Shown: in pieces, positions 1 to 64,000 of the stretch
Numbering within the stretch: the stretch's first letter is position 1
Layout: the number at the start of each line of letters is the position of its first letter
Source: Drouetiella hepatica Uher 2000/2452
GTDB taxonomy: Bacteria; Cyanobacteriota; Cyanobacteriia; Elainellales; Elainellaceae
Direction of reading: 5' to 3'
DNA: 64,000 nucleotides
Assembly (NCBI GenBank): GCA_019359505.1
Contig: JAHHHD010000026.1
Span: forward strand, 1-64,000
Translations under genes and position numbers: made by a program
Notes under the pieces: model-generated
Databases searched by the model: none
Seen by the model: the letters and a program-made list of their open reading frames with translations, nothing else
What the model was told of the DNA's origin: nothing

Positions 1-126
1 AATCGCACGTAACTTTGCACTCAACTTGTATCGCAGTAAGGGTTTTCAAAACATGGCTCAAGCTCAACGTCTTGCAGGCTTTGGTCTTAACATGCTCAGA
101 GACTTATTTAGAATGAAATAACCCTG
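1..126 (+). mobile_element. Right end of an insertion sequence (probably ISAs1 family)
   Basis: The window opens inside a transposase gene and the element appears to stop at about 126. Read on the minus strand from 126, the end begins CAGGGTTATTTCATTC, which would be the terminal inverted repeat. The transposase stop codon lies five bases inside this end, as is usual in compact insertion sequences. The restriction endonuclease gene on the other strand loses recognisable similarity at exactly this point. The left end lies outside the window, so the target duplication cannot be checked here. Confidence 0.6.
2..121 (+). CDS. Transposase, C-terminal fragment (partial at window edge)
   Basis: Frame 2 is open from the first base to a TAA at 119-121 and encodes 39 residues. 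The text around RNFALNLYRSKGF and the ending LRDLFRMK resemble the C-termini of ISAs1/H-repeat-type DDE transposases, as I remember that family. The catalytic residues lie outside the window, so activity cannot be judged. The gene is 5'-truncated only by the window edge. Its end abuts the truncated restriction gene on the opposite strand, so this copy is the likely cause of that disruption. The IS family assignment is tentative. Confidence 0.6.
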   Translation: MARNFALNLYRSKGFQNMAQAQRLAGFGLNMLRDLFRMK

Positions 127-494
127 GTTGGAAAGCGGGCAGGCTTATTTAGAAAAGGCTCATTTGAGCCTCCTAGGGAACTATTCAGCAATTGACGCTC
201 AAGCGGCACAACAACCCCATGACACAAGCTGCGAGCATCATAAGCTCCTTCAACATTAGCCCCTGCTTGAAGCGTAAGGGCATTAATACTTGAGTTAGTT
301 GCTTTGCCTAAAAGAGCAGTCACGAGAATGTATCTGAAAGTCAGATGTTTTCCTTGAATGATTGTTCTAATCTCGGTATCCCATTTGGTCGCTGGAATCT
401 CTCTAGGGTTATCTTGTGCTATCGCAATTGACTCCCGGAGAAGTTGCTTGGCTAGTCTTTGATCGACAGTCGGTTTGGTCAGGCTCATACTCAA
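108..494 (-). pseudogene. SacI-family restriction endonuclease, truncated by IS insertion
   Basis: This frame encodes 128 residues and ends at a stop codon lying within the insertion sequence. The segment with LCHGVVVPLERQ followed by GGSNEPFLNKPARFP matches what I recall of the RE_SacI type II endonuclease family, whose members are roughly 300-350 residues long. Only the N-terminal third remains. The last few codons (VISF) are read from the IS end, so the break is at about 126-127. The start ATG at 494 overlaps the end of the XRE regulator gene by four bases, so the two were cotranscribed. A methyltransferase gene of the same system diverges upstream. The enzyme should be inactive unless the rest of the gene persists beyond the IS, outside the window. 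Confidence 0.7.
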
Positions 495-751
495 CTCTCT
501 GAATTAGCAAATTGTGCAAAAAACTCAGCAGGGTCAGCATCGGTAGCCCGCACCCATCGTAAGGCTTCTAGAATGTCGATTCGGCGTTCCCGACGTTCTA
601 TCTTAGAAACGTCAGGCTGCGTCAAGCCAATCTCATAGGCAATCGCTTTCTGAGAGAGTTTTGCTTTTTCTCGTAGGGAAATAAGTGCATCCACGATCCT
701 GTGGTACTCAGGATCATGAATACTCGAGATAGACTGCTTTTGCCTTTCCAT
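491..751 (-). CDS. XRE-family HTH regulator, probable controller protein of the R-M system
   Basis: This encodes 86 residues. A helix-turn-helix of the XRE/Cro type spans about residues 18-65: LREKAKLSQKAIAYEIGLTQ followed by PDVSKIERRERR. Such small single-domain regulators serve as controller (C) proteins in many type II restriction-modification systems, where they time endonuclease expression after methyltransferase. Three points fit that role: it precedes the endonuclease gene with a four-base ATGA overlap, it diverges from the methyltransferase, and only 46 bp separate the two starts. The controller function is inferred from position. A plain XRE regulator of other genes is possible now that the endonuclease is broken. 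Confidence 0.8.
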   Translation of the reverse strand: MERQKQSISSIHDPEYHRIVDALISLREKAKLSQKAIAYEIGLTQPDVSKIERRERRIDILEALRWVRATDADPAEFFAQFANSES

Positions 752-797
752 AATTTAGATCTTGATTTGGAAAGGTAAATATGCCAAAATCGCATAC
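752..797. promoter_or_regulatory. Divergent control region between XRE regulator and methyltransferase
   Basis: The 46 bp between the two divergent starts must hold the promoters or operators of both units unless they lie within the genes. It is AT-rich and includes TTTAGATCTTGATTTGG. An operator for the small regulator is expected here by analogy with controller-protein systems, but I cannot define a clear symmetrical C-box by eye. Confidence 0.35.
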
Positions 798-1916
798 ATG
801 AAGAACAAACCACTTTTATCAGGTCTCTCGCTTTTCTCTGGCGCAGGCGGTATGGATGTTGGGTTCATCCGAGCAGGAGTCGAGGTTGTTAGTGCTAATG
901 ACATTGACAGGGACGCTTGTCTCACATATGAGGCTAACCACCCAAGAGGGATTATCCAGTGCAGTGATATTAATCAAGTTTTGACTGATATACGTCGATT
1001 TGAGGGAGTCGATATCATTTTTGGTGGTCCACCCTGCCAGGGATTTTCTGTAGCTGGAAAGATGAACCCCAATGATCCGCGTAGTAACCTGCTTTGGACT
1101 TTTATGAAATCTGTGGAGCTTATAAAGCCTCGGGCTTTTATTTGTGAGAATGTTAAAGCATTGGCAGTTCTTGATAAATGGGCTGAGATTCGCCAAAAAC
1201 TTTTCCTTTTTGCCAGTCGATTGGGATATACATGCAAGCTGGTAATACTCAATTCATCTGATTTTGGCGTACCACAATCTCGAGAGCGTATGTTTCTAAT
1301 TGGGTTTCGAGATGTTGAAGATATTAGTAATTTAGAGACACAGTTTAATCGATATAAAAAACCATCTCCGACAATTAGAGCTATCTTTTCGCTTCTAGGA
1401 GTAGCAGGTTCTAAAAACAATCAGCGGGTATGTAATGCAAAAATTACTATAGCCGCAAAGCCAATAATGCGGAGATCTCCCTATGCAGGAATGATGTTTA
1501 ATGGGCAGGGAAGACCACTGAATCCTGATGGTTACTCATGCGCTCTCCACGCTTCTATGGGTGGGAATAAAACCCCCATTATTGACGAAGAGCATTGCTA
1601 TTTTGGTCAAGATAGCTGGATTGAATGGTATCACTCTTACTTGATGAAAGGGGGAAAACCATTATCTCTAGATGCCGCACCTAAAAGACTCAGACGATTA
1701 ACAATTGACGAGTCACTGAGAATACAGACCTTTCCACATGACTACCAGTTTATCGGCAAACAAAGTTCAATTTATAGACAAATAGGCAACGCTGTTCCCT
1801 GTGACCTAGCACAAGTAGTTGCAGAGGTTGTTCGAGATTTTCTCTGTCAATCTTACTCGACCATACCTCTACCTTTCATAGAGGATGAAGCTAAGCAATT
1901 ATGGCTAGCTATTTAA
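798..1916 (+). CDS. DNA (cytosine-5) methyltransferase
   Basis: This enzyme transfers a methyl group from SAM to C5 of a cytosine in a short DNA target. The 372-residue reading has the motifs in canonical order: motif I SLFSGAGGMDVGF (residues 11-23), motif IV GGPPCQGFS with catalytic Cys80, motif VI ENV (about 117-119), motif VIII QSRERMFLIG (160-169), a variable target-recognition region, and motif X IGNAVP near residue 330. I chose ATG 798 because it precedes motif I by about ten residues; the frame is open 12 codons further upstream. It is intact and diverges from the XRE/endonuclease unit, so it now acts as a methyltransferase without its endonuclease. A GAGCTC target is suggested by the SacI-like partner, not shown. 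Confidence 0.93.
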   Translation: MKNKPLLSGLSLFSGAGGMDVGFIRAGVEVVSANDIDRDACLTYEANHPRGIIQCSDINQVLTDIRRFEGVDIIFGGPPCQGFSVAGKMNPNDPRSNLLWTFMKSVELIKPRAFICENVKALAVLDKWAEIRQKLFLFASRLGYTCKLVILNSSDFGVPQSRERMFLIGFRDVEDISNLETQFNRYKKPSPTIRAIFSLLGVAGSKNNQRVCNAKITIAAKPIMRRSPYAGMMFNGQGRPLNPDGYSCALHASMGGNKTPIIDEEHCYFGQDSWIEWYHSYLMKGGKPLSLDAAPKRLRRLTIDESLRIQTFPHDYQFIGKQSSIYRQIGNAVPCDLAQVVAEVVRDFLCQSYSTIPLPFIEDEAKQLWLAI

Positions 1917-2076
1917 CGAGGGGGCGAGAGGAGACTCTATACATTTCTATCTTCCCGCCTTCCTACCCTCTTAAAAGCTCCCCACTTCTATAATTAAGGT
2001 TCTGAGTTATTAGGCATTATCAGGCTTTGAACTCTTGACCATCCTACAGACTGCTATCTATTCAAGGAGCTATTGT

Positions 2077-2637
2077 TTGAACGCATTATTGATCGCTGGG
2101 ACAGACACAGGAGTCGGGAAAACAGTTTTGATGACTGCCCTGACTGCCTATTGGCAGCGATATCGCGCGATGAGTTTAGGTCTTTTAGCACCCATCCAGT
2201 GCGGTCTGGATAATCCGCTAGAGAAAACCTGGCAACAGTTTGAGCGTTTGAGTCAGCAGCATGAGTTTGTGCTGGTGGAAAGCCTGGGAGGACTGGGCGA
2301 ACCGATTACTCCCGAAACCACGGTTGCCGATCTTGCTTGGGATTGGCGATTGCCGACGATTTTAGTGGTGCCCGTGCAGCCAGGAGCGATCGCCCAAGCC
2401 GTCGCCAATGTTGCCCTAGCGCATCAATGTCGCGTTCATCTCAAAGGAATTGTGCTGAACTGCGTTCGATCCTGCCATGTTCAAGAGAGAGAAGAGTGGG
2501 CATCGATCGATTTGCTGCAATCCTTGACCCAAAAACCTGTCCTCGGCTGTATTCCCCACCTCGCCGATTTGAGCGATCGCACTAAGCTCGTCCAGGTTGC
2601 CTCAAACCTAGACCTAGAGAGAATCATACCCATCTAG
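2077..2637 (+). CDS. bioD: Dethiobiotin synthetase, shortened
   Basis: BioD closes the ureido ring of dethiobiotin from diaminopelargonic acid, CO2 and ATP. The N-terminal AGTDTGVGKT P-loop, the ESLGGLG segment and the LPTILVVPVQPGAIAQAVANVAL stretch (in pieces) are typical of cyanobacterial BioD. The start is TTG 2077, not the upstream TTG 2035, because AAGGAG lies seven bases before it. The product is 186 residues, whereas cyanobacterial BioD is usually about 220-240. The missing part lies between the APIQCGL segment and the ESLGGLG segment, where substrate-contacting residues normally sit. Activity is therefore uncertain. It precedes the M20 amidohydrolase by 47 bp. Confidence 0.8.
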   Translation: MNALLIAGTDTGVGKTVLMTALTAYWQRYRAMSLGLLAPIQCGLDNPLEKTWQQFERLSQQHEFVLVESLGGLGEPITPETTVADLAWDWRLPTILVVPVQPGAIAQAVANVALAHQCRVHLKGIVLNCVRSCHVQEREEWASIDLLQSLTQKPVLGCIPHLADLSDRTKLVQVASNLDLERIIPI

Positions 2638-2684
2638 CCCCAGATCAAAATCCTGACTTCTAAATCCTGAATCCTGAATCCCCC

Positions 2685-3899
2685 ATGGTTTCCACTCTCC
2701 CAACCCTATCCCACAATCTGGCCGCAATTCGTTTAGACATTCGCACCTTGCAGCCCCAGCTGGTGGAATGGCGAAGAACCCTACACCAGTATCCAGAGCT
2801 AGGCTTTCGGGAAAAGCTGACGGCAGAACTGATCGATCGCCTCCTGACAGAATGGGGCATTGAACATCAGACGGGCGTGGCGCAAACGGGCACGGTGGCA
2901 ATCTTGCGCGGCAGTTCACCTGGCTCCGTGCTGGGCATTCGGGCAGACATGGATGCCCTGCCGATTCAGGAGGCGAATCAAGCGCCCTATCGATCGCAGC
3001 ATGACGGCATTATGCATGCCTGCGGTCACGATGGGCATGTGGCGATCGCCCTGGGCACCGCCTACTATCTGTCGCAGCATCCCGAACAATTTGCCGGAAC
3101 GGTCAAGATAATTTTCCAGCCCGCTGAAGAGGGGCCAGGAGGGGCCAAGCCGATGATTGCAGCGGGTGCCCTGAAGAATCCAGATGTGGAGGCAATAATT
3201 GGGCTGCACTTGTGGAATAACCTACCGCTGGGAACGGTGGGCGTTCGGGAAGGAGCGATGATGGCAGCAGTAGAAATCTTTGACTGCACGATTCATGGCA
3301 AAGGCGGACATGGAGCCATGCCCCACCAGACGGTTGACCCGATCGTGGTGAGTGCCCAGATTGTCAGCGCATTACAGGCGATCGTTTCTCGCAATGTCGA
3401 TCCGCTGAAATCTGCGGTGGTGACGGTGGGTTCGCTGCATTCGGGACATACGTACAACGTGATTCCCCATACGGCGCAGATGCAGGGTACCGTCCGCTAT
3501 TTTGATCCAGAATTTGAGGGTTTCTTTCGGCAGCGAATCGAGCAGGTGATTGCCGGAATTTGTCAGAGCCACGGCGCAACCTATGAGCTGACCTATCAGG
3601 AACTTTACCCACCCGTGATTAACGATCGCCAAATTGCTAATCTAGTGCGATCGGTGGCAGAAGCCGTGGTGGAAACGCCTGTGGGTGTGGTGCCCGAATG
3701 TCAGACCATGGGCGGCGAGGATATGTCTTTTTTCCTGCAAGAGGTTCCGGGTTGCTACTTCTTTTTGGGTTCAGCAAACGCGGCAAAAGACCTTGCCTAT
3801 CCGCATCATCACCCGCGCTTCGATTTTGATGAAGCAGCATTGGGCATGGGGGTAGAGATTTTTGTTCGCTGCGTTGAGAAGTTTTTGGCAGGGAAGTAG
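2685..3899 (+). CDS. M20-family amidohydrolase (N-acyl amino acid hydrolase type)
   Basis: This is a cytosolic metal-dependent hydrolase that removes acyl groups from N-acylated amino acids or related amides. It has 404 residues. Metal-binding and catalytic motifs of the M20D (hippurate hydrolase/ama/HipO) group are visible: IRADMDALPIQE (residues 85-96), MHACGHDGH (110-118), QPAEEGPGGA (145-154), and the C-terminal GGEDMSFFLQEVPG and PHHHPRFDFDE segments. The dimerisation 'lid' domain lies about 195-310. The start ATG 2685 gives a normal-length protein. It follows bioD closely on the same strand and ends 43 bp from the convergent glycosyltransferase gene. The physiological substrate cannot be read from the sequence. 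Confidence 0.9.
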   Translation: MVSTLPTLSHNLAAIRLDIRTLQPQLVEWRRTLHQYPELGFREKLTAELIDRLLTEWGIEHQTGVAQTGTVAILRGSSPGSVLGIRADMDALPIQEANQAPYRSQHDGIMHACGHDGHVAIALGTAYYLSQHPEQFAGTVKIIFQPAEEGPGGAKPMIAAGALKNPDVEAIIGLHLWNNLPLGTVGVREGAMMAAVEIFDCTIHGKGGHGAMPHQTVDPIVVSAQIVSALQAIVSRNVDPLKSAVVTVGSLHSGHTYNVIPHTAQMQGTVRYFDPEFEGFFRQRIEQVIAGICQSHGATYELTYQELYPPVINDRQIANLVRSVAEAVVETPVGVVPECQTMGGEDMSFFLQEVPGCYFFLGSANAAKDLAYPHHHPRFDFDEAALGMGVEIFVRCVEKFLAGK

Positions 3900-3942
3900 G
3901 GCAATTTTGTGCAGATATTTTTTGAGAGTAGCGCCATAAACG

Positions 3943-6438
3943 CTATTTCAAAGCCTGTCGATATGCCGCATGAATGCGTCGCAGGTAATTTTCCATGCTG
4001 AAGAATTTTGCTACCTGTTTGCCTAGGGTAGAAAGCTGCGATCGCAGTGCCGGATTGCCCAGCAAGCCTTCCATCTTGTCTCGAATATCGCCCACTTCGT
4101 AGGGATCGACATAGAGTGCCGCATCGCCGCAGATTTCGGGCAGACAAGATACGTTAGACGTGATCACAGGACAGCCAAAACTCATAGCCTCTACGGGCGG
4201 CAGTCCAAATCCTTCGTAGAGTGAGGGAAACACCAGGCAGAAAGCACCGCTGTAGAGATAGCGCAAGCTACTTGCCGGAACATATTCCAACAGCTTCACC
4301 TGCTTACCGGGGTTCTTGCTATCAGAAACATAGCCAACTTTAGACAATTCATCCTCCCAAAGCCAGCCCTTCTTGCCCACAATCACCAGCGGCAGGTCGG
4401 TATCTAGACCTGCATAGGCATCAATTAATCGACCGACATTTTTCTTTGGCTCGATCGCCCCCACAAACAGAAAGTATTTCTGAGGCTCTAAGCCATAGCG
4501 TTCTAGAAACTCAGAGATTTCTCGTCTAGAGGCGACTAAAGGTTCCAGGGCGATCGGCTGATAGGTCACAATAATTTTGTCAGGATCGGCTTCGTCAAAG
4601 TAGGTTAGAAGATCTTGTTTTGAGCTTTCAGATACGGTGATGATTGCCGAAGATTCTTTCAGCGCATCCCGAATTTTGAAATAGAAGTTTTCTTTGTCAT
4701 CAAGCGTGGCGTAGGGTAGACGCAGCGGAATTAAATCGTGGACTGTTGTAATCTTTTTAGCTCCACGAATTTGCATCGGCAAGGGATAGGTGACGTGCCA
4801 GAGATCGATTCTTTCGGGAACAGAAATCTGGGTTTTTAGCTTCAGTTTTTTATAAAGAACATTGGCAATGTCATAGCACTGAGGCAGATTAAAGGATGCC
4901 GCATATTTGAGGAAATCTTCGCTATATTGACCGCGCGTGACAACGAAATTGCGATCGCCCTTTCTTCGTCTGGCGCGATAGAGCGGTGATGCTGTTTTAG
5001 CCAATCCTTTGAGCAGAAAGGGGAGACTACGGTTCTCGATCGGGTTGTCAAAAAAGAAGACTTCATTGAGAATCTCGTTCGACTTATAGCCACCCCGACT
5101 GAGCAATACGTCAACATGCGCCCCCAACAGCGTCAAAGCTTGAACTAGGCTCAGACCATAGGTTTTTATGCCCGTCCCCTTCGTGAGCTGCAAATTGTAT
5201 CCATCAATCAAGACATTCACGTCCGCTAAGCTCAGATCGGGTGGCACGACGATCGCCTGTTCGAGCTTGCCCTGCTCAATCTCTTGTTTTTCCGCTTCTT
5301 CCGCTGGCTCGGAGGGCTGGCTAATCTGTGAGACGGGTTCCTGAATCGCGATCGGCTGGGTCAGATCAACCGTTCTGCCTTCAACCGCTAGCTCACTGAG
5401 ATTTCCCCAGGTAGAATCGGCGGCAGAAGTGCGGAACGATCGCACCAGACCAGGAACACAAACCACATAGCCGCCCTGTTTGACAATTGATCGCGGCGAC
5501 CAGCAGGTAATCCACCAATCTTCATCAGCACCCTGTCCCGGCTTGCCCTTGTCAGGCTTAGGCGCACCCAGATAGGGCGTGGGAATGGGCACCACGCCAC
5601 GCCAGTAGTCCCGGTGGGCGTGCAGGTGTTGACCGGGCATCGATCGCTTGTACAAAACTTTGTATCCTGCGATTTCGCCTGTGCCGAAGTTGGGATGCTC
5701 TAAGGCATCGCGTCCAGCCAGCAGGGGGCGATCGCGCGGGTCTTGAATTTGTGCCAGCACTTTCAGCGTATCGGGATTGATATCCACATCGTCCTGAAAG
5801 TAGGAAATCCAGTCGATATCGGGGTCAGCCAGCCAGTATTCTAGTCCCACATTTATGGCGTTGGGTAGCCCTCGGTTTTCGGGAATGCGAATTAGCGGCA
5901 CTGAATACTGATTCGCAATCTGCTGATTTTCCTGGTAATTTTCCGACGTTGAGGCATCGTCTACAACCACCACCGGAATGCCTAGTGCTAGAACTTGGGG
6001 AAGCGATCGCGCCAGACTTTGAGGACGGTTGTAGGTAGTAATCACAGCCGCATAGGTGGTAGGGCGACGCTGCTCCAATGCCTCAAAGGCTTCATCAAAC
6101 TGCCGTACTAAGCCTGTGATGTGAACTTTGTCTGGGGGCTGCACACCTGCAATTAGCGCTTTGGAATAGATCACAAAGACTTCGTTAGCAAAGACAGGAT
6201 GAAACTGCTCTAAGACTTTGAGGGCAACGGGTGCTTCAATTTCAGTTGCCATGCCTTTGTGAAAAACAACGAACTGAAACTGTTCGGCGGGCAGCAGGTA
6301 GGAAACGTTGTAGTGATAGGTACCCGGAAAGAAATCTAGAAATTCATTAGGAGCTAGAACTGCATCCAGCGGCTCGGCATATTTTTCCAGGAACGATCGC
6401 ACCTGCATCCAAAATTGATCTTCAGTGGGAAATGGCAT
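3943..6438 (-). CDS. Two-domain glycosyltransferase (GT2 plus GT4)
   Basis: This 831-residue protein has three parts. Residues 1-130 are an unassigned N-terminal region. A GT2/GT-A domain follows (about 130-350), beginning [18 protein letters not shown] and including VVVVDDAS and the metal-site-like FQDDVDI. After an acidic, proline-rich linker, a GT4/GT-B domain (about 405-831) shows [19 protein letters not shown] and the nucleotide-sugar-binding [19 protein letters not shown] single chain could thus add two sugars in sequence. It lies 51 bp downstream of the next glycosyltransferase gene on the same strand, so it is probably the last gene of the minus-strand glycan operon. Donor and acceptor are not predictable. 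Confidence 0.88.
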
Positions 6439-6489
6439 GGGAGAGAAAGTTAACGGCAGCTCTTTCAGTAGAATGCCACATCGAGCGAG

Positions 6490-8361
6490 TTATTCGGCTG
6501 GCAATCCTAAGAATCGCTTGAGGGAAAACCATGCCGATCGCAGTCGCCAAAATTTGCTGGTTTGCATAGCTGCAAGGGTGGCTTTAGCCTCTAGTAACTG
6601 CTGCTGCAAAAGCTGATTTTGATTGAGCTGCGATTGTAATTTCTTAACTTTAGCCCTAAGCTGCTGTTGCTCTAGCCAAGATTTCTGAACCGATTGCAGA
6701 GTCTTGCCAGGGGCAAATTCCTGATGCCAAAAGATGAATTTCAGGCGAGAGAGTTCGCTTGACCAATCCTGTATTTTTGGCAGTAAATTGGGTTGTAAGC
6801 GGGGAGCTGTATAGGTGAGTTCATAGCTAAAGAGTGGTGTGGTTCTCTGAACAATATGTAGCAGCATACACAAATCCTCGAATTTATTAAGCTGTGGATC
6901 GGTGAGAAAAGCAGCATCTAAGAGCGATCGCTTTATCATTAATCCACTTAAAGGCTGTTGTTTTTCAAAAGCTAAGATCCGCTCAATACTGAAGGGATAA
7001 AAGTTTATTAATTCCTCGCTATCTTGAGATAATGCACCAGAATATGCAGCATTCAGATTCGAGGATATGAGTAAATTAACCAGCGTTTGAATGTGATTAG
7101 GATAGATTGAGCAAGCGGTATCCAGAATCATAAAGTAGTCGCAGGTGGTGGAGGCGATCGCCTGCAATCCTGACCATAGCCAATTGCTAAAATAGCCAGA
7201 ATCAGATATTTCCACAGAATAAATCGGAAGCTTTTCCTGATAGTTTTTCAAGACACAATCTATGCTCTCTCCAGCAGATTTAACCAAGATTACTGAACAG
7301 TTAGCATAGGTTTGTTGAGCAATCTGCTGGAGAGAGTTAGCTAGTTGCTCAGGACTTTGACTGCCATCTTTGAGAATAATTTGAACGGTGGGAGCCTGTT
7401 GATAAGATAGGCTTTGTGATAATGCGAATCCTTTTTGCTCAACCAAAGTCTGATGATGAGGCAAAAGATTGAGGAGCAGCTTTTCCAGCGCATAGGTTTT
7501 CAGGAAAATGCTGTGCGCTCTGGCAGATAGATCTAAAGCCGCTTCAAGATTATCTTTAATAAACTGTATGTGGCTAGAAATCTGCTCAATTTGTGTTGCA
7601 TAGCCTACATCTGGATCAATATAAAGGACGCTATCGCCAAACGTCTCTCGGATAAATGGATGGTCGCTGCAAATGGCGATCGCCCCTGACGCAACAATTT
7701 CAAAGATGCGCATGGAGGGCAAAGCCGCTTGACGATGTTCTTCTCGATGCAAACATAGTCCGACTCCAGCTTGATTCAGCATCCGCAAAACGCTTTCGCC
7801 ATCGTAGGGAATGACACCTCTATAAGCATGATTTAAATGTTGCCAGCCCTCAGAATTGCCATACACTTCCATGTAATCTTGATCATCTAATCCCTCAAAC
7901 AAATGCTGAAACCGCAAGCCGTCCCAATTAGAGCCTAGGTAAGCTAAGCGTGGATTTTCCAGTTGCGGAGCCTGATACTGATTCTGAGGACAGCTTGTAA
8001 AAAATGGTGCAGTAAAAAAAACTTTGGGTGTGTTGTAGAGGAGATGATGCAACCATCGATCGATCGCCTTTGAAGAAGTTAAGTATCCATCATAGCTCAA
8101 CACATTTTGGACATACTTTTCCGTCCCTTCAAAGAATGAAGGCGGGTTCCACATACAGCCATAAGTTGGGCAATCTGAAAGCTTGGGGCTGTTGTTGTGC
8201 AACGCTATCACAAAGTCAGGTTGAAAGGCTTTGATCTCAGTTGAAGCAGAGACTTCGATCGCTTCCCAGCCTAAATTTACTGCCGCTAAAAAAATCCGTC
8301 GAGATAGCTCAGTTTCTGCAACGAGCTGTCCAGCAAACGGATTTTGAATGGCAATTTTCAT
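6490..8361 (-). CDS. Glycosyltransferase with GT-B (CgeB-like) and GT2-like halves
   Basis: The protein has 623 residues. The N-terminal half ends in RIFEIVASGAIAICSDHPFIRETFGDSVLYID, quoted here in parts, which is the CgeB/Glyco_trans_1_2-type donor-binding region: MRIFEIVASGA then SVLYIDPD. From about residue 325 a degenerate GT2-like domain follows (PTVQIILKDGSQSPEQLANS, then FMILDTACSIYP in place of a usual DDD motif). Residues about 560-605 are glutamine- and leucine-rich and probably form a coiled coil. The C-terminal SKFWRLRSAWFSLKRF tail is common at the ends of cyanobacterial and other surface-glycan transferases. It belongs to the same minus-strand run as its neighbours. The GT2-like half may not be catalytic. 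Confidence 0.8.
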   Translation of the reverse strand: MKIAIQNPFAGQLVAETELSRRIFLAAVNLGWEAIEVSASTEIKAFQPDFVIALHNNSPKLSDCPTYGCMWNPPSFFEGTEKYVQNVLSYDGYLTSSKAIDRWLHHLLYNTPKVFFTAPFFTSCPQNQYQAPQLENPRLAYLGSNWDGLRFQHLFEGLDDQDYMEVYGNSEGWQHLNHAYRGVIPYDGESVLRMLNQAGVGLCLHREEHRQAALPSMRIFEIVASGAIAICSDHPFIRETFGDSVLYIDPDVGYATQIEQISSHIQFIKDNLEAALDLSARAHSIFLKTYALEKLLLNLLPHHQTLVEQKGFALSQSLSYQQAPTVQIILKDGSQSPEQLANSLQQIAQQTYANCSVILVKSAGESIDCVLKNYQEKLPIYSVEISDSGYFSNWLWSGLQAIASTTCDYFMILDTACSIYPNHIQTLVNLLISSNLNAAYSGALSQDSEELINFYPFSIERILAFEKQQPLSGLMIKRSLLDAAFLTDPQLNKFEDLCMLLHIVQRTTPLFSYELTYTAPRLQPNLLPKIQDWSSELSRLKFIFWHQEFAPGKTLQSVQKSWLEQQQLRAKVKKLQSQLNQNQLLQQQLLEAKATLAAMQTSKFWRLRSAWFSLKRFLGLPAE

Positions 8362-8386
8362 AGATATTTCTGAATCATAGCCATCG

Positions 8387-9307
8387 CTAAACTTGAGTCA
8401 AAGCCACTTTGAATTTGCGATCGTATTCGGCAAATCCCCAGGTATCCATTGGCTGCTTATTTAGCACCTCTTTCTTGTACATGATGAAGCTACCCCAAAT
8501 ATTTTGAGAAAACCGAGAGGCTTCGGGATTATGAATTGGATGGGCACCAAAAAAGTATTCTTGATAGTAATCCACCATCTCTTTTTCAGGCAGCAATCGC
8601 CCTAAATAAGCCTCATGCAGTCGAGCAATTTCAGGCAAGCCAACGGTTTCCCACAGATCAATTGATTTCTGCTCTTGATAGCTACGAAATAGACCAAAGA
8701 ACTCATCAACAGACAGGAACTTTGCGCCATGCTTTAAAAAGCGCAGCCACAGCTCATAATCCATGGCAAAGTGAAAGCTTTCATCAACGTAAGCGCCCGA
8801 TTTCTCAAAGATTCCGCGTCGCCAAAAGACGCATTCTTGAGCAATATAGTCGCTGAGGTACAGGTTTTTCTCACAAAAAGGCTGATAGGGCGGGCAGTAG
8901 GTAAATCGTCCGTTGGCGTTAATGCTATTGCGCCGACCGTACACCACATCAATATCAGGATTTTCATCAAAATAGCGAACAGCTGTGGCGATCGTATCTT
9001 TGTCAGCGTAACAATCATCCGAGTTGAGATACGCCATAATTTCGCCCGTGCAGCGGTTGAAGCCTTTGTTTAAAGCATCAGTTTGTCCACGATCGGGTTC
9101 AATAATTAAAACATCAATATGCGATCGATATTTTTCAAGAATATCTTTCGTTTGATCGGAGGAAACCGCATCCACCAAAATATATTCCAGGTCAAGATAA
9201 TCTTGGCAAATAACGCTCAAAATAGTTCTTTCTATAAATCTGCCCTGGTTGTACGAGGGAGTAACAACGCTAACTCTAGAACGGCTAGTGGCTTCCATTA
9301 CGCTCAT
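8387..9307 (-). CDS. Family 2 glycosyltransferase
   Basis: This 306-residue GT2 (GT-A fold) enzyme shows VSVVTPSYNQGRFIERTI near the N-terminus, the DRGQTDALNKGFNRCTGE segment and the metal-binding YLNSDDCY motif. It has no transmembrane segment, so it probably acts at the inner face of the membrane on a lipid-linked acceptor. It starts within the end of the preceding coiled-coil gene (23-bp overlap) and ends 25 bp before the next glycosyltransferase, which supports cotranscription. The YELWLRFLKHGAKF region resembles other polysaccharide GT2 enzymes. The donor sugar is unknown. Confidence 0.9.
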   Translation of the reverse strand: MSVMEATSRSRVSVVTPSYNQGRFIERTILSVICQDYLDLEYILVDAVSSDQTKDILEKYRSHIDVLIIEPDRGQTDALNKGFNRCTGEIMAYLNSDDCYADKDTIATAVRYFDENPDIDVVYGRRNSINANGRFTYCPPYQPFCEKNLYLSDYIAQECVFWRRGIFEKSGAYVDESFHFAMDYELWLRFLKHGAKFLSVDEFFGLFRSYQEQKSIDLWETVGLPEIARLHEAYLGRLLPEKEMVDYYQEYFFGAHPIHNPEASRFSQNIWGSFIMYKKEVLNKQPMDTWGFAEYDRKFKVALTQV

Positions 9308-9641
9308 ACTTGATGGCTTCTAGGCTTTTGTGAATCTTAACAAGCTCATCAACAATCGTCACATTCAGCTTGACATCTGTGCGATCGCTCTTAATTTCGT
9401 CAATCATCTGATACATTTTGACAAATTCTGTAGAAACCAAATGAGAAGTGCGATTCTGCTGCTCCAAGTTAATTTTTCTCAGTCGCTCTACTTCCTGAGT
9501 TAGACTCTCTACCTTCTGTTCTAATCGTTCTATATGTCCTTGCGAAATCGATCGCGCTTCATCAGCTGCTTCAGCCTTAACGACCTTATAAAGAGGATTT
9601 AGGCTGTAGTAGTATACGCGCTTGAAGATACCTCTAACCAT
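9285..9641 (-). CDS. Small coiled-coil protein of the glycan cluster
   Basis: This encodes about 118 residues from ATG 9641; a TTG five codons upstream is the alternative. The ATG overlaps the stop of the large membrane protein gene, typical of translational coupling. The N-terminus is basic (RGIFKRVYYYSLNPLYK). Residues about 30-70 form a heptad-patterned coiled coil (GHIERLEQKVESLTQEVERL), followed by a more polar helical part. I do not recognise a family. Small coiled-coil proteins of this kind sit beside glycosyltransferases in other surface-glycan clusters and might hold them together, which is inference from position only. Confidence 0.7.
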   Translation of the reverse strand: MVRGIFKRVYYYSLNPLYKVVKAEAADEARSISQGHIERLEQKVESLTQEVERLRKINLEQQNRTSHLVSTEFVKMYQMIDEIKSDRTDVKLNVTIVDELVKIHKSLEAIKYERNGSH

Positions 9642-12513
9642 TCTCTTTGAATCCAATAAATTTTAGTTGGGCAGCGACAGGACGATCGTCCCCGGCAGGA
9701 AGACGTTGAAACTTAGAAAAGCGTAAGTCAATTCGTCGTCGAGAATTTCCTGGAGGAACTGCAAGTTGAATCTTGAATTCTCCAGGCTTGAGCATTTGCC
9801 GAATCGCTTCCTGCCCCTCTACTAGAATGATCAGTTCAGTGCTGAAAGCTGAATCTTTGAGTTCCGGCAATGCACCTTGCAGGACTAGCGGAGAAGCGGG
9901 GTTAGTTTGCTTTAGATTAAGGAAGGCTGCTTCAGAGACCCAACCATCTTCATAAATCCCAGAATATTCTAAGTTAGGATTTGCTAAATCGGCGGGAAAA
10001 TCGGCTAAATGACCAGGTGGATTGAGGTTCCTGTATTCTTCGTCAGAAATCAGAGAAACGTCTCGACCAAACCCCACAAGCTGGCGGCGATCGAGCGGGA
10101 TCTCTTTGCCATACCAGTTCATTAACCCTTTTCGTTTGTTTGGCAAACGTTTGCCCTCCACGCCCATGTCAATCTCTAGATACTGGCGTTGATTGATGAT
10201 TTGGGGAGAGAGTGGTGCTGAGAAGACATGGGCAGAACCGCGCCCCACGATACTAAAACTTTTACGTTCACTGCCGATCGCTTCTGCTGGCGGCAGCTTA
10301 TTTTCTTTATCATTTTTCAAGCTAGCTGTTAGGTTAAGTTCCAGACGAACTTGCTCAGAGGGATGAATAGTCTCAAACAAGAGATGCCGTCCCAGCCCTG
10401 ACATTTTTTCCTCAGGAAAGAAGAAGTCTTTTTCAAGCTGATACAGGGCAATTGCCCTGACCTGACCCAAATAGTAATGCTGTCCTAATGTGGAATGATT
10501 GAAGATGAGAAAATTATTGACTTTCCAAAGTGGTTGAGCAATAAAATTTCGGCTGTCCGCAACCCGAAAGCGACGGTTGTTAAATATATCCTGCTGAGAA
10601 GTAGTAGAAATTAGAAAAGGTAGATCTTGCTCATTTCTCAGAGTCGCATTTGCTTGAGCTATAAGATCACCTACTTGTTTGATCATGATGAACGAGTTTC
10701 TAGCCGATGGATTCTGCCGATCCAAGAGATCAAACTCTGCCTGCTGATAGATGCTCGAAATCATTTTAAGAACGGGTTGTGCAGCTTGACTTAGTTCAGG
10801 ATCAGGCACAGCATCTAATCCAAGCTTTCCAAGCTTAACGATCGTTTCATAGAAATCTCGACTGGGAAAAAAGGCGGTTTTGTTGACGGTATAAAGCGCC
10901 TGAAACTTTGCCAAAACAACATTGGCTGTGTCGAGTAGAAACTTTTGGGTCGGCAAAGACTCAAATAGGCTTTGAAACTCACTATAAATTTTTGCTCTAG
11001 AGGCATTTGGCACTTCGATAGTTACGCCCTGCCCCAAACCACGACTTGCCTCAACGTAAGAATTCTGCTGAATGTTTAAGCTAAGTAGCCCAACCAACAG
11101 CAACGGCGCGATCTTGAGAATTAGCTGACGCGGTTGATTCACCCACCAGACCACCATAGTCGCAACGAGAAAAGGCTGAATGAACATTGCTAGCTTGAAC
11201 AAGCCAAAGTCGCTTTGACGAATAAAGAGAACTAAGCCAACGCTCAGCATCACTAGCGTGATTGTTGCACTAGGAGAGTTCCATCGCACCAAGAGAAAAC
11301 TGACTATGATCGCGGTCAGGAGCAGAAACATGCCCAGAAGAATAGTGATGGAAATCCAGGGGTCTCTGTAGGTGCCAGAGATGGGTTGAAGGCTCCAGAA
11401 ACCTGCTAAACCGCTAGGAATAAGAAAGTAGGGAAAGAGGCTAAATTGCAGATCGTTTAATATAATGCCTTTGCCAGTTTGACTGCGTAAAAAAGCGATT
11501 GCATGAATAAAAAAGGTGTTGAGAAAAACTAAATTGGTCAACACCGCAAGGCTGCTAACGATTAGTAGGGGCTTCAAGTAAAGTTTGCGTCTTAAGAGAC
11601 TCACGCCGTGATAGAGCAAAAATGCCAGTACTAAAAAAGGTAAGACTTCAGGATAGATAATAAATAGCGCAACAACCAGTAGACCTGCCAGTAGCCCCTG
11701 CTGGATCAGCGCTCCTCGCTTGAAGTTTTCAAAGGATTGCAGCAGCAAAACCAGACAGCCTGCCAGGATCGCAATACCGCTAACCTGTGCTATGAGTTGC
11801 TGAAGCACTCCATAGGTGTTGAGGGCAGAAATGCTCAGTAGACCGCAGGCAATTAGGGCGGATAGGTAAAGAGTTTTAGTCTGATAGACCAATGCACCAA
11901 TTGTGCTGATCAGAATCAGCAGAAATGCCAGGATTGTTGGCATAAAGACCTGGTGAGCCGTCAACCCTGTGACGCTACAAACCCAAGCTAACAGGAGATC
12001 GCAGCCTGGACGCACACCGCCAGGAACATGCATCAGCCAATAGTAAAGTGTGTAGTCTTTTCCACTGGCTAAGACATCCAGATCTGGAGTGTCAAAAAAT
12101 CCATGCCGAAGAAAAAGATCGGCACTCAGGCAATAGTTTGCCATGTCATCATTAGCATAACTAACCCAGTTAAATCCGAACTCCAGCATTGGGCGACCTG
12201 TTAGATACAATGCTAGTAAGAAGCAAGCAGTAAAGGGAGTATATTCACGCCAAGGCAGCTTGAGACGGATTTTCCAGATTAAAGCAAGGCTAACCAGAAA
12301 CAGAAAGAGGGCTAGAACTTTACCAAAGCTATTTACAGGATTGCCAAGCCGATTGAGCCAAAAAACGGGGAGGAGAGTAATAACTAGTCCTACTACTGGC
12401 GCAAGAAGGACATTTTGTAGAGGATCGCTTTGTCTACGAAGAAACGTTACAGCAGGGTAACCTGCCACAGTCCAGAAAATGAATAGAAGTACCGATAATC
12501 CGAAAGCTAACAA
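9634..12513 (-). CDS. Large multi-spanning membrane protein, probable GT-C-type glycosyltransferase
   Basis: This protein has about 960 residues. The first 480 or so contain around a dozen hydrophobic segments, for example KLLAFGLSVLLFIFWTVAG and ALFLFLVSLALIWKI. The first large loop carries a DDMANYCLSADLFLRHGF region, reminiscent of the acidic first loop of polyprenyl-phosphate-sugar-dependent (GT-C) transferases. The C-terminal half is soluble and probably periplasmic. I chose TTG 12513 because AGGAG lies eight bases upstream; TTG 12534 is the alternative. It lies just downstream of the polyprenyl-phosphate glycosyltransferase gene, which would provide its donor. The GT-C assignment is inferred from topology and neighbours. 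Confidence 0.7.
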   Translation of the reverse strand: MLAFGLSVLLFIFWTVAGYPAVTFLRRQSDPLQNVLLAPVVGLVITLLPVFWLNRLGNPVNSFGKVLALFLFLVSLALIWKIRLKLPWREYTPFTACFLLALYLTGRPMLEFGFNWVSYANDDMANYCLSADLFLRHGFFDTPDLDVLASGKDYTLYYWLMHVPGGVRPGCDLLLAWVCSVTGLTAHQVFMPTILAFLLILISTIGALVYQTKTLYLSALIACGLLSISALNTYGVLQQLIAQVSGIAILAGCLVLLLQSFENFKRGALIQQGLLAGLLVVALFIIYPEVLPFLVLAFLLYHGVSLLRRKLYLKPLLIVSSLAVLTNLVFLNTFFIHAIAFLRSQTGKGIILNDLQFSLFPYFLIPSGLAGFWSLQPISGTYRDPWISITILLGMFLLLTAIIVSFLLVRWNSPSATITLVMLSVGLVLFIRQSDFGLFKLAMFIQPFLVATMVVWWVNQPRQLILKIAPLLLVGLLSLNIQQNSYVEASRGLGQGVTIEVPNASRAKIYSEFQSLFESLPTQKFLLDTANVVLAKFQALYTVNKTAFFPSRDFYETIVKLGKLGLDAVPDPELSQAAQPVLKMISSIYQQAEFDLLDRQNPSARNSFIMIKQVGDLIAQANATLRNEQDLPFLISTTSQQDIFNNRRFRVADSRNFIAQPLWKVNNFLIFNHSTLGQHYYLGQVRAIALYQLEKDFFFPEEKMSGLGRHLLFETIHPSEQVRLELNLTASLKNDKENKLPPAEAIGSERKSFSIVGRGSAHVFSAPLSPQIINQRQYLEIDMGVEGKRLPNKRKGLMNWYGKEIPLDRRQLVGFGRDVSLISDEEYRNLNPPGHLADFPADLANPNLEYSGIYEDGWVSEAAFLNLKQTNPASPLVLQGALPELKDSAFSTELIILVEGQEAIRQMLKPGEFKIQLAVPPGNSRRRIDLRFSKFQRLPAGDDRPVAAQLKFIGFKENG

Positions 12514-12537
12514 TTTTGCTTCTCCTACTTCCAAGTG

Positions 12538-13368
12538 TTACTTGCGAGACTCCAAACGAGCTTTCTCGTTACTTTGAGCTGAAATTTGAGCGATGGATGC
12601 AGGAAAAGTTCGGTGAGACTTTTGGCGCTTTTCTTGAAAGAGTTTCCAACGAATTGTCGCTAAGTCCTTCAGCAATCGCCAAGATCCGGTCAGTGGGTTA
12701 AAGCGGCTATCAGCATCATTACTCCATAGCACAGGAAATTCTAAAACCTGATAGCCTTCCATCAGCGCCCTTAGAATGACTTCGATATCGAACATGAAGC
12801 CATCTGTGAAAGTGGAAGCATAGAGCTGGCGAGCAACCTCACCTCTATAAAGCTTGAAGCCACACTGTGTATCTGAAATGTAGAGCGGTAGACCCATCAG
12901 CGTGTGGATCAAAAAGCCATAGCACTTGGAACCAAGGCGACGATAGAGAGGTTGTCTGCGGCGGACGCTGCCCCTCATCCGGCGAGAGCCAATCGCTATG
13001 TCGCACATTTCTAGTTCCAGCATGGTTAAGCCAATCTTTGCAATGTCGTAGGGAACACACAAACCAGCATCGGCAAACATAACTATTCTGCCCTGTGATC
13101 GAGTGATGCCGTAGCGAAGAGCATAACCTTTACCACTATTGGGTATGTAGCTTAAAACTTTTAGGGATGGAATCTCTGCTTCTAGGGATTTAGCTACTGC
13201 GACCGTATCATCTGGTGAGCCATCGTCTACCACTACAATCTCACCTGCCAACCGCTGAGACTTAAGAAAAGCTTCAGCAGCGCGAATATCTCGCCTAATC
13301 TTGTTGGTTTCCTTGTAGGCAGGAATAATAATGCTTAACTCTAGCTCAGACAGATGATTACTCACCAT
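12538..13368 (-). CDS. GT2 polyprenyl-phosphate glycosyltransferase (DPM1/DPG type)
   Basis: This enzyme should load a sugar from a nucleotide donor onto polyprenyl phosphate at the inner membrane face. Motifs of the dolichyl-phosphate beta-glucosyltransferase group are clear: LSIIIPAYKETNKIRRDI, VVVDDGSPDDTV, NSGKGYALRYGI, and MFADAGLCVP in place of the usual DAD. The DTQCGFKLYRGEVARQLY and DGFMFDIEVILRA segments are diagnostic of this subgroup. I chose ATG 13368 because GGGAGAGGAA precedes it; GTG 13386 is six codons upstream. It lies next to a GtrA-like gene and the big membrane protein, a classic loader-flippase-transferase trio. Confidence 0.88.
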   Translation of the reverse strand: MVSNHLSELELSIIIPAYKETNKIRRDIRAAEAFLKSQRLAGEIVVVDDGSPDDTVAVAKSLEAEIPSLKVLSYIPNSGKGYALRYGITRSQGRIVMFADAGLCVPYDIAKIGLTMLELEMCDIAIGSRRMRGSVRRRQPLYRRLGSKCYGFLIHTLMGLPLYISDTQCGFKLYRGEVARQLYASTFTDGFMFDIEVILRALMEGYQVLEFPVLWSNDADSRFNPLTGSWRLLKDLATIRWKLFQEKRQKSHRTFPASIAQISAQSNEKARLESRK

Positions 13369-13400
13369 TTCCTCTCCCAACCCCACTAACTTTTACTCCA

Positions 13401-13826
13401 TCAACGCCTAGTAAGCGATCGCTGCAACTGACGAAGCTTTGTCCTAACTCCTGCGCTAAATGTCAGATATTTATGGCATAGAAATCCAATAGGAATATTG
13501 ATAATAACTGCTATCAGCTTTGCTTGTAACGGCGTAAGACTTAACTTACTAACACTAATTTGAATAACCAATATCGTAATCAACCAGCAAACAACCACTA
13601 TAACTAAGTAGGTTCTGAACTGACGGATAGTAGAACGCTCAAAGTTTTTGAAGTTAAAGAACTTGTTAAGCATAAAGTGAGCCACCACGGCTACACCGTA
13701 AGAAAGGGTGGTGACCAGTGGCACATACATAGGGGTCAACAGCAAAATCTGAAAGGTTCCTACGTCAACCACGAACACAATTCCACCAATAAGAAGATAG
13801 CGAAATAGAGAAGGTAGCAATTTCAA
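13401..13826 (-). CDS. GtrA-family membrane protein
   Basis: This encodes 141 residues with four predicted membrane segments and the GtrA signature FLRYLLIGG-like start (LFRYLLIGGIVFVVDVGTFQILL). HFMLNKFFNFKN in the middle and GFLCHKYLTF at the end are also typical. GtrA proteins are thought to flip, or help to flip, polyprenyl-phosphate-linked sugars across the inner membrane. The gene is followed 32 bp later by the polyprenyl-phosphate glycosyltransferase, which would make its substrate. The start is TTG 13826. Confidence 0.9.
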   Translation of the reverse strand: MKLLPSLFRYLLIGGIVFVVDVGTFQILLLTPMYVPLVTTLSYGVAVVAHFMLNKFFNFKNFERSTIRQFRTYLVIVVVCWLITILVIQISVSKLSLTPLQAKLIAVIINIPIGFLCHKYLTFSAGVRTKLRQLQRSLTRR

Positions 13827-13876
13827 TAGTCTCTATGGATATGAAGGTAAAGGCACATTCAGCTATGCTCACTTAA

Positions 13877-14557
13877 CTAAATAGCTGGCGGGTTTGATAG
13901 CAAAAGCTTAACGGGCTGAACGGGAGTTAAAGCCGATGGAACTAATAGCCCAAATATGACAACCCACTTGCCCATAGGGATAAGAGTATATTCATCTATA
14001 GATAGCCCAACTTTTACGGCAGATCTCAGCAGTTGTCTGGCGCTGTGTTGAAATGTCAGGGGATGAGGAAAATTCCAAATTCGATGTAAGAGTCTAAACG
14101 CAATTTTCTCTAAAAAGTGGAACCATCCAGGGACAGTGCTTTCGACGATGAGGATTCTTCCAGATGGCGTCAAGTGCCTTGCACAGCTTGTCAAAATAGC
14201 TTCTAAGTTTTTAACAGATTCCTCAGGAGAATGCCCTGTTACATGGTGTATTAGCATCTGTAGAACAATGACATCAAATTTCTCCTCTATATCAAAATCA
14301 AGCGCATTTCCTCTAATTGGAATGACATTGTCACCATATTTAGCGCCCTCATCAATACAAACGTCGAGAATCACGACTCGATCGAGCGAGGAGATCTCAT
14401 AATTGAAGAAACCGCCATTACCAATATCTAAAAGTGAATGACACCCTTTTAGCTCAGACTCTATACACATCCGGCAATAGGTATAGGTATCTAAGGTTAA
14501 AACCTTTTTTTGATACCAGGTATTCTCACTAAAATATGTAACGTTTTTATCTGACAT
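13877..14557 (-). CDS. Class I SAM-dependent methyltransferase
   Basis: This encodes 226 residues from ATG 14557, which has GAGG a few bases upstream; a start 16 codons earlier is possible. Motif I is present in variant form as SLLDIGNGGFFNY, with the acidic post-motif residue in RVVILDVCID. The FDVIVLQMLIHHVTG segment fits motif IV of Methyltransf_11/25 proteins. The substrate is unknown; its position at the head of the glycan run suggests a sugar or lipid-linked glycan. It diverges from the heptose operon with about 157 bp between start codons, so regulation may be shared. Confidence 0.78.
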   Translation of the reverse strand: MSDKNVTYFSENTWYQKKVLTLDTYTYCRMCIESELKGCHSLLDIGNGGFFNYEISSLDRVVILDVCIDEGAKYGDNVIPIRGNALDFDIEEKFDVIVLQMLIHHVTGHSPEESVKNLEAILTSCARHLTPSGRILIVESTVPGWFHFLEKIAFRLLHRIWNFPHPLTFQHSARQLLRSAVKVGLSIDEYTLIPMGKWVVIFGLLVPSALTPVQPVKLLLSNPPAI

Positions 14558-14714
14558 CCTCGCCTCGTAAACTTTAAGTAGTATGTAGCTTCGGGACGAC
14601 CACAAAGCTTGCCAAAGTAGACCTCTTTCTGGTAGCTGTGGTGAGACAATACAAGTATCTCTAGTTCAGCTACTTTTTACACCTTGTAACTAAGCCCGGA
14701 TTATAACCAGCTTC
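14558..14714. promoter_or_regulatory. Divergent intergenic region between the two glycan units
   Basis: About 157 bp separate the starts of the minus-strand methyltransferase and the plus-strand transaldolase gene. Both glycan transcription units begin here, so their promoters should lie in this stretch. It is AT-rich toward 14660-14700. I see no convincing operator symmetry or riboswitch-like structure by eye. Confidence 0.35.
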
Positions 14715-15422
14715 ATGCTCAAAATCAAACTGTTTGCCGATGGTGCTAACTTAGACGACATGCTGGCTGCCTATCAAGGTGGAGTCGTTCAAGGGTTCAC
14801 GACCAATCCCACGCTGATGCGTAGGGCGGGCGTGATGGACTATGAATCCTTTGCTAGAGAAGTCTTAGAAATCATTCCCGATCGCCCCATTTCCTTTGAA
14901 GTTTTTGCCGATGATTTTGAGACCATGTATCGGCAGGCACTACAGATTAACACCTGGGGTGAGAATGTTTACGTCAAAATACCCATCACTAATACCAAAG
15001 GCGAATCAGCTGTGCCGCTGATTAAAAGGCTTGTGGGTGATGGCATTAAGCTCAACGTAACAGCCATTCTAACCCTAGAACAGGTGCAGGCAACCAATCG
15101 GGTGCTGAGTCCGATGATCCCTTCAGTGGTGTCAGTGTTTGCGGGGCGGATTGCAGATACGGGCATTGATCCGGTGCCCTTGATGACGGCAGCGGCTCAA
15201 ATGCTGAGAATTGAGTCCAAAGCCGAGCTGCTGTGGGCAAGTCCTAGAGAGGTTTTAAATGTGTATCAGGCGGATGCCTGCGGCTGCGACATCATTACGG
15301 CAACAAATGACATTTTGAAAAAGCTGTCTATGTTTGGCAAAGATCTAGACGAGCTTTCCCGTGAAACAGTGCAAATGTTTTATGACGATGCCCGTAAAGC
15401 AGGCTTTCAGATTGAGTGTTGA
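14715..15422 (+). CDS. Transaldolase-family protein (small TalC/FSA type)
   Basis: This 235-residue TIM-barrel protein belongs to the small transaldolase/fructose-6-phosphate aldolase group. The signature FTTNPTLM lies near residues 28-35. The Schiff-base lysine is in VYVKIPIT at about 91, and VSVFAGRIADTGIDP lies near 145-159. It is the first gene of the ten-gene operon that contains a complete heptose-activation pathway. A transaldolase can make sedoheptulose 7-phosphate, the substrate of GmhA, so a role in precursor supply is plausible. The alternatives are aldol cleavage of fructose 6-phosphate or action on another sugar phosphate of the pathway. The family call is firm; the reaction is inference. 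Confidence 0.85.
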   Translation: MLKIKLFADGANLDDMLAAYQGGVVQGFTTNPTLMRRAGVMDYESFAREVLEIIPDRPISFEVFADDFETMYRQALQINTWGENVYVKIPITNTKGESAVPLIKRLVGDGIKLNVTAILTLEQVQATNRVLSPMIPSVVSVFAGRIADTGIDPVPLMTAAAQMLRIESKAELLWASPREVLNVYQADACGCDIITATNDILKKLSMFGKDLDELSRETVQMFYDDARKAGFQIEC

Positions 15423-15488
15423 GGGCAGATTGAGTGTTGAGGGAGCGATCGCGCTTCAGGATTCAGTTGACCTGTAGGGGAGTGAGGC

Positions 15489-16427
15489 ATGACGACACAG
15501 CGAACGGTTTTAATTACAGGCGTGGCAGGTTTTATCGGCAGCAACCTTGCCGATCGCCTGCTCTCTGAGGGCTTCCGGGTGATTGGCATCGACAACTTGT
15601 CCTATGGTGTGCTGGAGCAGGTACCCGAAGGAGTAGAGTTTCACAAGCTGGATATTCGATCGTCCGAAATTTACCCTCTCTTTAATCAGGTAGACGCTGT
15701 TTATCATCTGGCGGCAAAAAACTGTATAGCCGACTGTCAAATCGATCCCCTAGAAACTAGCGATATTAACGTCACGGGGACGGTCAATGTATTTGAGGCT
15801 TCACGTCGCGGTCAAGTCGGTAAGGTGATCTACGCGGAATCCTCGGCGCTGTATGAAGGTTCCTCAGTCATGCCCACGCCAGAAAGCGAGGTCTATCCTC
15901 AAAGCTTTTATGCGGTTAGTAAACTGGCAGGCATGGCGTTTGCGGAAGCCTATCGCCGCTTTTATGGGCTGCGAACCACAGCACTCCGCTATTTCTGTGT
16001 GTATGGCCCGCGTCAAGACTATCGCCGCACCATTCCGCCTCTGATGAGCGCTTTCGTCATCAACTTGCTGCAAGGCAAGCAGCCGACGATCTATGGCACA
16101 GGCGAGAAGCGTCGAGATTTCATCTACGTAGATGATGTCAACGACTTTCATCTGCAATGTTTAGATGACCCCCGCACAGATGGCAATGTCTATAACTTGG
16201 GCAGCGGCATCAGCTACTCTGTGTTGGACATCTACAAGGCGATCGCCCGTCTGCTGGGAAAAGATATCCAGCCTCAGTTTAAGCCTGATCTGCCGGGTGA
16301 GGCAGACGTAACCTTAGCGGATATTTCTGCGGCAAGATCAGTAGGATGGTCGCCCCATGTCTCTCTAGACGAAGGTTTAATTCAGTCAATTACCTTCATC
16401 AAAGACAAAGTATTAACGCAGCCATGA
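15489..16427 (+). CDS. NAD-dependent nucleotide-sugar epimerase/dehydratase (extended SDR)
   Basis: The protein has 312 residues. A Rossmann GVAGFIGSN motif (GxxGxxG) is near residue 11, and the catalytic YAVSKLAG (YxxxK) is near 141-148. The following region holds LRYFCVYGPRQDYRRT and IYGTGEKRRDFIYVDDV, typical of UDP-glucose/GlcNAc 4-epimerase relatives. It follows the transaldolase gene by 66 bp and overlaps the methyltransferase gene by four bases (ATGA). In this operon it could act on the GDP-heptose product, for example as a C4/C6 oxidation-epimerisation step, but a standard hexose epimerase is equally compatible with the motifs. Confidence 0.88.
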   Translation: MTTQRTVLITGVAGFIGSNLADRLLSEGFRVIGIDNLSYGVLEQVPEGVEFHKLDIRSSEIYPLFNQVDAVYHLAAKNCIADCQIDPLETSDINVTGTVNVFEASRRGQVGKVIYAESSALYEGSSVMPTPESEVYPQSFYAVSKLAGMAFAEAYRRFYGLRTTALRYFCVYGPRQDYRRTIPPLMSAFVINLLQGKQPTIYGTGEKRRDFIYVDDVNDFHLQCLDDPRTDGNVYNLGSGISYSVLDIYKAIARLLGKDIQPQFKPDLPGEADVTLADISAARSVGWSPHVSLDEGLIQSITFIKDKVLTQP

Positions 16428-17194
16428 ATGAAGCCCTAGAGAACCGGGACTACAAAATCGCAGATTATCTGGCGCGATCGGCAGATTACTATGCGCTGAC
16501 TAAATATAAAATCATCATGACCTGGTTGCCTAAAACTGCTAATCTGCGAGTGTTGAACGCAGGCTGCGGTTCTGGAGAGATGAATATTTTGCTGGCTCAA
16601 AATCCATCTTGGCAGGTGGAGGCGATCGACATTGATCCAGAAGCGATTCAGATTTCCGAACATCTGAGAGAAGAACACAAGCTAGAAAACCTTAAGGTCT
16701 TCAAATGCAGCATTGAAGATCTAGATAGACCCCTAGGGTATTACGATGCGATCATTTCTAACGATGTCTTAGAACATATTGAAGACGATCTGGCGGCAAT
16801 GAAAAAGCTAGCAGGCTTGCTGAAACTGAATGGCATCCTCTGTGTTTCGGTTCCGGCACTGCAGTCGCTGTTTGGCTATCACGATGAACAATTGGCGCAT
16901 TACCGCCGCTATAACAAAAGCAACTTAACCCGAAAGCTTTTCCAGTACTTTGAAGTTCAAAAGTGCCGATATTTTGCTGCAATCTTAATCCCGATCGCCC
17001 TTCTCTATAGCTGTTGGCTCCGCAAACCCTACCCCATCGGTGAACCGGGCAAAGAATCTCTCGTGACCAAACTGCTCAAATTCTTATTGGCGCTAGAAGC
17101 CAACGTACCGCTGCTTACGGGAACATCTTTAATCGCCATGGCTACTCCAAAACGGCTTTCTAGCACAGTCCTTTTAGAAAGAGGTCAAGAATAA
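16424..17194 (+). CDS. Class I SAM-dependent methyltransferase
   Basis: This encodes 256 residues. Motif I is LRVLNAGCGSGEMNILLA with the acidic VEAIDIDPEAI, and motif IV is YDAIISNDVLEHIEDD, as in UbiG/Methyltransf_11-type enzymes. The C-terminal part contains a hydrophobic segment (FAAILIPIALLYSCWLR), so it may be membrane-associated. I chose the ATG at 16424 because it overlaps the upstream stop as ATGA; the longer frame from 16346 runs into the epimerase gene. Its last base is shared with the ATG of the nucleotidyltransferase gene (TAATG). A role in methylating a sugar of the glycan is inferred. Confidence 0.87.
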   Translation: MNEALENRDYKIADYLARSADYYALTKYKIIMTWLPKTANLRVLNAGCGSGEMNILLAQNPSWQVEAIDIDPEAIQISEHLREEHKLENLKVFKCSIEDLDRPLGYYDAIISNDVLEHIEDDLAAMKKLAGLLKLNGILCVSVPALQSLFGYHDEQLAHYRRYNKSNLTRKLFQYFEVQKCRYFAAILIPIALLYSCWLRKPYPIGEPGKESLVTKLLKFLLALEANVPLLTGTSLIAMATPKRLSSTVLLERGQE

Positions 17195-17934
17195 TGGGAA
17201 TGCCGGGAGTGCTAGTCTTAGCTGCGGGCAAAAGCACAAGAATTCAGTCGATCGCCCAAGGCATTCCTAAGCCGCTGCTCTCGATTCAAGAGCGCAGTAT
17301 CTTAGAGCGAAACCTGTCCTGGCTGGCTCAATCGGGCGCTGATACAATCTGGATCAATCTGCACTATCGCCCAGATGATATTCAAACGGCGATCGGCGAC
17401 GGTTCAGAGCTAGGACTAAACATTTCCTACTCCTTGGAGCCTGAGATTCTAGGCACTGCCGGAGCCTACAAAAATTTGGAGTCCCAGTGGAAAGGCTCAA
17501 CGCTGGTAGTCTATGGCGATAGCTTAGTGCGGTTTGATCTACAGAAATTTCTCACAACTCATGAAAAAACGAACGCGGATGTAACGATCGCCCTATTTGA
17601 CCAAAACATGCATCTCCATACGGCGATCGCTGGGGGACGAGTGGTGATGGATGACCAGAATCGCATTACCGATTTTGTCGAAACCGGAGCCGGAGAAGCA
17701 CCTCGCTCAACGCTAATCAATGCCGCAGTTTATCTCTTGGAACCAGAAATTCTAGATCTGATTCCAGAACAAACTTTTTACGACTTCGCCCGCGATTTGT
17801 TTCCGAAGATGCTGGCAGAAGGGTATTATCTGCAAGGTCATCTGATCGATGGCTATTGCTTGGGGTTAGATACTCCCGAAAGCTACGCCAAAGCGATGTC
17901 CCTTATTGAATCTGAGCAAATAAAACTAGCATGA
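17194..17934 (+). CDS. hddC: Sugar-phosphate nucleotidyltransferase (HddC-like)
   Basis: This 246-residue NTP_transferase-fold enzyme shows VLAAGKSTRIQS with the downstream IPKPLL lysine, VVYGDSL as the metal-site motif, and a LGTAGAYK substrate-binding segment. In heptose operons, enzymes of this size (HddC, D-glycero-alpha-D-manno-heptose 1-phosphate guanylyltransferase) form GDP-heptose. HddC is proposed here because the adjacent kinase, phosphatase and isomerase genes complete that pathway. The sequence alone does not exclude another NDP-sugar. It is coupled to both neighbours: TAATG at its start and ATGA at its end. Confidence 0.75.
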   Translation: MGMPGVLVLAAGKSTRIQSIAQGIPKPLLSIQERSILERNLSWLAQSGADTIWINLHYRPDDIQTAIGDGSELGLNISYSLEPEILGTAGAYKNLESQWKGSTLVVYGDSLVRFDLQKFLTTHEKTNADVTIALFDQNMHLHTAIAGGRVVMDDQNRITDFVETGAGEAPRSTLINAAVYLLEPEILDLIPEQTFYDFARDLFPKMLAEGYYLQGHLIDGYCLGLDTPESYAKAMSLIESEQIKLA

Positions 17935-18980
17935 TCATCACGCGCACACCCTTTAGAGTCACGTTGGGCGGCGGCGGTACAGACCTGCCTTCCTACTACG
18001 AAAAGAATGGCGGGTTCATCTTCGCGATGGGCATCAACAAGTTTATGTACGTGATGATCAATCCGCCCACGATCGACACCATGATTCGCCTTCACTACAC
18101 CCAGAGCGAAACAGTGTTTCATGTCTCAGAGTTGCAGCATGAACTGGCGAGAGAGGCGCTGCGCTATCACGGCATTGAAGAAAAGATGGAGATTTCCTCC
18201 ATGGCAGATTTGCCTGCCGGAACAGGGGTCGGTTCTTCGAGCTGCTATCTCATTGGGTTGCTGACAGCACTGCACCACTACCGTAGAGACTATATTTCGC
18301 TGCAAGAGCTATCGGAAGAAGCCTGCCATATTGAGCTGGATATCTTGAAAAAGGGCATTGGCAAGCAGGATCAGTACATGGCGGCATTCGGGGGGTTGAC
18401 GGTGCTAGAGATTGCCAAGGGCGGTGCAGTCACCGTCAAGCCAGTGCGAATGGGCAGTAGCTCGATCGCCGAACTGGTGGCAAACACCCACATTTACTAC
18501 ACTGGGTTCCGACGCGATGCGGTCGATGTCCTGTCAGAGCAAAATACCGCTATGCAGTCTCAGACCGTCCCCAAACATGATGTGGTGGCAAACAGCCTGC
18601 ATCACATTAAAGATCTGGGCTACCGAATTTTAGAGGCGATCGAAACAGAAGATTTTGATGCCTGGGGCAAAATGCTGCATGAACATTGGCAGTTCAAAAA
18701 GCAAATGTCGGCGCGGATCAGTCTCACAAAAGTGGATCAGATTTATGCAGAAGTGCAGCAAAACTACAATGTCTTGGGTGGCAAAATCATCGGCGCAGGG
18801 GGCGGCGGTTTCCTGATGCTCTACTGCAGCAAAAACCACAAGCAGCTAGAGCAGTTCATGGAGTCTCAAAAGATGCCGCGTCTGCACTATACGATCGAGC
18901 CAGAAGGCTCTAAAGTGGTGGCGGATGTGTCGAGCAACGATGCGCTGATGTTCCACTCAAGAGATTTTGTATCCAGGTAG
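17931..18980 (+). CDS. hddA: GHMP kinase, D-glycero-alpha-D-manno-heptose 7-phosphate kinase type (HddA-like)
   Basis: This enzyme phosphorylates the anomeric carbon of heptose 7-phosphate. The 349-residue GHMP kinase has the N-terminal TPFRVTLGGGGTDLPSYY motif, the ATP-binding LPAGTGVGSSSCYLIGLL (residues about 93-110), KKGIGKQDQYMAAFGG and the C-terminal KIIGAGGGGFLMLYC. The GGGGTDLP start and GKQDQY segment are characteristic of the HddA/FKP-kinase group. It overlaps the nucleotidyltransferase gene by four bases. With GmhA, GmhB and HddC types in the same operon, the heptose assignment is favoured over L-fucose kinase. Confidence 0.83.
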   Translation: MIITRTPFRVTLGGGGTDLPSYYEKNGGFIFAMGINKFMYVMINPPTIDTMIRLHYTQSETVFHVSELQHELAREALRYHGIEEKMEISSMADLPAGTGVGSSSCYLIGLLTALHHYRRDYISLQELSEEACHIELDILKKGIGKQDQYMAAFGGLTVLEIAKGGAVTVKPVRMGSSSIAELVANTHIYYTGFRRDAVDVLSEQNTAMQSQTVPKHDVVANSLHHIKDLGYRILEAIETEDFDAWGKMLHEHWQFKKQMSARISLTKVDQIYAEVQQNYNVLGGKIIGAGGGGFLMLYCSKNHKQLEQFMESQKMPRLHYTIEPEGSKVVADVSSNDALMFHSRDFVSR

Positions 18981-18984
18981 TCCT

Positions 18985-20289
18985 ATGGCAGTACATGAAA
19001 AAATTGGCATTGTTGGACTTTGGCATCTCGGTTGTGTAATCTCGGCAGCCTGGTCAACGCTGGGCAAGACGGTGCAGGGCGTTGATTTTGATCACGCGCT
19101 CATTGACAACCTGAGCCAGGGTCAGCCGCCGATCTTTGAGCCAGGGCTACAGGAAACCATCCAAACAGGTCTAAGTCAGGGGAAACTCGGCTATTCGACC
19201 GATCCGGCAATGTTGTCAGACTGCGGATTGGTGTTTCTGGCCTACGATACTCCCGTGCGAGACGATGACACCTCGGATCTAACAATTCTGGAGGAGGCAA
19301 TCGCCAAAATTGGTTCCCACCTCAGCCCCAGAACGATTTTGATTGTCAGCGCTCAGCTGCCTGCTGGCACAGCCCGACAGTTTCGCGCCCAGCTGAAGGA
19401 GTTTGAGCCATCGCTAGAGCTGGTGTATTCTCCAGAAAATCTGCGCTTGGGCGAGGCGATCGACTGCTACCTGCATCCCGGACATATTGTCATTGGGGCG
19501 GATGATCCCCAGGCAGGGCAGACCGTCACTGAACTATTTGCGCCGATGCAGGCCGAATGCCTATTGATGAACTTGCCCAGTGCTGAGATGACCAAGCATG
19601 GCATTAACTCATTTCTGGCGGCTTCGATCACGCTGGCAAACCAGTGGGCAGATATCTGTACTGCCGTGGGTGCTGACTTTACTCAAGTTGCCGCCGCCAT
19701 GAAGCTAGATCCCCGGATTGGCAAGCGGGCGTATCTTAGCTCTGGCATTGGCTTCTCCGGCGGCACTCTGGGGCGCGATCTGAAGGTGCTGGAAGCCATT
19801 AATCAACGGTCAGGTAATGAGTCTCCGATCTTTGGTACCGTCTGGCAGTACAACAAGTCCAGAGTCAAGGTGGTGGCTAAGATGTCAGAGGCGGCGATCG
19901 GCTCTCTGAAAGGTAAAAGAGTGGCGCTGCTTGGCATGACCTATAAGCCAGGAACTAGCACCCTACGCCGCAGTTTGCCTCTAGAGGTTGCCTCTGATCT
20001 GATCGCTAAGGGGGCAGAGATTAGAGCTTATGACCCTAAGGCAAATTGGAATGAAGTGCAGATTCCGGCGCAGCTACAAGTTTGTTCTACGGCATACGAT
20101 GCGGCGGCGGACGCAGATCTAGTAGTGCTGCTGACGGAATGGGCTGAGTTTAAAGAGCTGGATTTTCAAGAGATTCGCGATCGCATGAAGGGCAGCACTT
20201 TCTTTGACACCAAGAATTTTCTGTTGACAAAATTTGACCAGATTCGCGAACTAGGATTCACTGTCTTGAGCATTGGGCGCAGCTGCTAG
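18985..20289 (+). CDS. UDP-glucose/GDP-mannose dehydrogenase homologue lacking the catalytic cysteine
   Basis: The protein has 434 residues from ATG 18985, four bases after the kinase stop; a TTG start six codons earlier would overlap the kinase. The three UDPG_MGDP_dh domains are present: an N-terminal Rossmann part (IGIVGLWHLGCV), a central helix with EMTKHGINSFLA (the usual Lys204 and Asn208), and a C-terminal domain with GMTYKPGTSTLRRSLPLEV. The active-site loop reads GIGFSGGTLGRD where the family has GxGYGGSCFPKD. Thr261 therefore replaces the nucleophilic Cys, while the Asp is kept. It should not perform the usual two-step oxidation to a uronic acid through a thioester. A single oxidation, a different chemistry or a non-catalytic role remain possible. 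Confidence 0.85.
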   Translation: MAVHEKIGIVGLWHLGCVISAAWSTLGKTVQGVDFDHALIDNLSQGQPPIFEPGLQETIQTGLSQGKLGYSTDPAMLSDCGLVFLAYDTPVRDDDTSDLTILEEAIAKIGSHLSPRTILIVSAQLPAGTARQFRAQLKEFEPSLELVYSPENLRLGEAIDCYLHPGHIVIGADDPQAGQTVTELFAPMQAECLLMNLPSAEMTKHGINSFLAASITLANQWADICTAVGADFTQVAAAMKLDPRIGKRAYLSSGIGFSGGTLGRDLKVLEAINQRSGNESPIFGTVWQYNKSRVKVVAKMSEAAIGSLKGKRVALLGMTYKPGTSTLRRSLPLEVASDLIAKGAEIRAYDPKANWNEVQIPAQLQVCSTAYDAAADADLVVLLTEWAEFKELDFQEIRDRMKGSTFFDTKNFLLTKFDQIRELGFTVLSIGRSC

Positions 20290-20331
20290 GCAAAAAATTG
20301 GGGAAAAATTAGAAAAAGTGAGGCAGAGATT

Positions 20332-21201
20332 GTGTCTGAGGTAGCGATCGATCTATCCAATAAAAATATCTTAATCACGGGTGGCAGCATGGGCATTGGC
20401 TATGCTGCTGCTGAAGCCTGTCTCAAAGCTAATGGGCGTGTAGTGATCTGCGCTCGCAACTCAGAAGACATTGACAAAGCTCTGAGCCAGCTTCGGGCGA
20501 TCGGATCGGGGCAGGTCGTTGGCGTATCTGCCGATGTGACTCAACACGATCAGGTGGAGGCAGCGTTAGACAAAGTTGAATCTAGCTTTGGAGTACTGAA
20601 TGCCGTCATCCATGCAGCCGGAATTTATGGACCGATCGGCGCGCTCACAGAGGTCGATCCGGAAGCCTGGTTCAATGCGATTCGGATTAACCTTTTCGGC
20701 TCTTTTTTGGTGGCGCGGCAAAGCTGTTTGCGGCTGCAAAAAACGGGGGGCAGAATTGCGCTGTTCTCCGGCGGCGGTGCGGCGACTCCGTTTCCCAACT
20801 ACACCGCCTACGCTTGCGGCAAGGTCGGAGTTGTGCGGTTCACAGAGACGATCGCGCAAGAAATGGCTCCTTTTAAGATTCAGATCAACTGTATTGCGCC
20901 AGGTTTTGTGATTACCCGATTGCACCAACAAACCCTGGAGGCAGGGGCAAATCTGGCAGGCGAGAAGTTCTTGGAAAATACCAAAGCGCAAATTGAGAAA
21001 GGGGGCGTACCTGCTTCGGTGGGTGGCAATGCAGCAGCCTTCCTGATTTCTGACCGGGCGGACGGCATCACCGGAAAATTTGTTGCCGCTCCCTATGACG
21101 GTTGGCAAAACTGGGTTGATCATCTAGAAGAGCTAAAAACCACGGATATCTTTACGCTGCGCCGAATTTTGCCGAAAGAGCGCGGCATGGACTGGCAATA
21201 G
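20332..21201 (+). CDS. Short-chain dehydrogenase/reductase
   Basis: This 289-residue classical SDR has ITGGSMGIGYA (cofactor-binding TGxxxGxG) at about residues 15-25, a NAG-like AVIHAAGIYG segment, and a catalytic Ser-Tyr-Lys set in LFSGGGAATP followed by YAcGK (YACGK). The substrate loop after GF(V)ITRLHQQ is long. The start is GTG 20332, preceded by GAGG. It lies in the heptose operon between the dehydrogenase homologue and the Gfo/Idh/MocA oxidoreductase. The three redox enzymes may act in succession on one nucleotide sugar or sugar phosphate. The actual substrate is unknown. Confidence 0.87.
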   Translation: MSEVAIDLSNKNILITGGSMGIGYAAAEACLKANGRVVICARNSEDIDKALSQLRAIGSGQVVGVSADVTQHDQVEAALDKVESSFGVLNAVIHAAGIYGPIGALTEVDPEAWFNAIRINLFGSFLVARQSCLRLQKTGGRIALFSGGGAATPFPNYTAYACGKVGVVRFTETIAQEMAPFKIQINCIAPGFVITRLHQQTLEAGANLAGEKFLENTKAQIEKGGVPASVGGNAAAFLISDRADGITGKFVAAPYDGWQNWVDHLEELKTTDIFTLRRILPKERGMDWQ

Positions 21202-21271
21202 AGGCTTGCTTGGCTCTTTCTCTAAACGAACAAGCTCAATCAATCAGGGTTCATCAGCGAGATAGGAAAGC

Positions 21272-22276
21272 ATGAAAGTTGCAGTGATTGGGTGTGGGCT
21301 AATTGGCAAACGACGATCGCAAACTGCGATGGAACATCCGTTATCAGAATTAGCGATCGTCGTAGACATCAATCCGGCAGCGGCGGAAGCTGTAGCTGCG
21401 CAATATGGCTGTGAGTCTGCAACCGACTGGAAAGCGGCAATCGCCCATCCCGATATTGACATCGTTGCTGTAGCGACACACAACGGGCTACTGGCAGAAA
21501 TCGCGATCGCCGCCCTGCAAGCCGGAAAGCACGTGCTGATCGAAAAGCCAATGGGGCGCAACTTAGCCGAAGCTTTGAAAATGGCGGAAGCTGCGAAAGC
21601 CGCCAATCGCATTCTCAAAATTGGCTTCAATCACCGCTATCATCCGGCTCTAGCTAAAGCCTATGATTTGTTTCAGGCTGGGGCGATCGGTGAGATTATC
21701 AATATCCGCGCTCGATATGGGCATGGCGGACGACCGGGCTACGAAAACGAGTGGCGCGGCAATCCAGAGCTAGCGGGCGGCGGCGAACTCACCGATCAGG
21801 GAGTGCACATAGCCGATCTGATTCACTGGTTCGCCGGACTGCCCACTGAAGCCTTCGCCTATCTACAAACGGCGATCTGGCCAATTCAGCCCCTCGAAGA
21901 CAACGGCTTTGGTCTGTTTCGGTTTGGCGATGGAGCAATCGCCAGTTTTCACACGAGCTGGACGCAGTGGAAAAACCTGTTCTCCTTTGAGATTTACGGG
22001 CAGAAAGGTTCTCTGACAATTGAAGGGCTAGGCAAAAGCTACGGCATCGAACGGCTGACGATCGCCTATCGCAAGCCCGAAGGCGGTGTGCCTGACCTAG
22101 AAGATCTCGTTTTCGATTTGCCAGACACATCTTGGGAGTTAGAATGGCAAGATTTCATCGAAGCGATCGCTGCCAAAACTCCCTACTGGGGTGCTCCAGA
22201 GGAGGGGGTCAGCGCTATGCGGATGCTGGACGCGCTCTATCGATCGGCAAAGGCAGGAGCGCCGATTCATGTCTGA
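21272..22276 (+). CDS. Gfo/Idh/MocA-family oxidoreductase
   Basis: The protein has 334 residues. The N-terminal Rossmann fold begins VAVIGCGLIGKRR. The cofactor/active-site motif EKPMGRNLAEA (EKP) is near residue 92, and GFNHRYHPAL and the helical GGGELTDQGVHIADLIHW (DxxxH-type) complete the family pattern. AGGAAA precedes ATG 21272. These enzymes oxidise or reduce sugar hydroxyl groups, often at C3 of nucleotide sugars. It overlaps the GmhB-like gene by eight bases, which ties it to the heptose genes. Substrate and direction are unknown. Confidence 0.9.
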   Translation: MKVAVIGCGLIGKRRSQTAMEHPLSELAIVVDINPAAAEAVAAQYGCESATDWKAAIAHPDIDIVAVATHNGLLAEIAIAALQAGKHVLIEKPMGRNLAEALKMAEAAKAANRILKIGFNHRYHPALAKAYDLFQAGAIGEIINIRARYGHGGRPGYENEWRGNPELAGGGELTDQGVHIADLIHWFAGLPTEAFAYLQTAIWPIQPLEDNGFGLFRFGDGAIASFHTSWTQWKNLFSFEIYGQKGSLTIEGLGKSYGIERLTIAYRKPEGGVPDLEDLVFDLPDTSWELEWQDFIEAIAAKTPYWGAPEEGVSAMRMLDALYRSAKAGAPIHV

Positions 22277-22826
22277 TCGGCTTAGACTTGCCAATGAGGC
22301 TGGCTTAAGACCAGGAGTTTTTCTCGATCGCGATGGGGTAATTAATCAGGTTGTCTACCGAGATGGACAGGCTGTTTCTCCTCGTTCACTCCCAGAGTTT
22401 GTCTGGACAGCGGGTATTCAAGCGGCGGTTAACCAAATCAAGCTAGCGGCTTTGCCCGTGTTTGTGGTCACCAATCAGCCAGACATTGCCCGACACAAGA
22501 TGGAGGCAGCCGTCTTGGAGCAAATGACAGCCCTGATCTATCAAACCTTGCCGATTGACGATCTGCGGGTTTGTCCCCACGACAATGGCGATCGCTGCTC
22601 CTGTCGTAAACCCCATCCTGGTATGCTAGTTGAGTTGGCGACTCAATGGAATATTGATCTGAGTCGGTCTTTTATAGTAGGGGACTCCTGGAAAGATATG
22701 CAGGCAGGAAAACAGGCAGGCTGCCAGACAATCTTAATTCAGCGAGACTACAACCAGGGCACCGAAGCCGATTTTGGAGTGCCAGATGTCTTATCAGCTG
22801 CCAATCTGATTTTAGAGTTAGTTTGA
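22269..22826 (+). CDS. gmhB: HAD phosphatase, D-glycero-manno-heptose 1,7-bisphosphate 7-phosphatase type
   Basis: This enzyme removes the 7-phosphate of heptose 1,7-bisphosphate. The 185-residue HAD-IIIA protein has FLDRDGVIN with the nucleophile Asp (about residue 20) and general acid DxD, VTNQPDIAR as motif II, the zinc-binding VCPHDNGDRCSCRKPHPGM region typical of GmhB, and IVGDSWKDMQAG as motif IV. I chose ATG 22269 over the longer frame from 22191 because family members begin shortly before the DxD motif. It overlaps the oxidoreductase gene by eight bases. Confidence 0.88.
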   Translation: MSDRLRLANEAGLRPGVFLDRDGVINQVVYRDGQAVSPRSLPEFVWTAGIQAAVNQIKLAALPVFVVTNQPDIARHKMEAAVLEQMTALIYQTLPIDDLRVCPHDNGDRCSCRKPHPGMLVELATQWNIDLSRSFIVGDSWKDMQAGKQAGCQTILIQRDYNQGTEADFGVPDVLSAANLILELV

Positions 22827-22870
22827 GTTTTAGATTTGATTTGTTTGAACCGCGAGGGAGGGCTTTGAAA

Positions 22871-23467
22871 ATGGGATATGTGGCCGAATTTTTTGCAGAT
22901 GCGAAAACAATTATTGATGCGATCGACATCAATATCGTTGAGAAAATGGTGGATGAAATTGTTGCAATCCGTGAAAACGGCGGGCGGCTTTTTTTCATTG
23001 GCGTGGGCGGTGGTGCAGGACATGCTAGCCACGCGGTTAACGACTTTCGCAAGATTGCAGGCATCGAATCCTATACACCCACAGATAATGTCTCAGAGCT
23101 GACGGCACGCATCAATGATGATGGCTGGGAATCGGCATTTGTTAACTGGCTGAAGGGCAGCCGTCTCAACGCAAAGGACGGCATTTTTGTGTTCTCGGTC
23201 GGAGGCGGCAATGCTGAAAAAAATGTTAGCGTCAACATTGTTTCTTCCCTGCAATATGCCAAGGAAATTGGCGCAAAGGTGTTTGGAGTCGTTGGTCGAG
23301 ATGGCGGCTATACGGCGCAGGTTGCAGATGCTTGCGTAGTCATTCCCCCCATCCGCAGCGAGACTGTAACACCCCAAGCAGAGGCTTTTCAGGCTGTAGT
23401 CTGGCACCTGGTAGTGTCTCATCCTAAGCTGCAAAAGTATGAAATGAAGTGGGAATCAGTTAAATAA
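22871..23467 (+). CDS. gmhA: SIS-domain phosphoheptose isomerase type
   Basis: GmhA converts sedoheptulose 7-phosphate to D-glycero-D-manno-heptose 7-phosphate, the first committed heptose step. This 198-residue SIS protein has GGRLFFIGVGGGAGHASHAVNDF, quoted in part (FFIGVGGGAGHASH), IFVFSVGGGNAEKNVS and the C-terminal PQAEAFQAVVWHLVVSHP, all in GmhA-like positions. ATG 22871 is preceded by GGGAGGG; a TTG at 22823 is the alternative. It closes the operon and overlaps the convergent FkbM gene by 12 bp. Relatives include other SIS sugar isomerases; the heptose call rests on the linked HddA/GmhB/HddC genes. Confidence 0.8.
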   Translation: MGYVAEFFADAKTIIDAIDINIVEKMVDEIVAIRENGGRLFFIGVGGGAGHASHAVNDFRKIAGIESYTPTDNVSELTARINDDGWESAFVNWLKGSRLNAKDGIFVFSVGGGNAEKNVSVNIVSSLQYAKEIGAKVFGVVGRDGGYTAQVADACVVIPPIRSETVTPQAEAFQAVVWHLVVSHPKLQKYEMKWESVK

Positions 23468-25393
23468 TTGCGAAAAGCGAGAGATTTTGCGGCGCACCCG
23501 GCGATCGACTGTAGATTCAAGCGATCGCCGTAAGACTTCGATTTCTTCGACTTGCTCTCTAATCACTTGTCGCTGCTCTTTTAAGGCGGCTGTTGCCCTG
23601 CGAATCCGCAAATTTTTGCTTTGCCTCAAGGTCTGAATTTCCTGCTGCTGCTGACGCTTTAGCTGTTCGATCGCATGTTCGTTCTGGGCGATTTTTTGCT
23701 GCTGTTCCTGAATAATCTGTAGACGTTCGTCGGCAGTTTGTTTTAATACATCGATCAATTGAAGTCTTGCTTCAGCAGCTTGTTTTAATACATTGATCAA
23801 TTGAAGTCTTGCTTCAGCAGCCTCAAGCAGCTCGTGCATCTGGGATTGCATCGTCTCTATCTGCTCTCTCGTCTGATCAGAAATCTGATGAGAGGTCTGG
23901 TGAGAAATTTGTCTCTCATTCCTTAAAGCACCTTGAAATCTCCGAGCATTCATAGCTATATCCCACCTATGGATGAGATCTTTAGCTAAAGCTTGAGTTG
24001 TCGAACTAGCCCCATCAAGGCGATCGTTAGCTTGCTTTAAGTCGGTAACCGCAAACAAATTTTTATAGGGATATGTGCTGTGATAAGGCTCTGGCACAAG
24101 TTGAAAATGAGTTGCATCAAAGTAACAAATTGTATAGCCAAAATCTTCTAAAGCAGTCCGCAGTTTTTGAGTTGTGCTTCCGGCAGCAACAGCATTTTCC
24201 TCAGTAAACTCAATCATCCACAGAGGAAATTTTCCTGCCTTAATGGACTGCTCTGCACCGTTAAGAACCTGAAGCTCCCATCCTTCTACATCTAACTTTG
24301 CTAGATCAACTTGCTCAACGTTTAAATCTGAGATAAGCGCATCTAACGTGTGGCTTTTGACAGATATTTTACTGGGACTCATACGATCGCCCAGTTGCTC
24401 ACCCGTTGCAAAAGTGCTGAAGGCTGCTAGTCCGTCTTTACCGAGTATGAGGGTTGCATATCCCTCTTGGTCAGAGAGACCTGCTTCAATAGCAGTAAAG
24501 TTGCTAAACCCCAACTGACTGAGATTGTAATTGTAAAGCTCAAAGCAAGCTGGGTTAGGTTCAAAACCTACGATGCGCCCACTGCCCTGAAGGGCTTTGG
24601 CTGCAACACAAGAAAAAATACCGACATGCGCGCCACAGTCGAAGAAAGTGTCTCCCGATCTTAAGTAGAGCAGAACGAAAGCTTGTTCAATTCCTTCAAA
24701 AACACCTTCTTCAACCAGTTGCCCAACATGATCATGCTTTGGAAATCGAATTTTACCGATATACGGAGCGTTTAACTCATATTGTGATGGCTCTGAGTTA
24801 CTCGAAGCATATCGATTAACCCTAACAAATTCTAGATTTTCCTCTAAATCATTGCTTTGCAATTGAGAAGAGATTAGTCTAAAACCTCTATCAGTCAAAT
24901 ACTCTAAAACTTCTTTTTTGCTAGAACTATTGACGTATAAGGGAACTTTTTGAACCTCAACAATAATATTTTTGATCACCGAGAGTGCATTACCTGCACT
25001 TTTAAGGACTTGAAGGCCATAGCCTTTAGCATCGACCTTCAGAAGATCTACTTCCTCGATTGAATGTTGCTGAATAAAGGTATCTAGGCGAGTCACTGGA
25101 ACTTCAATCGTTTTAACCTCTTCTAGCTGCTCAGCATAGGGCTTCCAAGATTCACTCATCTCAACGGTAGACAAAGATGAGGTTTGCAAATCTCTGTTGA
25201 GGTGGAAGTTAAATAAACCCTCTTGCTCTCCCACAGCTGCACATAGCACATGAATGTTGGGGAGCTGGTGTGAGCGAATCACCTCAGCGAGTTCGGGAAT
25301 AGGCTCAATGGCATACACAACATTGTTACTATCTTGAGCATAAGGGAGTGAAAACAGCTTGCCATCATGAGCACCAACATCAATGATAATCAT
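23456..25393 (-). CDS. Tandem FkbM-type methyltransferase with C-terminal coiled coil
   Basis: The protein has 645 residues. Two FkbM methyltransferase domains lie in tandem. The first is about residues 1-195 (IIIDVGAHDGKLF, then VDLLKVDAKGYGLQVLKSA). The second is about 230-440 (TFFDCGAHVGIFSC, VGFEPNPACF, VDLAKLDVEGWELQVLNGA). Residues about 500-640 are a long coiled coil containing a 14-residue tandem repeat, EARLQLINVLKQAA. FkbM domains methylate hydroxyl groups, often on sugars. The gene converges on the heptose operon, so a role in glycan methylation is likely. The second copy keeps the SAM-site motif better than the first, which may have diverged. Confidence 0.87.
   Translation of the reverse strand: MIIIDVGAHDGKLFSLPYAQDSNNVVYAIEPIPELAEVIRSHQLPNIHVLCAAVGEQEGLFNFHLNRDLQTSSLSTVEMSESWKPYAEQLEEVKTIEVPVTRLDTFIQQHSIEEVDLLKVDAKGYGLQVLKSAGNALSVIKNIIVEVQKVPLYVNSSSKKEVLEYLTDRGFRLISSQLQSNDLEENLEFVRVNRYASSNSEPSQYELNAPYIGKIRFPKHDHVGQLVEEGVFEGIEQAFVLLYLRSGDTFFDCGAHVGIFSCVAAKALQGSGRIVGFEPNPACFELYNYNLSQLGFSNFTAIEAGLSDQEGYATLILGKDGLAAFSTFATGEQLGDRMSPSKISVKSHTLDALISDLNVEQVDLAKLDVEGWELQVLNGAEQSIKAGKFPLWMIEFTEENAVAAGSTTQKLRTALEDFGYTICYFDATHFQLVPEPYHSTYPYKNLFAVTDLKQANDRLDGASSTTQALAKDLIHRWDIAMNARRFQGALRNERQISHQTSHQISDQTREQIETMQSQMHELLEAAEARLQLINVLKQAAEARLQLIDVLKQTADERLQIIQEQQQKIAQNEHAIEQLKRQQQQEIQTLRQSKNLRIRRATAALKEQRQVIREQVEEIEVLRRSLESTVDRRVRRKISRFSQLFN
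23719..23822 (-). repeat. 42-bp tandem repeat inside the FkbM gene
   Basis: Roughly two and a half copies of a 42-bp unit (the copy 23761-23802 is complete) encode the 14-residue coiled-coil unit. The copies differ by only a few bases, so the expansion is recent. Because the unit is a multiple of three, the reading frame is kept. Confidence 0.85.
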
Positions 25394-25649
25394 TGCCTAC
25401 TCTACCTCCCAATATTTTTTAACTAAGAAAAATCAGTAAACTTTAATGAAATACGCTGGGATTTGTGGATGTGGATTAAACATTAGGGTAGCAAGCTGTC
25501 TGTTGCTTTCAGCTCACTTAAGCTCAGTCCAGAAAAAGATCATAACTCAGCAGGTCTTTGCTATCGACTTAAACTTTCTGTAGTCCGTATGCAAGAAGAG
25601 GGGCGCTCTCTTCTCTAAGAAAAAATCATCAGCGCTATACATGATGATG

Positions 25650-28277
25650 CTAAATAGCCCCTCGTACCAAAATCACAGTCCGATCGCTGCTGCGGGCGAT
25701 CGCCTCTGGAATGTTGCCTTTGATCACCTGCCTCAGCAGTCCTTCCCGACTGGCTCCCAAAATGATCACATCACAGCGCTCTTTCTCAGCCAGATGCAAA
25801 ACAGCTTCAGCAACGGGCATTCCCCATAAGGGTCGAGGGGCGATCGGGTGAGTGATTTCTGCTGTCAACTCTTGAATGGTTTGCCGCAGCAGTTGGGTAT
25901 CTGCCCAGGTTGGCTCCCGGTCAAATACTTGACAGAGACGAATGTGGGGGGCAGAATTCAATGCCACTAGAGCAGGCAATAGCTGCAAGGCAGCCTGAGC
26001 ATTAGGGCCTCCCGCCATTGGCAGGAGCCATTGGTTAAAGGTGGGATTTTCTTTAAATTTGACCAAAACCACCTCACAGGCAGCTTGTCGGATAATGGTA
26101 TCAACCGCACTGCCAAAAATTCGTCCCGGCGTAGTCGTTTTACCGTCCCAGCCCATCAAAACGCGATCGATATGGCGATCGTGAATGGCTTCTAGCATTG
26201 CCTGAGCCGGATCATGGGCAATGCAAATTTGCGTATGCACCGAAATTTGCCACTGCCGACCCACTTGCTCTGCCTGCCGTAACAGACGGCGACCGCTCGT
26301 GGTGCGTACGGTCGTTTCTGCCGGGGATTGCCCTCTAGCAATCACCATGACATGCAGACATTCCAGCTCATACTGGTGGTGATGGGCAATCGCGGCGGCT
26401 AGCTGCAAGAGCAGCGGCGCAGTTTTGGGATTGCTGAGGGGAACCAGCAGCCGACCTCTGCCCGTGGCGGGCGATCGCGTTTGGTACACGCCATAGGAGG
26501 GTTCTGGCTTAGAACCGAGCGGCTGTGCGTTACCCATCACCTGATCGGCTTCTGCCCGAATGATATCGGCGCGGGTGATGATGCCCAATAGCTTCAGCCC
26601 CTCTGTCACAGGCAAGCGGCTAACCTTATGGCGATTGAGCACGTACAGCACATGGGGCAGGGGATCGGTGGGGTTGACGGTGACAGGCTTGGGGGTCATG
26701 ATGTCGGCGAGGGTAATTTCCTCAGCTTCGACCGGACGGCGGCTGGTGTCGGCAAGGTCGCTCTGGGTGACAATTCCCACCAATTTGCCATCATCTACCA
26801 CCGGAAACCCACGATGGTGCGATCGCGAGAAAGCCTGAATGGCATCACTCAAAGTCATTTGGCTAGAAAGAGTTTCGACGCGGCGTTGCATCAGATCAGA
26901 GGCGGTCAGCTCTGCCCAAGATTCGCCTCTAACATCGCGATCGAGATAGATCCCGTTCCAAGCCAGCAGCCGCGTGTAAATGGAGCCGCTAGCAATGCGA
27001 TCGCTAATCAAATAGGCAATCACGGAGCCAATCATCAAGGGCAGCACCAGGTTGAAGTCTGTGGTGATTTCAAAGACAATGACGATCGCCGTAATTGGCC
27101 CTCGCGTGACGGCGCTGAAAAAAGCCCCCATTCCCGCCAGGGCGTAGGTGGTCGTGGAGCTAACGCCCACCGGGACGCCCAAAGGTAACCCGACATAAAG
27201 CTCTAGCGTCTGCGCCATAAACCCCACGAGATGTCCTAGAGCCGCCCCCAAAATCAGCGAAGGGGCAAACAAGCCGCCGGGTGTTCCTGCTCCGTATGCC
27301 ACCAGCGTCAGGACAAATTTGGCCACAAACGCCAGCAGCGTCACCTGCCAGACGGTATCGCCCATGCTGAGGGATTGCTGAAGTTCGGTGCTATCTCGAA
27401 AGGAAGGGGGCAGCAGCATGACAATCAAGCCAGACACCAAACCCGCCATAGCCATCTTTCCTGGCAGACCCAGCTTAAAGCCCCTGATGCCCTTGCGGTA
27501 GAGCGCCAGACTCAAGAATACGCCCTGACTCAGCAGCGCCCCAAACAGTCCGGCAAGCAGCCCCAAAATCAGAAAAAACGGCACGTCTTGCAAAGAAAAG
27601 TTAGTGAGATCGCTCGTGGTGTCGAGGGTGAGGCTGAGTCCTTGCCCGCCCAGCAGCCGGGATACAACCGCGCCAATAAACGAAGCCAGGATCGCCGTCC
27701 CCAGCGTCAGATCAGAAAAATCTTGCAGAAATTCTTCTACGACAAATAAAATTCCGGCAATCGGCGCATTAAACCCTGCCGCCAGACCTGCCGCTGCGCC
27801 TGCCGCAATCAGCTGACGACGGCATTCGGGCGAGGTGGGAATCCATTGGCTGAGCTGCGCGGCAAGGGCTGCTCCGATCTGCACCGTCGGACCCTGCCGC
27901 CCCAGATTCAGCCCAGAGCCGAGGGCAACAATGACGCTGACCATTTTGACGATCGCTACCCGCAAATTCAGCAGAATCGAGACATTCGCCAGCACCGCCT
28001 TCACCTGCGGAATGCCGCTCCCTGAAGCCTCTGGCGCAAATCGCTCAATCAGCCAGCCTGACAGCGCGCCGCCCACCAACCCCATGAGTGGCAGCACGAT
28101 CCAAACCGGATGCTCAAACGACATCTGCACGCGCCAGCCCCCCAGCCAGCCAATGCCCTGCTTGAGCAGGACTGCGGCTAGTCCGGAAACCAACCCAATC
28201 ACGCAAGCCTCAAAGATGGCGAGATTCTTCGCCTCAATTCGCAGATGCTGAAGTTGTCTAGGAAGAACGATGCGCAC
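25650..28277 (-). CDS. ClC chloride channel/transporter with CBS pair and USP domains
   Basis: The protein has 875 residues. The ClC membrane domain covers residues 1-430 with GSGIPQVK (chloride site), GRQGPTVQIG, VVEEF (keeping the inner proton-pathway Glu) and GTPGGLFAPSL. A CBS-domain pair follows (about 455-575; LMQRRVETLSSQMTLSDAI and IMTPKPVTVNPTDPL). Then come two universal-stress-protein-like segments (about 600-875; VLMGWDGKTTTPGRIFGS and IILGASREGLLRQVIKGNIP). The external gating glutamate of the GREGP motif is glutamine here (Gln128, codon 27894-27896). In the well-studied E. coli ClC this change uncouples proton transport, so the protein may conduct chloride without antiport. CBS and USP domains suggest nucleotide control. 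Confidence 0.92.
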   Translation of the reverse strand: MRIVLPRQLQHLRIEAKNLAIFEACVIGLVSGLAAVLLKQGIGWLGGWRVQMSFEHPVWIVLPLMGLVGGALSGWLIERFAPEASGSGIPQVKAVLANVSILLNLRVAIVKMVSVIVALGSGLNLGRQGPTVQIGAALAAQLSQWIPTSPECRRQLIAAGAAAGLAAGFNAPIAGILFVVEEFLQDFSDLTLGTAILASFIGAVVSRLLGGQGLSLTLDTTSDLTNFSLQDVPFFLILGLLAGLFGALLSQGVFLSLALYRKGIRGFKLGLPGKMAMAGLVSGLIVMLLPPSFRDSTELQQSLSMGDTVWQVTLLAFVAKFVLTLVAYGAGTPGGLFAPSLILGAALGHLVGFMAQTLELYVGLPLGVPVGVSSTTTYALAGMGAFFSAVTRGPITAIVIVFEITTDFNLVLPLMIGSVIAYLISDRIASGSIYTRLLAWNGIYLDRDVRGESWAELTASDLMQRRVETLSSQMTLSDAIQAFSRSHHRGFPVVDDGKLVGIVTQSDLADTSRRPVEAEEITLADIMTPKPVTVNPTDPLPHVLYVLNRHKVSRLPVTEGLKLLGIITRADIIRAEADQVMGNAQPLGSKPEPSYGVYQTRSPATGRGRLLVPLSNPKTAPLLLQLAAAIAHHHQYELECLHVMVIARGQSPAETTVRTTSGRRLLRQAEQVGRQWQISVHTQICIAHDPAQAMLEAIHDRHIDRVLMGWDGKTTTPGRIFGSAVDTIIRQAACEVVLVKFKENPTFNQWLLPMAGGPNAQAALQLLPALVALNSAPHIRLCQVFDREPTWADTQLLRQTIQELTAEITHPIAPRPLWGMPVAEAVLHLAEKERCDVIILGASREGLLRQVIKGNIPEAIARSSDRTVILVRGAI

Positions 28278-28323
28278 TATGCTTGAGTATGCGTAACAAC
28301 TCGATATATCGCTTTACTAGAGC

Positions 28324-28374
28324 TGCGAACCTTTCAAAACCTTTTTGAAAAGTTCAGATGCGAACCTTTCAAAA
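28324..28374. repeat. 16-bp direct repeat flanking a palindrome
   Basis: TGCGAACCTTTCAAAA occurs at 28324-28339 and again at 28359-28374. Between them the first copy pairs with TTTTTGAAAAG to form a near-palindrome (about 28331-28352). It lies in the divergent region between the ClC gene and the small DUF6737-like gene, where it could be an operator. There is no further evidence for a regulator. Confidence 0.5.
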
Positions 28375-28470
28375 AACAAATAGCATACTTGCGACCTCGA
28401 CAGTCTGACTCAATAGACCAACCCGATAAAAAATCAGCACAATGAAAGTCAGCCGCATCATTTTAGCTTT

Positions 28471-28743
28471 ATGACTCCTCAACCTGCCTCCACAAATGTT
28501 TGGCATCAAAAACCCTGGTGGTGTCAGCCCTGGTCGATCGCCCTTACAGGAATTGTTCTGATTAGCGGCAGCTGGCTGCCGTTTCACCGAATTTGGATCA
28601 CGGCGATCGTCGCTCTACCCGTTCTCACCTGGATGGGATTTTTTCTGATTCTCTATCCTCAAGCTGTACAGCAAGAAGCCCTGCAGCAAGCCCTTTCCCA
28701 AACCGGATCTTCCCCTAGCGAATCGCAAAAACCTTTAAATTAA
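28471..28743 (+). CDS. Small cyanobacterial membrane protein (DUF6737-like)
   Basis: This encodes 90 residues with two hydrophobic segments (SIALTGIVLISGSWLPF and IWITAIVALPVLTWMGFFLIL), a tryptophan-rich start (VWHQKPWWCQPW) and a polar C-terminal tail. I recall this shape from short proteins conserved across cyanobacteria with no known function. It precedes threonine synthase by 75 bp on the same strand. A minus-strand reading frame of 72 residues overlaps it and looks like a shadow. Confidence 0.78.
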   Translation: MTPQPASTNVWHQKPWWCQPWSIALTGIVLISGSWLPFHRIWITAIVALPVLTWMGFFLILYPQAVQQEALQQALSQTGSSPSESQKPLN

Positions 28744-28817
28744 ACCACTGAGTCAGGTCAAGAGCGCATCAGGAAGGGTATCCTGATCCTACGTCGATCG
28801 ATTTTTTGGGAAGCGCT

Positions 28818-29942
28818 GTGAGCATTTCATCCCCCTTTTCGTCTGCCCTGTCCTCTATTCAAGTTTCGTCCTCCCCCATTCGTCAGCAGGGCTGGCGGGG
28901 ACTCATTGAGGAGTATCGCCAGTACCTCCCTGTCAGTGAAGCTACGCCTGTGGTGACGCTGCACGAAGGCAACACCCCGCTGATTCCGCTCCCGGCGATC
29001 GCCGCCCTGATTGGCAAACAGGTACAGGTCTGGGGAAAATATGACGGACTCAACCCCACGGGCAGCTTTAAAGACCGGGGCATGACCATGGCCGTCTCGA
29101 AGGCAAAGGAAGAAGGGGCGAAAGTCGTCATTTGCGCCAGCACAGGCAACACCTCAGCAGCAGCAGCAGCCTATGCCCGCCGCGCCGGGATGCGGGCCTA
29201 TGTGCTGATTCCCGATGGCTATGTGGCGTTGGGCAAACTGGCGCAAGCGCTGCTCTATGGGGCAGAAGTGCTGGCGGTTAAAGGCAATTTTGACTGTGCC
29301 TTGTCGATCGTCCGTGAAATGGCAGACCATTACCCCATTACGCTCGTCAACTCGGTGAATCCTTACCGACTGGAGGGGCAAAAAACCGCGGCTTTTGAGA
29401 TTGTGGATGCTCTTGGCACCTCGCCCGACTGGCTCTGTATTCCAGTGGGTAATGCAGGCAACATTAGCGCCTACTGGATGGGCTTTTGTCAATATCATCA
29501 AGTCGGCAAGAGCGATCGTCTGCCACAAATGATGGGGTTCCAGGCGGCAGGAGCCTCCCCCTTGGTTACAGGTCAGCCCGTCGAACATCCTGAGACTCTG
29601 GCAACAGCAATTCGGATTGGCAATCCGGCGAGTTGGGATAAAGCGATCGCCGTCAAAGAAGCCAGCCAGGGACAGTTTCACGCCGTTACCGACGAAGAAA
29701 TTTTGGATGCCTATCGGCTACTGGCTGCCCAAGAAGGCATTTTTTGTGAGCCAGCCAGCGCCGCTTCGGTCGCAGGACTGCTCAAGGTCAAAGATCAGGT
29801 GCCGCCGGGTTCAAAAATCGTCTGTGTTCTGACGGGCAACGGTCTCAAAGATCCTGATACAGCCATCAAGCACTGCCAAAATCAGTTCAAAACCGGAATT
29901 GAGCCAACGCGATCGGCAGTCGCGCAAGTGATGGGATTTTAA
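28818..29942 (+). CDS. thrC: Threonine synthase
   Basis: This enzyme makes threonine from O-phosphohomoserine using PLP. The 374-residue protein carries the PLP lysine in [11 protein letters not shown], the phosphate-binding [14 protein letters not shown] segment and the C-terminal [12 protein letters not shown]. These are typical of the short, ArgJ-like bacterial threonine synthases. The start is GTG 28818 or TTG 28806, four codons upstream; neither has a strong ribosome binding site. It has a housekeeping role and no sign of linkage to the neighbouring genes beyond shared direction. Confidence 0.95.
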
Positions 29943-29970
29943 ATCATTTGATGGGATTTTAAATCATTTG
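29924..29970. repeat. Short direct duplication at the end of thrC
   Basis: GATGGGATTTTAAATCATTT occurs twice in direct succession from about 29931. The first copy includes the thrC stop codon and the second lies just outside it. This looks like a small tandem duplication of the gene's 3' end. Confidence 0.75.
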
Positions 29971-30518
29971 ACGGCGCGTTCTTCATTAAGCTGATCGATC
30001 GCATCTCCCAATGCAGTCGTCAGGCTTTTGCGGGTGTCGGCATGGGCAATCTGCTCAGCGCGTAAAGACCGAGCAAGACGATCGCATTCCTGCAAAGCAT
30101 CCACCAGCCGTTCCTTTAAGTCTTCGAGACTGGACAGCGATCCAATCTCTGACTGAAGGCTGGCGCGATCGCGTCCTAACTCTCCAGAGGGTTCCCGAAG
30201 TTCTTGCAGTTCAGTTTTGAGATGCTCTAGAGTCTTCCGAGACAGGTGGGTGTCCAAACGCCGCTGTTTCGCCTCAGTTTCATAGAGACTACGCCAGCTT
30301 GCCGCACTGACATAGGCTTCATCACGCTCTTGATGGGCGATCGTCACCTGCTGCTGAAGCGACTTAATCTCGGCTAACCACTGGACGATATCCGGACGCA
30401 TAGATGGCTCTAAAGCGTCTGACTTTACAGCATCTGATTCAACAACATCTGATTCAACAGCATCTGATTCAACAACATCTGGTGCAGCGTTTAGATTCGG
30501 TGTAACCTCTTGACTCAT
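29964..30518 (-). CDS. Coiled-coil protein of unknown function
   Basis: This encodes 184 residues. The N-terminus contains an acidic repeated stretch (DVVESDAVESDVVESDAVKS) generated by a 15-bp DNA repeat. From about residue 50 onward the protein is mostly heptad-patterned helix (IKSLQQQVTIAHQERDEAY and LEDLKERLVDALQECDRLA). There is no signal peptide or membrane segment. I recognise no family beyond general similarity to cyanobacterial coiled-coil proteins. It converges with thrC, 21 bp away. Confidence 0.75.
   Translation of the reverse strand: MSQEVTPNLNAAPDVVESDAVESDVVESDAVKSDALEPSMRPDIVQWLAEIKSLQQQVTIAHQERDEAYVSAASWRSLYETEAKQRRLDTHLSRKTLEHLKTELQELREPSGELGRDRASLQSEIGSLSSLEDLKERLVDALQECDRLARSLRAEQIAHADTRKSLTTALGDAIDQLNEERAVK
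30429..30480 (-). repeat. 15-bp tandem repeat in the coiled-coil gene
   Basis: About three and a half copies of CATCTGATTCAACAR encode the acidic VESDA/VESDV pentapeptide repeat. The nearly identical copies suggest slippage-type variation in length. Confidence 0.8.
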
Positions 30519-30554
30519 CGCATTCCCCCATGCAGCTTCTACGAAGCTGTAATT

Positions 30555-30649
30555 TATAGCAACCGCCTTGGCGGTTAGGACGGGGACATTTAGGGTGAGG
30601 CGCGAGGTGCCCCACCCTAAATGTCCTAAGCAAACTGGCGACAGCTATG
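30555..30649 (+). repeat. Palindromic repeat, family B, copy 1
   Basis: This ~95-bp element begins TATAGCAACCGCCTTGGCGG. It contains a long hairpin at 30584-30626 (arms GGACATTTAGGGTG and its complement, continued by a mismatched stem) and ends near GCTATG. A second copy lies in opposite orientation at 48296-48391. It fills most of the gap between the coiled-coil gene and the M50 protease gene. Confidence 0.85.
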
Positions 30650-30680
30650 CATCTTTAAGCAAGTCAATCTTTGAGCAAGC

Positions 30681-32219
30681 CTAAAACACAATCTGCATGA
30701 TGGCTTGAGGAGCAGGAAGAATAATGCTGACGAGCAAGAATAGCGCCATTAAACCCAAAAAGTCACGGCGGTTGTCTAGGTCAGACACGTCATTGAGCGC
30801 GGCTTCATCGACAACGGGCATCAAAAACAGCACCACCGCCCAGATCAACAGCTCCTGCTGCACCAATATCAACAGCACAAAAACCAACAGCTGAGAAATT
30901 CGACCAATGGAGGCTCCTACGCGCTGACCAAACATGGCGTGAACAATATGCCCCCCATCCAGCGAACCCACGGGCAGCAGATTCAGGGCAGTTAGCACGA
31001 TGCCCAAACAGCCAGCGATCGCCACCGGATGAAGCTTCAGCGCCTGTTCTGCCGTCAGCGCATTGCCCAACGCCAGCTTGCTAAACAGGGCAATTAGCAG
31101 CGAGGCGGTCGGCTCAAAGGAATTAAAATTCAGCAAGCCTGATTCTTCGCTAAGCGGAATCGGCGTAGAGTGCGCCAGACCCCACAGCAAAATCGGTACG
31201 GTGACCACAAACCCAGCCAGAGGACCCGCAATGCCAATATCAAACAGCGCCTTGCGGTTGGGGATGGGCGATCGCATCTGAATAAAAGCCCCAAACGTGC
31301 CAAACGGAAAGATATTCGCGGGTGGAACCGGAATCAGATAAGGCAAGGTAACGCGCATATGATGACGACGCGCCATCAAGTAATGGGCTAATTCATGAGT
31401 TACCAGAATAGTCATGAGCGCCAGCGCATAGGGCAACCCAGTCATCCATTCAGCCTGGGTTTGCGGCATCTGTAGGGCTGGCGGCACCTGAACGGGTCTG
31501 CTCAGAATAACACCCGCTAAGGTTGTGGTCAGCAATGTAGCAAGCAGCAGTCCGATCGCTAGAAAAGGACGAGCAATTCGCTCTGGCTTTGATGATCGGG
31601 CGATTGGGGTACCTGACTCCTCCGGTATCGCCTTAGACTGCGGATTGGGGACAAGAGCAAAGAAAGGCTTGCCGTTGATACCTTCCTGGAAGACTACTAA
31701 AAAGCGATCGCTAAAGTTGGCTTCGATATTTTTTTGAACCGTGTTGTAGGCAATCTCTGGCGAGGTTCGCAATTGCCCTCGACAGATTAGCGCCTGGGGA
31801 CGCGGCTCAATATTTTGAAGAAAATAGATCGACCAGGGGAAACAGGTTTGAAGACTGGCTTCCTCCTCCCGGCTCATGGGGCGCAGGGGCGATCGCGGTT
31901 CTGGCAGGGCAGCTAGCGCGGGCTGAGCATCCAGTGGCGGCTTCACCGTAGGCTTGACCTCGGCAGCGGGCAATCGCCCCCGTTGCACCAATACCCAATA
32001 CAGCGTTGAGCTAACCACAAACGATACAGAGAGCAACAGTAGCAGATGAAAATCATTGCCTTGACTGCCGTTGACCATGAGCCAGCTCATCCAGGCAAAC
32101 GCAGGAATCATCATCACCAGCCACAGCAGCCAGACTGGGGTACGGGTAATGCCCGCAACGCTACGTTGCACGATAAAGTAAGTAAAGATTCCAATTAGAA
32201 TCAGAAGCAGCAAAATCAT
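30681..32219 (-). CDS. M50-family intramembrane metalloprotease, EGY type
   Basis: The protein has 512 residues. An N-terminal pair of membrane segments is followed by a soluble domain (LICRGQLRTSPEIAYNTVQ and FLVVFQEGINGKPFFALVP) typical of plant EGY1/EGY2 and their cyanobacterial homologues. The membrane core then carries the zinc motif VTHELAHYLMARR and the second motif VGSLDGGHIVHAMFG (LDG). Both are required for site-2-protease activity, so it should be active in the cytoplasmic or thylakoid membrane. It may cleave a membrane-bound regulator; an ECF sigma/anti-sigma pair lies elsewhere in the window, but no link is shown. Confidence 0.9.
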   Translation of the reverse strand: MILLLLILIGIFTYFIVQRSVAGITRTPVWLLWLVMMIPAFAWMSWLMVNGSQGNDFHLLLLLSVSFVVSSTLYWVLVQRGRLPAAEVKPTVKPPLDAQPALAALPEPRSPLRPMSREEEASLQTCFPWSIYFLQNIEPRPQALICRGQLRTSPEIAYNTVQKNIEANFSDRFLVVFQEGINGKPFFALVPNPQSKAIPEESGTPIARSSKPERIARPFLAIGLLLATLLTTTLAGVILSRPVQVPPALQMPQTQAEWMTGLPYALALMTILVTHELAHYLMARRHHMRVTLPYLIPVPPANIFPFGTFGAFIQMRSPIPNRKALFDIGIAGPLAGFVVTVPILLWGLAHSTPIPLSEESGLLNFNSFEPTASLLIALFSKLALGNALTAEQALKLHPVAIAGCLGIVLTALNLLPVGSLDGGHIVHAMFGQRVGASIGRISQLLVFVLLILVQQELLIWAVVLFLMPVVDEAALNDVSDLDNRRDFLGLMALFLLVSIILPAPQAIMQIVF

Positions 32220-32380
32220 GCTGTAAATCTCGAATGCGGTTGTGCGGCTAAACTAGGCAGACTAACAAGCTTTGTTCTGAGAACTTGTCAGACTTGCCTG
32301 ATTCAATCTTAAGTTCTAATCTTTCTCAATTTCAATTTGTCTCCAAATACTGACACTCAGGTCATAGCTAACCTCTCCGA

Positions 32381-33061
32381 ATGACGGCTGAACTTCCCCT
32401 GCACCCCCCATTCAAACCTCCTCGATCGGTTTTCGACACGGTTCTTGCTTTTCCACCCAACCGAGAAACGCTAGGGGGAACTGCCTATCTAATTCTGGAA
32501 AACACAGGCAATATCCTGATCGATTGTCCAGCCTGGGAGCCTGGGAATCAGGCATTTCTGCAAGAAAAAGGCGTACGCTGGCTATTTTTGACCCATCGAG
32601 GGGCGATCGCTCACGTCAAGGAAATGCAGGAAACCCTTGGATGTGAAGTGCTGATTCAAGAGCAGGAGGCATACCTGCTGCCCGGAATTCCCGTCACTTC
32701 CTTTCAGCAAGAGTTTAGCCTTAGCGCCAGCAGCCAGGTAATTTGGACTTGCGGCTATTCCCCTGGATCATCGTGTTTACACTACGCTCAAGCAGGCGGC
32801 ATATTGTTTAGCGGACGGCACCTCTTGCCCAATCAGCAGGGCGAACCCGTGCCCTTACGGATTTCGAGAACCTTCCATTGGCGCAGACAAATCGGGAACG
32901 TGCAGAAATTGCGCGATCGCTTTTCCTCTGAGACGCTGCAATACATTTGCCCTGGAGCTAGCACGGGCTTTTTGAGAGGTGAACGGGCGATCGATCGGGC
33001 TTATGAGCAGCTGATGCAACTTGATCTACAAGCCTGTCTGCAAGCCCGACCCATCCTATAG
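32381..33061 (+). CDS. MBL-fold-like protein with degenerate metal motif
   Basis: This encodes 226 residues. The order of strands and helices (AYLILENTGNILIDCPAWEPG, WLFLTHRGAIAHVKEMQE, GGILFSGRHLL) follows the metallo-beta-lactamase fold as used in glyoxalase-II-like hydrolases. The metal motif HxHxDH is reduced to HRGAIAH, and the later metal ligand position is SGRHL. It is probably not a normal two-metal hydrolase. I recall similar proteins in many cyanobacteria. It is transcribed away from the M50 gene. Confidence 0.8.
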   Translation: MTAELPLHPPFKPPRSVFDTVLAFPPNRETLGGTAYLILENTGNILIDCPAWEPGNQAFLQEKGVRWLFLTHRGAIAHVKEMQETLGCEVLIQEQEAYLLPGIPVTSFQQEFSLSASSQVIWTCGYSPGSSCLHYAQAGGILFSGRHLLPNQQGEPVPLRISRTFHWRRQIGNVQKLRDRFSSETLQYICPGASTGFLRGERAIDRAYEQLMQLDLQACLQARPIL

Positions 33062-33130
33062 CAGCTAGGGCTGAGCAGGGTGCGAATCACGTCAAGCACT
33101 GGTGAGGCGCTTCACTTACAGCACCTCACT

Positions 33131-33235
33131 TACAGCAATTTTCAGTTGCATAAACCACAGTTATTTTTGTAGAAGCCGCGCGGAGCACGGCTTCTACAAA
33201 AATAACCCATACTTAATCAAGCGCAAAGCACTGTA
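33131..33235 (+). repeat. Palindromic repeat, family A, copy 1
   Basis: This 105-bp element starts TACAGCAATTTTCAG and ends GCGCAAAGCACTGTA, so the outermost bases form short inverted repeats (TACAG/CTGTA). The centre (33160-33205) is a hairpin with 19-bp perfect arms, GTTATTTTTGTAGAAGCCG and its complement. A copy in the opposite orientation is at 42657-42756. It lies between the MBL-like gene and recQ. Confidence 0.88.
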
Positions 33236-33295
33236 AGGCGATCGATCGCCCGTACTACCTATAAGATAGATTTGAGCCTGAGAAAAGCAACCGCT

Positions 33296-35521
33296 ATGAC
33301 CGTCAATGTATCGCCACCCGCTTTTGAATCCCTCGACCTAGCTCTCAAACATTACTTTGGCTATGACACCTTTCGGCTAGAGCAGCAGTCGATTATTGAG
33401 GCGGCGCTGGAGAATCAGGACTTGCTGGTGATCATGCCCACGGGCGGCGGCAAGTCGCTGTGTTTTCAGCTTCCGGCATTGCTGAAGTCGGGTTTGACGA
33501 TCGTTGTTTCCCCTCTGATTGCCCTCATGCAAGATCAGGTGGAGGCGCTGCGGGATAACGGCATCGGAGCCACTTTTCTGAACAGCACGGTCGGATCATC
33601 AGAGGTGCGCGATCGTGCCAGCCAGATTCTCTCTGGAAAGATCAAGCTGCTGTATGTCGCCCCAGAGCGGCTGCTGACCGAGCAGTTTTTGCTGTTTCTA
33701 GAGCAGGTGCGTCATCAGGTGGGCATTGCGGCGCTGGCGATCGACGAAGCCCACTGCGTCTCTGAGTGGGGACATGACTTTCGCCCAGAGTACCGCAAAA
33801 TCCGCGAGGTGCGATCGCGCTTTCCTGATGTGCCCGTCCTGGCGCTGACGGCTACCGCCACCGAGCGCGTCCGGCTAGATATCATTCAGCAGTTGGGGTT
33901 ACAGCAGCCGAATATTCATGTCGCCAGCTTCAATCGGCAGAATTTGTATTATGAGGTGCGCCCCAAGCAGAGTCAGTCCTATCGGGAGCTACTCCAGTTA
34001 GTACGGCAAACGCCCGGAGCAGCCATCATCTACTGCCTCAGCCGCAAGAAGGTCGATGAAATTACCCTGCGGCTCCAGCAAGACGGCATTGAGGCATTGC
34101 CCTATCATGCGGGGTTGAGTGATGGCGATCGCTCCAAAAACCAGCGCCGTTTTATTCGAGATGATGTGCGAGTCATGGTGGCAACGGTCGCCTTTGGCAT
34201 GGGCATCAACAAGCCAGACGTGCGCCTCGTTGTTCACTATGACCTGCCGCGCAACCTGGAAAGCTATTATCAGGAGTCGGGGCGCGCCGGACGGGATGGC
34301 GAAGCGGCAAAGTGCATTCTCTACTTTGGGTTGGGCGATATTAAGACGATCGATTTTCTGATTGCTCAGAAAATTGATCCCGTCACGGGGAACGCCCTGG
34401 AAGAAGAGCAGCAAATCGCCCGTCAGCAGTTGCGCCAGGTGATAGACTACGCCGAAGGTTCCGACTGCCGCCGCACCATCCAGCTCAGCTACTTCGGCGA
34501 ACGCTTTCCCGGACAGTGCGACAACTGCGACAACTGCCTCCGCCCGAAGCCGCTGGTGGATTGGACGATCGAAGCCCAAAAGTTTCTCTCCTGCATCGCC
34601 CGCTGCCAAGAGCGGTTTGGCATGAAGTACGTGATTGACGTGCTGCGCGGCTCCAAGGACAAGCGAATTCTCAGCAACCGACATGACCAGCTTTCCACCT
34701 ACGGCATCGGCAGAGAGCACAGCCTCGACGAATGGCGGGCATTGGGACGATCGCTTCTGCATCAAGGTCTAGTAGAAGAAACCAGCGATGGCTATGCTGT
34801 CCTCAAGCTGAATGCCCTGAGCTGGGAGGTTTTGCGGAAACAGCGATCGGTGCAGGTGGCGCTGCCCAACCAGCCCACGGCCAAATCTGAAGGCAGTTCG
34901 CAGTCTAGGGCACAGGCAGAACTGCTGTTTGACCAATTGCGATCGCTGCGTAAATCCGTTGCTGATGAACATTCTGTGCCGCCTTACGTCGTGTTTGCCG
35001 ACTCTAGTATCCGCCTCATGTCTCAGGTGCAGCCCCAAACCCTGGAGGAGTTTTCCGAGATTTCCGGCGTGGGCAGCCACAAGCTGCGGCAGTATGGCGA
35101 TCGCTTTGTTGCCGAGATTCGCGCCTTCTGCGAACAGCAGGGGATTCCCCTCCGCTCTGCCTCAGCGCCCCAAGAGGTGCTTGCCTCTGAGTCAGCCAAG
35201 CCGCTGGTATCCCACACCCACTTTCAGACCTTGGAGCTGTACCGCAACGGCTTCAGCCCCAACCAAATCGCCGAAGAGCGTAACATTCGCCTCACCACCG
35301 TCTACGATCACCTGGCGCTGCTGATGGAGGCAGGGCAGTCGATCAACATTGATCAGATTGTGTCGCCAGAACGCCAATGCCAGATTCAGGCAGCGATCGA
35401 AACCGTTGGCGATCTATCTCTGCGAGAAATTCGGGAGCGCCTAGGCGAAAACTTTGCCTATGACGAAATTCGGCTGGTGCGGTCTTGGTGGCGATCGCAA
35501 GAAGCCAGAGTGGGAGAATAG
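33296..35521 (+). CDS. recQ: ATP-dependent DNA helicase RecQ
   Basis: This 3'-5' helicase acts in recombination and replication restart. The 741-residue product has Walker A MPTGGGKSLCFQLPAL, DEAH in AIDEAHCVSEWGHDFRPEY, SF2 motifs with ATATE and SGRAGRDG, a zinc-binding RQC region (CRRTIQLSYF, then CDNCDNC), an HRDC domain (about 530-610) and a C-terminal helix-turn-helix extension (FSPNQIAEERNIRLTTVYDHL). ATG 33296 is preferred over TTG 33272. It is followed 31 bp later by a small membrane-protein gene. Confidence 0.95.
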   Translation: MTVNVSPPAFESLDLALKHYFGYDTFRLEQQSIIEAALENQDLLVIMPTGGGKSLCFQLPALLKSGLTIVVSPLIALMQDQVEALRDNGIGATFLNSTVGSSEVRDRASQILSGKIKLLYVAPERLLTEQFLLFLEQVRHQVGIAALAIDEAHCVSEWGHDFRPEYRKIREVRSRFPDVPVLALTATATERVRLDIIQQLGLQQPNIHVASFNRQNLYYEVRPKQSQSYRELLQLVRQTPGAAIIYCLSRKKVDEITLRLQQDGIEALPYHAGLSDGDRSKNQRRFIRDDVRVMVATVAFGMGINKPDVRLVVHYDLPRNLESYYQESGRAGRDGEAAKCILYFGLGDIKTIDFLIAQKIDPVTGNALEEEQQIARQQLRQVIDYAEGSDCRRTIQLSYFGERFPGQCDNCDNCLRPKPLVDWTIEAQKFLSCIARCQERFGMKYVIDVLRGSKDKRILSNRHDQLSTYGIGREHSLDEWRALGRSLLHQGLVEETSDGYAVLKLNALSWEVLRKQRSVQVALPNQPTAKSEGSSQSRAQAELLFDQLRSLRKSVADEHSVPPYVVFADSSIRLMSQVQPQTLEEFSEISGVGSHKLRQYGDRFVAEIRAFCEQQGIPLRSASAPQEVLASESAKPLVSHTHFQTLELYRNGFSPNQIAEERNIRLTTVYDHLALLMEAGQSINIDQIVSPERQCQIQAAIETVGDLSLREIRERLGENFAYDEIRLVRSWWRSQEARVGE

Positions 35522-35552
35522 GAAAACTACGCTTTCCTATTCTTCAAAAAAC

Positions 35553-35750
35553 ATGAACCCCACTGGCGTTATCTTCAAACTCCTCATTTTTTCTGCTCTG
35601 CTCTCGGTCGCGATCAAGTACGCTGCGCCCAGCCTTGCCATCGCCAATACCAATCAGAATGCTTTGATTGCCGTACTGCTACCCACGATTGTGATGGCGA
35701 TCGCTCTGGGCTGGAGAGCTTGGAAAGCTGGCGGGAAAGCTGAGGTGTAA
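35553..35750 (+). CDS. Small two-span membrane protein
   Basis: This encodes 65 residues from ATG 35553: an N-terminal hydrophobic segment (VIFKLLIFSALLSVAIKY), a short polar loop and a second span (LIAVLLPTIVMAIALGW), then a basic tail. The overlapping longer frame from 35454 runs into recQ and is not needed. I recall similar short proteins from other cyanobacteria; the function is unknown. It is the last gene before the origin region. Confidence 0.7.
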   Translation: MNPTGVIFKLLIFSALLSVAIKYAAPSLAIANTNQNALIAVLLPTIVMAIALGWRAWKAGGKAEV

Positions 35751-36013
35751 ACAGCTCAATGATTCTCAAGATGAGATTTCCATGACCATTCTCAAGATGA
35801 GACTAGCTCTATGTAGTTTTGTAAAGGTAATCTTGCCTGTGGAAAACCTGTCTATTTCTGTGGAAAAAACTGGGGATAAGTTGAGGAAAACTCTAGCTTA
35901 AAGTAGGAAAACGATCGCCTCATCTGAATCATCCGAAAAAGAATATCATCTTTTCTAGATTTCTCCACAGCCCGTAGCGGCTTTAACCTCGCTCCCTGCT
36001 GAGCTTTCACATC

Positions 36014-36031
36014 TTTTCCACATTTTCCACA
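36014..36031 (+). other. Two adjacent perfect DnaA boxes
   Basis: TTTTCCACA occurs twice with no gap, directly followed by a short GC tract and the trio-like repeat. In the Bacillus model this is the arrangement at the unwinding site, with boxes oriented toward the trios. Confidence 0.88.
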
Positions 36032-36035
36032 GACC

Positions 36036-36047
36036 CTACTACTACTA
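36036..36047 (-). other. DnaA-trio-like tract
   Basis: The plus strand reads CTACTACTACTA. The minus strand read 3' to 5' is GATGATGATGAT, matching the trio consensus onto which DnaA assembles on single-stranded DNA. It starts five bases after the last DnaA box. Confidence 0.7.
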
Positions 36048-36306
36048 GATCTCTTTAAAGTTATATCTAGATATAAGAACGCTCCAAGATTTCTTTGAGG
36101 CGATCGGAGTTTAAAAAGAAATTTCAGATCTAAATTGAACGTTCTCTGAGAACGGTGTTAGGATTTGCTTCCAAGAAAGATGTGTCTTTAGAGTTAGCGA
36201 TTAAGCTTTGGTGGGTAGCACATGCTCTTTCTCTAAGGTTTTGCTCAGATTTTTGTTCACTTGTCCCTGACTTGCTGCCGTTCTCCTCTCCTGTAACGTT
36301 CCTCCC

Positions 36307-37449
36307 ATGAAATTGATCTGCGCTCAAAACGAATTCAATACCCATTTGTCGATCGTCAGTCGAGTAATTCCCTCACGTCCTAGCCATCCAGTGTTGGCAA
36401 ACGTTCTGCTCGTGGCAGATGTGGAAAAACAGCAGGTGCGGCTGACGGGATTTGACCTGAGTCTAGGAATTCAGACCAGCTTTAGCGCCCAGATTGAAGC
36501 GGAAGGAACGCTGACCCTACCTGCAAAGCTTTTGGGTGACATTGTTTCCCGCTTGCCAGACGGTGAAATTACGTTAGAAACCAGCAGCGAGGACACGCTG
36601 GTTTCGCTGACCTCGGTATCGGGAAAATATCAGGTGCGCGGTATGGGAGCAGAGGAGTTTCCGGAACTGCCGACGGTGGATGATGGACAGGTGGCACATT
36701 TACCCGTAGACGCTCTGATTGAGGGGCTGCGGGGCGCGTTATTTTCGACCAGTGCGGATGAAACTAAGCAGGTCTTAACGGGGGTGCACATCTCTGCGGA
36801 AGCAGAAGGTCTGGAATTTGCGGCAACGGACGGACATCGCCTTGCGGTCGTGCAGACGATCGATCCAGAGTCAGACGCCGAGCCGATCGAGGAACTGAAG
36901 TTTAACGTCACCGTCCCCGGCAAGGCGCTGCGGGAGCTAGAGCGAATGCTGATGCTGAATGCCACTAGCGGGGCGATCGCCGTGCGTTTTGATCCCGGTC
37001 AGCTCGTATTTGAATGGGCAAATCAGCGCCTCACCAGCCGCTTGCTAGAAGGTCAGTACCCCAACTACCGCCAGCTCATCCCCCGCCAGTTCTCGCGCCA
37101 GCTCACGGTCGATCGCCGTTCCTTCAGCGGTGCCCTGGAGCGGATTGCCGTCATTGCCGATCAGCGCAACAGCATCGTCAAGCTGAGCCTGGATAGCGTC
37201 AAGCAAGAGCTAGTGCTGTCGGTAGATGCGCAGGATGTAGGAAATGGCAGAGAGGCGATCGCGGCTCAAATTTCGGGTGAAGACCTGGATATTGCCTTTA
37301 ACGTCAAATATCTGGTGGAAGGTCTGAAGGCGCTGAATACCCAGGATGTGCAGATGCAGTTCAACACTTCGACCAGTCCTTCGATCTTGACTCCGTTGGG
37401 TGGAATGAAAATGACGTATTTGGTAATGCCTGTTCAGATCCGGAGTTAA
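36307..37449 (+). CDS. dnaN: DNA polymerase III beta sliding clamp
   Basis: This is the processivity clamp of the replicative polymerase and a docking site for many replication and repair proteins. The 380-residue product has the expected three clamp domains. It starts MKLICAQNEFNTHLSIVSR and contains VLTGVHISAEAEGLEFAATDGHRLA at the domain 2 surface (quoted in part: ATDGHRLAVV) and the conserved C-terminal MPVQIR. The length is normal for the family. In many cyanobacteria dnaN sits at the origin while dnaA is elsewhere, and dnaA is not in this window. Confidence 0.97.
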   Translation: MKLICAQNEFNTHLSIVSRVIPSRPSHPVLANVLLVADVEKQQVRLTGFDLSLGIQTSFSAQIEAEGTLTLPAKLLGDIVSRLPDGEITLETSSEDTLVSLTSVSGKYQVRGMGAEEFPELPTVDDGQVAHLPVDALIEGLRGALFSTSADETKQVLTGVHISAEAEGLEFAATDGHRLAVVQTIDPESDAEPIEELKFNVTVPGKALRELERMLMLNATSGAIAVRFDPGQLVFEWANQRLTSRLLEGQYPNYRQLIPRQFSRQLTVDRRSFSGALERIAVIADQRNSIVKLSLDSVKQELVLSVDAQDVGNGREAIAAQISGEDLDIAFNVKYLVEGLKALNTQDVQMQFNTSTSPSILTPLGGMKMTYLVMPVQIRS

Positions 37450-37530
37450 GGTTTGAAGAGGCGATCGATAGCTTATGAGTGAGCCACGAGCGCTCAATAG
37501 TTCCCTCAACCCCTCACCTGTGTAACCCCA

Positions 37531-37938
37531 ATGGCGCAACTGACGATCGAAATTCCGGATGATTTAGCCCAACGTCTTGCTCCCTTTAACGACCAGCTCT
37601 CAGAGCTTTTTACTCGCCTCATTGCCACGACTTTGCCTGGTGAATCTTCTCTTGGCTTAGGATTGCCTGCTACTGCCGAGCTTCCTCCTACGTATTTAGA
37701 AGTTCTAGATTTCTTGGTTGCACGTCCTACCTCCGAACAGCTTCTGACCTTCAAAGTGTCTGAGCAGTCACAGGTACGCTTACAGGCACTGCTGCAAAAG
37801 AATCGTGACACCTGTCTCGATCCATCAGAAACGGCTGAACTGGATGTGTATGAGCAGCTTGATGCGCTCATGACCTTACTCAAAGCTAGAGCCTACGCTG
37901 CCACTCAAAATATCTCTGACAGCCCTTATTCAGTGTGA
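37531..37938 (+). CDS. Hypothetical protein paired with the HNH gene
   Basis: This encodes 135 residues. The first part (LTIEIPDDLAQRLAPFNDQL) resembles the short DNA-binding or antitoxin-like starts seen in many cyanobacterial small proteins; the rest is helical with no recognised motif. Its stop overlaps the GTG start of the HNH gene (GTGA), so the pair is translationally coupled. Such two-gene units are common in cyanobacteria as I recall, and an antitoxin-toxin relation is conceivable but not shown. Confidence 0.75.
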   Translation: MAQLTIEIPDDLAQRLAPFNDQLSELFTRLIATTLPGESSLGLGLPATAELPPTYLEVLDFLVARPTSEQLLTFKVSEQSQVRLQALLQKNRDTCLDPSETAELDVYEQLDALMTLLKARAYAATQNISDSPYSV

Positions 37939-38345
37939 CTCCTTACATTTCTGTTTCGTTGCGGCAGTTGGTGAGCGATCGTGCTCAGGGAAAGTGTGAA
38001 TATTGCCGGATGCCTCAAGACTTTTCCATCTACACCCATGAGGTTGATCATGCTGTTGCGCTTAAGCATGGTGGAGAAACGATCGCGGACAATTTGGTGC
38101 TTTCCTGCCTGCCCTGCAACCGACGCAAAGGGTCAGATTTGACCAGCATTGACCCAATTACAGGGGAAATCACGCCATTGTTCAACCCACGAGGGCAAGA
38201 CTGAGCTGATCACTTCAAACTTGAAGAAGCCCATATTCTAGGGTTGAACTCTGTCGGGCGTACAACTGGTTTTCTGTTGAGGCTGAATGACCCAACGCGT
38301 CTGCAAATCCGCCAAGCCTTGATTTCGCAGCAACTTTATCCCTGA
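37935..38345 (+). pseudogene. HNH endonuclease gene with an in-frame TGA
   Basis: The first 89 codons encode an HNH/McrA-like nuclease: CEYCRMPQDF (zinc Cys pair), HEVDHAVALKHGGETIADNLVLSC, quoted in parts (VDHAVALKHGG and NLVLSCLPCNRRKG), and FNPRGQD. TGA at 38202-38204 then stops the frame. The same frame continues for 46 more codons, starting ADHFKLEEAHILGLNSVGRT and ending at TGA 38343-38345. Relatives have a tryptophan exactly at the stop (PRxxxWxxHF), so one G-to-A change (TGG to TGA) explains it. The catalytic core is upstream, so a shortened protein might keep some activity. Confidence 0.75.
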
Positions 38346-38399
38346 GAATCGAGGCTCAGATCCTCTTATGAAGGGAGATTCTGAGTAAGAGAGTTGTAA

Positions 38400-38619
38400 T
38401 TACGCCTCTACCCTCAACGCATCCAATGTCCTCGGATCGGCAATCCCTGCCAAGATTGCCATCACTACCATTGATTCAGCCAGGTTAAGCGATGCACAAA
38501 GCGCATCCTCATCTTGGTTTCTGAGGAGCGATCGATTGCAGTTGATGCACCTCACGCAACTGCACCTCAATTTCCGCAGAAAGCTCAATCAATTCTTGCT
38601 CAGAAAAAAGGTTGCTCAT
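38400..38619 (-). pseudogene. Possible frameshifted small gene
   Basis: Read from ATG 38619, one frame gives MSNLFSEQELIELSAEIEVQ and stops at about 38510. A second frame on the same strand then continues with NQDEDALCASLNLAESMVVM to a stop at 38400. Together they would make a protein of about 70 residues broken by one frameshift near 38515-38525. I do not know the family. Chance adjacency of two short frames is possible. This covers most of the gap between the HNH gene and the response regulator gene. Confidence 0.35.
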
Positions 38620-38696
38620 GGTGATGGAAAGGGGGCGCTTCCATTCAAATAGAACCAGAGCACCTGAATTCCCTGCAATTTAACGCTAGATTTTGC

Positions 38697-39068
38697 CTAT
38701 AGATTATGAGCCTGAGCACAAAGCTTTTCAACGCAATCTAGCAGCTCGTCGCTGTTGATGGGCTTGCGTATTAAGTAATTGGCACCCATAGCCATTCCTT
38801 CTGCTTGGCTAATGTCGCTGTAGGCTGTCACCAACACAATGGGAACGGTAAACTCTAGCTTATTACGAACGCGCTCGATCACCTCGTAGCCACTCATGTC
38901 GGGCATCATCACATCCAGCAGGATCAGATCAGGACAGTGAGCCTTAATTTGACGCAACGCTGCCCAACCGCCTGCTGCCGTTTCCACAGTGTATCCTTCG
39001 GTTTCCAGAAGCGTTTGCAAGAGAACGACATTGTCGTCAATGTCGTCAACAATGAGAATGCGGTACAC
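38697..39068 (-). CDS. Stand-alone response-regulator receiver protein
   Basis: This 123-residue CheY-like receiver has the acidic pair (LIVDDIDDN), the phosphoacceptor Asp in ILLDVMMPDMSG (about residue 54), the switch Thr in VLVTAY and the Lys in IRKPIN. There is no output domain, so it probably works by protein interaction or in a phosphorelay. Its start is GTG 39068. The neighbouring genes are a glycosyltransferase and a broken gene; the MASE1 histidine kinase 4 kb away is a possible but unproven partner. Confidence 0.92.
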   Translation of the reverse strand: MYRILIVDDIDDNVVLLQTLLETEGYTVETAAGGWAALRQIKAHCPDLILLDVMMPDMSGYEVIERVRNKLEFTVPIVLVTAYSDISQAEGMAMGANYLIRKPINSDELLDCVEKLCAQAHNL

Positions 39069-39205
39069 GGTGAGAAGTCTCGCTCGATTAAAAGAACTGC
39101 ACTGACCCTAGCCTTTGCTGTATTAAAACACTTTTACTACCTTCTGAAAACTGGGGCAGCTAGGTTAGGGCAACCTCTAGAAAAAATACCCGTAAGAACT
39201 GATTA

Positions 39206-40525
39206 TCAGGCTGAAGGGCTAGATTCGATCATTTTCTCAATACTAATCTTCTCAGCGCCCATCTCAACGCTGGAAAGGTAGTTTTCCTCTTCAACAAAGC
39301 TAGGGCGAGTAGACTCGATCTTGCCTTGAAGCGCCGTCGTCATGACGCGATAGAGCCGCGCCACTTCGCGATCGATATTGAACTCCTTCTCAACCTTGGC
39401 GCGACCTGCCGTTCCTAATCTATTGCGAAACTCGGCGCTGGGTAACAGCTTCTCAATCCGATCGCCCAACGCGATCGGGTCTCCGGGCGGCACCAGGAAG
39501 CCGCTGATGCCGTCTTCTACTAGCTCACTCACGCCCGCAATTTGGGTCGCCACGACGGGCACTCCTGCCGCCATTGCCTCCATCAGCACCACGGGCACCC
39601 CTTCGGCAAAGCTAGACATGACGAAAATATCGGTTTGCTGCATACATTCGCGTACCTCTGCCTGAGACTGGTAGCCGACAAACCGAACGTTTGCTGCCAA
39701 GCCCATCTGCGTAGCCTGCTGCTCTAGCTGAGGGCGATCGGGACCATCGCCCACTACCGTTAGGGTAATGTCGGGATGCGATCGCTTCAGCGTCACCAAG
39801 CTTTCCAGCAAAATCGGTAAGCCTTTGACGACTGCCAGCCGCCCCACATAGAGCAGGTTTTTGCCAACGCCCTGATGCTTTACTTGCTCAAACAAACTTG
39901 GCTCAACGCCGCAATGGATGATGTGCATTCGATTCCAGCGATCGGCGGGAGCAAAAATCATGCCCTGACTGCGGCAGAAGTGGCTAATGCAGGAGACAAA
40001 CAGGGCGCGCTTAATCTTTTCGCCAATCTGCCAGCGGTGCGGCTCAAAGAAGATAGATGGGCCATGCATGGTAAAGCTGAAGGTAAAGCCACCCAACTCC
40101 GCCGCCAGCATAGCAACCGTGCAGCTAGAGTCAGCAAAGTGATTGTGCAAATGCTGAATTTGCTTTTGGCGAATTTGGTACGCCAGGATGCCAGCCTCCA
40201 GGAAATAAAAAGCCTGGTAGAAAGTTCCCTTTAGCCCCACCTGCCGCGTAGACCAGGCGAGCTGAATTGCCTTCAGGTAGCGCGCGGGGGAGGCAATTAG
40301 CAGGGTGAAATGAGCGACTAATAGAGCGATCGATCTGACGGGCAAAATGTAGAAGGTGCGATCGCGCTCGGCGGCTTGCTCCACTCCGACAATATGCTCA
40401 TCGCCTGTTCTGCGAATGGAGAAAGTCTGCACATCAACTCCCTGCTTGCGAAACGTGAACACCTCACGCTGGATGAAGGTATCAGTGGCTCTGGGGTATT
40501 CGCCAGTCAGGTAAGCAATGCGCAT
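39206..40525 (-). CDS. GT4 family glycosyltransferase
   Basis: This 439-residue GT-B enzyme has an N-terminal IAYLTGEYPRATDTFIQREV (acceptor-side domain), LLYVGRLAVVKGLPILLESL and the donor-binding FVMSSFAEGVPVVLMEAMAAG with GVSELVEDG. All fit the exopolysaccharide-type GT4 family. It is downstream of an SDR and a GT2 on the same strand, forming a second small glycan locus. The donor sugar is unknown. Confidence 0.92.
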   Translation of the reverse strand: MRIAYLTGEYPRATDTFIQREVFTFRKQGVDVQTFSIRRTGDEHIVGVEQAAERDRTFYILPVRSIALLVAHFTLLIASPARYLKAIQLAWSTRQVGLKGTFYQAFYFLEAGILAYQIRQKQIQHLHNHFADSSCTVAMLAAELGGFTFSFTMHGPSIFFEPHRWQIGEKIKRALFVSCISHFCRSQGMIFAPADRWNRMHIIHCGVEPSLFEQVKHQGVGKNLLYVGRLAVVKGLPILLESLVTLKRSHPDITLTVVGDGPDRPQLEQQATQMGLAANVRFVGYQSQAEVRECMQQTDIFVMSSFAEGVPVVLMEAMAAGVPVVATQIAGVSELVEDGISGFLVPPGDPIALGDRIEKLLPSAEFRNRLGTAGRAKVEKEFNIDREVARLYRVMTTALQGKIESTRPSFVEEENYLSSVEMGAEKISIEKMIESSPSA

Positions 40526-40569
40526 GGGTAACTCCTGGGTTCGCTCGAATAGGGGCTTTGAGAAGAGAT

Positions 40570-41580
40570 TCAGGGTGCTGTCAGCAGATCGGTAGTGCTA
40601 CAGCTGCGATCGATCGCAGTTTCAAAATCGTACTGGGGCTTCCAGTGCAGCAAGTCTTGGGCAACAGCATTGCTGTAGCGGAGCGGCTTGAATCGGGCGT
40701 GAAGTCTTGCCGGAACCAGCAGACCGGGCAGCTTCAGCTTTCCCTTAAGCAGCTTATTAACCTGCCAGAGCGGTTGAGCAACCAGACAAAGCACATTCCA
40801 GTGCAGCGGCACAACCAGAGGCGATTTTCTCAGATGTCGGGTGAGGGATTTTACAAATGCACTTTGAGTCGGCAGATCATTATCCACGATATTAACCGTC
40901 TGACCGATCGCCCCCTCCTGCTCAGCCGCCAGAACGATCGCCGTGGCGCAGTTTTCGACGTAGGTGAGGGGCATCTGACCATTGGCTCCAATCTGAAGCC
41001 AGAGGCGATCGCCTGCCCTGAGTCCCAAATGCGCATTCCACAGGTGATCCCGCCCGTAGATCATGCCGGGTCGCAGAATCGTCACCTGTTCCGTCTGCCC
41101 AAACCGCCGGACGGTCGCCTCCTGAATCAGCTTTGTTTGGGTGTAGGCATCACGCTGGGCGGGATTCTGCTCCAGCGGCGAGTTTTCCTCAATTGTTGAG
41201 CCATCTGGCAGGTTGAGGTAGTCAAAAACCGAGAAGGAGCTAATGGCGATCAAGCGAGAAACGCCCGCATCCTGCATGGCGCTTAGCAGATTCTCGGTGG
41301 CGGTGACGGTTCCCGCATATTGCGCCTGAAAATCTCCTTTCATGGCGGCGGCAAGGTGAATCACGGCATCCACGCCTCGAACTGCATCTGGCAGGGTTTC
41401 TCGCTGCAACAAATCAACTTTGGCGAACTCCAGGTTGGGGTGATTTTGCCAGGTCAAACTGCCCTGTAGAGGCGATCGCCCTGCCCTCACGCCTGCCCGT
41501 ACCTGATGCCCGCGCCGCAAGGCTTCTGCCACCACATATTGTCCCAGAAAACCGGATGCCCCTGTGATCAGTAGCTTCAT
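40570..41580 (-). CDS. NAD-dependent epimerase/dehydratase-like extended SDR
   Basis: The protein has 336 residues. ITGASGFLGQYV is the Rossmann motif at the N-terminus, VDAVIHLAAAMKGDF is the following conserved block, and the catalytic YTQTKLIQE (YxxxK) is near residue 141. Members of this atypical group include sugar epimerases and reductases of lipid-linked intermediates. The gene lies between two glycosyltransferase genes, 54 bp downstream of the GT2. Its substrate cannot be read from the sequence. Confidence 0.88.
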   Translation of the reverse strand: MKLLITGASGFLGQYVVAEALRRGHQVRAGVRAGRSPLQGSLTWQNHPNLEFAKVDLLQRETLPDAVRGVDAVIHLAAAMKGDFQAQYAGTVTATENLLSAMQDAGVSRLIAISSFSVFDYLNLPDGSTIEENSPLEQNPAQRDAYTQTKLIQEATVRRFGQTEQVTILRPGMIYGRDHLWNAHLGLRAGDRLWLQIGANGQMPLTYVENCATAIVLAAEQEGAIGQTVNIVDNDLPTQSAFVKSLTRHLRKSPLVVPLHWNVLCLVAQPLWQVNKLLKGKLKLPGLLVPARLHARFKPLRYSNAVAQDLLHWKPQYDFETAIDRSCSTTDLLTAP

Positions 41581-41634
41581 GCTCCCTTTGCTCCTCGGTG
41601 GTCGTTACTTTTACTGGGCTTTTCACTGAGATTT

Positions 41635-42651
41635 TTACGGGCTAACATTTGCGCTGGGCACCTTATATTCAATTAGCGTGGCTTGCTTTCCTTGCCAACG
41701 GGTCAGCCAATACTTCATCTGACCGATCGCCTCAGGAAACTTGCCCAGAATGCAGTAAAAAGCGTAGAGTCGCGCATCTGCGGCAGAGTCGCCAAAGCCG
41801 CGGCGGTACTGGTAGACCCGCCAAACTAGGACGGGGTATAGCAAAAATGCCAGCAGACTCAGCCCATTGGTAAACCAGGCAAGACCCAGTGACACGATCG
41901 GCACTATCAGCCCCCAGAGCCAGCGATTGCGGCTTTCTTTGACCCTATAGCGCTCTGGCAAATTGCCGTGCATTGCCGCGCCCTCTGCCATTGCCCAGCC
42001 GCCCCGGAGCGATCGCTTCCACCATTGGCTGAACTGAAACATGGCTGCATCGTGAAAGGTCATGTCGGCATCAATGCGGTAGATCTTCCAGCCGCGCTGC
42101 CTCAGCCGCACACACATTTCTGGCTCCTCACCCCCGATTAGCGTGGGATTGTAGCCGTTGACCTCCCGAATGGCGCTTACCCGCATCAGAGCATCGCCGC
42201 CGCAAGCCTGAGCCTCTCCCACGGGCGTATTCCACTCCATGTCGGCAATGCGGTTGTAGGGTGAAGCCTCCGGGGCACGCTCTCGCCGCCGACCGCAGAC
42301 GATCGCCAGTTTTTCGTCGGTGGCGATTGCCTGTAAAGCTCGATCGATCCACCCTGGACATAGCTCACAGTCGCCATCAATAAACTGGACGTACTGAAGG
42401 TCAGGAAAATGTTCCACCAGATAGGTAAATCCAGTGTTGCGCCCTCGTGCCATGGTGAAGGGCACAGACATATCCAGGTCAATCACCTTTACGCCTAGCG
42501 CCTGAGCTGCCGCTACGCTGCCGTCTGTTGAGCCAGAATCAACATAGACGATCGGCATTCCTTCAGGAAGCTGGGCAATGAGAGACTTGAGGCACCGAAT
42601 TAATCGATCGCCCTCGTTTCGCCCGATGGTGACTACGCCAATACTACTCAT
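41635..42651 (-). CDS. GT2 glycosyltransferase with membrane anchor
   Basis: This encodes 338 residues. The GT-A domain has IGVVTIGRNEGDRLIRCL, YVDSGSTDGSV and FIDGDCELCPGW (metal-binding DGD). The C-terminal part has a hydrophobic stretch (WLWGLIVPIVSLGLAWF and LLAFLLYPVLVWR) that probably anchors it in the membrane. It starts the minus-strand SDR/GT4 group, and a palindromic repeat copy begins six bases upstream of its start codon, in its promoter region. Confidence 0.9.
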   Translation of the reverse strand: MSSIGVVTIGRNEGDRLIRCLKSLIAQLPEGMPIVYVDSGSTDGSVAAAQALGVKVIDLDMSVPFTMARGRNTGFTYLVEHFPDLQYVQFIDGDCELCPGWIDRALQAIATDEKLAIVCGRRRERAPEASPYNRIADMEWNTPVGEAQACGGDALMRVSAIREVNGYNPTLIGGEEPEMCVRLRQRGWKIYRIDADMTFHDAAMFQFSQWWKRSLRGGWAMAEGAAMHGNLPERYRVKESRNRWLWGLIVPIVSLGLAWFTNGLSLLAFLLYPVLVWRVYQYRRGFGDSAADARLYAFYCILGKFPEAIGQMKYWLTRWQGKQATLIEYKVPSANVSP

Positions 42652-42656
42652 GTATT

Positions 42657-42756
42657 TACATCGCTTTGCGCTTGGTTAAGGGCTATTTTTGTAGGAGCTG
42701 TGCGGAGCGCAGCTCCTCAAAAATAACTGTGGTTTATGCAACTGAAAATTGCTGTA
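42657..42756 (-). repeat. Palindromic repeat, family A, copy 2
   Basis: This 100-bp element is homologous to 33131-33235 but inverted. The hairpin is at 42682-42727. Compared with copy 1, stem positions have changed in pairs (AGAAGCCG against AGGAGCTG, with matching changes in the other arm). It lies in the upstream region of the GT2 gene. Confidence 0.87.
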
Positions 42757-43164
42757 TGGAGTGACTGAATGGAGGAGAGGTTAAATTGAGATCTTATTGT
42801 GCCCACCCTGCTCCCTAAAGTGGGTATGCGCAACCTGGACTCTAGAGGAAAGCCAAAAAATGGCGACAGCCCCTAAAATTCTAAGCGTCTTTAAGGTGGT
42901 CATAGCTACTGCACTCTAGATTCTGCTAATTCCTTAAAAATGCTGAGAGGATTTATGAAGTTTGAGCAGGGTTGCCTCTAGAATTCCCTCTGAAATTGTA
43001 AACCTACAGACATTCTCGTATTCACTCCCTTCACCCACGCAGTTCATCCACCTGGAGGAAGTAAGGGGCAGCTTTTCTGAGCGACTTTAGGGAATCGGGT
43101 TCTATGGCAGGTTAGACGATCGCGCAAAACCCCTTTAGCTCAGGCGAACGTTCAGTTAAGGCGA
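42757..43164. other. Gene-free stretch upstream of the histidine kinase
   Basis: About 400 bp with no open frame of note, no tRNA-like fold and no clear terminator. The promoter of the histidine kinase gene is expected here. I see nothing else that I can support. Confidence 0.5.
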
Positions 43165-44823
43165 ATGCAGAAAACCCTCAGACGACATTTTTGGGCAGTG
43201 GGCGCGATCGCCATCACCTACTTTTTGACGGCTAAACTTTCTCTATGGAGCCTAAATCTGGGAGTCGAGGCTTCGCCCCTTTGGCCTCCTGCGGGTATTG
43301 CGGTGGCAGTGCTGCTTTGGCGCATCCGATGGGCATGGGTCGGCATTGTGCTAGGTAGCCTCTGCGCCAACTATGCTATCCATGCGCCTTGGTCGCTAGC
43401 AATCAGCGATACGGTAGGCGACACCTTGCAAGCCCTGCTCGGAGCCTTCCTGTTGCAACGGAGCGGCTTTCGCAACTCTATGGAGCGTCTGCGAGATGTG
43501 CTGATCTTTGTCGGGCTGGTGGTGCTAGCGGTGCCTTTGGTGGGAGCAACGATCAGCACCACCCTAGCATACGGCGCAGGGCTGATCGGCTGGAGCCAGA
43601 TCCCGCGTAACTGGGAAACGCTGTGGATCGGGGATGGCATGGGCGTTTTGGTGTTGACACCCCTGATGCTGAACTGGCAGATTAACGGGCGGGTGAGATT
43701 GCAGAAAAACTGGCAGACAGCGCGGTTACTCCTTTCTCGCTGCCGCAGCCGTAAGTTAGATTACTGCAGCTTGCATCGCCGCACTCTTGAAAAACTGCTG
43801 ATGCTGGGGCTATTGATCATCGTCAGCAGCCTGGTTTTTTACTCTAAAATTCAGCTTGCGATCGCCCTGTATCCTTTGGAATATGTGTCCTTTCCCTTTG
43901 CCATTTGGGCGGCTCTGCGATTTGGCTTGCCGGATGCTGCGTTAGCTAGCTTTGTGCTGTCGGCGATCGCCATTAGCGGTACAGCTTTGGGTCGAGGCCC
44001 TTTTGCCGCCATGCCTGCCGATGCCGGACAAGAAGTGCTGTTGCTGCAAGCTTTTACAGGAGTCATTGCCATTACCAGCCTCGTGGTTGCCGCCATGAAG
44101 GCAGAGGGGCGCAAGGCAGAGGCGCGAATCCTGATGACGGATATGCTGATCCATGCGATCGCCCATGACCTTCGCACTACGGTCATAGGAATGCTAATGG
44201 TTTTGAACAATCTGAAAGCTCAAGCTGGAGAGAAAATTGCGGTGTCTCGCACGCTGGTGGAGCGGATGTCTTGCTCTGGAGAAGTACAGCTCAACAAGCT
44301 CAACTCTCTTCTGGAAGTTTACAGATATGAAACGGCAGAGGTGACGCTCGATCGCCAAAGTGCATCGCTCGCGTCGGTGCTGCCCAATGTGATTATTGAG
44401 CTAAGTGCGGTATTGGAACAAAATCAGGTGACGCTAGAGAATCATATCTCTGCCGATTTGCCGTCTGTCTGGATCGATCGATCGCAGATTCGGCACGTTT
44501 TTTGGCATTTGTTGAGTAATGCAGTCAAACACAACCCACCTGGCATCACCATTACGCTTCGAGCTGAGGTCGAGGGAGAAACAATTCGATGCAGCGTTGC
44601 GGATAACGGTAAGGGCATTCGGATGGCACAGTGCGATCGCCTGTTTAACCTAAAAATTGCCAACCTCGACGATCGGCAGCTCATGGGTATTAGCTTAGGC
44701 CTATATCTCTGTCAGCAAATTATTTCGGCTCACGGTGGGGCGATCGGGGTAAACAGCGCTCCTAGTTGTGGCTCTCAGTTTTGGTTTGTGCTGCCTCTGG
44801 CAACGAAATCATACCCAGGTTAA
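43165..44823 (+). CDS. Membrane histidine kinase with MASE1 sensor domain
   Basis: This encodes 552 residues. The first 310 or so form a MASE1-type multi-spanning domain (YFLTAKLSLWSLNLG, SPLWPPAGIAVAVLLW, NWETLWIGDGMGVLVLTP). The HisKA box has HAIAHDLRTTVIG (phosphoacceptor His near residue 333). The ATPase domain has NAVKHNPPG (N box), DNGKGI (G1) and GISLGLYLCQQI (G2). It should be an active sensor kinase; the MASE1 ligand is unknown. No regulator gene adjoins it. Confidence 0.92.
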   Translation: MQKTLRRHFWAVGAIAITYFLTAKLSLWSLNLGVEASPLWPPAGIAVAVLLWRIRWAWVGIVLGSLCANYAIHAPWSLAISDTVGDTLQALLGAFLLQRSGFRNSMERLRDVLIFVGLVVLAVPLVGATISTTLAYGAGLIGWSQIPRNWETLWIGDGMGVLVLTPLMLNWQINGRVRLQKNWQTARLLLSRCRSRKLDYCSLHRRTLEKLLMLGLLIIVSSLVFYSKIQLAIALYPLEYVSFPFAIWAALRFGLPDAALASFVLSAIAISGTALGRGPFAAMPADAGQEVLLLQAFTGVIAITSLVVAAMKAEGRKAEARILMTDMLIHAIAHDLRTTVIGMLMVLNNLKAQAGEKIAVSRTLVERMSCSGEVQLNKLNSLLEVYRYETAEVTLDRQSASLASVLPNVIIELSAVLEQNQVTLENHISADLPSVWIDRSQIRHVFWHLLSNAVKHNPPGITITLRAEVEGETIRCSVADNGKGIRMAQCDRLFNLKIANLDDRQLMGISLGLYLCQQIISAHGGAIGVNSAPSCGSQFWFVLPLATKSYPG

Positions 44824-44840
44824 GCCATGCTTTCTGCATC

Positions 44841-45494
44841 CTAATTTTGCGCTTTGAATTGCAGGCTTTCCAGAACTACGGTCGATCGTGGCTCAAAGGC
44901 ATTACGAATTTCAACCGGATAATGCGTGAATGCGTAAAAGGCTCTCCTGTTCTGCTCACCCACATAGATAGAACCCATGAAGAGTTGGGTTGGCGTACGC
45001 TGTTGATAAATGAGTTTTTCCTTTGCCCAGCCATAGCTAACGATGTCAGTGCGATCGCTTAACTCCCAACCGTTGCTTGCCATCAGTCCGCCATCCCCTA
45101 TCAGTAAATCCTGCATCTCCTCAACGCTAATGGCTTGAGTCGGCAAAAAGATGTGGATGTAGGCTTTGTCATTTTTCACGCCCTTAAGGCTGTAATAAAA
45201 CCGTACGCCAGTCCCTTCTTCAGAAGACCCCACTTCACTGGTGAAATCTTTGACCGGGACATAGGTGGTGAACGGCAGCGGCGGCTGGTCGAAAAGCTTT
45301 AGCTCAATCTCTGTCAGCTTCCCTTCAACATTGACAGGCAAAATTCGGGCATCGGGTCTGGAGTGATCTGCCACTCCCCCGACAGAGGCGCTAGCGCTTG
45401 CCGAGGGAGTGGCTTCTTGCCAAGGGCGGGTACAAGCCGTCAATACAGCTAGTCCTAACGCCGTCAGCAGATAAGCCACCCTTCGCAATTTCAT
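44841..45494 (-). CDS. Lipoprotein of unknown function
   Basis: This 217-residue product has a lipoprotein signal peptide, RRVAYLLTALGLAVLTACTR, with lipobox LTAC and Cys at about residue 22. The mature part has a beta-rich look (FTTYVPVKDFTSEV and VRFYYSLKGVKNDKAYIHIF) and no recognised domain. I chose ATG 45494 because it begins just before the signal peptide. It follows leuS on the same strand (33 bp) and may be cotranscribed. Confidence 0.85.
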   Translation of the reverse strand: MKLRRVAYLLTALGLAVLTACTRPWQEATPSASASASVGGVADHSRPDARILPVNVEGKLTEIELKLFDQPPLPFTTYVPVKDFTSEVGSSEEGTGVRFYYSLKGVKNDKAYIHIFLPTQAISVEEMQDLLIGDGGLMASNGWELSDRTDIVSYGWAKEKLIYQQRTPTQLFMGSIYVGEQNRRAFYAFTHYPVEIRNAFEPRSTVVLESLQFKAQN

Positions 45495-45526
45495 CTCGCC
45501 TCTGTTAACGTAAGCCAAGCGTAAAG

Positions 45527-48124
45527 TTAGCCAATCACAAAGTTCACTAACTTTCCAGGCACCACAATCACCTTTTTCACTTCTTTGTCTGCAATATAGC
45601 GCTGCGCCAGCTCTGATTCACGAGCCAGCTGCTCTAGCAAGGCGCGATCGGCCTGAGAGGGCACCTGGATTGTACCGCGCGTTTTGCCCATGACTTGAAT
45701 CACCAGCGGAATCTCATCCACCACCAGAGCGGCAGGATCGAGTTTGCACCAAGTTTGGGTATGGATCGAGTCAGCGTGCCCCAATCCATGCCAAAGCTCC
45801 TCGGTGATGTGGGGCGCAAAGGGAGCCAGCAATTTCAGCAATGTGTTGATTCCCTCAGCATACACAGGCGAACTCTTGCAGGATGAGTCTCCCAGAGCAT
45901 TGCTTAACTTCATCATTTCTGAAACGGCGGTGTTGAACTGATATTCGCCCTCCAAGTCGTCGCTCACTGCCTGAATTGCCAGGTGGATCGATCGCCGCAA
46001 ATCTTTCTCTTCCTTACTTAGCTCTTGAGTTAGTTCTGGCTCCCCGGCTCCTGGCTGCTCAGCAAACCCTGGCTGCTCCGCAAATTCTGTCACTAGCCTC
46101 CATACTCGATTCAAAAAGCGGAACTGCCCTTCGACATCGGCATCATCCCACTCCAGATCTTTCTCAGGTGGCGCTTTAAACAAAATAAACATTCGTGCCG
46201 TATCTGCCCCCTGTTTTGCCAATACATCTTTGGGATCAACGCCGTTATATTTAGACTTCGACATCTTTTCATAGAAGACTTCCAGCGCCTCGCCCGTGTC
46301 GGGATCATGGGGGCTAGAGGGGTCAACTTGGTGCGGCTGCACGTACTTCCCGGTCGTCGGATTCTTGTAGGTCACGGCCTGCACCATGCCCTGAGTCAGT
46401 AATCGGCTGAAGGGTTCATCGAAGTTGAGCAAACCGCGATCGCGTAGCACCTTCGTGAAAAACCGCGAATACAGCAAGTGCAAAATCGCGTGCTCAATGC
46501 CGCCAACATACTGATCTACGGGTAGCCAGTCGTTGACTTTCTGAGGATCAAACGCCTGCTTGTCGTTCCTGGCATCGGGATAGCGCAAGTAGTACCAGGA
46601 AGAACACATAAACGTGTCCATGGTGTCCGTTTCGCGCCGAGCAGGGGTGCCGCAGGTCGGGCAAGGCACATTGATCCAGGAGTCCAGTTTCGATAAAGGT
46701 GAAGCTCCGCGACCGGAAAACTCCACCCCTTCTGGCAACAAGACAGGCAAATCGGCATCGGGCACGGGCACCGCGCCGCAGTGGGGACAGTGGATCACCG
46801 GGATTGGTGAACCCCAGTAGCGCTGCCGCGAAATCAGCCAGTCTCGCAGACGATAGGTGATTGTGCCAACGCCCTTATCGTTCGCTTCTAGCCACTGAAC
46901 GGCAGCTTCAACACTTTGCCCTGCCCCCTTACCTGCCGGAATGCCATCCAGCGCTCCCGAATTGACCATCACGCCTTCGTCTACATAGGCAGCAGTCATT
47001 TCGGCATCTGTCACCTGATCGACCTGACCAGACGGCTGCACCACAGACTTAATGGGCAGATTGAACCGTTTGGCAAACTCAAAGTCGCGCTGATCATGTG
47101 CCGGAACCGCCATAATTGCGCCCGTGCCGTAGCCCATCAACACATAGTCGGCAATCCAAACGGGAATTTTTTCACCGTTTACAGGATTAAGGGCGTAGCT
47201 GCCCGTCCAAACGCCCGTCTTCTCCTTATCTTCAGCCGTGCGATCGATCTCACTCTTCCCTGCGGCTGCTGCTTGGTAGAGAGCGATCGCCTCTGCCTGT
47301 TCTGGAGTCGTGAGGGATTCGACTAACGGATGCTCAGGCGATAGCACCATAAAGGTGGCTCCCCACAGCGTATCTGGGCGCGTGGTGAAGACCGTCAGCG
47401 CTTCCCCGGTTTCGGTGGTGAACGTGACCTGTGCTCCGGTAGACTTGCCGATCCAGTTTTCCTGCATCAGCTTGACGCGATCGGGCCAGCCCTCCAGCTT
47501 GTCCAGATCGGTTAAGAGCTGCTCGGCATAGTCCGTAATTTTGAGAAACCACTGCCGCAGTAAGCGCCGCTCGACCAAGGCACCCGATCGCCAGGATTTT
47601 CCCTGGCTATCTACCTGCTCATTTGCCAGCACCGTTTGATCGATCGGATCCCAGTTCACCGTCGCCTCTTTTTGGTATGCCAATCCGGCTCTGAAGAACT
47701 CCAAAAAGAGCCACTGCGTCCAGTGGTAGTAGTCGGGCGAACAGGTGGCAACCTCGCGAGTCCAGTCAATAGACAGTCCCAGCTGCTTCAGCTGATTCCG
47801 CATCTGCTCAATATTTTGCTGCGTCCACTTTGCTGGAGGAACGCCCCGCTCGATCGCCGCATTTTCAGCAGGTAGCCCAAAGGCATCCCAACCCATAGGA
47901 TGCAGCACCCGATAGCCCTGCATTCGCTTATGGCGAGCGATCACATCCGTAATCGTGTAGTTGCGGACATGCCCCATATGCAGGTTGCCCGACGGATAGG
48001 GAAACATGGAGACTGCATAATATTTCGGCAGACTGCTGTTCTCAGGGGCTAGGTCTAGCCCCTGCTCTGCCCAAACTTGCTGCCACTTTTCCTCGATCGC
48101 TGCCGGGTTGTAACGGGACTCCAC
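45527..48124 (-). CDS. leuS: Leucyl-tRNA synthetase
   Basis: This class I synthetase charges tRNA-Leu. The 865-residue protein has [17 protein letters not shown] (HIGH box at about 49-52), the CP1 editing domain with [20 protein letters not shown], quoted in parts (TTRPDTLWG and FMVLSPEHP), an active [12 protein letters not shown], and a C-terminal anticodon/appended region with VNFVIG at the end. Length and motifs are normal. The lipoprotein gene follows it. Confidence 0.97.
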
Positions 48125-48295
48125 GGACTACTCCTAACTCAATAAAGGGGACTGCATAACTTCACTCCATTCTAGAGGGATGGAGGATGCAAGATTAAAT
48201 ATTAGTAGTTGGATCGTTAATTGAGGCAACTCCTTAATGGAATAGCCCTTGATAAAGGTGATTTTCTACAGCTTGCTAATTTCAAAACTGGCAAA

Positions 48296-48391
48296 CATAG
48301 CTATTGCCAGTTTGCTTAGGGCATTTTTGGTGGGGCGCGGAGCGCCCCACCAAAAATGCCCCCGTCCTAACCGCCTTGGCGGTTGCCCTAA
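48296..48391 (-). repeat. Palindromic repeat, family B, copy 2
   Basis: This is an inverted relative of 30555-30649. The hairpin at 48319-48361 has perfect 20-bp arms around a TCC/GGA loop (read on the minus strand GGGCATTTTTGGTGGGGCGC). Three stem positions differ from copy 1 and all are compensated. It lies in the upstream region of the gamma-glutamylcyclotransferase-like gene, between it and leuS. Confidence 0.87.
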
Positions 48392-48408
48392 CTCAGAGAA
48401 GGTTAACT

Positions 48409-48837
48409 GTGGCTAAGTTCGTCAAAGTTTTTGTATACGGAACCTTGAAACCTGGTGAGTGCAACTATGAATCTTATTGTGTAGGGCAGGTTGTCGAAGT
48501 GCAGCCAGCCGTCGCCCATGGAGAACTCTTCGATCTGCCGTTTGACTATCCTGCAATGGCACAAGGCGATCGCTCTGTCCATGGCTATCTCCTCTCTTTT
48601 GCCGACGTAGCCATCCTAAGCGACCTAGACGAATTGGAGGATTACAGCCCCGATCGCGCTGATGTAGAGAATGAGTATGTTCGGCAAGAGGTAGAAGTAT
48701 TCAGCCCAGAAGGGCAATCTTTGGGAACTGCCTGGGTTTATCTAATGAGTGCCGCACGGGCGATCGGTATGGGTGGCGTTTTGCTGCCCGATGGGAAATG
48801 GACGGCTGCTGAGAAGGCTGCTGAGACAAGTTACTGA
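48409..48837 (+). CDS. Gamma-glutamylcyclotransferase-like protein
   Basis: This encodes 142 residues. VFVYGTLKPGECNYE at the N-terminus is the GGCT signature; a conserved Asp/Glu-rich loop (LSDLDELEDYSP) with the usual catalytic Glu follows near residue 78. I chose GTG 48409 because it begins just before the signature and follows an AGAGAAGG-type binding site; the longer frame from 48304 would translate the palindromic repeat. Small GGCT-fold proteins act on gamma-glutamyl amines or glutathione derivatives. Confidence 0.88.
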   Translation: MAKFVKVFVYGTLKPGECNYESYCVGQVVEVQPAVAHGELFDLPFDYPAMAQGDRSVHGYLLSFADVAILSDLDELEDYSPDRADVENEYVRQEVEVFSPEGQSLGTAWVYLMSAARAIGMGGVLLPDGKWTAAEKAAETSY

Positions 48838-48845
48838 GAAGCAAG

Positions 48846-49409
48846 TTACTGGGGCAAAGAGCTAGGAGTCGCAACTGTCGCCTTCGGAATCGCAATCACA
48901 GGGCGATCGAGGGCAATCATCAACCCGTTGCTAGGCACCGCATTCTCAGGCTGGATTCTTGCCATAGAAGGGGCAAACTCGGTGCGAGGCACAATGCCTA
49001 CCAGCGCTCCTACAAACAGAGCCGCGATCGCTAAACCGCCGCCCCACGCCATCCGCCGAGGCTTGCGCTCAATCTTGGCAAATACCTGCGCCACCGTCTG
49101 CTCTACGGGTTGCTCTGAAGGCGGAACGGGCAGACTTCGGAAGCTATAGCGCAGCTTCATCAGGCGGGTGTGCAGCCGCTGCATAGCTGGGTCGGTTGCC
49201 AGTAGCACCTCAACCTGGCGTTTTTCATCGGCGGTAACTTCACCATCTAGATAAGCGCTCAATAGCTCAAAGCGATCGCGCTTCTCAATCTCATCGGAAG
49301 TCAATTGAGTACGCTCTTCTGCTTCATGATCGAGCTTGCCCTGATCAAGCTTGTTGTGATCAAAGCGAGAAGAATCAGATTCATTGTACTCATTAAAGTT
49401 GGGCATCAT
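48846..49409 (-). CDS. Anti-sigma factor (RseA-like)
   Basis: This encodes 187 residues. The N-terminal cytoplasmic domain has RFELLSAYLDGEVTADEKRQ, quoted in part (SAYLDGEVTADE), the usual anti-sigma motif near residue 50. A single membrane span follows (GGGLAIAALFVGALVGIVP, about 122-141) and then a periplasmic tail. It lies 200 bp downstream of the sigma-factor gene on the same strand, so the pair probably forms one regulatory unit. Release of the sigma factor by proteolysis is the standard mechanism; the responsible protease is not identified. Confidence 0.88.
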   Translation of the reverse strand: MMPNFNEYNESDSSRFDHNKLDQGKLDHEAEERTQLTSDEIEKRDRFELLSAYLDGEVTADEKRQVEVLLATDPAMQRLHTRLMKLRYSFRSLPVPPSEQPVEQTVAQVFAKIERKPRRMAWGGGLAIAALFVGALVGIVPRTEFAPSMARIQPENAVPSNGLMIALDRPVIAIPKATVATPSSLPQ

Positions 49410-49609
49410 TTCTATAAAATCTCTTGGGAGAGAAAGAGTGGACAGTGACCTAGTTCAACGAAGTTAATCTAAATTTACCCGGTCTACGCGATCGAAGCAC
49501 CTGATTCAAGTCAATTTTCTGAATAAGCGGCTCGAATGAATTAGCTTAGGAACCATTATTAACTTAACAAGAGAAGGCTCGTCATCTGTTGAAAGGGTCA
49601 AGGTAAAGG

Positions 49610-50317
49610 CTAAGCCTCCAGGTACGGCTGCAGCTGAGATTGCAATCTCTGACGCGCTCTCGCAATGCGAGATTTTACCGTGCCCAAGGAAACCCCGGTT
49701 AGTTCCGCAATCTCTTCATAGGCCATCCCTTCAATTTCTCGTAGCACGATGGTGGTACGAAACACCTCCGGCAGGTCAGCGATCGCCTCTCGCAGCTTTT
49801 CGTAAAACTCCTGCGTTGCCAGCTCGTCATCCGGGCGCGGGTCGTCGGAGGCAACGTCCCAGCTCATTTCACCATCTTCTAGATTCAGGGGAGCATCCAA
49901 GGAGAGCGGTGGGCTAACCCGTTTGCGCTTGCGCAGCTCGTCATAAAACAAGTTGGTTGCAATGCGGCTCAGCCATCCCCGAAACTTTTCTGGCTCTTGC
50001 AGGCGAGTGATGTTGCGATAGACGCGAATCCAGACTTCTTGGGACAGATCGGCGCGATCGCTCCAGTCAGGTGCCAGGTGATAAAGCACCTTTTCGACAT
50101 GAGACTGATAGCGGCGGATCAGTTCCGCGAACACCGACTTGCCTGGACGTAAACCCGTCTGACATTGCAAGATCAAGTCGTAATTGGAGAGCTTGTCAAC
50201 GGGCATAGCAGCTTGAGTTGCGATCGCCTCAACCGCCGACCAGGATACGGGCAGAGATTCACGGCTCATGGACAGGACTTGACTCTGAGGGATTCCATTA
50301 TTGAATGACGCTGACAT
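49610..50317 (-). CDS. ECF-type RNA polymerase sigma factor (SigG-like)
   Basis: This encodes 235 residues. Region 2 is RADLSQEVWIRVYRNITRLQ, quoted in parts (DLSQEVWIRVYRN and FRGWLSRIATNLFYDELRKRKR), and region 4 is AIADLPEVFRTTIVLREIEG followed by YEEIAELTGVSLGTVKSRIARAR. Regions 1 and 3 are missing, as in the ECF group. Its closest type in cyanobacteria is SigG, as I recall. The anti-sigma gene downstream supports regulated activity. The start ATG 50317 leaves a 40-residue N-terminal extension. Confidence 0.93.
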   Translation of the reverse strand: MSASFNNGIPQSQVLSMSRESLPVSWSAVEAIATQAAMPVDKLSNYDLILQCQTGLRPGKSVFAELIRRYQSHVEKVLYHLAPDWSDRADLSQEVWIRVYRNITRLQEPEKFRGWLSRIATNLFYDELRKRKRVSPPLSLDAPLNLEDGEMSWDVASDDPRPDDELATQEFYEKLREAIADLPEVFRTTIVLREIEGMAYEEIAELTGVSLGTVKSRIARARQRLQSQLQPYLEA

Positions 50318-50415
50318 TGGTGAAATGTTCCCTTTCTTTCTACAGGTTTGCAGGAGATCTGATGGTGCCGTGATGTGCAGGAGGAGCTTAGGTCTTGGCT
50401 TGAGGTCTACACTTA

Positions 50416-50460
50416 GACTTCGAACCTAGCGGCTTCGAACTTAGCGGCTTTGAACCTAGC
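50416..50460. repeat. 15-bp tandem repeat upstream of the sigma-factor gene
   Basis: The unit TTCGAACCTAGCGGC occurs nearly three times (second copy TTCGAACTTAGCGGC, third TTTGAACCTAGC). It lies in the upstream region of the sigma gene, where it could be regulatory. No factor is known. Confidence 0.6.
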
Positions 50461-50512
50461 ATACTCTTCTAAATCTTCAGTTTGTTCAATTATTACTGAA
50501 CATTCAAGAAAT

Positions 50513-50537
50513 AAAAAAAGTTCAAAATGTTTTGAAC
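50513..50537 (-). terminator. Rho-independent terminator, minus strand
   Basis: Read on the minus strand, GTTCAAAA-CA-TTTTGAAC forms an eight-base-pair perfect stem followed by seven T. It lies downstream of the DUF1611 gene and the small frame at 50560-50850, before the sigma-factor gene on the same strand. Confidence 0.7.
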
Positions 50538-50559
50538 CTTCTTTAGACCGTCTACAGCT

Positions 50560-50850
50560 TTATTTCAGAGAATCCGGAAAGTTTTGAAAAATTCTTTGAG
50601 ATTCTTGAAGCCGTTGAGTAGCAGCACTTTTGCTTACCTGACTTAGTTCAGCGGAGCCGTGCGTTGTGCCCAGTTTAAAGCGCTGTCTTGCACATAGATC
50701 TAGCACTCTGGCAGGAGCGATCGCTTCACCCGGTAGGACAATTTTGCATCTGGATAGAACCTGGGCAGATAAGCCTAAGAAATCTGAGGGGTTCTGCTGG
50801 ATGGCTGACGGACTGCAAGAGACGATCGCGCCAGTCATTAAAATTGGCAC
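50560..50850 (-). CDS. Doubtful small hypothetical protein
   Basis: An open frame of 96 codons (start GTG 50850 or ATG 50838) lies 11 bases downstream of the DUF1611 gene and ends just before the minus-strand terminator. The protein is mixed in composition without any motif I recognise. The position within the transcript supports it; nothing else does. It could also be untranslated sequence. Confidence 0.3.
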   Translation of the reverse strand: MPILMTGAIVSCSPSAIQQNPSDFLGLSAQVLSRCKIVLPGEAIAPARVLDLCARQRFKLGTTHGSAELSQVSKSAATQRLQESQRIFQNFPDSLK

Positions 50851-50861
50851 AGGCTCCCAAC

Positions 50862-51899
50862 CTAGATCAAAATCGCCTCCAAAATCGGCTCAGCGCCAAA
50901 GCGGATCACGTCCGTACAGGGCAGTCCAGTTTCTTGGTGAATTGCCGCGATTGCCCCCCTTGCCTCTGCTTCCTCCAAGTGAAAAGTATTCAGAGCAATG
51001 CCCACCACCTTAACCGGAGCAAAAGCCCCCCCAGCGGTTGCCACAGACTCATACATCTCAATCACCTTGGGCAAAGGGGGAATGATGACATGGTCAAAGT
51101 TGTGGATCTGCGTCTGTCCAGCCCGATGCACTAGCACCAGATGAGTGGGCTGACTACCGCGCATCAGCGGCAAGGTTGCAGTCGAAGCCGGATTAATAAA
51201 CGAGCCTTGCCCCTCAACATGCAGAATATCCGCATCTCCCTGCCGCAAAACAATCTGCTCAACGGCTCCGGCAGCAAAGTCAATTCGCACTGCATCCAGC
51301 GCTACGCCGTCGTGCCCCAGCATCAAACCAGTCTGCCCGGTTGCCAGAAAGCGCGATCGCAGCCCCCGCGCCAAGCTTGCCCTATGCAGTTCTAGGCTGG
51401 TAGACATTTTGCCCACACTCATATCCGTGCCGATCGTCAGCACCCGCCGACAGGAGAGCAGCCGCGCTTTCCCTGAACCCACCGAAAGTCCTGGCGGCTC
51501 CTGCCGCACATCCCAAATCCACTGACCGGGCTGCAATAATGCCTGCAATTCCGGATCGGTTGCCATGGGCGTATGCAAACCATTGATCACGGACAGCCCT
51601 GCTGCCACCCCCTGCTTGATCTCCTGTCGCCACACCTCTGGCAATCCCCCACCTGAAGGCGCAATCCCGATCGCCAGTACATCCGGTTGATAGGGCAGTG
51701 TATCTAGTACAGAACCGACGATCGGCGCATTTCTGGCAATCCCCGTTAGCGCTGTCAAAGACTGTCCTACGGACTGCTGATCGATCACCGCCACGATCGG
51801 ATTATCGCTGTAGCGCAAAAGAGAAATTCCGGTTTTGCCCTTGGTGCCCTGAGTGCCTTCATGCATCAGAAGAGTTAGGCGATCGCTAGGTTTAAGCAT
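50862..51899 (-). CDS. DUF1611 protein, DgcN-like
   Basis: This encodes 345 residues. Conserved DUF1611 blocks include LTIGTDMSVGKMSTSLELHR, quoted in part (GTDMSVGKMSTSL), a P-loop-like nucleotide-binding motif near residue 163, and an N-terminal Rossmann-like domain. The family has been linked to D-glutamate use: DgcN acetylates D-glutamate and DgcA racemises N-acetyl-D-glutamate. The neighbouring epimerase (8-bp overlap) fits the DgcN-DgcA pair. Function in cyanobacteria is inferred. Confidence 0.85.
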   Translation of the reverse strand: MLKPSDRLTLLMHEGTQGTKGKTGISLLRYSDNPIVAVIDQQSVGQSLTALTGIARNAPIVGSVLDTLPYQPDVLAIGIAPSGGGLPEVWRQEIKQGVAAGLSVINGLHTPMATDPELQALLQPGQWIWDVRQEPPGLSVGSGKARLLSCRRVLTIGTDMSVGKMSTSLELHRASLARGLRSRFLATGQTGLMLGHDGVALDAVRIDFAAGAVEQIVLRQGDADILHVEGQGSFINPASTATLPLMRGSQPTHLVLVHRAGQTQIHNFDHVIIPPLPKVIEMYESVATAGGAFAPVKVVGIALNTFHLEEAEARGAIAAIHQETGLPCTDVIRFGAEPILEAILI

Positions 51900-52935
51900 G
51901 TTGCACCCCCAGACCGGGTAAGTTGTTCGGTATCAAGCAGCCCTCTTGCATCACTGCCCCCACAAACGGATCGTCGCGCAGATTTAGGTGGCTGTCTAGA
52001 TCCAGATGGTCAGCATAGGGAGCCAAATGTGCCGCCGCCGTATTAGACAAGGTGCTGTCCGAATAGCAGCCATACATAATCTGCAAGCCATGCGCCTGAG
52101 CCGTGTGAATCATCCGCATTGCCTCCGTTAAGCCGCCTGACTTCATCAGCTTGATATTGATGCCGTGCACCCGATCGCTCAATGCCGGGATATCTCGACT
52201 GGTGAAACAGCTTTCGTCCACAAAAATTGGCAAGGGCGACTGGCGGTACAGGATTGGCAACTCCGCCTCCTGACCTTCAGGTAGCGGCTGCTCAATATAG
52301 GTGATGCCCTGATCCGCCAGCCAGTGGCTCATGGCGATCGCCTCCTCTAAACTCCAGCCGCCATTCGCATCGACGCTAAACTTGGCGTGGGCTGGCGCGA
52401 CCTCCTGCACGGCTTTGAGCATGGCGCGATCGGCTTCTATCCCTGCCGGACTGCCCAGCTTTACCTTTACCGCCTTCACGGTCATCAGCTCTAGCCAGCT
52501 TTGAATTCTCTGCTGTGCCGCTTCTGGCGAACTAATGCCGATTGTCACTGAAGTGGGTACGATCCGAGTGCGATCGAGTCCCCAAAGCTTCCAGAGTGGC
52601 AGACCCATCCGCTTGCCGACCCAATCATGCAGCGCCAGATCTAGGGCAGTCCATACCGACGAGGGTAGATGCAGATCCTTCAGGAGAAAATCGATTTTCT
52701 GGCGATCGTATGGGGTTGCGTCTTGGAGGAGGGGGGCGATCGTTTGACACTTTGCCAAAATCACCTCCGTCGTCTGAGCAGAGCCACCCACCGAAAAAGG
52801 GGAAGCCTCACCCCAACCTTCAATGCCATCTTCCATGACCCGCAGCCAAATGTTAGTGGTCTGAGCAGTCGTGCCTCGGCTAATAGTGAGCGGTATGCGC
52901 TTGTGAACCGTAAAGGTTTCGACCTGGATTTGCAT
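51892..52935 (-). CDS. Dipeptide epimerase/N-acyl amino acid racemase, enolase superfamily (DgcA-like)
   Basis: The protein has 347 residues. The enolase-superfamily barrel carries the KxK base motif in VKAVKVKLG (about residue 158), metal ligands in FSVDANGGW (Asp), YIEQPLP (Glu) and FVDESCF (Asp), and the second-lysine loop GINIKLMKSGG. These match L-Ala-D/L-Glu epimerases and relatives. Coupling to the DUF1611 gene suggests a D-amino-acid or murein-peptide recycling role. The start ATG 52935 gives normal length. Confidence 0.9.
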   Translation of the reverse strand: MQIQVETFTVHKRIPLTISRGTTAQTTNIWLRVMEDGIEGWGEASPFSVGGSAQTTEVILAKCQTIAPLLQDATPYDRQKIDFLLKDLHLPSSVWTALDLALHDWVGKRMGLPLWKLWGLDRTRIVPTSVTIGISSPEAAQQRIQSWLELMTVKAVKVKLGSPAGIEADRAMLKAVQEVAPAHAKFSVDANGGWSLEEAIAMSHWLADQGITYIEQPLPEGQEAELPILYRQSPLPIFVDESCFTSRDIPALSDRVHGINIKLMKSGGLTEAMRMIHTAQAHGLQIMYGCYSDSTLSNTAAAHLAPYADHLDLDSHLNLRDDPFVGAVMQEGCLIPNNLPGLGVQHA

Positions 52936-53095
52936 GAGATTGATTTTGATGAAAGGGGTCTAGTGCATTCGCGCGTTACAGAGACATGATATTATTTCCC
53001 TCTGAACTTCCCGAATGCCAACAGTTCTCTGCAAATCATGCGTGGCAAATTATGCCTGGATGAGAGGGCGGTTTTCCATCTAAGACAGTTTTCCC

Positions 53096-54526
53096 GTGAT
53101 TCAAACTTCTATTCTTCTCAAAAAGCGCATGTTTGTTCAAACGAGTCAACTCGAAAAGTGGAGAAACCGCAACCTTTATTACTATCAAGATTTAGAAAAA
53201 CTCTACAAGTTTTTTGTTCAACCCGGCTCTAAAGTCCTGGAGTTAGGTTCAGGGTTGGGCTACCTGCTGGAAGCGGTAAAACCAGCCTATGGTTTGGGAG
53301 TTGATATTAGCGAAACTGCCATTGAAAAGTCTCAAGAAAGGTTTCCCAATCTAGAGTTTCAGGTTGAAGATGCTGAAGAAGTCAATCCCAACCAAACCTT
53401 CGATTACATCATTTTGGCGAATACCGTGAGCTACATTCAGAATGTGCAGAGAGCGCTTCAGAATGTGCAAAAGTGCTGCCATCCCTCCACACAGCTTATT
53501 CTGACCTATCACAATCCTGCCTGGGAACCGATTCTCAATCTGGCAACGCTAATTGGTCAACGGATGCCGCTACCCGAACTCAATTGGCTAAGTTTTGAAG
53601 ATGTTGAAAACCTGCTGAACCTATCAGGCTACGAGGTGGCATACCACGGCAAGCGGCTATTGCTGCCTAAAAACCTGTCGATCGTCTCCTGGTTCTTTAA
53701 TCGCGTTCTGGCTCCCCTGCCGCTGCTGAATCGGCTTTGTTTGAACGAATATGTGGTTGCCCGTCCTCATCCTGGTCATGCCAGTCTTCAAAATCAGGTG
53801 CAGACTATGACCTGCTCAGTGATTGTGCCAGCGCGCAATGAGGCGGGCAATATCGAGAATGCCATCACCCGCATGCCGCGTTTAGGCCGCCATACCGAAA
53901 TTATTTTCATCGAAGGACATTCCAAAGACGGCACCTGGGATGAAATTCAGCGCGTTCAGGCAAAATACGCCGATCGGTGGGATATCAAAATTGCTCAGCA
54001 GACGGGCAAAGGCAAAGGTAACGCCGTGCGTCAGGGATTCGAGATGGCGACGGGCGATGTGTTTATTATTTTGGACTCAGATCTGACAGTCCGCCCTGAA
54101 GAGATGGTGTATTTCTTTGAAGCGATCGCCTCTGGCTACTGCGAAATGGCAAACGGCTGTCGGTTGATCTACCCCGTTAGCAAAGTTGAAATGCCACTCC
54201 TCAACCGCATGGCAAATCGGTTCTTTGCCTGGTTGCTTTCTTATCTACTTAACACGCGAATTAAAGATTCTCTCTGTGGCACCAAAGCTATTTCCAAACA
54301 AAACTACGCAAGACTTGCTGCCAATCGATCGTACTTTGGAGACTTCGATCCGTTTGGGGATTTTGATTTGCTTTTGGGCGCTTCCAAACTTAGCCTGAAA
54401 ATTAAAGATATCCCGGTTCGCTATGTGCCTCGCGAGTATGGCAGCTCCAACATTCAGCATTTCAAGGAAGGGCTAAATCTATTCAAGATGTGCCTTTATG
54501 CCGCTCGAAAAATCAAGTTTAGTTAA
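53096..54526 (+). CDS. Methyltransferase-GT2 fusion protein
   Basis: This encodes 476 residues from GTG 53096; ATG 53129 would trim 11. Residues about 40-220 form a class I methyltransferase (KVLELGSGLGYLLEAV, LGVDISETAI, FDYIILANTVSYIQN). Residues about 240-476 form a GT2 domain (CSVIVPARNEAGNIENAI, IFIEGHSKDGTWDEI, FIILDSDLTVRPEEM with the DSD motif). Its ending KDSLCGTKAISKQNY resembles DPM1/dolichyl-phosphate transferases. The fusion suggests methylation and transfer steps on one lipid-linked sugar. It is not near the main glycan block. Confidence 0.9.
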   Translation: MIQTSILLKKRMFVQTSQLEKWRNRNLYYYQDLEKLYKFFVQPGSKVLELGSGLGYLLEAVKPAYGLGVDISETAIEKSQERFPNLEFQVEDAEEVNPNQTFDYIILANTVSYIQNVQRALQNVQKCCHPSTQLILTYHNPAWEPILNLATLIGQRMPLPELNWLSFEDVENLLNLSGYEVAYHGKRLLLPKNLSIVSWFFNRVLAPLPLLNRLCLNEYVVARPHPGHASLQNQVQTMTCSVIVPARNEAGNIENAITRMPRLGRHTEIIFIEGHSKDGTWDEIQRVQAKYADRWDIKIAQQTGKGKGNAVRQGFEMATGDVFIILDSDLTVRPEEMVYFFEAIASGYCEMANGCRLIYPVSKVEMPLLNRMANRFFAWLLSYLLNTRIKDSLCGTKAISKQNYARLAANRSYFGDFDPFGDFDLLLGASKLSLKIKDIPVRYVPREYGSSNIQHFKEGLNLFKMCLYAARKIKFS

Positions 54527-54539
54527 GAGGATGTCCAAA

Positions 54540-54592
54540 GCCCCTCATCCCCTAGCCCCTTCTCCCAAGGCAGGAGAAGGGGAACCGGAATG
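54540..54592. repeat. Short hairpin-forming cyanobacterial repeat
   Basis: The stretch CCCCTCATCCCCTAGCCCCT followed by TCTCCCAAGGCAGGAGAAGGGG forms a hairpin (CCCCTTCTCC pairing with GGAGAAGGGG). The sequence type is familiar from many filamentous cyanobacteria. It lies between two convergent genes. Confidence 0.7.
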
Positions 54593-54657
54593 GAATTTTT
54601 GAGCTTGAGCCGGAAGGATTCCAGCATCTAAAACCCAAAATCGCCCCCAAAATCGCC

Positions 54658-55506
54658 CTAGATTGGGGTCGTTGCGGCACTACGCTGAACGCTAAAGCTA
54701 TACCGTTCCCCGCTGCCCTCGGCGCTGGTGAACCGCAAATAGTAGGTACCAGAACTCAGCGTTGGAGCCAGAATAGAACCCGTTTCGCCATCATCAACAT
54801 TGACAAATAAACTGCTGCCGTTGGTCTTCCTGACCGGATTGCCACTGCGATCGAGTATCGTTAGGGCGATCGGTTGACTAAAGCTGTTGTTCGTCAGGCG
54901 AGTCACGACTCGGCTCGTGCCGCCGATATCAAACTTGAAGAAATCAGGGTCGTTTGAGCTAACGCTGCCCAATCCGGTTCGGGTTTGCCCTAAGCTAATG
55001 CTGCCCAAGCTTTGAGCGTTGCCGATTGAACCGCTAGACGAGTTGTCGGATGACTTACCTATAGAGAGGCTCAGCTCATAATCCTCATCTTTGCTGCGGG
55101 GCTGGGCACTTTGAACCCTCAGAAAGTAGGTTCCGGCAGCCAGCTTAGAGTCCTTCAATGTGAAAGTTTTCAGGGCTTTAACGTTGGAAAATAGAAACTT
55201 GCCGTTACTGCCCTTCACCGCATTACCGCGACTGTCTAAAACAGTAATGGCGATCGGCTGGTTGCCGTCACTGTCGTTCTTCAGCTTTGCCGAAAAGCTG
55301 TTGCGGTTGCTCAGCTTGAACTCGAAGAAATCGAGATCATTGCCGCCCACGTCGCCCGAAAAGTTATAGCTTTTGCCAGACTTGAGCGTGCCCACATCTT
55401 TAGCGTCGTCGCGGGTGTCGCCAAATTCTTTTCTAGAGCCAAAGCTTAAGCGAGTGCTGCTGATGAGCGGGCTATTTTGAGTTGCAGGAATTTTGTGAGA
55501 TGCCAT
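54658..55506 (-). CDS. PPC-domain protein (two bacterial pre-peptidase C-terminal domains)
   Basis: This encodes 282 residues with two similar beta-sandwich units, about residues 38-148 and 160-275. Each contains a DxDFFxF strand (GNDLDFFEFKL; SNDPDFFKFDI), an IAxTVLDSRGN / IALTILDRSGN block and a LAAGTYFLRVQS / LSSGTYYLRFTS end. These are PPC domains, normally found attached to secreted proteases. No signal peptide or catalytic domain is visible. It may be a stand-alone surface or secreted protein. Confidence 0.85.
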   Translation of the reverse strand: MASHKIPATQNSPLISSTRLSFGSRKEFGDTRDDAKDVGTLKSGKSYNFSGDVGGNDLDFFEFKLSNRNSFSAKLKNDSDGNQPIAITVLDSRGNAVKGSNGKFLFSNVKALKTFTLKDSKLAAGTYFLRVQSAQPRSKDEDYELSLSIGKSSDNSSSGSIGNAQSLGSISLGQTRTGLGSVSSNDPDFFKFDIGGTSRVVTRLTNNSFSQPIALTILDRSGNPVRKTNGSSLFVNVDDGETGSILAPTLSSGTYYLRFTSAEGSGERYSFSVQRSAATTPI

Positions 55507-55760
55507 ATATCTTATCTGCTGTGACTTGTCTGCTGCGATTTATACTATCTTTTTGCCTCAGGAACGAGGAAGATTCAACCCGGTCTGTGACACTTGCTAA
55601 AACCCAAAGGTGTCAAACGCAGACTGCTGATCCCTTTCTAGACGCAGCAGGTGTAAGAATGGTTCCGGATCGGTTCCACGGTTTCAAATTAGATATGTTC
55701 TATGCTGGAAACATCGCCCTTGCCAATCGCAAACTTAATCTCGCGCAGATACATCAGCTC

Positions 55761-56177
55761 ATGGCTCACTATCAGCAATTTATCAAGGTGCAAACCCAGG
55801 GCAAAACGCTCCATAGAATCACCCAAAAAGTTGCGGCGATCGTCTCAGAATCTGGCATCCAAACCGGGCTTTGCAGCCTGTTTTTGCGGCACACTTCGGC
55901 AAGCCTGATTATTCAAGAAAATGCTGACCCTGATGTGCTGCTGGATCTGGCAAATTTCTTGTCAAAGCTGGTGCCGGAAAACGATCGCTATATCCACAGT
56001 GCCGAAGGCGCAGATGATATGCCTGCCCATATCCGTACGGTCTTGACCCACACCTCAGAACAGATTCCGATCGCCCAAGGTCGGATGGTGTTGGGCACCT
56101 GGCAAGGCATCTACATTTGGGAGCATCGCAGCCACAGCAATCCGCGTGAACTCGTCGTGCATATCACGGGAGACTAG
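55761..56177 (+). CDS. yjbQ: YjbQ/UPF0047 family protein (secondary thiamine-phosphate synthase type)
   Basis: This encodes 138 residues from ATG 55761. The frame is open further upstream (55482) but homologues begin here, at MAHYQQFIKVQTQGKTLHRI. The family pattern is complete: LFLRHTSASLIIQENADPDV, then EGADDMPAHIRTVL, then GRMVLGTWQGIYIWEHR. Proteins of this family can complement thiamine-phosphate synthase in E. coli, but their normal role is unsettled. It is transcribed away from the PPC gene. Confidence 0.93.
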   Translation: MAHYQQFIKVQTQGKTLHRITQKVAAIVSESGIQTGLCSLFLRHTSASLIIQENADPDVLLDLANFLSKLVPENDRYIHSAEGADDMPAHIRTVLTHTSEQIPIAQGRMVLGTWQGIYIWEHRSHSNPRELVVHITGD

Positions 56178-56200
56178 AAGCCCAGGCTTTTCGCCTCAGC

Positions 56201-56452
56201 TCACGCTTGAGCGGAAAACTCGTTGACTAATTTGATTCGTCCCTTACGAATCCCATAGAGCAGACGATCGATTGCCTGTTTCTCTTCGTCATCTAGAGAC
56301 TCCTTTAGCAGGGCAGCCTGTAGACCATAGCGATCGGCTAACGTGAGCTGACCGGAAATGCTGGCTTGGGCAAACAGTTCGGCAAAGGCAAAGTCGAGGA
56401 GAGAGCTTTGTAAATGCATCGGAACATTAAAGAACTCGATGCTTCCTATCAT
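56201..56452 (-). CDS. Small conserved helical protein
   Basis: This encodes 83 residues, predicted all-helical (LQSSLLDFAFAELFAQASIS, then LADRYGLQAALLKESLDDEEKQAIDRLLYGIRKG quoted in parts: LTLADRYGLQ and KQAIDRLLYGIRKG). No membrane segment or signal. I recall such short proteins from many cyanobacteria; no function is known. It is convergent with yjbQ. Confidence 0.8.
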   Translation of the reverse strand: MIGSIEFFNVPMHLQSSLLDFAFAELFAQASISGQLTLADRYGLQAALLKESLDDEEKQAIDRLLYGIRKGRIKLVNEFSAQA

Positions 56453-56589
56453 TGCTGCTTATCTTTCGTATCGCTGTGATGAAATCTGGAGTGACTCTGT
56501 GACGCACATCACAGGTTTAAGCGCACAGGTTTAAGCTGGGCGCTGCTGAGGACAGTGCGGATCAGACGATCGCTCAACCCCCTCGCTTT

Positions 56590-56691
56590 TATAGCGCTAC
56601 GCGCTTAGATCCAATGAGTTATTTTTTGAGAGCCGCGCGGAGCGCGGCTCTCAAAAAATAACTCGTCCTCACTCAATTACGTAATACCATA
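56590..56691 (+). repeat. Palindromic repeat, family C, copy 1
   Basis: This ~102-bp element runs from TATAGCGCTACGCGCTTAG to CAATTACGTAATACCATA. The hairpin at 56619-56661 has perfect 20-bp arms (TTATTTTTTGAGAGCCGCGC) and a GGA loop. The second copy is at 63327-63429 in the same orientation. Its right end overlaps the 3' end of the HEAT-repeat gene and supplies that gene's last codons and stop. Confidence 0.9.
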
Positions 56692-57606
56692 CCCATCGTC
56701 TTCAGACTGCCGCTCAATTTGAGCGATTGCCAGCTTTGCCAACGTCCGAACGACCTGAGCCTCATCGTTCAAGGCAGCCTGTAGGGATTCAATCACTGTG
56801 CGATCGCCCGTTTTGCCCAAAGAGCTGACCGCAGCCTTTCTCACCTCCATCTCCGCATCTTGCAGCGCCAAAATCAGGTGAGGAATGGCGGGCGGATAGT
56901 TGACCTGCCCCAATACCGATGCTGCCTCTGTGCGAACCACAGATTCCGGGTCGGTTAAAGCCGAAATCAGCACATTGCAGGATTTGGTGTCAGACTGCTC
57001 TTGGGCAACATGGGCGATCGCCCCAATTACGGCGCAGCGAACATCTACCGAGTCGGAATTCAGCGCTTTGTAGAGATGCTCTGTGGCTTCAGAACCGATG
57101 AAAGCTAGTGCCCAGGCAGCATGACCTTTAGTGTCTTCAGGATGGCGATCGGATGCCAAAATCTCTAGCAGCGCAGGTACAGCAGCCTCTCCCGTTCGAG
57201 CCAGCGCCCCCGCAGATGAACTTCTGACGACTGTATCCTCGTCGTTTAGAAAAGCGTGAAGCAAGTTGGGCACTGCGCTGGGGTCAGCAATGAGGGTGAG
57301 AGTCTTCGCCGCCGCCCGCCGCACGACCACATTGCTGTGGTGCGCCAAAGCCTCCGCCAGAAACGGTGTTGCAGGTTCGCCAATGTCGCCCAAAGTTTCG
57401 GCAAAGCGTAGCCGCACCAGACCACGCGGATCGCCCAACCCCTCGACAAGCTGCTGCAAGACTTGGCGATCGCCAGAATCAAAATTGTCTAGCGTGATCT
57501 GTTGATTAACCCTTTGAACTAGCTCATCGTTAGCAATTTGCGCTTGCAAGATGGGATCGCTTTCTGCTGGATTTTTAGGCGCTGAAGTTTCGGAGTGGAG
57601 CGACAT
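56677..57606 (-). CDS. HEAT-repeat protein (phycobilin-lyase-like)
   Basis: This encodes 309 residues from ATG 57606, preceded by AAGGAA; the frame is open 15 codons more. About seven HEAT-type repeats are visible: RLRFAETLGDIGEPATPFLA, VVRRAAAKTLTLIADPSAVP, VVRSSSAGALARTGEAAVPA, then similar blocks to the end. Such PBS-lyase-HEAT proteins include CpcE/NblB-type bilin lyases of phycobilisomes, but there is no catalytic signature, so this could also be a scaffold. The last residues YGIT come from the family C palindromic element. Confidence 0.85.
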   Translation of the reverse strand: MSLHSETSAPKNPAESDPILQAQIANDELVQRVNQQITLDNFDSGDRQVLQQLVEGLGDPRGLVRLRFAETLGDIGEPATPFLAEALAHHSNVVVRRAAAKTLTLIADPSAVPNLLHAFLNDEDTVVRSSSAGALARTGEAAVPALLEILASDRHPEDTKGHAAWALAFIGSEATEHLYKALNSDSVDVRCAVIGAIAHVAQEQSDTKSCNVLISALTDPESVVRTEAASVLGQVNYPPAIPHLILALQDAEMEVRKAAVSSLGKTGDRTVIESLQAALNDEAQVVRTLAKLAIAQIERQSEDDGYGIT

Positions 57607-57657
57607 CAAAAGTTCCTTACCTTGGGTACTGCTCAATCTGCGGCTAGGCATTTGTGA

Positions 57658-57921
57658 TCACTGGCTAGCAGTTAAAGCGATCTGCTGCTGGCGAAGTGCC
57701 TGAATCTGTCCATCAATCTGAGTCAAGCTTGGCTCCAAACTAGCAAGAGCCTGAGATTTCATCACCTTAGCCCGTTGCGCCATGGAGAGCGTGTCGTTGA
57801 CCAAGCGCTCTCGATATTGCTCTAACTCGGTAATCATCTCAGCCAGGTCTTCAGGGGTTGCTTGCTCGATCGCGCTTGGCTCTGGGTTTAGCTCGTGAAT
57901 ATCTGCCCTTGAATCTGTCAT
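57658..57921 (-). CDS. Small coiled-coil protein
   Basis: This encodes 87 residues with an acidic start and a helical, heptad-like body (DLAEMITELEQYRERLVNDT, then LTQIDGQIQALRQQQIALT). No recognised motif. It lies 51 bp upstream of the HEAT-repeat gene on the same strand and is probably cotranscribed with it. Confidence 0.75.
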   Translation of the reverse strand: MTDSRADIHELNPEPSAIEQATPEDLAEMITELEQYRERLVNDTLSMAQRAKVMKSQALASLEPSLTQIDGQIQALRQQQIALTASQ

Positions 57922-58102
57922 TGGAGTCTCTGACCTTATGTTTTTAACTGAGTGTTCTTAAATGGGAGGTGCTAAAAGCGTACTTAAGCGTATGTTCAAT
58001 TTTCTCAGATCCCGTTACCAACGAGCAAACCTTTTTCTCCATCCCTCGATCGCCCCAAACTGATATGCTGAGACAGCCCGTAGTGTGTTCGACAGCAGAA
58101 AA

Positions 58103-58234
58103 ATGGAAAGCAGTTGGCTGGATGGGATAGCCGGAGGATTGGCGATCGTTATTCTTTTGGGCGGTTTGTTTATGCTGCTGAATGGCGCGTCAGCCATGGG
58201 TCAGGATGCTAATTCAAAACCCCCCAAAAAGTAG
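58103..58234 (+). CDS. Very small membrane protein (43 residues)
   Basis: ATG 58103 opens a 43-codon frame ending TAG 58234. The product begins MESSWLDGIAGGLAIVILLG and has one clear membrane span followed by a polar tail (GQDANSKPPKK). It is followed after six bases by another small membrane-protein gene, an arrangement typical of photosynthesis-associated small proteins, but I do not recognise it. Confidence 0.6.
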   Translation: MESSWLDGIAGGLAIVILLGGLFMLLNGASAMGQDANSKPPKK

Positions 58235-58240
58235 CGGCTC

Positions 58241-58450
58241 ATGTTATCGCCCTTCGTCAATCTGAATTCGTCAGCATTGCTTTTGACCCTCCTGACCCTA
58301 CACTGCGTCATGGGAATCTTGGCGGCGATCGTTGCCCAACGCAAGGGCAAAAGCTTCAGGCAATGGCTGATTTGGGGCTTGATCGGCGGCACTCCAACGC
58401 TGCTCATCGCCATTTTTCGCCCTGATCCCGCCCCGCCGCCCGCAAAGTAA
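58241..58450 (+). CDS. Small membrane protein
   Basis: This encodes 69 residues with two hydrophobic segments (ALLLTLLTLHCVMGILAAIVA, quoted in part: LLTLHCVMGILAAIV; and WLIWGLIGGTPTLLIAIF) and a proline-rich end (PDPAPPPAK). It follows the 43-residue gene by six bases and precedes speA. A minus-strand frame of 85 residues overlaps and looks like a shadow. Function unknown. Confidence 0.7.
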   Translation: MLSPFVNLNSSALLLTLLTLHCVMGILAAIVAQRKGKSFRQWLIWGLIGGTPTLLIAIFRPDPAPPPAK

Positions 58451-58542
58451 CGGTTCAAAGTAGCAGTTCAAGGTCTTACACGCTACCCACACCCCCTAGA
58501 TGAATGCGATAGACTAGCTAAGCATTGTATGAGGTCTACAGA

Positions 58543-60663
58543 ATGGGAAAGCAGTCAACTGGGGTTAAAGCACAATCTGAGCAGCCCGATAGTCTTCAAC
58601 CTAATAGTCTTCAAACTGACGCTCAGATCGCCCATTCCCAAGCTCAGGTTAAATCAGATAGCCAGACTGCTCTCCACTCTGACCCTTCACCTCAAAAAAC
58701 CTCTAAAGCCGCGCAAAAGTCCAAGCCGTCCCCTGAGCAAGCGCCAGCAAAACCCTGGACGATCGAAAGCAGCGAGGAGCTATACCGCATCAACGGCTGG
58801 GGCGAACCCTACTTTTCAATTAACGCTGCCGGACATATCACCGTTTCTCCCAAGGGCGACCATGGCGGTTCTCTAGACCTATTTGAACTCGTCAACGCCC
58901 TCAAGCAGCGCAACCTGGGCTTGCCGCTGCTGATCCGCTTCTCTGACATTCTGCAAGACCGCATCGAACGGCTCAATGCCTGTTTTGGTAAGGCGATCGC
59001 TCGCTACAACTATCCTGGCGTCTATCGCGGCGTGTTTCCCACCAAATGCAACCAGCAGCGCCATTTAATTGAAGATCTAGTGCGCTTTGGTAAACCTCAC
59101 CAGTTTGGGCTAGAGGCTGGCTCTAAGCCTGAGCTGATGATTGCCTTGGCAATGCTGGATACGCCGGGTGCTCTCGTAATCTGCAATGGCTACAAAGACC
59201 GAGAGTACATTGAAACCGCAACTTTGGCGCAGCGGCTGGGTCATACTCCCATCATTGTGCTGGAGCAAATTGAAGAGGTGGAATTGGCGATCGAAGCCAG
59301 CCGCAATCTCGGTATTCAGCCCATCTTGGGGGTGCGCGCCAAGCTCAGCGCCAAAGGGATTGGACGCTGGGGAACCTCTGCGGGCGATCGCGCCAAGTTT
59401 GGGCTGACGGTGCCCGAAATCATTAAGGCCGTTGAGCAGCTCAAAGCCGCCGGGATGCTGAATGCCTTGCAGCTGTTGCACTTCCACATTGGCTCTCAAA
59501 TTTCTGCCATCAGCGTTGTCAAAGATGCCATCCGCGAAGCCAGCCAAATCTACGTGGAGCTGTCCAAGCTGGGGGCAAACATGAAGTATCTGGACGTGGG
59601 CGGTGGCTTAGCCGTAGACTACGACGGCTCCAAAACCAACTTCCATGCCTCCAAAAATTACAACATGCAGAACTACGCCAACGACGTAGTGGCAGAAATT
59701 AAGGAGGCCTGCGAAGAGCGAAATCTGACGGTGCCCACCCTGATTAGCGAGAGCGGTAGGGCGATCGCCTCCCACCAATCCGTTCTGGTGTTTGATGTGT
59801 TGGGCACCAGCGAAGTGGTGTCCGATCCGCCCGAACCAGCCGAAGAAAAAGAGCATCTGATCATTCGCAATCTGTACGAAACCTATCACGCGATTAGCGC
59901 TGAAACCTACCAGGAGGCATACCACGATGCCGCTCAGTTCAAAGAAGAGGCGGTTAGCTTGTTTGGCTTTGGCTACCTCAGCCTGACCGAACGGGCGAGG
60001 GCAGAGCGGCTCTACTGGGCTTGCTGTGCCAAGATTCTGGAGATCGTCCGGCAGCAGGACTATGTGCCCGACGATCTGGAAGATCTAGAAAAGATCATGG
60101 CATCGATCTACTACATCAATCTGTCAGTCTTCCAGTCGGCTCCTGACACCTGGGCGATCGACCAGCTTTTTCCAATCATGCCCGTGCATCGCCTCGACGA
60201 AGAGCCGACTCGCCGCGCTACCCTTGCCGATCTCACCTGCGACAGCGACGGCAAAATTGACCAGTTCATTGACCTTTGGGATGTGAAATCTGTGCTAGAG
60301 CTACACCCGCTGAAGCGCAAGCCAGAAGTCACGCCCTCGGCGTATGAACCCTACTATCTCGCCATGTTCCTCAACGGCGCATACCAGGAGATTATGGGCA
60401 ACCTGCACAATTTGTTTGGCGACACTAACGCCATTCACATCAAGCTTACGCCCACAGGCTATCAGATTGAACATGTGGTCAAGGGCGACACCATGAAAGA
60501 GGTTTTAGGCTATGTGCAGTACGACTCAGAGGATCTGATTGAGAATATTCGGCAGCGATCGGAGCAAGCCCTTCAAGAAAATCGCATCACCCTCCAGGAA
60601 GCCCAGCTCCTGCTGCAAAACTATGAGCGGAGCTTGAGCGGCTACACTTACCTGTCTTCGTAA
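58543..60663 (+). CDS. speA: Biosynthetic arginine decarboxylase
   Basis: SpeA decarboxylates arginine to agmatine for polyamine synthesis. The 706-residue product has an N-terminal low-complexity Ser/Gln-rich extension (about 1-65), then a PLP-dependent alanine-racemase-fold domain with the PLP lysine in FPTKCNQQRHL, LQLLHFHIGSQI and LDVGGGLAVDYDG. The C-terminal half has ISESGRAIASHQSVLVFDVL, quoted in part (SESGRAIASH), and NLSVFQSAPDTWAIDQLFP. ATG 58543 is the likely start; TTG 58525 is six codons upstream. Confidence 0.96.
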   Translation: MGKQSTGVKAQSEQPDSLQPNSLQTDAQIAHSQAQVKSDSQTALHSDPSPQKTSKAAQKSKPSPEQAPAKPWTIESSEELYRINGWGEPYFSINAAGHITVSPKGDHGGSLDLFELVNALKQRNLGLPLLIRFSDILQDRIERLNACFGKAIARYNYPGVYRGVFPTKCNQQRHLIEDLVRFGKPHQFGLEAGSKPELMIALAMLDTPGALVICNGYKDREYIETATLAQRLGHTPIIVLEQIEEVELAIEASRNLGIQPILGVRAKLSAKGIGRWGTSAGDRAKFGLTVPEIIKAVEQLKAAGMLNALQLLHFHIGSQISAISVVKDAIREASQIYVELSKLGANMKYLDVGGGLAVDYDGSKTNFHASKNYNMQNYANDVVAEIKEACEERNLTVPTLISESGRAIASHQSVLVFDVLGTSEVVSDPPEPAEEKEHLIIRNLYETYHAISAETYQEAYHDAAQFKEEAVSLFGFGYLSLTERARAERLYWACCAKILEIVRQQDYVPDDLEDLEKIMASIYYINLSVFQSAPDTWAIDQLFPIMPVHRLDEEPTRRATLADLTCDSDGKIDQFIDLWDVKSVLELHPLKRKPEVTPSAYEPYYLAMFLNGAYQEIMGNLHNLFGDTNAIHIKLTPTGYQIEHVVKGDTMKEVLGYVQYDSEDLIENIRQRSEQALQENRITLQEAQLLLQNYERSLSGYTYLSS

Positions 60664-60720
60664 GGGGGACATTGTTCATGAAGGGTGATAGGCGCGCTCA
60701 GCACCTATTACCCTGAACTA

Positions 60721-62391
60721 TCAATTAGAGGCAGATTTTGTCCACCATGCTAGGGCGTAGTCCTGGACTGGCTCGTTGGCGCGATCGCCATACAATACCC
60801 GCAGCTTATAGCGTCCGGTTGTGGGAATGGAGTAGAAGATATGTTCGACGCTATCCACTTTGCTGATGGAAGATGTAATGCTTTTCTTGGTGCGGGTTGC
60901 ATCGGCGGGCATCAGGTAAAGATTCAGATCGTTTAAGCCTTTGTCCTGAAAGGTTTCACCCGAATCAAATGTCTCGTTGCCGTTCCTGTCCTCAAGCTCG
61001 ACCCGGCGATTCCAGTTCAGCGTCGCGGCGATGAAGCTACCGCCCTGCAAGGGTTGCTCAAACACATAGTCTCGATACGTAGGAATGCCTTCTGTATCGC
61101 CGACGGTATTGGCATCCCAGGCGATCGCCGGAATAGGCTGATCTGCGTTCCACTGACCCGGACTAAACTGCTGATAGGCGCGGTAGGCGTTGAGGTGCCC
61201 GGTGCCCATCTGCGCATCTAGCGGAATCTCTGGATCGGTGTAGGCATCTGATTCTAGCCAGCTTTTGTTGCGCAAATCCAGCAGCGTCCGGCTCATGCCT
61301 AGGCGTAGACCGTCGCCGCTGTCCTCAATTTTATCGGTTGAGTTCATGAGCACGGCTTTCATTACTTCCTGCCGTCGCGCTGCCAAGCCCCAGTGCTCCG
61401 ATTTTTCCTTTAAGGCTCTGCGAATTGCCGCATCGCCAAACTCTTGCAGCAGCGCCACCGTTGCCGTTACATGGGGCGAGGCAAAGCTGGTGCCGCCTAG
61501 GTCGGGAGCCGATACGGTGCCGTCCGGAGCCAGCGTGGTAATTCGCCGTCCGGGAGCCACCAAGGAGACCGATCGCCTTGCCCCAACGTTGCGCTCTGTT
61601 GCTGGGTCGCGGCCGATCACGGTTGCAGGAATGCTGCCCAGGCTAAAGAAATCAACTTTGGTAAACTTGCCGTCGATGGGCATGGAGTTGGCGATCGTCA
61701 TACCGTTAAAGGTGTCGGTCGGAATGGGAAAACCGCCTCTGCCCTGGTTTCCAGAAATTGAGTACAGCACGTTGTGCAGGCTTGCCGACCAATCGACGCA
61801 TTGAGTCAGCAGCGCGTTGCCGTCTAGCACAGCATCCGGGCGCGGATCGCGGTTAAGCGATTCTCCGAAGCTAAAGTTGATAGCCCGGACATCGCCGCCG
61901 TTTTGCAGGGCAATGGTCTGGCTAGCCAGACATTCCTGCACCTGTCCGCTGCGCTGCTCAGCACCTACCCCAGCAGAGTACAAAACTGCGTCTGGCGCAA
62001 CGCCCCGCACCGTTTTGTCGCGGCTAACCATGATGCTGGCAACCCTGGCGGCATGTTCGTCTACGCCCTGATTAGCGGTAGCAACTGCATCTCCAGTAAA
62101 CAATCTGCCGATGGGGAGCGATCGGTTATTCACGGCTGCTTTATCCAAGCCAAACAGCGCCGGACGACCGATTTCGACTTGCCCAATGGCAATCTTTCGC
62201 CCCGTCAAATTATAGGGCGCGTCCTGCAATCGATAGGCATCAATGCCGTTTTCGCCCACCGAAGCAACGAGTGCCCATCCGGGTAGACTCACAAATGTCA
62301 GAATCAATCCCAGCGTCCAAGACAGCGCAAATCCCCCTAATCCGCCCATTAGGCGCTTCATCGTTTTTCGTCCGAGCTTTAACAGGGGCAT
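60721..62391 (-). CDS. Secreted S8 (subtilisin-like) protease with unusual acidic site
   Basis: The product has about 556 residues from ATG 62391 (GGAAA upstream; ATG 62361 also possible). A signal peptide (LGGFALSWTLGLILTFVSLPG) is followed by the catalytic domain: His in VDEHAARVASIMV, the oxyanion Asn in SISGNQGRGG and Ser in GTSFASPHVTATVAL. The usual catalytic Asp block (VAVIDTGxD) appears as IAIGQVEIGRP, with Glu or Gln at the expected place. A beta-rich C-terminal region follows (about 420-556). The enzyme may be active with a changed acid, or degenerate. Confidence 0.85.
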   Translation of the reverse strand: MPLLKLGRKTMKRLMGGLGGFALSWTLGLILTFVSLPGWALVASVGENGIDAYRLQDAPYNLTGRKIAIGQVEIGRPALFGLDKAAVNNRSLPIGRLFTGDAVATANQGVDEHAARVASIMVSRDKTVRGVAPDAVLYSAGVGAEQRSGQVQECLASQTIALQNGGDVRAINFSFGESLNRDPRPDAVLDGNALLTQCVDWSASLHNVLYSISGNQGRGGFPIPTDTFNGMTIANSMPIDGKFTKVDFFSLGSIPATVIGRDPATERNVGARRSVSLVAPGRRITTLAPDGTVSAPDLGGTSFASPHVTATVALLQEFGDAAIRRALKEKSEHWGLAARRQEVMKAVLMNSTDKIEDSGDGLRLGMSRTLLDLRNKSWLESDAYTDPEIPLDAQMGTGHLNAYRAYQQFSPGQWNADQPIPAIAWDANTVGDTEGIPTYRDYVFEQPLQGGSFIAATLNWNRRVELEDRNGNETFDSGETFQDKGLNDLNLYLMPADATRTKKSITSSISKVDSVEHIFYSIPTTGRYKLRVLYGDRANEPVQDYALAWWTKSASN

Positions 62392-62606
62392 AGAGGCGAA
62401 TTTCCATAAATTTCTGATGAACTTGTATGTTCCAATGGAATTAGGTGCGAGTGCGTAATCCGACCTTAGAACATACCTTGTTACACTGAACACACTTTGG
62501 TTTTCACAAGAGTTTCCACAAGTTTAGATAGGCGGCTAGGTCAGCCGCTATGCCAGTTATATCAAGCACACCTAATCACCAGACAGGACGCAGGAGAACA
62601 CAAGTC

Positions 62607-63320
62607 ATGGCACAAACTCAATTGCAATCTCAGAAACCGATCGTGATTGCCCCATCTATCCTATCAGCAGATTTTAGCCGCTTGGGAGATGAGATCAGAG
62701 CCGTCGATGCGGCAGGTGCCGACTGGATTCATGTGGATGTAATGGATGGTCGGTTCGTTCCCAATATCACGATCGGCCCACTGATTGTGGAGGCTATTCG
62801 TCCCTGCACCCAGAAGCCACTGGATGTGCATTTGATGATTGTGGAACCGGAGAAGTACGTGGCTGATTTTGCCAAGGCAGGCGCAGATCACATCTACGTT
62901 CATGCCGAGCATAACGCCTCCCCCCACCTGCACCGCACTCTGGGTCAAATCAAGGAACTGGGCAAGCTGGCAGGCGTGGTGCTAAATCCCGGCAGCCCGC
63001 TGGAGCTGATTGAGAATGTGCTGGATCTGTGCGATCTGGTGCTGATCATGAGCGTCAACCCTGGCTTTGGCGGTCAGAGCTTCATCCCGACGATGATTCC
63101 TAAAATCCGCAAGCTGCGCGCCATGTGCGAAGAGCGCGGCCTAGATCCTTGGATTGAAGTAGATGGCGGATTAAAAGTGAACAACACCTGGCAGGTTTTG
63201 GAGGCGGGAGCCAATGCGATCGTCGCAGGTTCAGCAGTCTTCAATGCGGCTGACTATGCCACGGCGATCGAAGGCATTCGCAACAGCAAGCGTCCCGCCC
63301 CTGAGCTGGCAGCAGTCTAG
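62607..63320 (+). CDS. rpe: Ribulose-phosphate 3-epimerase
   Basis: This enzyme interconverts ribulose 5-phosphate and xylulose 5-phosphate in the Calvin cycle and the pentose phosphate pathway. The 237-residue TIM barrel has [25 protein letters not shown] (metal-binding His-Asp set with [10 protein letters not shown]), [14 protein letters not shown] and [13 protein letters not shown] 62607 has GGAG eight bases upstream; the upstream frame from 62550 is unlikely. Confidence 0.97.
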
Positions 63321-63326
63321 GAGGGC

Positions 63327-63429
63327 ATAAGGCGCTACGCGCTTAGATCCAATGAGTTATTTTTTGAAAGCCCCACTCCACGGGGCTTTCAAAAAATAAC
63401 TCGTCCTGACTCAATTACGTAATGCTATA
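63327..63429 (+). repeat. Palindromic repeat, family C, copy 2
   Basis: This ~103-bp element begins at about GCGCTACGCGCTTAGATCC and ends GCTATA. The hairpin (63357-63399) has 18-bp perfect arms, TTATTTTTTGAAAGCCCC. Against copy 1, at least two stem positions changed with compensating changes in the other arm. It lies between the convergent rpe and chlB genes and may help to terminate rpe transcription. Confidence 0.9.
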
Positions 63430-63455
63430 AAAAAAGGGGCACGCTGCGCCCCTTT
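63429..63455 (-). terminator. Rho-independent terminator of chlB
   Basis: On the minus strand the stem AAAGGGGC/GCCCCTTT with a seven-base loop is followed directly by a run of T. It lies 14 bp beyond the chlB stop codon. Being flanked by A-runs, it may also act weakly for the plus strand. Confidence 0.85.
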
Positions 63456-63468
63456 CTTGATCCGGATG

Positions 63469-64000
63469 CTATGCGCCCACCGACTCCTTGGCGGCGTACA
63501 GCACCTCAGCCGTAATCTGTTCGATCTGCCGCTCACGGGCAAACTTCTCGGTATTGCGCTTCACCTTGCCGCGCACAAAGCCCGGAATCTTGTTCAGCTC
63601 TGCTAAACCATCCCGGCTCCAGGCGAGATCAGAATCGGCAGAAATGCCCTTGGTAATGCCCTCTTTGGTATCGTGACCGCCGAAGATTTCCAGCAGGTGA
63701 TCCTCCATGCCCAGAGTGAAGGAGTTGTAGATCAAGTCTGTGATCTGATTGGTGCCTTCATAGCCCATGAATGGCTTGTAGCCGATCGGGAAATTCTGGA
63801 TATGAATCGGAGCCGCAATTACGCCACAGGGAATATCCAGCCGCTTCCCCACATGGCGCTCCATTTGGGTGCCGAAGATAGCCGAAGGTTCTAGGCGGGC
63901 GATCGCATCTCCAATTTCGCCGTTATCTTCGCTGATCAGCACCTCGTCGCAATATTCGCTCACCTGCTCTCTAAACCAGTCGGCATCATACTTGCAGTAG
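63469..64000 (-). CDS. chlB: Light-independent protochlorophyllide reductase subunit B (partial, C-terminal part)
   Basis: The frame is open to the window edge; about 176 C-terminal residues are visible of the roughly 508 usual for ChlB. ChlB with ChlN forms the catalytic component that reduces protochlorophyllide in the dark, using electrons from ChlL. The visible part contains [20 protein letters not shown], quoted in part ([10 protein letters not shown]), [18 protein letters not shown] and the C-terminal [19 protein letters not shown], all diagnostic. The gene continues beyond position 64000. Confidence 0.95.

Follow-up and report, generated by a model that had tools for sequence, protein, structure and literature searches.

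UDP-glucose dehydrogenases (UGD) are the textbook case of a four-electron oxidation, in which an alcohol is converted to an acid via a cysteine thioester. The window, by which we mean the whole 64,000-nucleotide stretch of DNA that was analysed, carries at 18985-20289 (+ strand) the gene of a nucleotide-sugar dehydrogenase that lacks this cysteine, here called UGDT. The question raised by the locus is which reaction such an enzyme would catalyze.

Sequence and predicted structure of UGDT

The reading frame comprises 434 codons plus a stop, without internal stop codons. The 434-residue product matched PF03721 (NAD-binding), PF00984 (central) and PF03720 (UDP-binding) of Pfam, all above cut-off, and scored 307.4 bits against a cut-off of 189.8 for TIGR03026, the nucleotide sugar dehydrogenase superfamily. 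The UGD equivalog cut-offs were missed by a wide margin (TuaD, 275 vs 700 bits; AglM, 233 vs 670 bits). The catalytic loop reads GIGFSGGTLGRD and aligned without a gap to the solved UDP-glucose dehydrogenases 3gg2 and 4a7p, with Thr261 (codon ACT at 19765-19767) opposite the catalytic cysteine. Alignment and codon thus bear out the original prediction that threonine replaces the cysteine. That prediction also described the N-terminal motif as the variant GLWHLG, as found in the translation, and Lys204, Asn208 and the following aspartate as preserved. All three are kept in UGDT (Asp265 being Asp264 of the S. pyogenes enzyme) and each is present in 83 of 83 subfamily members (the best 80 of 172 matches plus three, see below).

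The structure of UGDT was predicted with confidence (pLDDT 95.6, pTM 0.90), and the best solved matches of the model were UDP-glucose dehydrogenases, with TM-scores of about 0.9 to BceC (0.90) and UgdG. The window protein keeps 13 of the 18 family-invariant positions listed in PMC4794789 (in part). The differences from its nearest relative at codon positions 1, 2 and 3 (0.25/0.13/0.64) indicate that the gene is kept by selection. Two ordinary family copies occur in the same genome (L001 and L002), both of the Cys type with GGSCFPKD. On sequence grounds UGDT is filed in the superfamily and outside its four-electron dehydrogenases, because their defining cysteine was tested for and found absent.

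A subfamily with threonine at the catalytic position

Relatives sharing the motifs of UGDT were first found on two Rhizobium megaplasmids, and an alignment of the three proteins seeded a single scan across 84,980 species genomes with the peptide patterns AYDTPV[DR]D and [EP]SAEMTKH. Of 191 pattern matches 172 were confirmed, and the best 80 of these were kept. The subfamily set (n = 83) consists of the window protein, the two Rhizobium plasmid proteins and these best 80 of 172, and the 82 loci used for gene neighborhoods are the best 80 of 172 plus the two plasmid matches. The set leans to members with the search motifs; the threonine itself is part of neither pattern. The ordinary homologues used for comparison (n = 61) are mostly cyanobacterial and were chosen by similarity to the window, as were 21 control regions.

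Threonine occupied the catalytic cysteine position in 83 of 83 members (the best 80 of 172 plus three), compared with cysteine in 61 of 61 ordinary homologues. The 83 members formed one clade with an SH-aLRT support of 100 in a tree of 101 rows, and a carefully built tree of 45 sequences (28 members and 17 others) supported the clade at 100/100. By record label, mostly of MAGs that may include mis-binned contigs, the members (again the best 80 of 172 plus three) come from about 21 phyla, including the archaeal Methanobacteriota and Thermoplasmatota. Within this set the nearest kin of the window protein were from Limnofasciculus (72% identity), a Nitrospira MAG (62%) and a Gemmatimonadetes MAG (57%). 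The longest subfamily branch belongs to a Nomurabacteria member (L076:9992-11275), whose locus contains all nine cassette genes described below in a slightly different order.

A profile search of 199 Acidobacteriota genomes (E ≤ 1e-120) matched five, including one that the set already contained. The four further members, which lie outside the defining set, all have the threonine (4/4) and heptose genes alongside (4/4); Asp264 is replaced by Glu in L196, and the Gly before Thr by Ala in another. The Thr-type enzyme of L196 also reads VGIWHQG in place of GLWHLG, and the member at L195:4121-11400 has the loop GGATLARD, a Gfo/Idh gene in place of the SDR as the next gene downstream, and HddA, GmhB and HddC relatives beside it. 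Among 60 genomes of close relatives of the host, the 29 loci fetched besides that of the window were all of the Cys type, other matches being judged by score only. No other member was recognised in 386 sampled genomes of the phylum (E ≤ 1e-66), among whose matches the motif was inspected in the 29 newly fetched loci, with Cys in each.

Since threonine was found in 83 of 83 members and 4 of 4 further ones and cysteine in 61 of 61 ordinary enzymes, Thr261 is neither a chance substitution nor a sequencing error. That the UGDT proteins form a distinct subfamily is, from their sequences, nearly certain.

Concerted changes in the active site

Two features go beyond the original prediction: other active-site positions have changed together with the cysteine, and the gene lies inside a heptose cassette (14715-23467). 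Cys260 is replaced by Thr, Tyr10 by His, Thr118 by Gln, Phe142 by Asn, Ser259 by Gly, Phe261 by Leu and Lys263 by Arg, each in 83 of 83 members (the best 80 of 172 plus three) and in 0 of 61 ordinary homologues. In the same 83 proteins Gly9 is replaced by Trp in 81 and Glu145 by Leu in 82. The corresponding residues of the window protein are Trp13 (Gly9), His14 (Tyr10), Gln124 (Thr118), Asn152 (Phe142) and Leu155 (Glu145), and in the loop Ser258 (Gly257), Gly260 (Ser259), Leu262 (Phe261) and Arg264 (Lys263). Lys204, Asn208, Asp264, Glu141, Thr83, Lys320, Arg244 and Arg327 are unchanged in 83 of 83 (best 80 of 172 plus three).

Across 229 aligned proteins of the family 18 residues do not vary, including Cys260, Thr118 and Gly9, and Tyr10 is 98% conserved (PMC4794789, in part). 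The same source, as far as covered here, assigns Tyr10 to thioester hydrolysis, Thr118 to the catalytic water and the first oxidation to Asp264, Lys204 and Asn208. By these assignments the subfamily retains the residues of the first oxidation, and those of the second are replaced.

The original prediction held that without the thioester-forming cysteine the enzyme cannot follow the usual four-electron route. The loss of the residue stands; the conclusion is slightly too strong, since the C276A variant of human UGDH, though unable to carry the reaction through from UDP-glucose, still oxidised added aldehyde (PMC3184952, in part). The C276S variant accumulates a covalent adduct, according to the same portion of that source. 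A substitute cysteine elsewhere in the active site, which by the original prediction would have refuted it, was rejected: none is newly conserved in the 83 members (the best 80 of 172 plus three) relative to the 61 ordinary enzymes, and Cys225, the sole broadly conserved cysteine of the window protein, is also present in 60 of the 61. The window protein has Ala both at column 22, where Cys is common to 60 of 61 ordinary enzymes, and at column 336, where Cys occurs in 60 of 83 members (best 80 of 172 plus three).

The gene cassette in the window

UGDT is encoded in a cassette of ten same-strand genes (14715-23467, +) that are separated by no more than 70 bases and in several places overlap by 1-8 bases. 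The order is transaldolase, epimerase, methyltransferase, HddC-like, HddA-like, UGDT, SDR, Gfo/Idh, GmhB-like and GmhA-like. The transaldolase (TAL; 14715-15422) is of the TIGR02134 type (336 bits, cut-off 282), occurs in 49 of 82 loci (the best 80 of 172 plus two) and is the probable source of sedoheptulose 7-phosphate. The NAD-dependent sugar epimerase (EPI; 15489-16427) matched PF01370 with 195 bits and has UDP-glucose 4-epimerases as its best solved relatives. The epimerase of the window clade falls in a different cluster (cluster 15, 5 loci) from that of most cassettes (cluster 2, 68 loci), so the stereochemistry of the final sugar may differ. A class I SAM methyltransferase (MT) follows at 16424-17194, with the start codon of our choice (PF13847, matched on 16418-17194); it is a variable part, present in 8 of 82 loci (the best 80 of 172 plus two).

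The HddC-like sugar-1-phosphate nucleotidyltransferase (17194-17934) matched PF00483, reached 79.5 bits for NF049965 (cut-off 300) and has 5xhw and 6jq8 as solved relatives. The HddA-like GHMP heptose-7-phosphate 1-kinase (17931-18980) reached 131 bits for NF049969 (cut-off 600), with 3k85 and 4n3o as relatives. Downstream of UGDT lie the SDR oxidoreductase (20332-21201; PF00106, 150 bits), with a conserved YxxxK and a near-constant place beside UGDT, and a Gfo/Idh/MocA oxidoreductase (GFO; 21272-22276; PF01408, PF22725), found in 70 of 82 loci (the best 80 of 172 plus two). The GmhB-like heptose-1,7-bisphosphate 7-phosphatase (22269-22826) scored above the TIGR01656 cut-off and below that of NF006506 (117 bits, cut-off 178). 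The cassette ends with a divergent GmhA-like ketose-aldose isomerase of the SIS type (22823-23467), which scored 38 bits for TIGR00441 (cut-off 209) and has phosphoheptose isomerases as top solved relatives. The HddA and GmhA relatives are each present in a single copy in the genome, within the cassette.

Divergent to the cassette, 12538-13826 (- strand) encodes a family-2 glycosyltransferase and a GtrA-type membrane protein (PF00535, PF04138), which hints at a possible loading of the sugar onto polyprenyl phosphate; GT2 relatives accompany 31 of 82 loci (the best 80 of 172 plus two). Beside these genes, 9634-12534 (-) encodes a probable membrane protein of 966 residues, with relatives in L118 and L121 and no Pfam match at E ≤ 1e-5. 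Convergent with the cassette end, 23456-25393 (-) encodes a 645-residue protein that contains two FkbM-type methyltransferase stretches and has a long, charged tail.

Conservation of the cassette

Neighbors were called by tblastn at 35% identity or more, and contig ends lower the counts. The next gene after UGDT was an SDR in 81 of 82 loci (the best 80 of 172 plus two). In the 32 of these loci that extend for 9 kb or more in both directions, relatives were found of SDR in 32, GFO in 31, HddA in 31, EPI in 29, HddC in 27, GmhA in 26, TAL in 26 and GmhB in 23. Of these 32 long loci, 22 contained all five precursor genes and 25 contained four or more. All nine cassette families were present in 37 of the 82 loci (best 80 of 172 plus two), in 26 of them in the identical order EPI-UGDT-SDR-GFO-HddA-HddC-GmhA-GmhB-TAL, mostly within 8 kb. 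Among the 32 long loci, L123 alone lacks HddA; its genome also holds L117 and has an HddA relative. A search of 18 UGDT-bearing genomes at E ≤ 1e-20 gave no HddA match in six.

The 21 control regions, which surround ordinary dehydrogenases, comprise 20 that are 8.6-19.5 kb long and one from a Burkholderia plasmid; TAL, GmhA, HddA, GmhB or GFO occurred in 0 of 21. Weak matches in these regions were to EPI in 12 (one at 35% identity), HddC in 2 (29-32%), SDR in 1 (28%) and GT2 in 1 (25%). Together, the single clade, the invariant concerted change of the active site and the conserved gene context lend good support to the original prediction of a subfamily with a chemistry of its own.

The SDR partner is not obligatory, as it does not adjoin UGDT in L132 and L195. 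In two melainabacteria-like genomes (L175:2584-6014 and L177:15858-18999) the same GmhA-GmhB-transaldolase module is followed, directly behind the transaldolase, by a Cys-type dehydrogenase with GGSCLPKD, which sits on a long branch and groups with the ordinary enzymes in the tree. A Cys-type and a Thr-type dehydrogenase share one operon in the Acidobacteriota locus L196:1135-7588. These cases argue that the precursor module alone does not dictate the Cys-less form and can feed other tailoring.

The sugar precursor

A heptose nucleotide as substrate, one of the two originally suggested, is strongly indicated: five genes of the heptose-1,7-bisphosphate route adjoin UGDT and recur with it. The nearest named solved relatives of the kinase and the isomerase are heptose enzymes, and heptose-pathway structures make up two of the three nearest solved relatives of the nucleotidyltransferase. 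The GmhA-, HddA-, GmhB- and HddC-like proteins all scored below their NCBIfam equivalog cut-offs; the transaldolase alone passes (336 vs 282). The precursor may for this reason be other than D-glycero-D-manno-heptose. The zinc ligands of GmhA are His61, Glu65, His183 and Gln175 (PMC5387315, in part), and in a weak alignment the His, Glu, His and Gln read His, Asp, His and Glu here. Because of the scores below cut-off and these altered ligands, we word the substrate of UGDT, with good though not full confidence, as an NDP-heptose, probably GDP-linked.

Proposed reaction and alternatives

Taken together, the data suggest that UGDT is a two-electron NAD-dependent dehydrogenase of an NDP-heptose that most likely oxidises the C6 hydroxyl to a ketone, a joint reading to which we give a probability of about 0.45. 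The parts differ in strength: a two-electron reaction, the single oxidation of the original prediction, is likely from the active-site residues, and the C6 ketone as its product has somewhat less than an even chance.

In the proposed route, transaldolase would make sedoheptulose 7-phosphate, which the GmhA-like isomerase would convert to an aldoheptose 7-phosphate. The HddA-like kinase would add the 1-phosphate, the GmhB-like phosphatase would remove the 7-phosphate and the HddC-like transferase would form the NDP-heptose (probably GDP-heptose). UGDT would bind this as UDP-glucose dehydrogenase binds UDP-glucose, with Asp265 and its water acting as base and the oxygen stabilised by Lys204 and Asn208, and the hydride would pass to NAD+. 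The C6 of the heptose would lie at the reaction spot beside the nicotinamide, and because it is a secondary alcohol the product would be a 6-ketone. Since a ketone cannot be oxidised via a thioester, Cys260, Tyr10 and the water-holding Thr118 would have lost their use. The SDR encoded by the next gene would probably reduce the ketone again, for example with inversion of C6, and the Gfo/Idh enzyme and epimerase would alter other carbons. Assuming a C6 ketone would thus explain the loss of the second-half residues, the retention of the first-half residues, the heptose module and also the SDR partner, since a keto sugar needs a ketoreductase. UDP-4-keto-xylose in human UGDH was considered as a ketone precedent and rejected, because E. 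coli ArnA was the source of that ligand.

The loss of Cys260, Tyr10 and Thr118 would equally predict an enzyme that stops at an aldehyde, oxidising a primary alcohol once (C7 of an NDP-heptose or C6 of an NDP-hexose) and releasing the product for the SDR or another enzyme. Users of a sugar aldehyde would be expected nearby, however, and no aminotransferase or aldehyde dehydrogenase was recognised, by cluster representative, in ORF clusters present in at least four loci; we regard this possibility as unlikely, at about one chance in a handful. The kept Asp265 and its water site, and the human C276A variant that still oxidised added aldehyde, would also suit a full four-electron oxidation to the carboxylate via the aldehyde hydrate instead of a thioester. 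That variant failed to carry the reaction through from UDP-glucose, however (PMC3184952, in part), Tyr10 and Thr118 are lost as well, and the L196 operon pairs the Cys type with the Thr type, so that their roles seem distinct. We regard a carboxylate product as unlikely, somewhat more so than an aldehyde.

The substrate itself could be of another kind if the GmhA, HddA and HddC relatives act on a different ketose phosphate and UGDT on the NDP-sugar made from it. All four relatives, GmhB included, falling below the heptose cut-offs, with the GmhA-like protein far from GmhA (38 vs 209 bits), would fit such a route, but the nearest named solved relatives of kinase and isomerase are heptose enzymes, as are two of the three nearest of the nucleotidyltransferase, and the step order matches a 1,7-bisphosphate route for which the cassette supplies both a 7-phosphatase and a transaldolase. 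We consider a non-heptose precursor doubtful, nearly to the same degree as the aldehyde. The lost catalytic residue could raise the suspicion of a pseudoenzyme, dead or regulatory, or of an error in sequencing; this is very improbable in view of threonine in 83 of 83 members (the best 80 of 172 plus three), the 13 of 18 invariant positions kept in the window protein, the purifying codon-position pattern and the confident, intact predicted fold.

With the two-electron oxidation of an NDP-heptose as the preferred reading, the product of the nine-gene kit is probably an unusual seven-carbon sugar destined for cell surfaces. A wider proposal, which we put forward only tentatively, is that UGDT founds a branch of UGD whose members form ketones in a two-electron reaction at the secondary C6 hydroxyl of an NDP-heptose. 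Together with the SDR, Gfo/Idh enzyme and epimerase it would build an undescribed heptose, from a self-contained kit exchanged among about 20 phyla including archaea. If true, a natural branch that lost precisely the residues of the second half and retained those of the first would show how evolution halves a four-electron mechanism and would offer a testable enzyme for keto sugars. As the compact, ordered cassette is found in about 21 phyla (the best 80 of 172 plus three), working out a single member would supply the annotation of a surface-sugar pathway whose genes have only general family names.

Comparison with known systems

In the open-licence PMC literature, covered by titles and abstract beginnings and with subscription papers outside the scope, no account of the Cys-less branch or of the cassette was found. 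The O-antigen genes of Coxiella burnetii are not shown to be a known home of the cassette in the sections of PMC5843353 considered. A small verrucomicrobial endosymbiont is reported to have Udg, GmhA, HddA and HddC (PMC8204192, in part). The GDP-mannose and UDP-ManNAc dehydrogenases (1mfz and 4r16, by deposited names) belong to the same superfamily as UGDT and are four-electron enzymes; unlike UGDT they keep the cysteine, which is invariant in 229 sequences (PMC4794789, in part). UDP-glucose 6-dehydrogenase (TuaD/AglM; BceC 2y0e, UgdG 4a7p and the P. gingivalis enzyme 3gg2) resembles UGDT in its three domains, its fold and Lys204, Asn208 and Asp264, whereas Cys, Tyr10 and Thr118 are replaced in all UGDT members (the best 80 of 172 plus three) and UGDT is found in heptose cassettes.

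The dehydrogenase Cj1427 of C. jejuni is an SDR. In this organism four enzymes convert sedoheptulose 7-phosphate to GDP-heptose, which is then oxidised to a keto sugar and reduced (PMC10680097, in part). The precursor logic is the same as that of the UGDT cassette and the tailoring differs, the oxidising enzyme in C. jejuni being the C4-dehydrogenase Cj1427 and here a UGD-fold protein predicted to act at C6. How the C6 stereochemistry of heptoses is changed, a question on which the proposed reaction would bear if true, is described as unclear in the case of two serotypes of C. jejuni (PMC10680097, in part). By analogy, the net effect proposed for UGDT and SDR could match that of HldD, the ADP-heptose 6-epimerase, in inverting C6. 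HldD does so as one enzyme with a bound cofactor, whereas the UGDT-SDR pair would use two separate oxidoreductases.
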